Shown one piece after another: positions 1 to 37,528 of a stretch of 37,528 nt of DNA. Under the pieces are notes generated by a model, which ran no database searches, was not told the origin of the DNA, and was given only the letters and a program-made list of their open reading frames with translations. A program made the translations under genes and the position numbers. Origin of the DNA: Clostridia bacterium (GTDB lineage Bacteria; Bacillota; Clostridia; Oscillospirales; Acutalibacteraceae); the NCBI GenBank assembly GCA_017455295.1, contig JAFTBJ010000084.1:1-37528 (forward strand), read 5' to 3'. Each line of letters starts with the position of its first letter. Position 1 is the first letter of the stretch.

Positions 1-740
1 TGCTGACCGCGCTGGCCATCGCGGCGGCCGCCGCCGTTACCGTTGCGGCGCTGCACGCGGGATCCTCTCCGGCGGTGTCGACCGCCGCCGCCTCTCGCAA
101 ACTGCCGATCTACTGCACCGACCGCCCGGAAAAGGTGGTATCGTTGACCTTTGACGCCGCCTGGGGCGACGAGGACACGGGGACGCTGATCGACATCCTC
201 GGAAAATACGGCGTGAGCGCGACCTTTTTTGTGGTCGGCGAATGGGTGGATCGCTGCCCCGACGCCGCCAAAGCGCTCGCTGCCGCCGGGCACGAGATCA
301 TGAATCACTCGAACACCCACCCGCACATGCCGGAATTATCCAAGGATCAAATGATCGCGGAACTGACCGCCTGCAACGACAAGATCGAAGCGGTGACCGG
401 CGTGCGGCCGCTCCTGCACCGCCCGCCTTACGGCGATTATTCCGACACGCTGATCGACGCGGTGGAAAGCCTCGGGATGTACACGATCCAGTGGGATGTG
501 GACAGTCTCGACTGGAAGGAGATCCCCGCCGATGAGATCGTCTCCCGCGTCACCTCCCGCGTGCAAAGCGGCAGCATCGTGCTGTTCCACAACGCCGCCC
601 TGCACACCCCGGAAGCGCTGCCCGCCATCATCGAGGCGCTGCAGGCGCAGGGCTACACGTTTTTGAAGGTGTCGGATATGATTTACCGGGATGGATACAC
701 GATCAACCACGAAGGGCGACAGATCAAAATTGAAAATTGA
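1..740 (+). CDS. PdaB-like sporulation polysaccharide deacetylase (5' end missing)
   Basis: Carbohydrate esterase family 4 (NodB-homology) deacetylase, probably acting on peptidoglycan outside the membrane during spore formation. The frame is open from base 3, so the true start lies before the window; the GTG at 75 is internal. The visible N-terminus is an Ala/Leu/Val-rich hydrophobic stretch consistent with a signal anchor. The family motifs are in order: SLTFDAAWGDED (metal and catalytic Asp), NHSNTHPHM (two metal-binding His), RPPYGDY, QWDVDSLDW and VLFHN. FDAAWG in motif 1, DVDSLDW, and a C-terminus ending near NHEGRQ resemble the PdaB sporulation subgroup more than vegetative deacetylases. 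About 245 residues are visible, near full family length. It is followed by a strong terminator. The family call is confident; the PdaB subgroup is inference. Confidence 0.85.
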   Translation, partial: LTALAIAAAAAVTVAALHAGSSPAVSTAAASRKLPIYCTDRPEKVVSLTFDAAWGDEDTGTLIDILGKYGVSATFFVVGEWVDRCPDAAKALAAAGHEIMNHSNTHPHMPELSKDQMIAELTACNDKIEAVTGVRPLLHRPPYGDYSDTLIDAVESLGMYTIQWDVDSLDWKEIPADEIVSRVTSRVQSGSIVLFHNAALHTPEALPAIIEALQAQGYTFLKVSDMIYRDGYTINHEGRQIKIEN

Positions 741-867
741 AAAGGAACCGTGGAAAATGGATTGCGCCTGACGGCAAAGCTGTCAATTCATAAAAAACAA
801 GCTGAGTTGGGCGCGCTCACATAAAGATATATAGCCTCAAAAGAGTATTTTTTCGCCATGCGGCGTT

Positions 868-906
868 AAAAAGCGCAGGAATGCGGTAAGCATTCCTGCG
901 CTTTTT
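868..906 (+). terminator. Rho-independent terminator after the deacetylase
   Basis: A perfect 17-bp stem (868-884 with 890-906) closes a five-base loop GGTAA. The stem ends in an A run on the left and a T run on the right, so it could work in both directions. It lies about 130 bp after the deacetylase stop. Confidence 0.85.
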
Positions 907-921
907 GCCTTCATAGAGCAA

Positions 922-940
922 CCACTGGCTCTGCCAGTGG
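922..940. repeat. Short hairpin CCACTGGC-tct-GCCAGTGG
   Basis: A perfect 8-bp stem with a three-base loop. It has the same design (CCACYGGC stem, three-base loop) as the hairpin at 1210-1228. It belongs to the hairpin-rich repeats scattered through this window; function unknown. Confidence 0.6.
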
Positions 941-982
941 AAAAAAGCGTTCGCTATGGGCAGAATAATCAGCGACTTATCC

Positions 983-1104
983 GGCTCCCTTGTGTAAAGG
1001 GAGCTGTCAAAACCGTCAGGTTTTGACTGAAGGATTGTTGTTACAATCAGAACAATCCTCCCGTCACGGCAAAGCCGTGACGCCCTCCTTTACTGGGGGA
1101 GGGC
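983..1104. repeat. Composite cluster of five consecutive hairpins
   Basis: Five palindromes follow each other almost without gaps: 984-1004 (GCTCCCTT/AAGGGAGC), 1006-1027 (GTCAAAACC-gtca-GGTTTTGAC), 1031-1059 (AGGATTGTT/AACAATCCT), 1062-1082 (CGTCACGGC-aaa-GCCGTGACG) and 1082-1104 (GCCCTCC/GGAGGGC). A T run follows at 1105-1109, so the last hairpin could terminate rightward transcription. The outer arms are roughly complementary, as in a MITE. No ORF is evident. Confidence 0.6.
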
Positions 1105-1109
1105 TTTTT

Positions 1110-1296
1110 GCCGCCTTGACGGCGATGGGGTAAAAAATCTCTCGTTCAAAACAATTCCGTGCGTCTTTAGATGCTTGCCGGTACAATGCCCTTTTAGGGC
1201 TTATTCAAGCCACCGGCTTAGCCGGTGGTTATGACTGCCCACCACAATCCCCCGGCATCGGGCCTTTTCTAACCTCTAATTTCTAATCTCTAACAA
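1110..1296. other. Intergenic remainder with one hairpin and CTCTAAT-type tract
   Basis: No gene is seen. It holds the hairpin CCACCGGC-tta-GCCGGTGG at 1210-1228 and, just before the ABC gene stop, a pyrimidine-rich tract of imperfect CTCTAAT/TTCTAAT units (about 1269-1293). Related tracts occur near 17870 and 26377. No convincing terminator with a T run was found for the leftward ABC operon. Confidence 0.5.
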
Positions 1297-3123
1297 CTAT
1301 TGATAATACTGCGCCTGGGCGGTGAACAGCTCCGCGTAATGCCCGCCTTTGGCGAGCAGCTCGTCGTGGGTGCCGAGCTCAACGATCGCGCCGTTTCGGA
1401 AGACGGCGATGCGGTCGCAAAACCGGCAGGAGGACAAGCGATGCGAGATGTACACGGCGGTATTGGCCGCGACCAGCTCGTGGAAGCGCGTATAAATCTC
1501 CGCTTCCGCGTAAGGATCGAGCGCCGCCGTCGGTTCGTCGAGCACCACCACCGACGCCCGCCGCGCCACGCTGCGCGCGATCGCGAGCTTTTGGCTTTGG
1601 CCGCCCGACAACTCCACGCCGCGGTTGTCGTACGCTTTATAAAGCGGCGTTAAAAGGCCGTTTGGCAGGGCGGCGATCTCCTCGGCGACCCCCGCTTCCC
1701 GCAGCGCCTGCCAGATCGCGTCGTCGGGCATCTCTTTATCCGCCGCGATGTTCTCCCGCACGGTAAAGGCAAACAATTTATAGTCCTGGAACACCACCGC
1801 CAGCTCTTTCATATAGTCGTCATACGACAGCGTGCGGATATCCCGCCCGCCAAAGAGGATCTCCCCTTTGTCCGGCTCATACAGCCGGCAGAGCAGTTTG
1901 ATAAAGGTGGTTTTGCCGGCGCCGTTTTGCCCGACGACCGACAGCTTTTCCCCGGCGGGGATCACGATGGACACGTCCCGCAGCACATAGTCGTCGCTGC
2001 GCGGGTAACGGAACCACACGTGCCGGAATTCGATGGTCTTGTCGGCGGGGACGGGCTGATCGCCGCCGCTTTCCTGCGACAGATCGAGCGCCTCGTACGC
2101 CATATAATCCGCGAGATACCGGCAAAATGTCCGCACCCGCACGGCGCTGTTGAAAAAGTCGGTCATCGCCGCGGAAAACTGCGCCGCCGCCGCGACGTAC
2201 ATTGAAAAGCTGCCGATGGACAGGGACGCGGCCAGCACTTTCCACACCATATAGCCGTAGATCGCCGCCGTCTGCACCGCGCTGACCACCGCGCTCGGCA
2301 CGTCCAGCCGCGCATAGCGGCGGTGGATGCGCCCGGTCATCTCGACCACCTCGTCGTGGTAGGCGCGGATCTTGTTCATCAAAAACGGCGCTAAGCGGTA
2401 CAGCCGCATATCCTTGCCCATCGAAAAATCGGTGGCGAGCTGGCGATAATAGTTCCAGCGGCGTTCTTCGACGGCGAGCTCCTGCTGAAAATCCGCCTCG
2501 ATCTTTTGCTGGCGGCTGTACAAAAACAGCTTGACGGCCACCAGCACGCACAGCGCCGCGATCAACACCCAGTCGAGCGTGAACAAAATGCCGAGCAGGC
2601 CGAGCAGCATCACGCCGTTTCGCAGCAGCCCGAGCGAGCTGAACATCATAAACTCGATCGCGTTGTATTGTTCGATCGGCACGAGCGCTTTTTCTTTCAT
2701 GTCGAGAATGTCGGGGTCTTCGAGCGCCTCGAATTTCATCGTGACGTGCCGCTCGCCGAGCCGCGCTTCAAACGCGTGGGTCATCGCCATATTGGCGATC
2801 GCCACCCGCGTGTTGAGGAACGTCCCGAGCTGCTCGATCAGCACCGTCAGCAGCAAAAATCCGCCGCACAGCAGCAAAAACACAGGCACGCGCTGCGCAC
2901 CGGTCAGCTCGTCGATGATGAGCTTCGGGAAGATGACCGCCGGAAACGCCCGGGCGGCGCCGGCGAGCGCCGCGGCCGCCTGCAGCGGCAGATAGGCTTT
3001 GTTGATCCCGTGCGCCATCTTGAAAAAGCAAATCGCGACGCGCAGGTCGTCTTTGAGGGTGGACGCCTTGCCCGCCCCGCCCCGAACCGGGCGGCGATGG
3101 GCATACTTACTCGCTGTCGACAT
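1297..3123 (-). CDS. ABC exporter half-transporter, second gene of a pair
   Basis: A 608-residue fused permease-ATPase of the type IV exporter fold, in the inner membrane. The N-terminal ~340 residues hold the transmembrane helices and the C-terminal ~250 the nucleotide-binding domain. Walker A is VGQNGAGKTTF (near residue 395), the signature is LSGGQSQKLAIAR, Walker B VVVLDEPTAALD has the catalytic Glu, and the switch His is in YISHRLSS. Both hydrolysis residues are present, so this half should be active. The ATG start overlaps the end of the upstream half-transporter by 17 bases, showing translational coupling. The pair is probably one heterodimer. The substrate cannot be read from the sequence; related Clostridia pairs are annotated as multidrug, lipid or peptide exporters. 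Confidence 0.88.
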   Translation of the reverse strand: MSTASKYAHRRPVRGGAGKASTLKDDLRVAICFFKMAHGINKAYLPLQAAAALAGAARAFPAVIFPKLIIDELTGAQRVPVFLLLCGGFLLLTVLIEQLGTFLNTRVAIANMAMTHAFEARLGERHVTMKFEALEDPDILDMKEKALVPIEQYNAIEFMMFSSLGLLRNGVMLLGLLGILFTLDWVLIAALCVLVAVKLFLYSRQQKIEADFQQELAVEERRWNYYRQLATDFSMGKDMRLYRLAPFLMNKIRAYHDEVVEMTGRIHRRYARLDVPSAVVSAVQTAAIYGYMVWKVLAASLSIGSFSMYVAAAAQFSAAMTDFFNSAVRVRTFCRYLADYMAYEALDLSQESGGDQPVPADKTIEFRHVWFRYPRSDDYVLRDVSIVIPAGEKLSVVGQNGAGKTTFIKLLCRLYEPDKGEILFGGRDIRTLSYDDYMKELAVVFQDYKLFAFTVRENIAADKEMPDDAIWQALREAGVAEEIAALPNGLLTPLYKAYDNRGVELSGGQSQKLAIARSVARRASVVVLDEPTAALDPYAEAEIYTRFHELVAANTAVYISHRLSSCRFCDRIAVFRNGAIVELGTHDELLAKGGHYAELFTAQAQYYQ

Positions 3124-4939
3124 CCGCCGTCGCCCCCTTTCGATAATACGCCGCCTGCACGTCGAACATCCGGCGATAGGCGCCGTTTTGCGCCATCAAC
3201 TCGTCGTGCGTGCCGCATTCGGTCAGTTGTCCGTCTTCAAAAAACGCGATGCGGTCGCAAAAATGGGTGGACGCGAGGCGATGGGAGATGTATACCGCCG
3301 TTTTTTGCCCGATCAGCCGGTCGAACGCGCGGTAGGTGTTTGCTTCCGCGATCGCGTCGAGCGCCGCCGTCGGTTCGTCGAGCAGCATGATCGGCGCGTC
3401 TTTGTACAGCGCGCGGGCAAAGCTGAGCTTTTGCTTTTCGCCGCCCGACAGCTCCACGCCGTCGTCCTCCATCATCCGCAGCATCGGCGTGTCGATCCCC
3501 TTTGGCAGCGAGGCCGCCTTCTCAAAAAGATCCGCCTGCCGCAGCACCGTTTCCACCCGCTCGCGGTCGAGCGTGTCGGCGTCGGTCGCGGCGACGTTTT
3601 CCGCGAGCGAGAACGCCGTCACTTTTACGTCCTGGAACACCGGCGAAAAGAGCATTGCGTATTCGTCCCGGTCAAATCGGCGAATATCGACGCCGTTGAG
3701 CAAAATCTGCCCCTCATCCGGCTCATACAACCGGCACAGCAGCTTGATAAACGTGGTCTTTCCGGCGCCGTTTTTGCCGACGATCGCGAGCTTTTCCCCG
3801 GCAGGGATGGTCAGCGACAGATCGGTATACACATCCCGCTCGGCGCCGGGATAGCGAAAGCGCACGTGGGAAAATTCGATCGTGTAGGGCGCCTTCGGCA
3901 GCGGAAGCGTGTCCGTGTTCTCCGCCTCCTCCGGCTCGGTGAATTCCCGCAGCTCGGAGATATACCAGCTCTCCCGCACAATGAACAGCACATTGTTGAT
4001 CAGGCTGATCATCCACCCACTAAAGGCGCTGATCGCGGTGAGGTACATCGTAAATTCCCCGATCGTCAGCGCGCCGGTGCACACCTGCCAGATCAAATAG
4101 GCATATACCGCGCCGTCCCGCAGCAGGTTGTTGGGCAGATGCCAGATGCCGAGGAAAAAGCGGTGATTTTGGATGCTGCGGGTGTAGCCGAGCCGCTCTT
4201 TTCGCGAGTCGATGAACCGCCGCAGCAGCCAACGGGACAGCCGGAAGATGCGAATATCTTTGCCATAGGCAAAATCGTACAGCACGGAATAGAGATACGC
4301 GCCGCGCCGCTCCACCCCGGCGATGTCGTCCTGCAGGCGGTATTCGTACCGCTCCACAAAATAGGTGATCAGATACACGACCCCGACGCTCATCCCGAGC
4401 CACAAAAGCAGCCACGGCGACAAGGTGGAGATGACCGCCACATATCCGGCAAGCCCGAGCATCTGTCCCCCGAGCTCAAACACCGTTTCGATGGTCGCTT
4501 CCATCCGCCAAAGCCCCTGCTCGGCGAGGTGCGCCCGGTCAAGGAAATCGCTGTCCTCCGTGTTGCGAAAGGCGGTGGTCATACATTTGAGCGCGTGCTG
4601 CTGCGTCAGGCGGGTGCGCAGGCGAAACACGCGGTGCGCCTGCGCGTGGAGAGAGGTTTTTTCGATCACGCCGAACAGCGCCGCTGTGCCCAACATCCCG
4701 CCGACGAGCCACATCAGCCGCGCCGGATCTCCGGCGCCTGTCAGCTCGTCGATGATGTACCGCGGGAAAAAGACGCCGATAAACGGCGTCGCCGCCAGCA
4801 CCAGCGTATAAATGCCCATCAGCGCAAACAGCGGTTTATCCGTTTTCCACGCGCCGGACAAAATGTAGCGAACCACCTGCCCCGCGTTGTATTTCGCGTG
4901 TTTTCGCCGCTCGTCGCGGTGATACGCCCGTACTTTCAC
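3107..4939 (-). CDS. ABC exporter half-transporter, first gene of a pair
   Basis: A 610-residue fused permease-ATPase and likely partner of the following half-transporter. The motifs are VGKNGAGKTTF (Walker A), LSGGEKQKLSFAR (signature), IMLLDEPTAALD (Walker B with catalytic Glu) and YISHRLAS (switch His), so it is canonical. The frame stays open upstream to 5263, but I chose the GTG at 4939 because GGAGGGAGAGAG lies directly before it and because the longer frame would translate a hairpin repeat array. The array at 4963-5080 sits just ahead of the ribosome-binding site, so it is in the leader or promoter region. I see no clear sigma-A promoter; readthrough from the ROK gene is possible. Confidence 0.87.
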   Translation of the reverse strand: MKVRAYHRDERRKHAKYNAGQVVRYILSGAWKTDKPLFALMGIYTLVLAATPFIGVFFPRYIIDELTGAGDPARLMWLVGGMLGTAALFGVIEKTSLHAQAHRVFRLRTRLTQQHALKCMTTAFRNTEDSDFLDRAHLAEQGLWRMEATIETVFELGGQMLGLAGYVAVISTLSPWLLLWLGMSVGVVYLITYFVERYEYRLQDDIAGVERRGAYLYSVLYDFAYGKDIRIFRLSRWLLRRFIDSRKERLGYTRSIQNHRFFLGIWHLPNNLLRDGAVYAYLIWQVCTGALTIGEFTMYLTAISAFSGWMISLINNVLFIVRESWYISELREFTEPEEAENTDTLPLPKAPYTIEFSHVRFRYPGAERDVYTDLSLTIPAGEKLAIVGKNGAGKTTFIKLLCRLYEPDEGQILLNGVDIRRFDRDEYAMLFSPVFQDVKVTAFSLAENVAATDADTLDRERVETVLRQADLFEKAASLPKGIDTPMLRMMEDDGVELSGGEKQKLSFARALYKDAPIMLLDEPTAALDAIAEANTYRAFDRLIGQKTAVYISHRLASTHFCDRIAFFEDGQLTECGTHDELMAQNGAYRRMFDVQAAYYRKGATADVDSE

Positions 4940-4962
4940 GATCTCTCTCCCTCCTTTCTCTC

Positions 4963-5080
4963 GCCGCCGACAGGCGGCATATCGCATTGGCGCAGCCAAT
5001 ATATCGCACGGTCGCGAGAGCGACCGTATATCGCATTCGCCGTCAGGCGAATATATCGCTGTCCGCGATAGCGGACAATA
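4963..5080. repeat. Ordered hairpin array A with ATATCGCA linkers
   Basis: Five hairpins read rightward: H1 GCCGCC-gaca-GGCGGC (4963-4978), H2 TTGGC-gca-GCCAA (4987-4999), H3 CGGTCGC-gaga-GCGACCG (5009-5026), H4 TTCGCC-gtca-GGCGAA (5036-5051) and H5 TGTCCGC-gata-GCGGACA (5060-5077). They are joined by ATATCGCA, TATATCGCA, TATATCGCA and TATATCGC. All stems are perfect. Homologous arrays occur at 8126-8213 and, inverted, at 31776-31872. H1 is nearest to the leftward ABC start codon. Confidence 0.9.
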
Positions 5081-5158
5081 TTTCCGCCCTACACCGCCGC
5101 CGGAAATTTGGTGCGTCATCCCGGTGCGCCCTTCATTTTCCATTGCCTTTTTCATAAA

Positions 5159-5188
5159 ATCACGCCCGGCGGGGACGCCGGGCGTGAT
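5159..5188 (-). terminator. Terminator of the ROK-type gene
   Basis: A perfect 12-bp stem ATCACGCCCGGC/GCCGGGCGTGAT with a six-base loop, followed on the minus strand by four T. It lies 14 bases after the stop codon at 5202. The short T run makes it moderate, so some readthrough into the ABC pair is possible. Confidence 0.65.
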
Positions 5189-5201
5189 CCGTTTTTTACA
5201 T

Positions 5202-6587
5202 TCAGCCGATCTGGGGCAGGGACGCCGCAGCCACCGACTGGCCGACGCGGCGGATCTTCTCATCCGGCAGGTGCAGCTCGACGTTCGCGATCTCGGGATA
5301 TTCCTCCGCGATCACGCGACGAGCTTCCGCGATGACGATGTCGCCGCCTTCGCCCGACATGACGCGGCCGAGCAGCAGCACATGCGCGATGTCATAATAC
5401 ATGCCGTAGTACGCCATCGCGTGGCCGAGATACACGCCGATCGAGCGATAGATATCGCGGGCAGCCTCGCTGCCGTTGTTCATCTCGCCTTGCACGACCT
5501 TCAGCTTCTCGGCGGGCGAGAGGCTTTCGTCAAGCGTGATACCGGCGCGGGGCGCGAGCTTGATGACGCTGTCCTGCGAGAAATATTTCACGCCGCAGCC
5601 CTTGTCGCCCGACCATTCGTCCACCATCGCATCGTCCTGCAGATCGACAGGCGCGAACGCCAGCTCGTTGAGCCAACCGGTGATGTTGCCGTCTTTATCC
5701 ACATAGCCGACCGCTTCGGAGGTGCCCATCGCGATGCCGAGAATCTCGTTTTCTTCAAGGCTCATCGCCCCGGCCAGCGCCGTAACGTCGCCGTCGTTGA
5801 CCACCTGCAGCGGCACATCGCCGATCTCTTTTGCGGCGCGGATATAGATGTCCTTGACCTTCCTGTCAAACTGATCGCGCGGCACCTTCAGGAACAGCGA
5901 CGCGACCATCGCGCGGTTGTCGACGTAGATACCGGCGGAGGACACGCCGATCGCGTCGACGCGCGGCATTTTGGACGCCGCCGACTTGAACGCCGCGACG
6001 ATGCCGTCAAAGTGATAGTCGGGATCGCTGTTGGTTTTCGGGAACCACACGACCTCTTCGGAATAGACCGGTTCGCCGTTGATGACGGCGGACACTTTGC
6101 GGTCGCTTCCGCCCGCGTCAAAGCCGATGCGGCAGCCGTCGAGATGGCGGCCGACAGGTGCGGCGCCCGATTTCTCGGCAGGCGCTTTGTCGAGCGGCAG
6201 CACTTCAACGGCGAAATCGGTTTCATACACGCGACCCATGAACTCGGCGTCGAATTCGCGCGCGCCGCCGATTTTATAGGTGTCGGCGATAAAGGCGCCG
6301 ATGGCGTCGTCGCCGCAGATATACACTTTCCAGCCGCCGTATGCCCAAAGGAGCATTTTGACGGTGCGCTCCACATACACCTTGTCCGCTTCGAGCATGG
6401 CGGCGGTGCCGTGGATCTTGACCTTGCGGGTCGCAGTAAAGCCCTGGTTGCGCTCGACGGCGATCACGAGATCCTTGCCGTCCTTCGCGGACGCTTCAAA
6501 CGCTTTGCAGAACGCCGCCATCGGGATATACCCCTTGTCAAGCAGCGGCACGTTTTTGATGTTGACTTCCAAACCAAACACGTTCAT
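5202..6587 (-). CDS. ROK/hexokinase-like (ASKHA fold) protein with an extra N-terminal domain
   Basis: A 461-residue cytoplasmic protein. From about residue 150 it carries an actin-like ATPase fold: phosphate-1 motif IGFDAGGSDRKVSAV, a central AIGVSSAGIYVDNRAMV, QVVNDGDVTALAG, and adenosine-side ILGIAMGTSEAVGYVD. This arrangement resembles ROK sugar kinases. The first ~140 residues (starting MNVFGLEVNIKNVPLLDKGYI) are not a helix-turn-helix domain as in NagC-type ROK regulators, and I do not recognise them. The ATG at 6587 has GGAGG eight bases upstream. A sigma-A promoter lies at 6637-6665. It is monocistronic by its flanking sites. Sugar phosphorylation is an inference from the fold; no typical ROK zinc-cysteine cluster is obvious. 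Confidence 0.7.
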   Translation of the reverse strand: MNVFGLEVNIKNVPLLDKGYIPMAAFCKAFEASAKDGKDLVIAVERNQGFTATRKVKIHGTAAMLEADKVYVERTVKMLLWAYGGWKVYICGDDAIGAFIADTYKIGGAREFDAEFMGRVYETDFAVEVLPLDKAPAEKSGAAPVGRHLDGCRIGFDAGGSDRKVSAVINGEPVYSEEVVWFPKTNSDPDYHFDGIVAAFKSAASKMPRVDAIGVSSAGIYVDNRAMVASLFLKVPRDQFDRKVKDIYIRAAKEIGDVPLQVVNDGDVTALAGAMSLEENEILGIAMGTSEAVGYVDKDGNITGWLNELAFAPVDLQDDAMVDEWSGDKGCGVKYFSQDSVIKLAPRAGITLDESLSPAEKLKVVQGEMNNGSEAARDIYRSIGVYLGHAMAYYGMYYDIAHVLLLGRVMSGEGGDIVIAEARRVIAEEYPEIANVELHLPDEKIRRVGQSVAAASLPQIG

Positions 6588-6636
6588 GATGGTTGCCTCC
6601 TGTTTTTTCGCCCCGAAAGGCGTAATATACAGTATT

Positions 6637-6665
6637 ATCATACCAAACCGGCGGCGGTTATACAA
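6637..6665 (-). promoter_or_regulatory. Sigma-A promoter of the ROK-type gene
   Basis: On the minus strand, -35 TTGTAT (6660-6665) and -10 TATGAT (6637-6642) are 17 bases apart, about 50 bases before the start codon at 6587. Confidence 0.6.
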
Positions 6666-6777
6666 GAGTGAAACGCAAAATTTTTCGCCGGTTTTTTTGT
6701 TTTTTTGGATTGCGGGGCGCCGCTCCCGCTGCCTCGGACACTATGAAGAGAAGCCGCCCGTCCGACAAGCTGCAACA

Positions 6778-6823
6778 AATCCCGGCGCAAGCGGACACCA
6801 AAAGGCCTGCTTGCGCCGGGATT
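6778..6823 (-). terminator. Terminator-like stem after the zinc-ribbon membrane gene
   Basis: A perfect 15-bp stem AATCCCGGCGCAAGC/GCTTGCGCCGGGATT encloses a 16-base loop. It begins 16 bases after the stop at 6839. Only a weak T run follows on the minus strand, so termination efficiency is uncertain. Confidence 0.55.
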
Positions 6824-6838
6824 GTGGATTTTGAAAAA

Positions 6839-7933
6839 TTATAGCTTTGCACGCAGCGCATCCGGCAAATTGAACGTAAGCAGGAGATACGCCACCGGCA
6901 GCGCACACGCCGCTGTATCAAAGAAGAAATTGTGACTGTTGCCGAGAATCAGCGACAAAAAGAAGGTCAGCGTCACAACCCCCGCCGCCGCAATGCAGGC
7001 GATGAGGCAAAACTTTTTATTGCTTCTTCCCATGAAGGAGCTGATGGCGGAAAACAGGAACAGCGCGCCTGCCCCTCCGTAGAGCGTCATCAGCAGAATC
7101 TCATACATGCCCCATCCGAAACTATACGAAAACAGGGTGATGGCCGATGTAAAACAGACGAAAGAGATCGGCAGATATGCCCCGGCGAGCGCCGCCAAAC
7201 CGATGCACGCAAACAAATGGGTGCGACCTTCGGCATACTGCAGCAACGCGTACAAGACCAGCATAACGCACGCGCCGATTTCCGCAAGCGTAGACATTAT
7301 CACCAGGAAATGCTCGCCGCCCCTAAACAGTTGAATTGTAAAAATCAGTGCCGCCACGCCGCACAGGATCATAGACGGCAGCAAATCCATAAACGTCTTC
7401 TTTTTGCCCTGTGCCTGATAAACCGGTTGCTGCGGCGCGGCAGTCGGGGAAACCGGAGCCGCCGAAGCCGCCGTAAAGTTCGGAGCGGGCGGGGTCGCCG
7501 GGGACGTCGGAGGGACCGGCGATGGTGCTTGCGGCATCCTAGCGGCCAACTCCTGGAAAAACGTGATCGGCTCTTCCCGTTTGAGAAGCGACGCATCCTG
7601 ACAAACGATCCCCAGGCTTTCCACACGCATATACGTTACGCCGACTTCCTGCTTTTTCATGCCTTTCTCCGCCGCGTTCATCGCAGCGGCCGCCACATTG
7701 GCGCCGAATTGCCGGCCGTTTTCCGCCGCCGCATCCATCGCGGTAGAAGACAGGGTGCCGCGACACACTTCGCATTGATACAGTGTGCGCCCTCCGGCAA
7801 AGCTGATCTCCATTTTGGAGTCCAGCAGCCAATGCGGATGATCCGTGCCGCAAAACGGACAAACCGGCAGATGGCTGTCAATGAATTGCTGCGGGATGTG
7901 CATCACATACCCGTCGTACCGTTTAAACGCCAT
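6839..7933 (-). CDS. Zinc-ribbon polytopic membrane protein, function unknown
   Basis: A 364-residue protein of no recognised family. The N-terminus (residues ~20-60) holds a zinc-ribbon pattern: CPFCG and, further on, CEVC. A Pro/Ala/Thr-rich linker around residues 140-180 leads to a KKKTFMDLLPS segment and then about six hydrophobic helices to the C-terminus. The layout (soluble zinc ribbon, disordered linker, membrane domain) is common among Clostridia proteins of unknown function. The ATG at 7933 is preceded by GAGGTGG; the longer frame to 8005 would read through the promoter. A good promoter lies at 7988-8016. Confidence 0.7.
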   Translation of the reverse strand: MAFKRYDGYVMHIPQQFIDSHLPVCPFCGTDHPHWLLDSKMEISFAGGRTLYQCEVCRGTLSSTAMDAAAENGRQFGANVAAAAMNAAEKGMKKQEVGVTYMRVESLGIVCQDASLLKREEPITFFQELAARMPQAPSPVPPTSPATPPAPNFTAASAAPVSPTAAPQQPVYQAQGKKKTFMDLLPSMILCGVAALIFTIQLFRGGEHFLVIMSTLAEIGACVMLVLYALLQYAEGRTHLFACIGLAALAGAYLPISFVCFTSAITLFSYSFGWGMYEILLMTLYGGAGALFLFSAISSFMGRSNKKFCLIACIAAAGVVTLTFFLSLILGNSHNFFFDTAACALPVAYLLLTFNLPDALRAKL

Positions 7934-7987
7934 GGTATTCCACCTCAAACTATAAAATGTTGAAAACAGCGATCGCTTTCCAGAAAA

Positions 7988-8016
7988 AGAATACCACGTC
8001 TTCAAAAGTAAGTCAA
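7988..8016 (-). promoter_or_regulatory. Sigma-A promoter of the zinc-ribbon membrane gene
   Basis: On the minus strand, -35 TTGACT (8011-8016) and -10 TATTCT (7988-7993) are separated by 17 bases. It lies about 55 bases upstream of the start at 7933. Confidence 0.65.
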
Positions 8017-8068
8017 GAAAAGCCGTCCATCCCGGCGCATTATGCCGCCTGCGACATCTTTTCTTCTA

Positions 8069-8099
8069 GCCTTCTCCTTGAGGCAGATTCTCCTGACAG
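8069..8099 (-). repeat. 31-bp dispersed repeat, copy 1
   Basis: On the minus strand this stretch matches 17780-17810 on the plus strand at 30 of 31 positions; it runs from CTGTCAGG to AAGGAGAAGGC. It lies in the parA upstream region beside hairpin array B. Confidence 0.7.
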
Positions 8100-8125
8100 A
8101 GGCCACGCCCGCGCCCTACGTCCTT

Positions 8126-8213
8126 GCCGCCGTCAGGCGGCATATCGCATTGCCGTTCGGCAATATATCGCACCGCGCGGAATGCGCAATATATCGCCTT
8201 TGCCGACAGGCAA
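8126..8213. repeat. Ordered hairpin array B with ATATCGCA linkers
   Basis: Read rightward: H1 GCCGCC-gtca-GGCGGC (8126-8141), H2 TTGCC-gttc-GGCAA (8150-8163), H3 a weaker GCGC-ggaat-GCGC (8175-8187), and H4 TTGCC-gaca-GGCAA (8200-8213). The linkers are ATATCGCA, TATATCGCA and AATATATCGCC. The order and H1 stem match arrays A and C. It lies between the divergent zinc-ribbon gene and parA, 56 bases before a parS site. Confidence 0.85.
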
Positions 8214-8268
8214 CTCATCACGTTCCCTCCAAAGCGCCGCTTCCGCAGCCGAACATATGTTCTTTTTG

Positions 8269-8284
8269 TGTTTCACGTGAAACA
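8269..8284. promoter_or_regulatory. parS centromere site 1
   Basis: TGTTTCACGTGAAACA, a perfect 16-bp palindrome identical to the consensus bound by Spo0J/ParB in Firmicutes. It lies 124 bases before parA. ParB loads here as a CTP-dependent clamp and recruits the segregation machinery and SMC. Confidence 0.96.
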
Positions 8285-8372
8285 TTTCTCAAAAAGCCCC
8301 CTCTCCCCGCTGTTTTTGCAGCTTTTTTTATTTTTTCTGCGCTTTCCTCTTTCTTTTTATATCAAAACGTGC

Positions 8373-8378
8373 TATACT
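8373..8378 (+). promoter_or_regulatory. Probable -10 box of the parA promoter
   Basis: TATACT lies 30 bases upstream of the parA start. The hexamer 17 bases before it (TTTCTT, 8350-8355) is a poor -35 match, so this is tentative. TATCA and TGATA flank the box as an inverted repeat. Confidence 0.4.
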
Positions 8379-8408
8379 GATACAAAATTTGCAAAAGGAG
8401 GCGGCCAA

Positions 8409-9170
8409 ATGGGCAAGATCATCGCTGTCGTCAACCAAAAAGGCGGCGTCGGCAAAACCACCTCCACCGTCAATCTGGCCGCCGCGCTCGGGCAAAACGG
8501 CAAGCGCGTGCTGCTCATCGACCTCGACCCGCAGGGCAACGCGACCAGCGGCGTCGGACAGGATAAGCGGCAGGGCAAGACCGTTTATGACCTCTTGATC
8601 GGGCAGGCAAGCCCGCAGGAAGCCGTGGTCAAAACCGAGTTCAAGAACCTCTCGGTGCTCAAGGCAGGCATCGGACTTGCAGGCGCGGAGATCGAGCTGA
8701 TCGAGCTCGACCGCCGGGAAAACCGCCTTAAAGCGGCGCTGGCGCCCTTGCGCGCACAATTTGATTTTCTGCTGATCGACTGTCCGCCGGCGCTCGGATT
8801 GCTGACTCTCAACGCGCTGTGCGCGGCCGATACGCTGCTGGTGCCGATTCAATGCGAATACTATGCGCTGGAAGGGCTTGCACAGCTGATGGACACCGTA
8901 CGCCGGGTGCGCCGGACGTATAACCCGCTTTTGGACATCGAAGGCGTGCTGCTGACCATGTACGACAGCCGCTTGAATCTGACGCGGCAGGTAGTGTCGG
9001 AAGTCAAAAAATACTTCCCGCGCAAGGTGTACGGCACCCCAATCCCGCGGTCGGTGCGCTTGGCTGAAGCGCCGGGATTCGGCAAGCCCGTCTGCTACTA
9101 CGACGGGTCGTCCCGCGGCGCGAAAGCCTATGACGCAGTGGCCAAAGAGATCATCAAACAAAACCGATAG
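8409..9170 (+). CDS. parA: Chromosome partitioning ATPase ParA/Soj
   Basis: A 253-residue deviant-Walker ATPase of the MinD/ParA family, nucleoid-associated. It works with ParB in origin segregation and, as Soj, in control of DnaA. KGGVGKTT at residues 11-18 contains the signature lysine; LLIDLDPQGNAT follows; DFLLIDCPPALG is the second Walker region; and PIQCEYYALEGL is typical of chromosomal Soj. The length is normal and there is no N-terminal DNA-binding extension, as expected for chromosomal ParA. The ATG follows AAAAGGAGG closely. parB starts 15 bases after its stop, so the two form an operon. It lies left of the origin but points toward it. Confidence 0.96.
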   Translation: MGKIIAVVNQKGGVGKTTSTVNLAAALGQNGKRVLLIDLDPQGNATSGVGQDKRQGKTVYDLLIGQASPQEAVVKTEFKNLSVLKAGIGLAGAEIELIELDRRENRLKAALAPLRAQFDFLLIDCPPALGLLTLNALCAADTLLVPIQCEYYALEGLAQLMDTVRRVRRTYNPLLDIEGVLLTMYDSRLNLTRQVVSEVKKYFPRKVYGTPIPRSVRLAEAPGFGKPVCYYDGSSRGAKAYDAVAKEIIKQNR

Positions 9171-9185
9171 AAAGGGGCGATCCCC

Positions 9186-10037
9186 ATGGCGATCAAACGC
9201 GGCGGCCTCGGACGAGGCCTCGATGCGCTGCTAGGCGAGAACAGCACGGAAGACGGCTCCAAAACCGTCACGCTGCGGCTGCTCGACGTGTCTCCCAACC
9301 CCGATCAGCCGCGCCGCGCCTTTGACGACGACGCACTGACGGAACTCGCATCGTCCATTGAAAAGCACGGCATCCTGCAGCCGCTTCTGGTGCGGCCGAT
9401 GCCGGACGGACATTATCAAATCGTGGCCGGTGAGCGCCGGTTCCGGGCGGCCAAGCTGGCCGGGCTGACCGAACTGCCGGTGGTGATCCGCGAGCTGTCC
9501 GATCAGGAAACGGCGGAACTCGCCTTGATTGAAAATCTGCAGCGGGAAGACCTGAACCCGCTGGAAGAAGCCAAAGGATTTCAGGCCTTGATCGACCAAT
9601 ACGGCCTGACGCAGCAGGATGTGGCGACTGCCGTGAGCAAATCGCGTCCCGCCGTAGCCAACGCCTTGCGGCTGCTGACGCTGCCGTCGGACGTCGCGGC
9701 GATGGTGGAAGCGGGGACGCTGTCCGCCGGGCACGCGCGGGCGCTGCTCACGCTGGAAGCCCCCGCCGATCAGCGGACGCTTGCCCGCACGATCGTGGAA
9801 AAAGGCCTGTCCGTCCGAGAAACGGAAGCGCTGGTCAAGGCGATGAAAAAGCCGAAGATCACGCCGCCCACCCGGCGGTTCACCGTCCGGTTCGGCGACG
9901 AGGTGGCGCTCAGTCTCAGCGAACAGATGGGCCGCAAAGTGCAGGTCAACCCCGGCAAAAAGGGTGGCAAGCTCGTGATCGAATATTTTGATGAGGACGA
10001 CCTTCGCTCGCTTGCCAAATCGCTTGCCGGCGATTGA
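9186..10037 (+). CDS. parB: Chromosome partitioning protein ParB/Spo0J
   Basis: A 283-residue CTP-dependent DNA clamp that binds parS. The N-terminal GGLGRGLDALLG is the ParA-stimulating tail, GERRFRA (82-88) is the CTP-binding box, and ENLQREDLNPLEEAKGF followed by LTQQDVATAVSKSRPAVANALRLL is the helix-turn-helix region. The C-terminal ~70 residues form the dimerisation domain. The length matches Firmicutes Spo0J. Two perfect parS sites, at 8269 and 11530, bracket parA-parB-serS, so it probably loads on its own locus. The start is an ATG after AAAGGGGCGATCCCC. Confidence 0.96.
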   Translation: MAIKRGGLGRGLDALLGENSTEDGSKTVTLRLLDVSPNPDQPRRAFDDDALTELASSIEKHGILQPLLVRPMPDGHYQIVAGERRFRAAKLAGLTELPVVIRELSDQETAELALIENLQREDLNPLEEAKGFQALIDQYGLTQQDVATAVSKSRPAVANALRLLTLPSDVAAMVEAGTLSAGHARALLTLEAPADQRTLARTIVEKGLSVRETEALVKAMKKPKITPPTRRFTVRFGDEVALSLSEQMGRKVQVNPGKKGGKLVIEYFDEDDLRSLAKSLAGD

Positions 10038-10091
10038 AATGGTATCGTTTGTAACAGTATTATCCTTTACAAAGAGGGAGAGGAACCGAAT

Positions 10092-11372
10092 ATGGTAGAC
10101 ATCAAACTGGTCAGAAGCAATCCCGACGCGGTCAAAGCCGCTGTCAAAAAGCGGGGCATGGATCTCGACAACCTGATCGACGAGATCCTCGCGATCGACG
10201 AGCAACGCCGCGCGCTGACGGCGGAGACGGAAAGTCTGCGCGCCCGGCAAAACGCCGCATCGAAGAAGATCCCGCAAATGAAAAAAGCGGGCGAGGACAC
10301 GTCAGCGCTGATGGCGGAAATGAAAGAGCTGGCCGAAGCCGCCAGGGAGAAAAACGCGGAATTGGCGGCGCTTGAGGAAAAGCAGCAGGAATTGATGCTC
10401 TCGATCCCCAATCTGCCCGATCCCGATCTGGTGGGCGGCGGCAAGGAAAACAACGCGCCGGTTCATTATTGGGGCGAACAGCCGACCTTTGGGTTTACGC
10501 CGAAAAACCATGTGGAACTGTGCGAAGCTCTCGGCCTGATCGATTATGAGCGCGGCGCGAAGCTGGCCGGCAACGGCAGCTGGGTGTATCGCGGCATGGG
10601 CTCGCGTCTCGAATGGGCGCTGCTCAATTTCTTCATCGACGAGCACATCAAGGACGGCTATGAGCTGATCCTGCCGCCACATATGCTTGGCTATGAGTGC
10701 GGCTACACGGCGGGGCAGTTCCCAAAATTCGCGGACGAAGTCTACTGGATCGCCAATCCGACCGGCAGCGACAAACGGTTTATGCTGCCGACGGCGGAGA
10801 CCGCGCTCGTCAATCTGCATCGCGGCGAGATCCTCTCGCTCGACGAGCTGCCGAAAAAATACATCGCCTACACGCCCTGCTATCGCCGCGAAGCGGGCAG
10901 CTATCGCTCGGAAGAACGCGGCATGATCCGCGGCCACCAGTTCAACAAAGTGGAAATGGTGCAGTATACGACCGAAACCGGCTCGGATGCGGCGTTTGAA
11001 GAGCTGGTGCGCAAGGCAGAAACGCTGGTGCAGAAGCTCGGCCTGCATTATCGCCTCGAAAAACTCGCGGCGGGCGACTGCTCCTTCTCGATGGCACGCA
11101 CCTACGACATCGAAGTGTGGATCCCCAGTATGGGCATTTATAAGGAAGTCAGTTCCGCCTCCAACGCCCGCGACTATCAGGCGCGGCGCGGCGGCATCCG
11201 CTATCGCGGCGAAGACGGCAAGATGCACCTGGCGCATACGCTCAACGCCTCCGGGCTCGCGACCAGCCGCGTGCTGCCCGCTATTGTGGAGCAGTGCCAG
11301 AACGCCGACGGCTCGGTTACGGTGCCCGAAGTGCTGCGGCCGTATCTCGGCGGACTCGAAGTCATTCGATAA
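10092..11372 (+). CDS. serS: Seryl-tRNA synthetase
   Basis: A 426-residue class II aminoacyl-tRNA synthetase charging tRNA-Ser (and tRNA-Sec if present). The N-terminal ~110 residues form the tRNA-binding coiled coil (Glu/Lys/Ala-rich heptads). The catalytic core includes PTAETALVNLHRGEIL, motif 2 PCYRREAGSYRSEERG followed by IRGHQFNKVEM, EVSSASNARDYQARR, and motif 3 LNASGLATSRVLPAIVE. The length is normal. It starts 54 bases after parB, behind AGAGGGAGAGG. The gap is too short for a T-box leader, so it may be co-transcribed with parAB. A strong terminator follows at 11385. It is head-on to replication if the origin is near 24600. Confidence 0.96.
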   Translation: MVDIKLVRSNPDAVKAAVKKRGMDLDNLIDEILAIDEQRRALTAETESLRARQNAASKKIPQMKKAGEDTSALMAEMKELAEAAREKNAELAALEEKQQELMLSIPNLPDPDLVGGGKENNAPVHYWGEQPTFGFTPKNHVELCEALGLIDYERGAKLAGNGSWVYRGMGSRLEWALLNFFIDEHIKDGYELILPPHMLGYECGYTAGQFPKFADEVYWIANPTGSDKRFMLPTAETALVNLHRGEILSLDELPKKYIAYTPCYRREAGSYRSEERGMIRGHQFNKVEMVQYTTETGSDAAFEELVRKAETLVQKLGLHYRLEKLAAGDCSFSMARTYDIEVWIPSMGIYKEVSSASNARDYQARRGGIRYRGEDGKMHLAHTLNASGLATSRVLPAIVEQCQNADGSVTVPEVLRPYLGGLEVIR

Positions 11373-11384
11373 AGATCGTTTTAT

Positions 11385-11421
11385 AACCGCCGTCCGGGAT
11401 TTCTCCCGGACGGCGGTTTTT
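11385..11421 (+). terminator. Rho-independent terminator after serS
   Basis: A perfect 15-bp stem AACCGCCGTCCGGGA/TCCCGGACGGCGGTT with a four-base loop, running into a T run. It starts 12 bases after the serS stop and ends the parA-parB-serS transcript. Confidence 0.92.
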
Positions 11422-11529
11422 GCATTTACCATCGCCGCCGCCGATTTGTGCGAACCCCGCGGCGCGACACAAGCCCGCGCCCTACAAGGCTTCCGTAAAA
11501 TAGCGCCAGGGGAGAAGCGTCGCGGCAAA

Positions 11530-11545
11530 TGTTTCACGTGAAACA
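11530..11545. promoter_or_regulatory. parS centromere site 2
   Basis: TGTTTCACGTGAAACA, a second perfect parS, between the serS terminator and the MarR operon promoter. It is 3.26 kb from site 1 and in the same neighbourhood as the origin, as is usual for Firmicutes parS clusters. Confidence 0.96.
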
Positions 11546-11550
11546 CATTT

Positions 11551-11566
11551 AGTTAGCCGTCTAACT
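11551..11566. promoter_or_regulatory. Probable MarR operator AGTTAG-ccgt-CTAACT
   Basis: A perfect 6-bp inverted repeat with a 4-base spacer, just upstream of the -35 box of the MarR-ABC operon. This is the usual size for a dimeric winged-helix MarR site. A second small palindrome, CAAATTTG (11572-11579), follows. Autoregulation is inferred from position. Confidence 0.6.
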
Positions 11567-11583
11567 TGTTGCAAATTTGTAAC

Positions 11584-11613
11584 TTGAATAGACAGCTAAC
11601 GATCTGGTATACT
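11584..11613 (+). promoter_or_regulatory. Sigma-A promoter of the MarR-ABC-nadB operon
   Basis: -35 TTGAAT (11584-11589) and -10 TATACT (11608-11613) with an 18-base spacer. It lies about 70 bases before the MarR start and directly after the palindromic operator. Confidence 0.7.
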
Positions 11614-11685
11614 GATCCTTGGAGTTTCCTGGCATCCGCTCGGGTGCTCCCCACCGCTTGTATATCAATCGAGGTGACCTGATAT

Positions 11686-12186
11686 ATGTCTGTATTCCCC
11701 TTCCCGCCGCCCGAGGCGACCACACCCGCCGAAGCGGCGGACAATGCACTGCATCGGTTTTTGCACACGCATCGCTACACGATGCGGCGCTATTTTCAAA
11801 GCTGCGGCCTGTTCAACGGCCACCCGAACATGCTGTTTTTTCTCCACCACGAACCGGGGCTGACCCAGCGGGAGCTGGCCGACCGCATGCAGATCGCGGC
11901 GGCGACACTGTCTGTGTCGGTGCGGCGCATGGAAGCGGCCGGTCTGGTGCAGCGGCGCCCGGACGAGACCGACGCACGGGTGCAGCGCCTGTTCCTCACC
12001 GAGGCCGGGGAGGCGATGGACGCCCGCTGCCGCGAAGGGCGACAGTTTATGCTGAGCGCCCTTTATGACGGCCTTTCGCAGCAAGAGATCACCACACTGG
12101 AAATCACGCTGCAAAAAATGACCGCAAATCTGGAAGCCGCCTCCGGCAGTCTGCCGCGCGGCGAGGGAGAGGAGGAAGCGCCTTGA
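11686..12186 (+). CDS. MarR-family transcriptional regulator
   Basis: A 166-residue winged-helix regulator. The DNA-binding core is GLTQRELADRMQIAAATLSVSVRRMEAAGLVQRRP, with the wing DETDARVQRLFLTEAG. N- and C-terminal helices provide the dimer interface. It is the first gene of an operon with two ABC exporter halves, which overlap it by 4 bases. This MarR-ABC-ABC layout usually means ligand-released repression of a drug or metabolite exporter. A palindrome at 11551-11566 is the candidate operator. The ATG at 11686 follows GAGGTG by nine bases. The inducer is unknown. Confidence 0.9.
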   Translation: MSVFPFPPPEATTPAEAADNALHRFLHTHRYTMRRYFQSCGLFNGHPNMLFFLHHEPGLTQRELADRMQIAAATLSVSVRRMEAAGLVQRRPDETDARVQRLFLTEAGEAMDARCREGRQFMLSALYDGLSQQEITTLEITLQKMTANLEAASGSLPRGEGEEEAP

Positions 12187-13955
12187 AATCCAACGTCAAA
12201 ATCTCCTATGGCCGGTATATTCTGAAAAATCTCGGCTGGCTGATCGCGGGGCCGCTGTGCATCGCCGGCGGCGGCATTATGGAAATCATCGAACCGCGAT
12301 TTATGGAAGCGATCGTCAACGCGATCAACAACGCCGGTGTCGATATGGACGACGCGGCAAAAGACGCCGTGATGGGCGTCATCGGGCAAAACGGACTGTG
12401 GATGTGCCTGATTGCCCTTGCCGCCATCGTGTTCGGCGTGCTCGGCGTGTATTTCATCACCAACGGCGCGTTCCGCTTCGGCGCGGCGCTGCGCCTTGAC
12501 CTCTTTGCCGCCGTACAGCGCTTCTCCTTCTCCAACATCGACAAATTTTCCACCGGCTCGCTGGTCACCCGTCTCACCAACGACATCACCAACGTGCAAA
12601 ACACCTTCGTGCAGACACTTCGCATGGCGACCTTCACCTCCGCCATGCTGATCGGCGGCATTGTCAACGCTTTATCCATCAGCCGGGAGCTGGCCATTGT
12701 CACGGTGTTTGCTGTTCCTGTCATCGGCGCGATCGTCGCCACCATCGTCATCAAAGGCTTCCCGCTGTTTGAGCGCATGCAGCAGGCGATCGACGGGCTG
12801 AACACCCGTGTGCAGGAAAGCACCGTCAACATCCGCGTGATCAAATCCTTTGTGCGGGAAGATCATGAGCGGGAGCGCTTCAACACCGCCGTCGACAACC
12901 TGTGCAACATCTCGGTCAAGGCGATGGGGCTCTTGGTCACCGTGATGCCGCTGATGCAGCTTGTGATGAACCTCACCACTGTCGCGGCTTTGTGGCTCGG
13001 CGCCGGAATGGTGCAGGACGGCACCGTCGAGCTCGGGGGCCTGATGGCATACAGCACCTATATCCTGCACATTTTGATGTCCATGATGATGATGTCGGTC
13101 GCCGTCATCATGTTCTCCCGCGCCCGCGCATCCTCCCGCCGCCTCAAAGAGGTGCTCGGCGAGACGCCGACCATCATCGAAAAGCCGGACGCGGTCACCG
13201 CGCCGGTTCAGGCAGGGGAGGTACGGTTTGACCACGTCAGCTTCCGCTATAACGAAACGTCCCCCGACAAAGTGCTCGACGACGTGTCCTTCACCGCCCA
13301 CGCGGGCGAGGTGATCGCGATCGTCGGCGCGACCGGCTCGGCCAAGACGACGCTGGTCAGCCTGATCCCGCGGCTGTATGACGCGGACGAAGGCTCCATC
13401 ACCGTCGACGGCGTGGACGTGCGCGACTATGCGCTCAAAACGCTGCGACAGGGGATCGGCATGGTGCCGCAAAAGAACGTGCTGTTCTCCGGCACCATCC
13501 GCGACAACATCCGCTGGGGCGACGAATACGCAACCGACGAACAGATCCGGCAGGCGGCGCGGGATGCGCAGGCGGAAGAATTCATCCTCTCGCTGCCGGA
13601 CGGCTACGACACCTCGCTCGACCAGGGCGGCGTCAATGTTTCGGGCGGCCAGAAGCAGCGCCTTTGCATCGCGCGCGCGATGGTCAAAAAACCGCCCATC
13701 CTCATTCTCGATGACTCCACCAGCGCGGTCGACTCGGACACCGAAAGCCGCATCCGCGCCTCCTTCTCGGAACATCTCGCCGGGACGACGGTGTTCCTCA
13801 TCGCCCAGCGGATCAGTTCGGTCAAGGACGCCGATCGGATCCTGGTGCTGGACGCCGGAAAAGTCGCCGGGTTCGGCACGCACGACGAACTGATGGCCGA
13901 AAACGAAATCTATCAGGAGATCGTTCGGTCGCAGCAGAAAGGGGTGAGCGCATAA
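12183..13955 (+). CDS. Heterodimeric ABC exporter, degenerate-site subunit
   Basis: A 590-residue half-transporter with an N-terminal transmembrane domain (~1-330) and a C-terminal ATPase. Walker A reads GATGSAKTTL, with Ala where Gly is usual before Lys. The signature VSGGQKQRLCIAR is intact. Walker B is ILILDDSTSAVD, with Asp replacing the catalytic Glu, and the switch His is Gln (IAQRISS). These changes mark the non-hydrolysing site of heterodimeric exporters such as BmrC/D or TM287/288. It starts at a TTG overlapping the MarR stop by four bases, behind GGAGAGGAGG. It is co-transcribed with its partner, which starts one base inside its stop codon. Confidence 0.9.
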   Translation: MKSNVKISYGRYILKNLGWLIAGPLCIAGGGIMEIIEPRFMEAIVNAINNAGVDMDDAAKDAVMGVIGQNGLWMCLIALAAIVFGVLGVYFITNGAFRFGAALRLDLFAAVQRFSFSNIDKFSTGSLVTRLTNDITNVQNTFVQTLRMATFTSAMLIGGIVNALSISRELAIVTVFAVPVIGAIVATIVIKGFPLFERMQQAIDGLNTRVQESTVNIRVIKSFVREDHERERFNTAVDNLCNISVKAMGLLVTVMPLMQLVMNLTTVAALWLGAGMVQDGTVELGGLMAYSTYILHILMSMMMMSVAVIMFSRARASSRRLKEVLGETPTIIEKPDAVTAPVQAGEVRFDHVSFRYNETSPDKVLDDVSFTAHAGEVIAIVGATGSAKTTLVSLIPRLYDADEGSITVDGVDVRDYALKTLRQGIGMVPQKNVLFSGTIRDNIRWGDEYATDEQIRQAARDAQAEEFILSLPDGYDTSLDQGGVNVSGGQKQRLCIARAMVKKPPILILDDSTSAVDSDTESRIRASFSEHLAGTTVFLIAQRISSVKDADRILVLDAGKVAGFGTHDELMAENEIYQEIVRSQQKGVSA

Positions 13956-15799
13956 TGGCAGGACCTGCTCACGGCAGACCGGGCGGAGGCGGCCGCGGCA
14001 TGCGGATGCCCGACGGCAAGCCGAAAAATACCAAAAAAACGCTCTCCCGGCTGCTGACCTATCTGCGGCACGACATCCCCCGACTGGTGCTGGTGCTGGT
14101 GTTCATCCTCGTCACCACCGGCTCGCAGCTCGCGGCCACCTGGATGCTGACCCCCGTATTCGACACCATCGCCGCCGGGGATATGGCGCAGATACCGCTG
14201 CTTTTGCTCGCGCTCGCCGCGATCTATCTCGTCGGGGTGCTGACCACCTTTGCGCAAAGCCGCATGATGATCCGCATCTCCCAAAACATGGTGTGCCGCA
14301 TGCGGAAAGAGCTGTTCGACCATGTAATGACGCTGCCCATCGTCTTTTTTGACCGCTCGTCGCACGGCGACATCATGTCGCGATTCTCCAACGACATGGA
14401 CACCGTCAGCGAATCGCTGAGCAACGCGTCGGTGCAAGTGATCACCTCGCTGATCTCGCTCATCGGCACCGTGATCAGCATGCTGATCCTATCCCCGACG
14501 CTGACGCTGCTGACGATGGTGCTCATCCCCTTGATGCTGCTCATCGCCCGCATCGTCATGAAAAAGGCGCACGGCTATTTTGCCGAACAGCAGGCGTCGC
14601 TCGGCGCGCTTAACGGCTACATCGAAGAAACCATCGAAGGCCAGCGTGTCGTCAAAGTATTCTGCCATGAAGACAAGGCGCAGGCGGAATTCCGCGAGAT
14701 CAACGAAACCTATCGCCAAAAAGCAACCCGCGCCCAGATCCTCGGCGGCATGCTGATGCCGCTGATGCAGCACATGAGCACTTTCAGCTATGTGATCGTC
14801 GCGGTGGTGGGCGGTATCTTCGCCTTAAACGGCACCTTCACCTTCGGCAACATTGCGAGTTTCCTCACCTTCTCGCGGCAGTTCGGCCGCCCCATCACCG
14901 AAATCTCCAACCAGATGACGGCGATCCAGTCGGCGCTCGCGGGTGCCGAGCGGGTGTTCGACGTGCTGGACACGGCGAGCGAACCCGCCGATAAAGAAGG
15001 CGCCGCCCGGCTTTGCTATGAAGACGGCCGCTATTATTGGGACTATCGGGGCGCGCGCCGTCCGGTGAGCGGCGACGTGCGGCTGACCAACGTCACCTTT
15101 GGGTATATCCCCGAAAAAACGGTGCTGAAAAACGTGTCGCTTTATGCGAAACCGGGGCAGAAGATCGCGTTCGTCGGCTCTACCGGCGCCGGAAAAACCA
15201 CCATCACCAACCTGCTCACCCGCTTTTACGACATCAATGAGGGTACCATCACCATCGACGGCATCGACCTTTACGATATTGCGCTCGCCGACCTGCGAAA
15301 AGCGCAGGCGCTGGTGCTGCAGGACACCCATCTCTTTGGCGGCACCGTGATGGAAAACATCCGCTACGGCAAGCCGGCCGCCACCGACGACGAGTGCATC
15401 GCGGCGGCGAAGCTCGCCTCGGCGCATTCCTTCATCATGCGGCTGCCGCATGGATACGACACCGTGCTCGAAAGCGACGGCGGCAACCTGTCGCAGGGGC
15501 AGCGGCAGCTTCTCAACATTGCCCGTGCGGCGGTGGCCGACCCGGCCATTTTGATCCTCGATGAAGCGACCAGCTCGGTGGATACCCGCACCGAACTGCA
15601 CATCGAACACGGCATGGACCGCCTGATGAACGGGCGCACCACCTTTGTGATCGCGCACCGGCTGTCCACCGTGCGAAACTCCGACGCGATCCTCGTGATC
15701 GAGCACGGCGAGATCCTGGAGCGCGGCGACCACGACGACCTGATCGCGCAGCAAGGACGCTACTATAAATTGTATACCGGCCAATTTGAACTGGATTGA
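13955..15799 (+). CDS. Heterodimeric ABC exporter, catalytic-site subunit
   Basis: A 614-residue half-transporter. A Gly/Pro-rich basic N-terminus (MAGPAHGRPGGGGRG) precedes six transmembrane helices and the ATPase domain. Walker A GSTGAGKTT (near residue 408), Walker B ILILDEATSSVD with catalytic Glu, and IAHRLST with the switch His are canonical. The signature is LSQGQ rather than LSGGQ. In a heterodimer this altered signature faces the partner's Asp/Gln site, so the two changes fit one degenerate ATP site and one active site. The ATG overlaps the upstream stop (TAATG). The substrate is unknown; multidrug export is the common assignment. Confidence 0.9.
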   Translation: MAGPAHGRPGGGGRGMRMPDGKPKNTKKTLSRLLTYLRHDIPRLVLVLVFILVTTGSQLAATWMLTPVFDTIAAGDMAQIPLLLLALAAIYLVGVLTTFAQSRMMIRISQNMVCRMRKELFDHVMTLPIVFFDRSSHGDIMSRFSNDMDTVSESLSNASVQVITSLISLIGTVISMLILSPTLTLLTMVLIPLMLLIARIVMKKAHGYFAEQQASLGALNGYIEETIEGQRVVKVFCHEDKAQAEFREINETYRQKATRAQILGGMLMPLMQHMSTFSYVIVAVVGGIFALNGTFTFGNIASFLTFSRQFGRPITEISNQMTAIQSALAGAERVFDVLDTASEPADKEGAARLCYEDGRYYWDYRGARRPVSGDVRLTNVTFGYIPEKTVLKNVSLYAKPGQKIAFVGSTGAGKTTITNLLTRFYDINEGTITIDGIDLYDIALADLRKAQALVLQDTHLFGGTVMENIRYGKPAATDDECIAAAKLASAHSFIMRLPHGYDTVLESDGGNLSQGQRQLLNIARAAVADPAILILDEATSSVDTRTELHIEHGMDRLMNGRTTFVIAHRLSTVRNSDAILVIEHGEILERGDHDDLIAQQGRYYKLYTGQFELD

Positions 15800-15812
15800 G
15801 GAGAGACCCGGC

Positions 15813-17306
15813 ATGGAAAAAGAGTATGACGTATTGATCGTCGGCAGCGGCGTTGCGGGACTGTATGCGGCGCTCAATTTCGAGCCGCAGGTGCGGGTGC
15901 TGATGATCACCAAACGGGAACAGACCGTCTGCAACAGCATGCTCGCGCAGGGCGGCGTCGCGGCAGTGGTGGACACCGAGCACGACGATTACCGCCTGCA
16001 CATCGCCGACACGCTGATCGCGGGCGGCTATCAAAACGACCTGCACGCGCTGCAGATCCTGGTCACCGAAGGCCCCAAAGACGTGCTGCGCATCATGGAG
16101 CATATGGACGTGGATTTCGACCGTGTCGGAGAGCAGGTGCAAATGACGCTGGAGGGCGGCCATTCCCGCCGCCGCATCCTGCATCACAAGGATTCCACCG
16201 GTCGCGAGATGACCGAAAAGCTGTATGCGGCGGTGAAAAAGCTGCCGAACGTCACCTTGATCGAGCACACCCAGCTCAGCCGTCTGACCCCCGTGCCGGG
16301 CGGTTTTTGGGCGACGCTGCTGCAGGACGGCGACATCCGGCAGGTCGCCTGCTCTTACTGCCTGCTTTGCACCGGCGGCATCGGGCGGGTATATCCCTAC
16401 ACCACCAATTCCGCGATCGCGACCGGGGACGGCATCGCGCTCGCCTATGAACTCGGCGCCCGCATCAAAAACCTGCATTATGTGCAGTTCCACCCGACGG
16501 CGTTTGCTGCCGACGAAGGGCGGGAACGGTTTCTCATCTCGGAAGCGGTGCGTGGCGAAGGCGCGAAGCTTCTGAACGCGGCAGGGGAGGCGTTTATGAC
16601 CCGCTACGACGAGCGCGGCGAGCTTGCTCCACGCGACGTGGTGTCCCGCTGCATCATTGAAGAAGCGCAGCGGCAGGGCAGCGAGAAATTTTATCTTGAC
16701 ATCCGCTATAAAGGCGAAGCGTTCATCAAAGACCGGTTCCCGATGATCTATGCACGGTGCCTGGAAGAGGGCGTGGATATGACGAAAGACCTCATCCCCG
16801 TGTTCCCCTGCCAGCATTATTTGATGGGCGGCATCGACGTGGGACTGTTCAGCAACACCACGGTGGATCGGCTGTACGCGGCGGGCGAATGCGCCCACAC
16901 CGGTGTGCACGGGCTCAACCGCCTCGCCAGTAACTCGCTGCTGGAAGCGCTGGTGTTCTCCCGCCGCGCGACCTACGACATCGCTCGCCGAATGCGGCAT
17001 GAGCCAAGCGGCGTGACCGCGCCGCCACCCGCTGTGGACGCTTCGGGCAAGCCGCTGCCGCCCGGCATCCGCACCCGCATTCGCGGCATCATGCAAAAAG
17101 CATGGTTTGTGAAGCCCGATTACGCCGCCGCGCGCGAAGGGCTGCAGATCGCCGACGATATTTTGCGGGATCTGCACACCGGCGGCTACGCGCTCTCCGC
17201 CGATTATGTGGAAGCAAATAGCCTCGCGACCGTGTGCAAAATCATTATGGAAGAATTGCTGGAAGAGGAAAAACAGGGAGACCCACGGATGGCGGATAAC
17301 CGATAG
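15813..17306 (+). CDS. nadB: L-aspartate oxidase (NAD biosynthesis)
   Basis: A 497-residue FAD enzyme of the fumarate reductase/succinate dehydrogenase flavoprotein family, oxidising L-aspartate to iminoaspartate for quinolinate synthesis. The FAD-binding GSGVAGL is at residues 11-17. SMLAQGGVAAV, HYVQFHPTAF, SEAVRGEGAKLLN, ARDV-type APRDVVSR, and CQHYLMGGI followed by GLNRLASNSLLEALVF are family landmarks. An ATG with GGAGAG seven bases upstream sets the start; an in-frame TTG at 15786 is inside the ABC gene. nadA and nadC, the usual partners, are not adjacent. It follows the exporter by 13 bases, so it is in that operon. The TAG stop lies in a repeat arm. Confidence 0.9.
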   Translation: MEKEYDVLIVGSGVAGLYAALNFEPQVRVLMITKREQTVCNSMLAQGGVAAVVDTEHDDYRLHIADTLIAGGYQNDLHALQILVTEGPKDVLRIMEHMDVDFDRVGEQVQMTLEGGHSRRRILHHKDSTGREMTEKLYAAVKKLPNVTLIEHTQLSRLTPVPGGFWATLLQDGDIRQVACSYCLLCTGGIGRVYPYTTNSAIATGDGIALAYELGARIKNLHYVQFHPTAFAADEGRERFLISEAVRGEGAKLLNAAGEAFMTRYDERGELAPRDVVSRCIIEEAQRQGSEKFYLDIRYKGEAFIKDRFPMIYARCLEEGVDMTKDLIPVFPCQHYLMGGIDVGLFSNTTVDRLYAAGECAHTGVHGLNRLASNSLLEALVFSRRATYDIARRMRHEPSGVTAPPPAVDASGKPLPPGIRTRIRGIMQKAWFVKPDYAAAREGLQIADDILRDLHTGGYALSADYVEANSLATVCKIIMEELLEEEKQGDPRMADNR

Positions 17307-17465
17307 TGAAAGAGAGTCGAACCCCATGCGCCTCTCATCGGCCAATTTCGGCGATTTTTGCCGTCTCGTCTTAGCAAGGCGTCAGCATTCCGAGGCTTTT
17401 ATACGCCGCCGCAGGCAAAATTGCATCGGCGAAAACCGTATGTGTTCGACTCCCTTTAACTATAG
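17303..17465. repeat. Inverted-repeat element with GAGTCGAAC arms
   Basis: The left arm ATAGTGAAAGAGAGTCGAAC (17303-17322) and the right arm, ending ACTATA at 17464, are inverted copies differing at a few positions. They enclose about 120 bp with no clear gene. The left arm contains the nadB stop codon. A shorter relative with similar arms is at 22460-22508. GTTCGACTC resembles a tRNA T loop, but no tRNA fold is seen. Probably a MITE-like element. Confidence 0.6.
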
Positions 17466-17611
17466 CAAACACATCTTCCGGCGAGCCGTAGGCGCGATGA
17501 CCCTGCCCAAACATCGGCTCTGTCTACGGCATTAAAATGCCTTGCCAATTGCCGTGAGGCACGCCACTCCTTTTGCCTCGCTTCATCCGCCACTGGCGGC
17601 GGGCCTTCAAG
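17466..17611. other. Intergenic spacer, nothing recognised
   Basis: GC-rich sequence between two repeats. It contains short imperfect palindromes but no start-codon-plus-ribosome-site ORF and no RNA gene that I can identify. Confidence 0.4.
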
Positions 17612-17664
17612 GCTTCTCCTCGAGGAGAAGTTGTCGAGGCGGTAACGCCGAGACGGATGAGGTG
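17612..17664 (+). repeat. GATGAGGTG double-hairpin repeat, copy 1
   Basis: Hairpin CTTCTCCTCGAGGAGAAG (17613-17630), then a second hairpin GTCGAGGCGGTAACGCCGAGAC, ending in GGATGAGGTG. An inverted terminal fragment CCACCTCATCC follows at 17695-17705. Closely related copies are at 29984-30054, 30405-30455 (inverted) and 30466-30536. Confidence 0.8.
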
Positions 17665-17757
17665 TCTGCCACGAATGGGCGGTGACCATTGGTTCCACCT
17701 CATCCGGGTTCGCTCACGCTCACCCACCTTTTCCTCGCCGGAAACGGCCGCCCTTTT

Positions 17758-17810
17758 GTCCGCTTTGCGGACATTTCCCCTGTCAGGGGAATCTGCCTCA
17801 AGGAGAAGGC
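17758..17810. repeat. Two hairpins plus 31-bp dispersed repeat, copy 2
   Basis: TGTCCGC-ttt-GCGGACA (17758-17774) uses the same stem as H5 of array A. TTCCCC-tgtca-GGGGAA overlaps the start of the 31-bp repeat 17780-17810, which matches 8069-8099 on the other strand at 30 of 31 positions. Downstream to 17904 come a TTTCCATTTTCAT-type tract and a CTCTAAT-type tract, then the next gene's ribosome-binding site. Confidence 0.65.
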
Positions 17811-17904
17811 GTTTTGTGCCTTCATTTTCCCTTTTCCATTTTCATGCCCCTTTGCCCCCGCTCTATGGCTTCTAATCTCTAACCTCTAAAAGGAGTGATC
17901 AACC

Positions 17905-18498
17905 ATGCCGCAAATCGTTTGGATCATCGCGCTTCTCGTCGCTTTCGTGCTGCTGTTTTTGCTGCAGCAGGTGCTGTTCGGCCGCCGCTCCAAAAGCCGC
18001 GCCGATCAGTTGATGGCGCAGTACGGCACCCTGACCAAACCCCAGCTCGAAGCGCTGCCCGACGGCGAGGTGATCGACGCCGTCATCGGCAACCTGCTTG
18101 CCAAAACCGACGACAAAACCCTGCCGGCCTATGCCGTCATTCCGGCTTTGTCCCGCGGACGGTCGGCGGTATACGCTGTGTGGCTGTTTTTGTGCGAGCT
18201 GAACGCCAACTCGCTCGCCGCGTTTTGCAGCGGGAATGACCGCGGGTTTGCGGAGCTGGCGGCGGACGGCCTCTCACTGTTTCAATGTGAGAAAACCGCC
18301 GCGCTGCTGAAAGCGGCGCTGGAGACCAAAGACGGCAGCCAAACCGCCGCGCTGGTCGAAGCGGTCAAAGAGGAGCGTCCCGACAGACAAATGATCGCCT
18401 ATATCCGTGCGTTGCCGGAGGATTTCTGCGACGTCGCCTCCGCACCGGAAACGGATGCTTCCGACGCACCGGCCGAAGACGGGGAGGCAGCCGAATGA
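17905..18498 (+). CDS. Membrane-anchored small protein, possibly DMP19/DUF4375-like
   Basis: A 197-residue protein. Residues 3-24 form one hydrophobic helix (IVWIIALLVAFVLLFLLQQV) followed by a basic GRRSKSR, so it is anchored with the body in the cytoplasm. The middle, around AVYAVWLFLCELNANSLAAF and on to GLSLFQCEKTAALLKAAL, resembles the DMP19/DUF4375 helical pattern, in which an acidic surface mimics DNA. This assignment is tentative because the usual NGG motif is replaced. The C-terminal tail is acidic (DASDAPAEDGEAAE). The ATG follows AAAAGGAGTGATCAACC. It overlaps the phosphatase gene by four bases, so the two are translated together. Confidence 0.6.
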   Translation: MPQIVWIIALLVAFVLLFLLQQVLFGRRSKSRADQLMAQYGTLTKPQLEALPDGEVIDAVIGNLLAKTDDKTLPAYAVIPALSRGRSAVYAVWLFLCELNANSLAAFCSGNDRGFAELAADGLSLFQCEKTAALLKAALETKDGSQTAALVEAVKEERPDRQMIAYIRALPEDFCDVASAPETDASDAPAEDGEAAE

Positions 18499-19289
18499 CC
18501 TCTCCCGTTTCCCGTCTTCTTCCGTTTGACGCGCTGCCGAATACACGCGATTTGGGCGGGATTCCCGCCGCCGGCGGGACCATCAAGCCCGGCCGGCTCT
18601 TTCGCAGCGGCGCGCTTGCGTCCGCGACGCCGCGCGACGTCAAGACGCTGACCGCCTCGCTTTCCGCCATCATCGACCTGCGGGCGGAAGGGGAGCGCGC
18701 CGGGCGACCCGATCCCGTGCTGCCGGACGTGGACGTCGTTTGGCTGCCGGTCGTCGATGAACCGACCACCGGCTTGACGCGGGACGAGGAATCCATGAAC
18801 GCGGCGCTGGCGGCGTTGTCGCACGATCCGGATGCCGCCACCTGGTATATGCACCGCACCTATCGCAATTTCGTGGCGGGGCCGCGCTGCCGCGCCCAAT
18901 TTTCCGCGTTTGTGCGGGAGCTCCTGCGCCCGCGAGAAGGCGCGGTGCTGTGGCATTGCTCCGCCGGGAAAGATCGCGCCGGGTTTGGGGCAGTGATCCT
19001 GCTGGCGCTGCTCGGCGTCGCCCGGGATACCATCGAACGGGATTATCTCTTCACCAATGACTGCCTGCGCGGCGAGATGGACACGCTGGTGCGCGCCCGC
19101 GAGCAAGCGGGCAAGCCGGACGAAGCGGCGGCTGTGCGCCGGATGTTCGGCGCGCACGCCGACTATCTGGCGCAGTCGTTTTTGGCAGCCGATGAGCTTT
19201 ACGGCGGCTTTGACGGGTATCTGCGAGACGGCCTCGGCGTCACCGACGAGATGCGCGAGAAGCTGATCGCGCAGTATGTGACGCCCTAA
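18495..19289 (+). CDS. Tyrosine-specific protein phosphatase-like (PTP, Y_phosphatase3)
   Basis: A 264-residue protein of the bacterial tyrosine/dual phosphatase family related to IphP and LipA-type phosphatases. It begins with the family signature LPNTRDLGGIPAAGG and then LFRSGAL. The active-site P-loop is HCSAGKDRAG at 154-163, with catalytic Cys155 and Arg161; the Lys/Asp in the loop is typical of this family, some members of which also act on phosphoinositides. IDLRAEGE (near 60) and DNFL-like FTNDCLRGEM fit the fold. No signal peptide is visible. The ATG overlaps the upstream stop (ATGA). A bidirectional terminator separates it from convergent jag. The substrate is unknown. Confidence 0.87.
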   Translation: MTSPVSRLLPFDALPNTRDLGGIPAAGGTIKPGRLFRSGALASATPRDVKTLTASLSAIIDLRAEGERAGRPDPVLPDVDVVWLPVVDEPTTGLTRDEESMNAALAALSHDPDAATWYMHRTYRNFVAGPRCRAQFSAFVRELLRPREGAVLWHCSAGKDRAGFGAVILLALLGVARDTIERDYLFTNDCLRGEMDTLVRAREQAGKPDEAAAVRRMFGAHADYLAQSFLAADELYGGFDGYLRDGLGVTDEMREKLIAQYVTP

Positions 19290-19300
19290 CTCTATATGAT

Positions 19301-19334
19301 AAAATCCCCGGGATGGTTTCATCCCGGGGATTTT
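19301..19334. terminator. Bidirectional terminator between phosphatase and jag
   Basis: A perfect 14-bp stem AAAATCCCCGGGAT/ATCCCGGGGATTTT with a six-base loop. A runs and T runs at the two ends let it serve the rightward phosphatase operon and the leftward rpmH-side operon ending with jag. Confidence 0.9.
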
Positions 19335-19351
19335 CCGTTTGTCTTCTGTTT

Positions 19352-20263
19352 TTACAGCTCGATCCGGCCGTACAAGGTTGCCGTCGCTTCTGTTTCGGAC
19401 GCCGTCTTATCTTTGGGCGCCGCGTCTTCCGCGGTGGGAAGCGGGTTGCTGCGCGGCACAAACGCGCGCACCTTCCGCTCGGGCGGCGTGATCACATACT
19501 CGCTGTCCCGCAGCTTGCGACGCGGCTTTTTGCTTTCTGTCGGCTGCTCGGTCGTTTGATCCGCCGCTTTCTTTTCGCGTTTGCCTTTGCCGCCGCGGCC
19601 TCCGCGCTTGCCGCGCGATTTGACCGGGTTGTCGTCGCTCGGCCCGATCACCACATGTCGATTCGGCTCGCTGCCGACGCTCCATGACGTCGCGCCTTCG
19701 ATGCCCTGCACAGCGGTGTGGATGATGCGGCGCTCATACGGATTCATCGGCTCAAGCGAATTCTTCCGGCCGGTACGCGCCGACTGTCCCGCCATTTTGC
19801 GGGCCAGCGACACCAGCGTTTTTTCCCGTTTTTCGCGATAATCGCCCACGTCCACCGTGACACGGTAGTACTTGCTGCGGGCACGATTGGCGACCAGCCC
19901 GGCCAAATACTGCAGCGCATCCAGCGTGTCGCCGCGACGGCCGATGATAAAGCCGAGATGCTCGCCCCGGATATCCACCGTACAGCCGTCGTCATCGTCT
20001 TCTTGTACCGTGACCTCTGCTTGTGCGTTCATCGCAGCGAGTACGCGCCGCACATAGTCGGCCGCTTCTTCCGCCGGCTCGCCGTTTGTTTCCAGCACGC
20101 CTTTCACACTCGCGTCGTTTCCACCGAAGAGGCCGAACGCTTTCTTCTTCGGTTCCCGGATCACCTCAAAGGTGATGGCGCTGATCTCCGCGCCCAGCTC
20201 CGCCGCAATGAGGGCTTTGGCCTCTTCGATCGTTGCGGCTTCTTTTACACATTCCTTTCGCAT
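19352..20263 (-). CDS. jag: Jag/KhpB RNA-binding protein
   Basis: A 303-residue cytoplasmic protein. It has an N-terminal Jag_N domain (VKEAATIEEAKALIAAELG), a KH domain with FIIGRRGDTLDALQYLAG (the GxxG loop), and an R3H domain around MNPYERRIIHTAVQG. The last ~100 residues are a disordered Lys/Arg/Gly-rich extension (KSRGKRGGRGGKGKREKK) that is longer than in Bacillus. Jag/KhpB pairs with KhpA as an RNA chaperone affecting cell division. It follows yidC by 36 bases and is the last gene of the rnpA-yidD-yidC-jag unit. mnmE, mnmG and rsmG, the usual next genes, are absent. The start ATG is behind GGAAAGGATAAGAGC. Confidence 0.93.
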   Translation of the reverse strand: MRKECVKEAATIEEAKALIAAELGAEISAITFEVIREPKKKAFGLFGGNDASVKGVLETNGEPAEEAADYVRRVLAAMNAQAEVTVQEDDDDGCTVDIRGEHLGFIIGRRGDTLDALQYLAGLVANRARSKYYRVTVDVGDYREKREKTLVSLARKMAGQSARTGRKNSLEPMNPYERRIIHTAVQGIEGATSWSVGSEPNRHVVIGPSDDNPVKSRGKRGGRGGKGKREKKAADQTTEQPTESKKPRRKLRDSEYVITPPERKVRAFVPRSNPLPTAEDAAPKDKTASETEATATLYGRIEL

Positions 20264-20299
20264 GCTCTTATCCTTTCCGTCTTTATGACGTTTGATGGC

Positions 20300-21721
20300 T
20301 CATTCCTCGTCCGTCGGCGTATCCGCCGCGTCGTTTTCGCGCGGGCTCTCTCCCGCGTCTTCCGCTTCGTCTTCGTCGCTCGTCGCGTCAACGTCGAGAT
20401 CGCTTTCATCGTCTTCCTGCGGCGCGGTATCCTCCACCTTCTGCGGAGCTTTTGCGCCCTTCTTTTTCTTCTTTTTCTTGCTCATCTCGCGAGACTCTTC
20501 GCGCTGACGTTCTTCTTCCTGCTCCGCCTGACGCGCTTCGGCTTCTTCGCGCTGACGCGACTGTGCCAGACGTTTCTTATCCTCCGCTTTGCGGCGGCGG
20601 CGTTCTTCATATTCTTTTTCCGCTTCGGCACGCGCTTTCGCCGGGTCATAAATCTTGTTCAGCGCCACCGTTTGCGCGAGCGAAATGATGTTGCTGAAGA
20701 TCCAGTAAACGCCCACAGCGCCCGGCACCGAGAACGCGATCCAGGTGGAGAACGCCGGCATGAAGATCAGCATCGAATACTGCGAGCAACCTTGTCCCGG
20801 CTGATTTTGCGGCATGCTCTTTTTGCTGTACCGCATGGTCAGGAAGCTGGCCGCCAGCGACGTGAGTCCCGACAGCAGCGGGATGATCCACAGCCAGTTG
20901 ATGCCGGCGAACCCGTCCTCGTTCCACGGCTGTTCAAGCAGCGAGAATCCGGGGAACAGCGAGAATTGCTCGCTCATTTTCACGATTTGGTCATAATATT
21001 CCGCGCCGGTTTTTCCGGCCGTCAGCGCTTGATAGGCCGCGAGTTTTTCCTGATACGCCTGCTCGTTCACCGTATAGGTGACCTTGCCGTCTTTTTTCTC
21101 TTCGCTCACGATCCCCGCGTCGCTATAGGCGCGTGCAAGCGCCCGCGGCGACGGCTCGTCGATCTCACGGGTGATATCCTCTTTGTTGCTGCCGCGCTCG
21201 CTGTTGAGCATCAGCCGTAGCTCGCCGTAATATCCGGCCAGCTGATTCTCGGTGACTTTGCCTTCACCGGCAGGCGCCGCTTCCTCATATTCGAGCTCGG
21301 TGCCATGCACCAGGATGGCCTGCTCAGCCACGCGGATGACCTGCTCGGGGATCGAGGGAGTCGCGAGATATGCAAGCGGTTTATAAATCGCCGCGATGAC
21401 GCCGAACAGCACGATCATGGACAACACCATCGGCAGGCAGCCGGCGGTCATGCTCACGCCTTCTTTTTCATACAGCTCCTGCTGTTTTTGCGCAAGCTTC
21501 TGCCGGTCGTTGCCATACTTTTTCTGCAGCCGCTCCTGTTTCGGGGCGAGCCGCGCGCGCTCCATCGTGCTCTTTTGCTGTTTCAGGCTCAGCGGGAACA
21601 GCAAAAGACGGATGATCAATGTGAACAAAAAGATGGTCACAAAATAGTTGCCGACCAGATTGAAGATTTGCGCCATCACCCAGCCGAGCGGCTTGCCTAA
21701 AATACCAAAAATATCAAACAT
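20300..21721 (-). CDS. yidC: Membrane protein insertase YidC/Oxa1/SpoIIIJ
   Basis: A 473-residue inner-membrane insertase. The first helix ([24 protein letters not shown]) contains the conserved Arg in the hydrophilic groove, and is followed by a coiled cytoplasmic hairpin ([18 protein letters not shown]) and the second helix. The remaining helices are at [40 protein letters not shown] and [15 protein letters not shown]. Two oddities: an insertion of roughly 150 polar residues between helices 2 and 3, and a highly charged ~110-residue tail rich in Lys/Arg, then Asp/Glu. There is no lipobox at the start, unlike SpoIIIJ. The ATG at 21721 follows GGGGAGG. The gene overlaps yidD by 8 bases. Confidence 0.94.
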
Positions 21722-21983
21722 GGTGTCCTCCCCTATGCGCAGATCCATCGCCGCGCGGCGGTTTTTCCTGTTTCATCGGCACGGGATCATAGCCGTGCCC
21801 GCCAAACGGGTTGCAGCGCAGAATGCGCCAAATCGCAAGCCCGCTTCCTTTCAAAGCGCCGAATCGTTCGAGACTTTCCACCGCATACTGCGAACAGGTC
21901 GGATAAAACCGACAGCATCCCGGCGTATGCGGCGAGATATGCCGCTGGTAAAACCGGATCGGCGCGATCAAAAGCCGTTTCAC
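21714..21983 (-). CDS. yidD: Membrane protein insertion efficiency factor YidD
   Basis: An 89-residue small protein with the family motifs [34 protein letters not shown] and [14 protein letters not shown]. It assists YidC-dependent membrane insertion and sits at the inner face of the membrane through an amphipathic N-terminus. It starts at a GTG that overlaps the rnpA stop by four bases (GTGA) and ends inside the yidC start region, so translation of rnpA, yidD and yidC is coupled. Confidence 0.95.
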
Positions 21984-22336
21984 CCTCGTTCGCCTTCTTC
22001 CGTTTCATATACCCCAAGCGCGATCAGCTGCCGCTTCATCACGCTTTGGACTTGTTGCATCGACGCAGTCGTCATCTGTCCGCGCGCGACGAACACCACG
22101 TCAAATCCCGGCCGGCAATGCGGCAGCAACAGACGAAAGGCTTCCCGAATCAAACGGCGGCAGCGGGAGCGGTTGACCGCGTTCCCGAGCTTTTTTCCGG
22201 TGGTGATGCCCATGCGGATCGTATCGTCCCGCCGTTTTCTGACATACGACACCAGCAGCGGTCCGACTTGGGACCGCCCGTGATAATACAGCGTCCGAAA
22301 CTCTTTGTTTTGGTTGATCACCGTTACGGTCGTCAT
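21980..22336 (-). CDS. rnpA: Ribonuclease P protein component
   Basis: A 118-residue RNA-binding subunit of RNase P, which matures the 5' ends of tRNAs. The family signature is [18 protein letters not shown], preceded by [12 protein letters not shown] placed the start at ATG 22336 ([13 protein letters not shown]) because AAAGG lies nine bases upstream and the protein then has family length; the frame remains open to 22702 only across repeat sequence. It is separated from rpmH by 411 bp of terminator and repeats, unlike the short gap usual in Firmicutes, and so probably has its own promoter. Confidence 0.92.
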
Positions 22337-22459
22337 GCCGGTTGCCTTTCTGCCAAAAGGCGGCAAAATGTCTTTTTCAGCCGGGGAGAGACCGCACGAT
22401 CGCGTGTCTTCTTCCGGCGGACAGCGGCCGTTTTGCCGCGTCGCCTTTCCTCCGGGCTG

Positions 22460-22508
22460 TATAGCGAAAAGGACTCGAACACATGGCGTTTGACTCTCTT
22501 TCGCTATA
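22460..22508. repeat. Inverted-repeat element TATAGCGAAA...GAGTC, short form
   Basis: The left arm TATAGCGAAAAGGACTC (22460-22476) pairs with GACTCTCTTTCGCTATA (22492-22508), 15 of 17 positions, around a short loop containing GAACACATGGCG. It is related in arm sequence (GAGTCGAAC next to GAAAG and TATAG) to the element at 17303-17465. Confidence 0.7.
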
Positions 22509-22510
22509 GC

Positions 22511-22538
22511 AAAAAAGAACCACGCAAGGTGGCTCTTT
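22511..22538 (-). terminator. Terminator between rpmH and rnpA
   Basis: On the minus strand a stem AAAGAGCCAC/GTGGTTCTTT (one mismatch) with a five-base loop CTTGC is followed by a T run. It would stop rpmH transcription before rnpA. Confidence 0.7.
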
Positions 22539-22544
22539 CGCTTT

Positions 22545-22669
22545 GTCAATGATGCTTTCTTATCGAGGTTTTCCCTCCGCACAACTCGGCAGGATACCCG
22601 AGCGAGCAGCAAAACTCTCGAGATTCCGCCGGTCAAAACCGGCGGCGAACAGTGTGGCTCATCATTGTC
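22545..22669. repeat. 125-bp IR-bounded element in the rpmH-rnpA gap
   Basis: The ends GTCAATGATG (22545-22554) and CATCATTGTC (22660-22669) are inverted copies with one mismatch. Inside lie the hairpins CTCGG/CCGAG and CCGCCGGT-caaa-ACCGGCGG (22626-22645). No ORF with a ribosome-binding site is seen. The remainder to 22747 contains a nested stem TTCGGCTGC/GCAGCCGAA. Confidence 0.55.
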
Positions 22670-22747
22670 AGTCACCCTGCGTTTTTTCATTCGGCTGCAC
22701 AAAAACCGGCGCGTTACGCCGCAGCCGAACGTTACGCGTCTTTTGAA

Positions 22748-22882
22748 TTAATACGTCAATCTTTTTCTGCCTTTTGCACGACGGCGAGCCAGCACCTTGC
22801 GGCCGTTCGCGGTCGCCATTCTTTTACGGAAGCCGTGTTCCATTTTGCGATGACGCTTTTTCGGCTGATAAGTACGAAGCAT
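22748..22882 (-). CDS. rpmH: 50S ribosomal protein L34
   Basis: A 44-residue protein reading [14 protein letters not shown], then [20 protein letters not shown], then [10 protein letters not shown]. This is an almost complete match to the L34 consensus, including the KR..R pattern and the terminal K(R/L)L. The ATG at 22882 follows AGGAGGAGCAGCA. It is short, so length-filtered ORF searches miss it. A strong sigma-A promoter lies at 22966-22995. The divergent neighbour is dnaA, the standard Firmicutes origin arrangement. Confidence 0.98.
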
Positions 22883-22965
22883 TGCTGCTCCTCCTTTCTG
22901 TCGTTTCCCTCAATTTTAACGGAAGCGGACGCTCCCGTTTACGATTCCAATCTCAGCAAGGATAT

Positions 22966-22995
22966 ATTATATACCGAATAGAGGAAAAAAGTCAA
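22966..22995 (-). promoter_or_regulatory. Sigma-A promoter of rpmH
   Basis: On the minus strand, -35 TTGACT (22990-22995) and -10 TATAAT (22966-22971) with an 18-base spacer, about 84 bases before the rpmH start codon. Confidence 0.8.
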
Positions 22996-23231
22996 TAAAA
23001 AATTTGTCATCCGCCCTCTTTTTTTTTGCGAATTGTGGTTATTCTCCGGGCATATACAAGATATGGTGATTTTTTTTGATTTTTCTGCCAATCTATAAAA
23101 AATATTCTTTTCCGCACATTTTTTCACATTTTTATTATAAGGAGTTGAAATATATTTATTTATATGATATAATATAATAGTTATTATGGCGTATTCTTTT
23201 TTATTCTTTTTTGGAGAGGTGTTTCTTTTTT
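22996..23231. other. AT-rich rpmH-dnaA intergenic, possible incC-like part of the origin
   Basis: Strongly AT-rich compared with the GC-rich genes around it. It carries one near-consensus DnaA box TTTTTCACA (23120-23128) and a weaker one on the other strand (TGTGGTTAT, about 23034), followed by the dnaA promoter. In Firmicutes this interval can be one half of a bipartite origin. Confidence 0.5.
23145..23173 (+). promoter_or_regulatory. Sigma-A promoter of dnaA
   Basis: -35 TTGAAA (23145-23150) and a perfect -10 TATAAT (23168-23173) with the ideal 17-base spacer, about 60 bases before the dnaA start. A DnaA-box-like TTTTTCACA lies 17 bases upstream of the -35, which would allow autoregulation. 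Confidence 0.85.
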
Positions 23232-24587
23232 ATGTCCGGTTCGAACGAATCCATTTATGAAGTCTGGATCTATGTGGTGCAGTACATCCAGGAACACTTT
23301 GATATCAGCGAAGCCGCTATGGACATGTGGATCGGCGCGCTGAATTTAAAATCCATCAAAGGCAGCGACGTGCTGGTGGAAGTCAAGACGGAATTTCAAA
23401 AATCCATCATCGACGAACACTATGCCGCGCTGGTGCAGGAAGCGTTTTCGCATGTGCTGGGATTCCCCGTCACGCTGCGTATCGTCAGCAACGAGCATCA
23501 TCCGAATATCCCGCCTGTACCGGCCGACGATGAATTCGGCGCTTATTATTTCTTCAACCGCATGGTAGAAACCGGCGACTACACGTTTGAAAATTTCATC
23601 GTGGGCTCGTCCAACAATTTCGCCCATGCGGCGGCGCTCGCCGTGGCGACGCATCCTTCGGGAAACTATAACCCGCTGTTCATTTACGGCAGCTCGGGCC
23701 TCGGCAAAACGCATCTGCTGTATGCCATCGCGGCCACCATTCGCGAAAACAATCCGAACGCCCGCGTGATGTATACCCGCTGCGAAGAAATGACCAACGA
23801 TTTTATCCGCGCCGTTCAAAAGGAATTAACGTTTGATGAGTTCCGTAAGCCATATCGCATGGCGGATATTCTGCTCGTCGACGATATTCAGTTTTTAGCG
23901 GGCAAAGAACGTATGCAGGATGAATTTTTCTATACATTTGACTATCTGCACAACGCCGGCCGCCAGATTGTGCTCACGTCCGATCGTCCACCCAGTGAGA
24001 TCGCGACCCTGAAAGAACGCCTGCGCACCCGCTTTGAAATGGGTCTGCTCGCCGATATTCAGGCGCCGGATTATGAAACCCGCGTGGCAATCGTGCGGCG
24101 CAAAGCGTTTTTGCTGAAGATGGATCTCCCGAACGACGTGTGCGAATATCTCGCCACCCAGCTCAAAACCAATGTGCGGCAGCTTGAGGGCGCCGTCAAA
24201 ACCATCCATGCACAGTATATGATCGGCGGCAACGCTCCGACGGTCAGCATCGCGCAAAGCGTGATCCGCGATATGCGCACCAACCAGCAGCCCACCCCGG
24301 TCACCATCGAGCGGATCGCGACCGAAGTGGCCCGTACCTTCAATGTGACGGTGGACGATATCTTCTCCAAATCCCGCACCGCGCCGATCCCGAAAGCTCG
24401 GCAGGTCGCGTTTTATGTGACAAGAAGCATCACCGGTCTCAAACAGGAAGACATCGGCAGAGAGTTCGGCGGATTCGATCATTCCACCGTCGTCTATGCG
24501 CTGCATCGCGTCGATCAAATGATGCGGCAGGATCCGACCTTCCGCAACATGGTCAACGATATCGTGAAAAATCTCAGCGACGAATGA
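23232..24587 (+). CDS. dnaA: Chromosomal replication initiator DnaA
   Basis: A 451-residue AAA+ initiator. Domain I (about 1-85, starting IYEVWIYVVQYIQEHFDIS) is for helicase loading and DnaA contacts. A short linker follows. Domain III has Walker A GSSGLGKTHLL (153-162) and Walker B ILLVDDIQFL, with the sensor region LTSDRPPSEIATLKERLRTRFEMGL. Domain IV ends with the DnaA-box reader signature GREFGGFDHSTVVYALHRV. The length is typical of Clostridia. I chose the ATG at 23232 over an in-frame TTG at 23211 because GGAGAGG lies between them. It is followed by an AT-rich stretch of DnaA boxes before dnaN. Confidence 0.98.
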   Translation: MSGSNESIYEVWIYVVQYIQEHFDISEAAMDMWIGALNLKSIKGSDVLVEVKTEFQKSIIDEHYAALVQEAFSHVLGFPVTLRIVSNEHHPNIPPVPADDEFGAYYFFNRMVETGDYTFENFIVGSSNNFAHAAALAVATHPSGNYNPLFIYGSSGLGKTHLLYAIAATIRENNPNARVMYTRCEEMTNDFIRAVQKELTFDEFRKPYRMADILLVDDIQFLAGKERMQDEFFYTFDYLHNAGRQIVLTSDRPPSEIATLKERLRTRFEMGLLADIQAPDYETRVAIVRRKAFLLKMDLPNDVCEYLATQLKTNVRQLEGAVKTIHAQYMIGGNAPTVSIAQSVIRDMRTNQQPTPVTIERIATEVARTFNVTVDDIFSKSRTAPIPKARQVAFYVTRSITGLKQEDIGREFGGFDHSTVVYALHRVDQMMRQDPTFRNMVNDIVKNLSDE

Positions 24588-24880
24588 TCCACAAATTTTG
24601 TGGATTTCACGTTTATATCATGTGAATATTCTGCTGTTTTCCACGTTTTTTTCACTTATTCACTCACCCTTTTCCACATCTTGTGAGTTTTTCCTTCTCC
24701 ACCCCTTTTTTTTCCTCTTTTTCACTTTTTTTACACGCGTTTCTGTGAACCTATATTCTGCCTATTTCTAAGCGTTTTCTATATTTTTCACAAATTCACC
24801 GTCTATATGATGATGATGAATATAAGTAAGAATGTTATAAGCGGCCGCGCTTTGCTTCGTGCCGCAAAAAAGGAGAGACG
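24585..24880. other. Probable oriC: DnaA-box cluster and AT-rich segment between dnaA and dnaN
   Basis: Near-consensus DnaA boxes (TTATNCACA), each with one mismatch: TGATCCACA 24585-24593; ATATTCACA on the minus strand, 24621-24629; TTATTCACT 24656-24664; TTTTCCACA 24670-24678; TTTTTCACA 24784-24792. Weaker ones lie at 24599-24607 (minus) and 24637-24645. The first overlaps a 9-bp-arm palindrome centred at 24596. An AT-rich tract with ATGATGATGATG (about 24807-24820) precedes the dnaN ribosome-binding site and could be the unwinding element. Confidence 0.75.
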
Positions 24881-24886
24881 ACAGTT

Positions 24887-26008
24887 ATGAATATTGTATG
24901 CCAAACAGAAGCCCTTCAAAACGCGGTATCCACCGTCAGCCACGCCGTATCGGGCAAATCCACTCTTCCGGCGCTGGAAGGCGTGCTGCTTAAAGCGCGC
25001 AGCTCTTCTCTGTTTCTTGCCGGATACGATATGGAGATCGGCATCACCACAACAATGGAGGCGCAGATCAAAGAACCGGGAGCGATCGTGCTGTCGGTCA
25101 AACTGTTTGGAGATATCGTGCGCAATCTGCCATACCACACCGTCTCGATCGAAACGGATGAAAAATTGAATGTTCACATTCAATGCGGCATGGCGGAATA
25201 TGAGATCATGGGAATCGAAGCGGATGAATATCCCGAGATTCCGTCGGTGGAAGACGGCGTCGGATTTGTAATCGGGAGGTCGACTTTCAAAAGCATGCTG
25301 CGGCAGACGCTGTTTGCGGTGGCAATGAGCGAGTCGTCTCGCCCGGTACATAAAGGCGTGTTGTTCGATGTGTATGATCATCAACTGACGCTGGTCAGTT
25401 TGGATGGATCACGGCTGGCGCTGCGCAAGGAGCCGATCGAATCCGGCGAAGTGATGCAGTTTGTCATGCCGCGCAAAACAGCGGCGGAGCTGCTCAAATT
25501 GATGGACGATGAAGATGTGCCGACGTCGCTGATTGTCGGTAAGCGGCATGTAGCGGTGGAAGTGGGCGAGCATTTGGTGATCTCGCGGCTGCTCGACGGC
25601 GAATTTTTGCCCTATCGCAAAGCGATCCCGCAGCAGGTGCTCACCACCATCAAAGTCAATACGCGCGAGTTGATGCAGTCGGTCGCGCGTGCGGCAATTG
25701 TAATCAATGATCGCGTTAAATCGCCTATCGTGTGCGAATTCGGCGGCAATGTGATCAAAATCAGCTGTTCCACACCGCTCGGCGCCGCGTCGGATGTGAC
25801 GGCAGCGGACATCAGCGGACAGGAAGAAGAAATGGGATTCAACCATCAGTTCTTGACCGATGCGCTCAAAAATGTGGAATGCGATGAAGTACGCATCGAA
25901 CTCAACGGCGCACTGTCTCCCATGAAGATTCTGCCGCCTGAAGGAGACAACTTCCTCTTCCTTGTGCTGCCGGTGCGTCTGCCGAACAGCAGCAAAAAAG
26001 GACAGTAA
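24887..26008 (+). CDS. dnaN: DNA polymerase III beta sliding clamp
   Basis: A 373-residue clamp subunit that forms a dimeric ring on DNA and tethers the polymerase. Three repeated clamp domains span the length. Recognisable stretches are MNIVCQTEALQNAVSTVSHAV (domain 1), FKSMLRQTLFAVAMSESSRPVHKGVLFDV (domain 2) and the conserved C-terminus MKILPPEGDNFLFLVLPVRL. The ATG follows AAAAAAGGAGAGACGACAGTT. It lies 300 bp after dnaA, across the presumed origin. Confidence 0.97.
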   Translation: MNIVCQTEALQNAVSTVSHAVSGKSTLPALEGVLLKARSSSLFLAGYDMEIGITTTMEAQIKEPGAIVLSVKLFGDIVRNLPYHTVSIETDEKLNVHIQCGMAEYEIMGIEADEYPEIPSVEDGVGFVIGRSTFKSMLRQTLFAVAMSESSRPVHKGVLFDVYDHQLTLVSLDGSRLALRKEPIESGEVMQFVMPRKTAAELLKLMDDEDVPTSLIVGKRHVAVEVGEHLVISRLLDGEFLPYRKAIPQQVLTTIKVNTRELMQSVARAAIVINDRVKSPIVCEFGGNVIKISCSTPLGAASDVTAADISGQEEEMGFNHQFLTDALKNVECDEVRIELNGALSPMKILPPEGDNFLFLVLPVRLPNSSKKGQ

Positions 26009-26128
26009 AACAACGAACAATTAAAAATGGAAAATGAAAAATAAAGGTGGCGCGCTGACGCGCGACAGATTTGGATAATTTTGTGGCGTGCCGTAGAGCG
26101 CGATGCCCACATCGCGCTGGGATGGCGC
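26009..26128. other. dnaN-yaaA intergenic, left part
   Basis: It holds a purine-rich AATGGAAAATG-type tract (26017-26043), which also occurs in complement near 5133 and 17821, and small palindromes (GCGCGCTGACGCGCG, ATCGCGCT). No gene is seen. The right part of the gap (26224-26424) has no recognisable element except a CTCTAAT-type tract near 26377. Confidence 0.4.
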
Positions 26129-26223
26129 TGTCATCCTGAACGCAGTGAAGGATCTCCTATGGCATCGCCGTGTTCCACACGAGATCCTTCGACTTCGTAT
26201 CCTGACGGATGCTTCGCTCAGGA
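26129..26223. repeat. Inverted TCATCCTGA...AAGGATCTC repeat
   Basis: Left part TCATCCTGAACGCAGTGAAG followed by GATCTC; right part GAGATCCTTCG, and TTCGCTCAGGA at the end. These form an imperfect inverted repeat of a type widely scattered in bacterial intergenic DNA. It lies in the 416-bp dnaN-yaaA gap. Confidence 0.65.
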
Positions 26224-26424
26224 GACAAACTTGCGGCGCGCTCCCATGTGTGAATCCGGAGGGATTGTCAAAGGAATCACGCACAAATCTTGTGGAGATC
26301 CTCGCAGTCGGATTAAAGCTGCGTCCTACCTATCGCCGGTAGATTCTGCAAACTCTTCCGGCGACGACGGAAAGATTCTTGAACCTCTAATCTCGAATTT
26401 TCTGATTTCTAGAAAGGCTTAACG

Positions 26425-26646
26425 ATGAAAAAAACGGTGACCATTTCAACCGAATATATCCGGCTGGATGCGCTGCTCAAGCTCAGCGGCATGACTATGA
26501 CCGGCGGCGAAGCGAAAAGCGTGATCCAAACCGGGAAGGTAACGGTGGATGGCGACGTATGCCTCATGCGCGGCAAAAAAATTCGCCCGGGACAAACGGT
26601 CGTATATCGCGGCGAGACGATCATCGTCGAAGGAGACGCGACATGA
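26425..26646 (+). CDS. yaaA: S4-domain protein YaaA
   Basis: A 73-residue protein that is essentially a single S4 RNA-binding domain: YIRLDALLKLSGMTMTGGEAK, then VIQTGKVTVDGDVCLMRGKKI, then RPGQTVVYRGETIIV. Its position between dnaN and recF is the standard Firmicutes place of yaaA. The molecular role is not established; binding to rRNA or tRNA is assumed from the domain. The ATG follows AGAAAGGCTTAACG. recF starts inside its stop (ATGA). Confidence 0.93.
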   Translation: MKKTVTISTEYIRLDALLKLSGMTMTGGEAKSVIQTGKVTVDGDVCLMRGKKIRPGQTVVYRGETIIVEGDAT

Positions 26647-27728
26647 ACGTGCTGTCTTTGTCGATGGAAGGATTTCGCAACATCGATACGCTGTCCTTCT
26701 GTCCCGGCGATGGCGTGAATGTGCTGTATGGAGACAACGCGCAGGGCAAAACCAACATTCTGGAAGCGATCTGGCTGTTCACCGGCGGCAAAAGTTTTCG
26801 CGGCGCCAAAGACGCGGAGCTGGTCGGTTTTGGACGGGACAGCGCGAAGCTGACGATGCGGTTTGACGCCGCCGGACGACAGCAGCAGGCGACCATCACG
26901 ATCGCTGCGCGCCGCAGCGCCGTGCTCAACGGGCTGCCGCTTCCCGCTGTGACAAAGCTTACCGGGCGATTTTGCGCCGTGATCTTCTCTCCGGAGCATT
27001 TGGCGCTCATCAAAGCGGGGCCGGAAGAGAGGCGAAAATTTCTTGATGCCGCGTGCTGTCAGCTTCGCCCGGCGTTTATGCCGGTGCTCGCGGAGTATCT
27101 CAAAACACTCAAACAGCGCAACCGATTGATCAAAGCGATCCGTGCGGGCGACCAGCCGGACGATCCGTTGCTTTTTGACACATTCGACCGGCAGTTGGCG
27201 TCTTCCGGTGCAGCGGTACGTCGGGAGAGACGAGCCTATCTTGAAAAACTCGGCGACCGCGCTGCCGCGATATATGACGGCTTATCCGCCGGGCGGGAAC
27301 GTCTTGCGCTGGCATATGAGACCGGGCGCGACACGGCGGACGCGCTGTATAACGCGCTGCAGGCGTCGCGTCAAATCGATCAGCGCGCCGGGTTCACCAC
27401 CATCGGCCCGCATCGGGATGATTTTGACGTGACCATCAACGGCAGCGACGCGAGACGCTTTGGGTCGCAGGGGCAGCAGCGTTCCTGCGTGCTGGCGCTC
27501 AAATTGGCGGAAGCCGCGCTGCTCCAAGACGCATGCGGCGAGCAGCCGGTGGTGCTGCTCGACGATGTGATGAGCGAGCTGGATGCGTCCCGGCAGGATT
27601 TTCTGCTCAATCAAATGACCGGATGGCAAACCTTCATTACCTGCTGCGATCCGGCGATGAAAGACCGGCTGCATGCCGGGTTTTCGGCAAAGATCGTGCG
27701 CGGCAGTATGGAAGAAAGGACGTTGTGA
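26643..27728 (+). CDS. recF: DNA replication and repair protein RecF
   Basis: A 361-residue SMC/ABC-like ATPase loading RecA at gaps. Walker A is GDNAQGKTNILEAI (30-43). FSPEHLALIKAGPEERRKFLD is a family landmark, GSQGQQRSCVLALKLAE is the signature region, and PVVLLDDVMSELDASRQ is Walker B with the D-loop. The ATG at 26643 overlaps the yaaA stop by four bases; earlier in-frame codons lie in yaaA. remB begins one base inside the recF stop (TGATG), so yaaA-recF-remB is one tightly coupled unit. Confidence 0.97.
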   Translation: MNVLSLSMEGFRNIDTLSFCPGDGVNVLYGDNAQGKTNILEAIWLFTGGKSFRGAKDAELVGFGRDSAKLTMRFDAAGRQQQATITIAARRSAVLNGLPLPAVTKLTGRFCAVIFSPEHLALIKAGPEERRKFLDAACCQLRPAFMPVLAEYLKTLKQRNRLIKAIRAGDQPDDPLLFDTFDRQLASSGAAVRRERRAYLEKLGDRAAAIYDGLSAGRERLALAYETGRDTADALYNALQASRQIDQRAGFTTIGPHRDDFDVTINGSDARRFGSQGQQRSCVLALKLAEAALLQDACGEQPVVLLDDVMSELDASRQDFLLNQMTGWQTFITCCDPAMKDRLHAGFSAKIVRGSMEERTL

Positions 27729-27994
27729 TGTACCTGCATCTGGGACAGGACGTCGTGGTCAGAATGGCCGACGTCGTCGGCATTTTCGATATGGACAATA
27801 CAACCGTCAGCCGCCACACGCGGGACTTTCTTGCGGCGGCCGAACAGGCGGGACAGGTGGTCAGCATCACTTATGAGCTGCCGCGTTCCTTTGTCGTGTG
27901 TGTCGAAAACGGGCGGCAAACGGTGTATCTGTGCCAGCTTGCGCCCGCAACATTGAAAAAACGATTACGCGCCGGGATGTTTCCCGCGCTTTGA
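27728..27994 (+). CDS. remB: Extracellular matrix regulator RemB (DUF370)
   Basis: An 88-residue DUF370 protein: MYLHLGQDVVVRMADVVGIFDMD, NTTVSRHTRDFL, and a C-terminal VVCVENGRQTVYLCQLAPATLKKR. RemA/RemB-type proteins are DNA-binding regulators of matrix genes; this small copy between recF and gyrB is the usual RemB position in Clostridia and Bacilli. The start ATG overlaps the recF stop by one base behind AAAGGA. Confidence 0.9.
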   Translation: MYLHLGQDVVVRMADVVGIFDMDNTTVSRHTRDFLAAAEQAGQVVSITYELPRSFVVCVENGRQTVYLCQLAPATLKKRLRAGMFPAL

Positions 27995-28044
27995 TATGAA
28001 AAAGTCAGCAGTAAACCGCCTCAACAGAAAAGGAGATAGCAACA

Positions 28045-29979
28045 GTGGATACGGAATTGCAAACGACGGTAAATGAAGCGTATGACGAAAGTCAGATCCA
28101 GGTGCTCGAAGGCTTGGAAGCTGTGCGCAAGCGCCCCGGTATGTACATCGGGTCGACCGGCCCGCGCGGGCTGCACCATCTCGTGTATGAGATCGTGGAC
28201 AACTCGATCGACGAAGCGCTTGCGGGATACTGCACCCATATCGAGGTGGAGATCCTGCCCGGCGACGTCATCACCGTGCGCGACAACGGCCGCGGCATCC
28301 CGGTGGGACTCAACGAAAAACTCGGACTGCCCACCGTCACCGTCGTACTGACGGTGCTGCACGCGGGCGGCAAATTCGGCGGCGGCGGATATAAGGTCGC
28401 CGGCGGTCTGCACGGCGTGGGCAGCTCGGTCGTGAACGCGCTGTCGGAGTATCTCGAAGTGGAGATCTCCCGCGACGGCAAGGTGTATGCGCAGCGGTTT
28501 GAAAAAGGCGCCGCCGTCACCGAGCTCACCGTGATCGGCACCTCCGATCACGACGGCACCTTCATCCGCTTCAAACCGGATGCGACCATCTTTACCGATA
28601 CCACAGAATATGATTTTGAGACGCTGCAAAAGCGGATGCGGGAGCAGGCATTTCTTAATGCGGGGCTTCGCATTTCGCTGACCGACCGCCGCGATCCCGA
28701 CAAGGTGATCGAGGAGAGCTATTGCTATGAAGGCGGCATCTCGAGTTTTGTGGAATATATCAACAAAACGCGCGGCTATATGGCGCTGCACGACGAGGTG
28801 ATCCATCTGTCCATCAGCGACGGCGATTCGGTCGCGGAGGTGGCGTTCCAATATAATGACAGCTACAACGAAACGATCCTCAGTTTCGCCAATAATATGC
28901 ATACCATCGACGGCGGCACTCACGAGCAGTCGTTCAAGAACGGCATGCAGCGCATTTTGAACGATTACGCGCGCAAATATAAGCTGCTCAAAGACGGCGA
29001 CAGCAACTTGAAGGGCGACGACGTGCGCGAGGGTTTGACGGCGATCGTCAGCGTCAAGCTGACCGACGCGCAGTTTGAAAGCCAGACCAAGGCAAAACTC
29101 GGCAACACGGCGATCGGCAAGCTGGTCACCCGGCTGCTCAGCGAAAAACTTGTGCCGTATCTTGAGGAAAACCCGCAAGCGGCCCGCGCGATTTTGGAAA
29201 AATCCATCAACGCGGCCAGAGTGCGCGAAGCGGCGCAGAAAGCGCGTGAAAACGCCCGCAAGAAAAAGGGTATCGGCTCGATGCGGATGCCCGAGAAACT
29301 CGCCGACTGCATCTGGCGCGACCCGGAACGCACCGAGCTCTATATCGTCGAGGGCGATTCCGCAGGCGGCTCCGCGATCCAGGGACGCGACCGCAATTTC
29401 CAGGCGATCCTCTCGATGTGGGGCAAGATGCTCAACGTCGAAAAAGCCCGCATCGACAAAGTGTATGGCAACGATAAACTGACGCCGATCGTGGTGGCGC
29501 TCGGCTGTGGCATCGGGGACGATTTTGATCTTTCGAAGCTGCGCTACGGCAAGGTCATCATCATGGCGGATGCCGACGTCGACGGCTCGCACATCCGCAC
29601 GCTGCTTTTAACCTTCTTCTTCCGCTATATGCGGCCGCTCGTTGAGGAAGGGCATGTGTATCTCGCGCAGCCGCCGCTCTTCAAAGTGTCGAAGGGCAAG
29701 CAGGTGCGGTATGCGTTCAGCGACGACGAGCGGGACAGCTATATTGCGGAGCTCGGCGGCAGCGCCGACGTGCAGCGGTATAAAGGTCTCGGTGAAATGG
29801 ATCCCGAACAGCTGTGGGAGACCACGATGGATCCGGCGTTCCGCACCATGTATCAGGTGACGCTCGAAGACGCGCTCGCCGCCGATGAAGCGATCTCCAT
29901 TTTGATGGGCGACAAGGTCGAGCCCCGCCGCGATTTCATCGAGAAAAACGCACAGTATGTGGAGAATTTGGACATTTAA
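28045..29979 (+). CDS. gyrB: DNA gyrase subunit B
   Basis: A 644-residue ATPase subunit of the enzyme that introduces negative supercoils. The GHKL ATPase domain has VDNSIDEALAGY (52-63), VRDNGRGIPVG, and GGKFGGGGYKVAGGLHGVGSSVVNALS. The TOPRIM domain has YIVEGDSAGGSA, MLNVEKARIDKVYGN and MADADVDGSHIRTLLLTFF. The C-terminus RRDFIEKNAQYVENLDI is typical. It starts at GTG 28045 behind AAAAGGAGATAGCAACA. gyrA normally follows directly, but here 5 kb of accessory genes intervene. Confidence 0.98.
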   Translation: MDTELQTTVNEAYDESQIQVLEGLEAVRKRPGMYIGSTGPRGLHHLVYEIVDNSIDEALAGYCTHIEVEILPGDVITVRDNGRGIPVGLNEKLGLPTVTVVLTVLHAGGKFGGGGYKVAGGLHGVGSSVVNALSEYLEVEISRDGKVYAQRFEKGAAVTELTVIGTSDHDGTFIRFKPDATIFTDTTEYDFETLQKRMREQAFLNAGLRISLTDRRDPDKVIEESYCYEGGISSFVEYINKTRGYMALHDEVIHLSISDGDSVAEVAFQYNDSYNETILSFANNMHTIDGGTHEQSFKNGMQRILNDYARKYKLLKDGDSNLKGDDVREGLTAIVSVKLTDAQFESQTKAKLGNTAIGKLVTRLLSEKLVPYLEENPQAARAILEKSINAARVREAAQKARENARKKKGIGSMRMPEKLADCIWRDPERTELYIVEGDSAGGSAIQGRDRNFQAILSMWGKMLNVEKARIDKVYGNDKLTPIVVALGCGIGDDFDLSKLRYGKVIIMADADVDGSHIRTLLLTFFFRYMRPLVEEGHVYLAQPPLFKVSKGKQVRYAFSDDERDSYIAELGGSADVQRYKGLGEMDPEQLWETTMDPAFRTMYQVTLEDALAADEAISILMGDKVEPRRDFIEKNAQYVENLDI

Positions 29980-29983
29980 GAAG

Positions 29984-30054
29984 CGGCGAGCGAAAGCCTT
30001 CCCCTCGAGGGGAAGGTGTCGAGGCGGTCACGCCGAGACGGATGAGGTGGAAAA
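29984..30054 (+). repeat. GATGAGGTG double-hairpin repeat, copy 2
   Basis: 71 bp that match copy 4 (30466-30536) at 69 positions. It carries the hairpin CTTCCCCTCGAGGGGAAG and then GTCGAGGCGGTCACGCCGAGAC, ending GGATGAGGTGGAAAA. Its right end supplies the Shine-Dalgarno sequence of the endonuclease gene. It begins five bases after the gyrB stop and could also act as its terminator. Confidence 0.9.
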
Positions 30055-30056
30055 AT

Positions 30057-30404
30057 ATGAACGACCTGCAAAATAAAAACCTCACGCCGTATGCCAAAAA
30101 ATTGCGCCGCGACATGACAAAAGAAGAACGGCATTTATGGTATGATTTTTTGAAAACACTTCCCGTAACAATCAACAGACAAAAAGTAATCGGTCCGTAC
30201 ATAGTGGATTTTTATTGTGCAAACGCCAAGCTGGTAATAGAGTTGGATGGCTCTCAGCACTATATGCCGGAAAAAGCGGTGCAAGATAAAAAAAGGGATC
30301 GTTACTTATCCGAACGAGGGTTGATGGTACTGCGATATTCTAACTTGGATATCAATCAACACTTTACGGCAGTATGTGAGGATATATTGGAGCATCTTTC
30401 TTGA
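30057..30404 (+). CDS. DUF559 (VSR-like) endonuclease-domain protein
   Basis: A 115-residue DUF559 protein, a compact PD-(D/E)xK-related nuclease fold near the Vsr mismatch endonucleases. Landmarks are LTPYAKKLRRDMTKEERHLW (Glu of the N-terminal helix), RQKVIGPYIVDFYC (catalytic Asp), LVIELDGSQHY (catalytic Glu and Asp) and VLRYSNLDIN. The cellular role is unknown; many Clostridia carry several copies. I prefer ATG 30057, because GAGGTGG from the flanking repeat lies 6 bases upstream; an in-frame ATG at 30042 lies inside the repeat. It is less GC-rich than its neighbours and is enclosed by repeat copies in opposite orientation, which points to acquisition as a unit. Confidence 0.9.
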   Translation: MNDLQNKNLTPYAKKLRRDMTKEERHLWYDFLKTLPVTINRQKVIGPYIVDFYCANAKLVIELDGSQHYMPEKAVQDKKRDRYLSERGLMVLRYSNLDINQHFTAVCEDILEHLS

Positions 30405-30455
30405 CACCTCATCAGTCACGCTGTCGCGTGACAGCTTCCCCTCAAGGGGAAGCCT
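30405..30455 (-). repeat. GATGAGGTG double-hairpin repeat, inverted copy 3
   Basis: CACCTCATCAGTCACGC starts directly at the endonuclease stop, followed by hairpin GTCACGC-tgtc-GCGTGAC and CTTCCCCTCAAGGGGAAG. It is the inverted partner of copy 2, so the endonuclease gene lies between inverted repeats. Confidence 0.85.
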
Positions 30456-30465
30456 TGAAAACAAA

Positions 30466-30536
30466 CGGCGCGCGAAAGCCTTCCCCTTGAGGGGAAGGTG
30501 TCGAGGCGGTCACGCCGAGACGGATGAGGTGGAAAA
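30466..30536 (+). repeat. GATGAGGTG double-hairpin repeat, copy 4
   Basis: 71 bp, two mismatches to copy 2. It lies 10 bases after inverted copy 3, so the two form a larger palindrome. It ends with GGATGAGGTGGAAAA, 50 bases before the next start codon. Confidence 0.9.
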
Positions 30537-30540
30537 GCAG

Positions 30541-30580
30541 CGATATGTTCGGCGCAAGCCGCAAACAAGAAAAGGACAAA
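30541..30580 (+). repeat. Duplicated leader with ribosome-binding site, copy 1
   Basis: It starts CGATATGTT, then has a GCCGCAAACAAGAAAAGGAC core that includes the Shine-Dalgarno AAAAGGA. The same leader occurs at 31866-31906 before the first YcxB-like gene. It places the start of the LRR protein at ATG 30587. Confidence 0.75.
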
Positions 30581-30586
30581 CCCTGT

Positions 30587-31762
30587 ATGAAAACACTTTT
30601 AAAATGGTGCGCCGTGATCGGCGCGATGGCGCTGCTCTTTGGCGCATGGCCGATAACGGCGGCGGGCGCGGAGCAAAGCGGCGATTTTGAATATGAGATC
30701 GACGACGGCAAAGCGATCATCACGCGCTATCTGGGCAGCGACACGGTCGTCGACATCCCGGCGACCGTCGGGGGCTATCCCGTGACCGTGATCGGGAACG
30801 CGGCGTTTATCGCTTGCACGGAAATGACCGCCGTGACGATTCCCGACGGGGTGACCACCCTGGAAAATGCGGCGTTTTACGGTTGTTCCATGCTGGACGA
30901 GATCCATCTTCCCGATAGTTTGATATGGATCGGCAGCGAGGTGTTTGACTATACCTACTATTATGACAATCCCTATAACTGGGAAGAGGGGCTGCTGTAT
31001 ATCGGCAAGTATTTGATAAAAGCGAACAGCCGGGAGATTTCCACCTCCTGCCAGCTCAAGCCGGGCACCAGAGTGATTGCGGCGGGGGCGTTTGAACTGT
31101 GTGACGATATGCAATCGGTTATCGTGTCCGAGGGGCTGATCGGCATCGGGGAATCGGCGTTTAAAGGCTGCGAGTGCCTTGCGCTCGTCATCCTGCCGGG
31201 CAGCGTGACGGCGATCGGCGGCGGGGCGTTTGAGGGTACGGCCTATTATGAGTATCCCGGCAACTGGGAAGACGGCGCGCTCTATATCGGGCCGTATCTG
31301 ATCGAGGTAAAGGGCGAGGAGATCCCCGCCCATTACAACGTGAGGCCCGGCACCAAAACGATCGCGGAAGGCGCGTTTATTTCCTGTGGGGAGATGCGAT
31401 CGCTCCTGTTCCCCGCCAGCGTAACCAACATCAGCCCGTGGGTGTTTCAGCGGTGCCGAGCGTTGCGGCATGTGTATTACGGCGGTACAAAAGAGGATCG
31501 CGAACAACTTGCGATCGACATAGGCAACGACAGACTATCGGCGGCGGTGTGGCATTACGGCGCCACAGCGCCGGTGATCATGGCGGGCGATATGGATGAG
31601 AGCGGCGTGCTGAACATGGACGACGCGTTCACCCTTTATCGCGCGATGTCGGGGCAGATCACGCTGACCGAGGCGCAGACGCGCGCCGCCGATATGAACG
31701 GCGACGAGATTGTCAATATGGCGGATGCGTTCGCGCTCTACCGCGAAGTGGCGGGACAGTAA
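30587..31762 (+). CDS. Secreted BspA-like leucine-rich-repeat protein with dockerin domain
   Basis: A 391-residue exported protein. Residues 1-28 are a signal peptide (MKTLLKWCAVIGAMALLFGA, then WPITAAGA). Residues ~60-330 are LRR_5/BspA repeats such as AFIACTEMTAVTIPDGVTTL and AFKGCECLALVILPGSVTAI. A ~95-residue module (Y-YxxPxNWExGxLYIGxYLI ... GAF) occurs twice, near residues 125 and 220. The C-terminus is a type I dockerin with two calcium loops: DMDESGVLNMDD and DMNGDEIVNMAD. Such proteins bind cohesins on scaffoldins or the cell surface. No cohesin gene is in the window. The second loop has Glu where Gly is usual. An RBS in the duplicated leader fixes the start. Confidence 0.88.
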   Translation: MKTLLKWCAVIGAMALLFGAWPITAAGAEQSGDFEYEIDDGKAIITRYLGSDTVVDIPATVGGYPVTVIGNAAFIACTEMTAVTIPDGVTTLENAAFYGCSMLDEIHLPDSLIWIGSEVFDYTYYYDNPYNWEEGLLYIGKYLIKANSREISTSCQLKPGTRVIAAGAFELCDDMQSVIVSEGLIGIGESAFKGCECLALVILPGSVTAIGGGAFEGTAYYEYPGNWEDGALYIGPYLIEVKGEEIPAHYNVRPGTKTIAEGAFISCGEMRSLLFPASVTNISPWVFQRCRALRHVYYGGTKEDREQLAIDIGNDRLSAAVWHYGATAPVIMAGDMDESGVLNMDDAFTLYRAMSGQITLTEAQTRAADMNGDEIVNMADAFALYREVAGQ

Positions 31763-31775
31763 GAACCATACTATA

Positions 31776-31872
31776 TTCGCCTGACGACAAATGCGATATA
31801 TCGCGCGTTCCGCGCGATGCGATATATTGCCTGATGGCAATTCGATATGCCGCCGAGCGGCGGCGCGATATG
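31776..31872 (-). repeat. Ordered hairpin array C with ATATCGCA linkers
   Basis: Read on the minus strand: H1 GCCGCC-gctc-GGCGGC, H2 TTGCC-atca-GGCAA, H3 TCGCGCG-gaa-CGCGCGA, and H4 TTTGTC-gtca-GGCGAA (paired with two G-U wobbles). The linkers are ATATCGAA, TATATCGCA and TATATCGCA. It is inverted relative to arrays A and B, with H1 closest to the downstream rightward gene. Confidence 0.87.
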
Positions 31873-31906
31873 TTTGCGGCTTGTGCCGCAAACAAGAAAA
31901 GGACAA
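31866..31906 (+). repeat. Duplicated leader with ribosome-binding site, copy 2
   Basis: CGATATGTT, hairpin TTTGCGGC-ttgt-GCCGCAAA, then CAAGAAAAGGACAAA, 8 bases before ATG 31914. It matches copy 1 at 30541-30580 over most of its length and directly abuts hairpin array C. Confidence 0.75.
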
Positions 31907-31913
31907 AACCACC

Positions 31914-32429
31914 ATGGAATTTGATGTGATACTCATCCCCACCGAGGAAGAACTACTCAACGGGCTGCAGCGGGCGCAGCTGCGCCGCGCGAGCACGCCC
32001 CGGCTGATTGTGCAGACGGTGCTGCTCGCGGCGGTGGCCGCATGGAGCGGGATCGCCTTTTTCGGGGACGGGATGAACAGCCTGCCGTCGCTCCTCATCG
32101 CGATCGTCGCCTTGGCGCTGATCCCGGTGATGTGGCTGGCGCCGGGCGCGCGGCTCAAAGCGATGGCAAAAGATGCGGCCGGGAGCGGCGAGCATCCGCA
32201 TATGTGGGTATGGGACGACGGCGTCGATTTTGGGCCGGAGCGCCCGGATACCGCCTATTATATGTTCGGCGCGTTTTTTGTTGATCAAAACGAACAAAGC
32301 CTCGTGTTCCGCTTTGCGAGCGACGAGGTGATCGTCGTGCCATGTCGGCAGCTGACCGACGACCAGCGTCGATTCCTGTTTGAGAAAACGGCGGGATCGA
32401 CCGCGATCAGGAGGACGCGATGGAGGTAA
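31914..32429 (+). CDS. Small two-helix membrane protein, YcxB-like (1 of 4)
   Basis: A 171-residue protein. A polar N-terminus (MEFDVILIPTEEELLNGLQR) is followed by two hydrophobic helices near residues 29-48 and 55-75 and a C-terminal cytoplasmic domain of ~95 residues (MWVWDDGVDFGPE ... LVFRFASDEVIVVPCRQLTDDQ). The plan of N-terminal strand, helix pair and beta-rich domain ending in 'hhhPxRxL' matches YcxB-like proteins. No function is established. First gene of a paralogue operon; the next gene overlaps it by ten bases. The start is set by the duplicated leader's AAAAGGA. Confidence 0.7.
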   Translation: MEFDVILIPTEEELLNGLQRAQLRRASTPRLIVQTVLLAAVAAWSGIAFFGDGMNSLPSLLIAIVALALIPVMWLAPGARLKAMAKDAAGSGEHPHMWVWDDGVDFGPERPDTAYYMFGAFFVDQNEQSLVFRFASDEVIVVPCRQLTDDQRRFLFEKTAGSTAIRRTRWR

Positions 32430-32950
32430 GAGTACCGTCTTTTGAACAAACCGTCCGCCGTGAGGAGTATATCGCGGCGCGCAAAGCGCTGGCAAAAAAG
32501 ACCGGCGTCGGGCGGTACTGCATCCCGATGTTTATTCTGGCGGCGGCCGCGCTGTGCGGCGCGGCGGTAACCGTGTGGCCGCACCCGGAGTCGCCGTATT
32601 ATTGGCTGACCGGCGGCGGTATGGCTTTGGCGGGCGTGGTGATCGTCCTGATCTGGACGGTGCTGCTGCCGCGGGACGCCGCCAAACGGGCGGCAGCGGA
32701 CTTTCCCGCCTACGACCGGCTGCAAAACGGCGTGATCGTGTCGCTGTATGCCGATTATGCCGAATGGACGACCGAGGCGCACACCCGCCGCACGACCTAT
32801 GCCGAGGCGCAGGTATGCCTGGAGACGCCTGCGCGGTTTGTCGTGCTGCAGGACAGCGGTGCGGTGCTGATTTTTGAAAAGGAGTCGTTTGCCGACCGCG
32901 ACGCGACCTGCGCGTTTTTGCGCCGCACCTTTGCACGGGTACGGCGGTAA
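32420..32950 (+). CDS. Small two-helix membrane protein, YcxB-like (2 of 4)
   Basis: A 176-residue paralogue with the same plan: an N-terminal segment FEQTVRREEYIAARKALAKK, helices near 33-53 (CIPMFILAAAALCGAAVTVW) and 61-83 (WLTGGGMALAGVVIVLIWTV), and a C-terminal domain with VVLQDSGAVLIFEKESF in the place of the usual 'hhhPxRxh' strand. The ATG overlaps the previous stop by ten bases, with AGGAGGACGCG before it. The substrate or partner is unknown. Confidence 0.72.
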   Translation: MEVRVPSFEQTVRREEYIAARKALAKKTGVGRYCIPMFILAAAALCGAAVTVWPHPESPYYWLTGGGMALAGVVIVLIWTVLLPRDAAKRAAADFPAYDRLQNGVIVSLYADYAEWTTEAHTRRTTYAEAQVCLETPARFVVLQDSGAVLIFEKESFADRDATCAFLRRTFARVRR

Positions 32951-32959
32951 GGGGAGCAA

Positions 32960-33289
32960 ATGAAACAAATAGAAAAACAACCGGTGCGCAAACACACGCG
33001 GCTGTCGTCCTATGATTACAGCGAAAATGGCGCGTATTTTGTCACGATTTGCACCAAAAACAGAGAAAATATTTTGGCAACGATCGACATCGAAATTGCA
33101 GACGTAACGAACCTATCAAATGATATTCGCTCTTTCAAAATTATGGTCACAAAAGAGATCGGCAGACCCATCTTCCAAACCTCGTTTTATGATCACATTA
33201 TCCGCACAGAAGAAGACTATCTCGCCATCTGGCAATATATCGACGACAACCCGATCAAATGGACGCTGGACGAATATTTTCGGTGGTGA
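32960..33289 (+). pseudogene. RAYT (REP-associated tyrosine transposase) remnant lacking the HUH core
   Basis: A 109-residue in-frame remnant of an IS200-like Y1 transposase. The N-terminus LSSYDYSENGAYFVTICTKNRENIL and the C-terminus FYDHIIRTEEDYLAIW, then QYIDDNPIKWTLDEYF, match RAYTs closely. The central ~70 residues, including the metal-binding His-x-His (MPNHIH in relatives), are missing, with the join near IADVTNLSNDIRSF. It cannot be catalytically active by itself. It has a ribosome-binding site (AAGGGGAGCAA) and lies 9 bases after the second YcxB-like gene. RAYTs elsewhere mobilise REP hairpins, which are abundant here. Confidence 0.85.
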
Positions 33290-33345
33290 TATCCGCCAAC
33301 CTTTTCCATATTCAACGTTCCAGAGATTTAGAAAGGATTTTCCCC

Positions 33346-33828
33346 ATGACCATATCGGTACGATGCACCAAAGACGAATATATGCGCTTTTGTGCTCGGC
33401 GGCGGGTACGCTGGCCGCTGACGGTATGCGGTCTGCTGCTGGGTGCGGCGGGCGGCGTCGTGCTACTTTTAGGCGCGGCCCGCATGATGACGGCGACGGT
33501 CTTTTTCCTCGGCGGCGCGATCGTGCTGCTGTGGGATACGGTGCTGCTGCCGGCGGTGCGAAAAGGCGACGCGGGGCGGCGGTATGACCGCAGCCGCAGT
33601 TTGCCGGCGGCGATCACCCTCACGTTTTCCGATACAGTGGTGACGGTGGACAGCACCGAGTGGCAGGGAACGCTGCCGCTTGATGCGGTCACAGAGGTGA
33701 TCGAAACGCCCGAGATGCTCGGTCTGCGCTTTGGCGCCGAATGGACGGCGCTCATTCCCCGCCGCGTCCTGACGGACGAGCAGGCGGACGATATCGCGGC
33801 ACGCTGCCGAAAGGAGGAAACGGCATGA
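33346..33828 (+). CDS. Small two-helix membrane protein, YcxB-like (3 of 4)
   Basis: A 160-residue paralogue: N-terminal CTKDEYMRFCARRR, helices near 23-44 and 47-66, and a cytoplasmic domain with ITLTFSDTVVTVDSTEWQGT, AVTEVIETPEMLGLRF and WTALIPRRVLTDEQAD. This one best fits the YcxB-like C-terminal pattern (beta strands, then IPxRxL). The ATG at 33346 follows AGAAAGGATTTTCCCC; an upstream extension would run into the transposase remnant. It overlaps the next gene by four bases. Confidence 0.75.
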   Translation: MTISVRCTKDEYMRFCARRRVRWPLTVCGLLLGAAGGVVLLLGAARMMTATVFFLGGAIVLLWDTVLLPAVRKGDAGRRYDRSRSLPAAITLTFSDTVVTVDSTEWQGTLPLDAVTEVIETPEMLGLRFGAEWTALIPRRVLTDEQADDIAARCRKEETA

Positions 33829-34934
33829 ACGACTTAAACAATCTCAGCATAGACGATCTCAGCATCACATTTCCGGTTGACCTGACAGAAGAAGAAGTCG
33901 TATCCATGCAGATGCTGATTGAAAAGCGGCTGGGGCGACTGCGGCTGCATAAGATGACGACCGTCATCCTGGGATTTTATGCGCTTTTGACGGCCGTTTT
34001 TACGACGGTGCAATGGTGGAAGACCGGGCAGATCGATTGGATATTTGTCGCCGGGCTGCTACTGATGCTTGCTTTGTTCGCGGCGATTTTGTGGTATATT
34101 CCGTACACGTTTCGAAAGCAGGCCCAAAAAGCCTATCGGCAGCGGAATTTTACGGGATATTATGGTATGGTGACGATGACCATCTTCTCGATCATGAAGA
34201 CGTCGGCGAGCATCGTGGACGGCTTCTCGCTGAACCAGGATGTTTTATATGTGGAAACGCAGGACGGCATGGCGTTTGTTCCGCAGCAAGGGAAATTTAT
34301 CCTGCTGCCCGCCCGGTGCTTGACCGAGGAAGACGCGGCGTTTATCCGCCGGGTGGTGTTCGCCAGCGGCAGCCGCTTGAGAACGAAGGTCTTTGCACGG
34401 ATGCAGGCGAGAGCCACCGCGCATATCCCCGAACGGGACGATCCCGTTCGGGGCGAACTACCGCTGATGCGGTGCGATATTCAATATACGGAAGAAGAAT
34501 GGACGCGGCGGCAAGTCCAGCATAGTCAACGGCAGATGATGACGGTGCTGCCCGTTCGAATGGGTATCGCGATCGCGATTGGGATGTCGGTGGGCATGTA
34601 CACCGAGCAGTTCCTGTCCGGTTTGTTGGTTGGGCTGGCGATCTTGGTGATCGGGCTGCTGCTGCCGTGGTGGCGTGTGCGGCGCAGGCAAACCGACAGG
34701 GAACGGGAGGTCGAGTGCTTTTTCGATCTGGCTTCCGGCTACGTGCAGTACCGAGATGTGATCGGCGGGATCGACGAGGCCCGGTGGGACACGGTCGACG
34801 CGTTTATCGAGAAGAAAGACGATATTGTGATCCTGATTTCGGGCAGGCCTTTCGTCATCCCGAAACGAGCAATCGAAGATCTGGAGAAATTCAAAGAGAT
34901 TGTCAATACCTATCACCCGATTAAAAAGCATTGA
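33825..34934 (+). CDS. Tandem-duplicated YcxB-like membrane protein (4 of 4)
   Basis: A 369-residue protein with two copies of the plan of its neighbours. Copy 1 (about 15-190) has helices near 46-66 and 74-93 and the strands [13 protein letters not shown] and [15 protein letters not shown]. Copy 2 (about 220-369) begins [20 protein letters not shown] and has helices near 243-260 and 264-285 and the strands [19 protein letters not shown]. Each copy resembles the single-unit neighbours, so it is probably a fusion of two paralogues. It starts four bases inside the previous stop behind AAAGGAGG and ends 32 bases before gyrA. Confidence 0.75.
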
Positions 34935-34966
34935 AAAACGGCAACGAGAAACAGGAGGGATCTCCC

Positions 34967-37519
<2,553 letters not shown>

Positions 37520-37528
37520 GAACGGAAA

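Follow-up and report, generated by a model that had tools for sequence, protein, structure and literature searches.

Three hairpin arrays in a stretch of 37,528 nt from a gut bacterium of the Clostridia (the whole stretch of DNA analyzed, hereafter the window) are probably remnants of mobile elements whose complete relatives carry a gene of the IVP/S23 family. We put the probability of this reading, in which IVP would recognize the linker between the hairpins and mobilize the arrays in trans, at roughly 0.7. We also lean towards the broader proposal that these elements represent a new class, encoding solely a four-helix IVP/S23 protein that would recognize a lineage-specific linker between extruded DNA hairpins. 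The open literature that we searched, with most subscription journals and preprints outside its scope, contains no description of these elements, which apparently form an undescribed family.

Hairpin arrays in the window and their dispersal

The arrays A, B and C (Table 1) were found where an earlier note on this DNA had placed them, with the hairpin order that it gave. In each, near-perfect inverted repeats follow one another with ATATCGC between them, and the stem-loop between two linkers extends right up to the linker edges. The linker is near-constant as described, but the flanking T that had been counted with it is not part of it: the constant 7-mer is ATATCGC, and the flanking T or A belongs to the stem. 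Array C keeps the described order with a larger number of hairpins, an extra one (GTTTGCGGC/GCCGCAAAC) beside H1 at 31872-31893 having been overlooked. Array B has the expected place and order; its H3 does not pair from the ends and its H4 is damaged, so that it looks like a decayed copy. The rescue of pairing in H4 of array C by G-U holds on the minus strand only; on the plus strand, which is the sense of the neighboring genes, C·A mismatches stand there instead.

The window has 22 occurrences of the motif ATATCGC where 7.3 would be expected, none of 100 shuffles reaching 22, and arrays A, B and C each fold better than their dinucleotide shuffles (z from -3.8 to -4.9). The IVP gene is absent from all three, which are non-autonomous copies of the D type defined below. 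A scan of the window matched no Rfam family, and the window contains no rRNA.

Table 1. Positions in the window of the arrays, their parts and adjoining features.
Feature	Position	Strand	Description
Array A	4963..5077	-	non-autonomous D-type, five hairpins; linkers read GCGATAT in element sense
Array A hairpins	4963-4978, 4986-5000, 5008-5027, 5035-5052, 5060-5077		
Array A linkers	4979-4985, 5001-5007, 5028-5034, 5053-5059	+	four ATATCGC
Gene start after array A	4937..4957	-	Shine-Dalgarno AAAGGAGG (4957-4950) and likely GTG start (4939-4937) of ABC-transporter gene (to 3107)
Array B	8126..8214	-	D-type, four hairpins, H3 and H4 imperfect
Array B linkers	8142-8148, 8165-8171, 8191-8197		
Palindrome TGTTTCACGTGAAACA	8269-8284		parS-like
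Second dispersed repeat	8062-8113, 17777-17810		CTTCTCCTTGAGGCAGATTCTCCTGACAG...
Array C	31775..31893	+	D-type, five hairpins
Array C linkers	31793-31799, 31819-31825, 31842-31848, 31865-31871		31842-31848 is the variant TCGATAT
Gene start after array C	31897..31916	+	Shine-Dalgarno AAAAGGA and ATG (31914)

The search for linker-flanked hairpins suggested by the earlier note was rewarding in the window's genome (G000; 1.88 Mb, 230 contigs, 91.7% complete), where the pattern ATATCGC-N9-24-ATATCGC gave 38 matches and the reversed-pattern control none. A literal search of the same genome for GCCGCC-N8-GGCGGC found 5 places, none of them an array, and 8 in the control; since it missed every array, the stems are not the conserved part. 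Ordered copies, whose absence from related genomes would have spoken against the note, are present in 19 of 135 genera: of 300 genomes from the same family, 23 have three linkers in register, with essentially no matches for the control. Such patchy occurrence is as for mobile DNA. Named records with hairpin-forming spacers are mostly metagenome-assembled genomes of Oscillospiraceae/Clostridia, many of them from rumen or gut. In a scan of viral contigs, the matches were mostly chance or repetitive, with a few genuine arrays (e.g., L262 and L220).

The complete element and its IVP gene

The complete element is about 0.6 kb long. In most copies a terminal hairpin comes first; then follow a D array, a center, a U array and one IVP/S23 ORF, the two-part D-U form lying directly upstream of the IVP gene. 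Linkers read GCGATAT in D and ATATCGC in U, and the two arrays are opposed. The center contains a hairpin and GGAATTTATATC, the latter complementary to the D outer end GATATAAATTCC; the 3′ end of the element is no more than about 10 nt away from the stop codon of IVP. The small ORF following U belongs to PF05635 (23S_rRNA_IVP). Genes for IVP/S23 "four helix bundle" proteins are known from the inside of split 23S rRNAs. Loci retrieved by DNA pattern alone carry this ORF beside their arrays (L071, L080, L126, L162, L207, L210 and, partly, L137). The window's genome holds mostly D-only copies and one D-U composite without an IVP gene (contig C10). Element-like loci with other linkers also turned up in a distantly related member of the same phylum, at L477 with two D-U copies in tandem, and on contigs assigned to viruses or phages (L478, L482 and L483).

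Two peculiarities of individual loci may be mentioned. In L207 (1151-2025), L511, L512 and L513, the D array forms a direct repeat flanking U-IVP plus cargo, like a composite element; the cargo in L207 is DUF7225. In L071 and L080, the D outer end is located at the 3′ end of a rumA-like 23S rRNA methyltransferase gene, seemingly the same one when judged by eye, and the terminal hairpin doubles as the last codons of this gene.

Genes of the IVP/S23 family occur in 145 of the 300 genomes, with PF05635 in 22 of the 23 array genomes and 123 of the 277 others (Fisher p = 7e-7). A detector with no preset linker, which looked within 500 bp for chains of three or more hairpins sharing a recurrent 6-mer, found such chains on the upstream side at 68 of 145 IVP genes and on the downstream side at 5 of 138 (p = 1e-18). 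The linker variants are ATATCGC, ATATCGA, ATATCAC, ATATAAC, ATTTCAC, ATTTCAT, CTTCAC, CTTCAT, CATCAC and CATCAT; the linker is uniform within one element and different between element lineages. Traced over a tree built from 67 IVPs, the linker type, set by hand in a few cases where the D array alone was found and with L298 added by hand, changes 14 times, against 45.6 changes when shuffled and a possible minimum of 10, and the 18 ATATCGC elements all fall on one side of a branch. This agreement alone shows that the array and the IVP gene form one element; by itself it is no argument for recognition, because the two are physically linked. All linkers of an element changing jointly, while its hairpin sequences do not hold, is what points to recognition by IVP. 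Hairpins turn over fast yet remain complementary: in L109 and L156, from one genome, flanks and linkers are nearly identical and most hairpins have been replaced, still with complementary arms. The suggestion of a protein-bound repeat in the earlier note thus went in the right direction, in that the element has one protein and the IVP clade predicts the linker; the binding itself we infer.

The single IVP gene found in the window's genome (contig C34, locus L298) is accompanied by an ATTTCAC-type array. No ATATCGC-type IVP was found in this 91.7% complete genome, and the window arrays are therefore probably orphaned copies. Classic high-scoring IVPs (L299-L312) have no such hairpin arrays, and on plasmids of Treponema, Bernardetia and Planktothrix the IVP genes are accompanied by short tandem repeats instead, possibly a parallel design. 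These plasmid genes are L479, L481 and L484; the Bernardetia gene has upstream ATTAGTG runs, and those of Treponema and Planktothrix have runs of short motifs (GGTGAAAG; GATTTACGATTT) on both sides, partly inverted. Short degenerate tandem repeats (GCGAAATGCGAAGT, CGCTAAACGCTAAGTG, GCGTAATGCGTAAT, GCAGAGTGCAGAATG), and not hairpin arrays, also lie upstream of IVP genes of other clades at L314, L320, L325 and L326. The locus L398 contains two consecutive IVP genes, each with its own CTTCAT-type array.

A fold model of IVP, built from a single sequence (pLDDT 77), matches the S23 protein 2RLD (42% identity) and then 2GSC, the latter described as five four-helix bundles in a title cited in PMC10053308. 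More weakly, it also matches Avd (4DWL; TM 0.66-0.69, E 0.07 or worse) and a DGR reverse-transcriptase complex (8UB7).

Sites between genes and presumed movement

Two of the three arrays, A and C, adjoin the ribosome-binding site of the following gene. The Shine-Dalgarno and likely start of the ABC-transporter gene come directly after the inner hairpin of array A; array C fills an intercistronic gap, as the dockerin/LRR gene upstream of it stops at 31762. Array B has a divergent ParA gene as its neighbor. The parS-like palindrome, some 55 bp away from array B, lies upstream of parA (8409), as it does in two congeners. The second dispersed repeat adjoins array B and recurs in partial form at roughly ten or more other places in the genome.

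In the window's genome, 5 of 15 tested arrays (4 of 13 counted as single) precede a Shine-Dalgarno and an ORF of 50 codons or more within 75 nt, reading in the D sense, and none does so in the opposite sense; this test missed array C and the array on contig C56, where the adjacency is visible by eye. Outside this genome, start codons beside arrays show no strand bias (11 vs. 14), so the Shine-Dalgarno adjacency rests on the window's genome and on boundary-mapped elements, which stop at the Shine-Dalgarno of the downstream gene. Copies sit between genes, often ending at this signal, and at an occupied site in G148 the D outer end abuts the stop codon of the preceding gene.

The four loci L351, L376, L401 and L475, representing four genera of two families, have a common stretch of 590-655 bp, 88-92% identical, between unrelated flanks. 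At its left end the alignment begins with the terminal hairpin, absent in L401; neither a terminal inverted repeat nor a clear target duplication is seen in this alignment. At the L412 junction, which has a conserved gene on either side, arrays and IVP are present in G148, G1049 and G1051, with gaps of 764-1620 bp, and the junction is nearly bare in the congeners G018 and G1048 (43-45 bp). Some other congeners have unrelated inserts there, which makes it a busy junction. The same element is thus present at unrelated sites with defined ends, and orthologous sites are either occupied or vacant. These comparisons, with one genome per species, show fixed differences, from which we infer movement. 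Another genus served for the vacant-site comparison because the own-genus surroundings are too different for a clean vacant site: in G037, G159 and G240 the neighborhoods of A and B lack arrays, and the gene order or the sequence around them is strongly different. A REP-like mobile family, another option of the earlier note, was the right direction insofar as the arrays are dispersed and absent at the congener junctions examined.

We hypothesize that IVP, which is related to Avd of the DGRs and likely forms an oligomer, attaches to a hairpin chain at its linkers, which single-stranded element DNA would display as short unpaired stretches between extruded hairpins. The resulting complex would let the element be copied into new intercistronic sites, and D-only copies could be mobilized in trans while a matching IVP is present. 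Linkers would stay constant because one protein must recognize all of them, and the stems may be kept perfect at the DNA level via the need for extrusion and/or arm-to-arm template switching. We know of no catalytic activity of IVP, and the moving enzyme is for this reason missing from the model; the copying and insertion enzymes would be supplied in trans.

Pairing, alternative explanations and known systems

The covariation check turned out in favor of paired stems. In the window's genome, Watson-Crick pairing of the outer five bases amounts to 92%, compared with 42% once arms are shuffled among copies (z = 11), and 26 of 31 distinct inter-linker spacers are closed by a stem of at least 4 bp. 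Among 27 unique D-U composites, the hairpin arms are paired at 0.84-0.97 against 0.43-0.67 shuffled (z 6.5-12 per slot), and the long-range closing pair of D covaries (0.96 against 0.76, z = 8). Relatedness alone can beat such shuffles without any structure; it is unlikely to be the full explanation, since there are many distinct stems (e.g., 19 among 27 in U1).

The structured RNA that the earlier note had offered as an option is not supported by these data: covariation is strong, yet G·U on the sense strand shows no clear excess over A·C. Over 323 spacers, the sense strand has 1497 Watson-Crick pairs, 39 G·T, 29 A·C and 147 others, and in the 27 composites G·T and A·C number 11 each. As there is no clear sign of selection on the RNA strand, the perfect inverted repeats seem, judging from the low wobble, to be kept at the DNA level. 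The best-surviving alternative is an element acting at the RNA level, in which the array would be transcribed with the operon, IVP would bind RNA linkers and the element would move via a reverse transcriptase in trans, or else the array would be a regulated 5′ leader. The arrays lying between genes in gene sense, often up to a Shine-Dalgarno, would suit it, as would the presence of Avd, which works with the DGR reverse transcriptase, and of a DGR ribonucleoprotein among the fold matches; the D closing stem moreover competes with its outer hairpin, in a switch-like manner. However, sense-strand G·U (2.3%) is not clearly above A·C (1.7%), the mapped element fits the IVP ORF alone and Rfam gives no match, and we regard this alternative as rather unlikely.

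The arrays were rightly set apart from ordinary REPs, one genome having about 30 different stems and ATATCGC as the constant part. In most REPs the palindrome bears a terminal GTAG or CGTC tag on one side (PMC3733652); here no conserved palindrome with such a tag was found, and the arrays flank IVP genes, not a partner Y1 transposase. That they are REP/REPIN-type repeats moved by a Y1 transposase (RAYT) is very improbable: the palindromes are indeed dispersed between genes, and 18 of the 23 array genomes have Y1_Tnp genes, but the other 5 have no Y1_Tnp match, the adjoining gene is IVP, and many different stems with a constant linker are unlike the tagged REP palindromes (PMC3733652). With no RAYT link found and a differing architecture, we rejected this partnership. 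The elements resemble REP/BIME/REPIN-RAYT systems in their many short intergenic palindromes, one mobilizing gene and non-autonomous copies, and differ in the unrelated protein, the constant linker with variable stems and the two opposed arrays per element.

A host feature (terminators, mRNA stabilizers or nucleoid-protein sites) with IVP genes adjacent by chance would account for stable hairpins between genes but is hardly credible given the patchy presence in 23 of 300 genomes, the discrete boundaries of about 600 bp, which include the IVP ORF and are common to different families, and the nearly bare sites in congeners; individual array copies could still be domesticated by the host.

Mobile IVP hairpin-array elements, the reading we prefer, have a close parallel in the intervening sequences (IVSs) of 23S rRNA in Coxiella and Leptospira, small selfish elements with a PF05635 ORF and complementary borders, long suspected of mobility (PMC4990558). 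Both have one PF05635 ORF (in the present case in complete relatives, the window copies being without it) and complementary borders. However, 23S IVSs are extended stem-loops in 23S rRNA helices, whereas the window arrays and the mapped elements are situated between protein-coding genes; in the complete elements, short hairpins form two ordered arrays whose linkers are specific to the lineage. The likeness to DGRs consists in the Avd fold of IVP, a weak match (4DWL, 8UB7); the boundary-mapped elements of about 600 bp, with one ORF each, leave no space for a reverse transcriptase, and no pair of template and variable repeats was seen. ERIC/IRU and BOX are palindromic or modular intercistronic repeats, often in gene sense, as are the present arrays; the constant linker separates the latter from them, and ERIC/IRU and BOX are not known to possess an autonomous partner gene or constant-linker arrays. 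CRISPR arrays likewise alternate constant and variable stretches regularly, but in the present arrays it is an unpaired stretch of 7 nt that stays constant and self-complementary stretches that vary, and we saw no cas genes. None of REP/RAYT, 23S IVS and DGR agrees with the elements in every defining feature tested, and on these comparisons we regard the type of mobile element as new, its movement being presumed.

The function of IVP now becomes testable, as discrete dispersed elements carry a short motif that predicts the IVP lineage. A paper on the Coxiella IVS mentions the long-standing proposal that mobility requires the IVS ORF (PMC4990558), for which these elements offer a tractable setting. 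If our reading is true, it would give the widespread IVP/S23 family of "function unknown" its first job and might connect it evolutionarily with 23S intervening sequences and with the Avd of DGRs. A large class of hairpin repeats that are unannotated in gut Clostridia would then be accounted for, and the known types of mobile element would gain one without a recognizable transposase.
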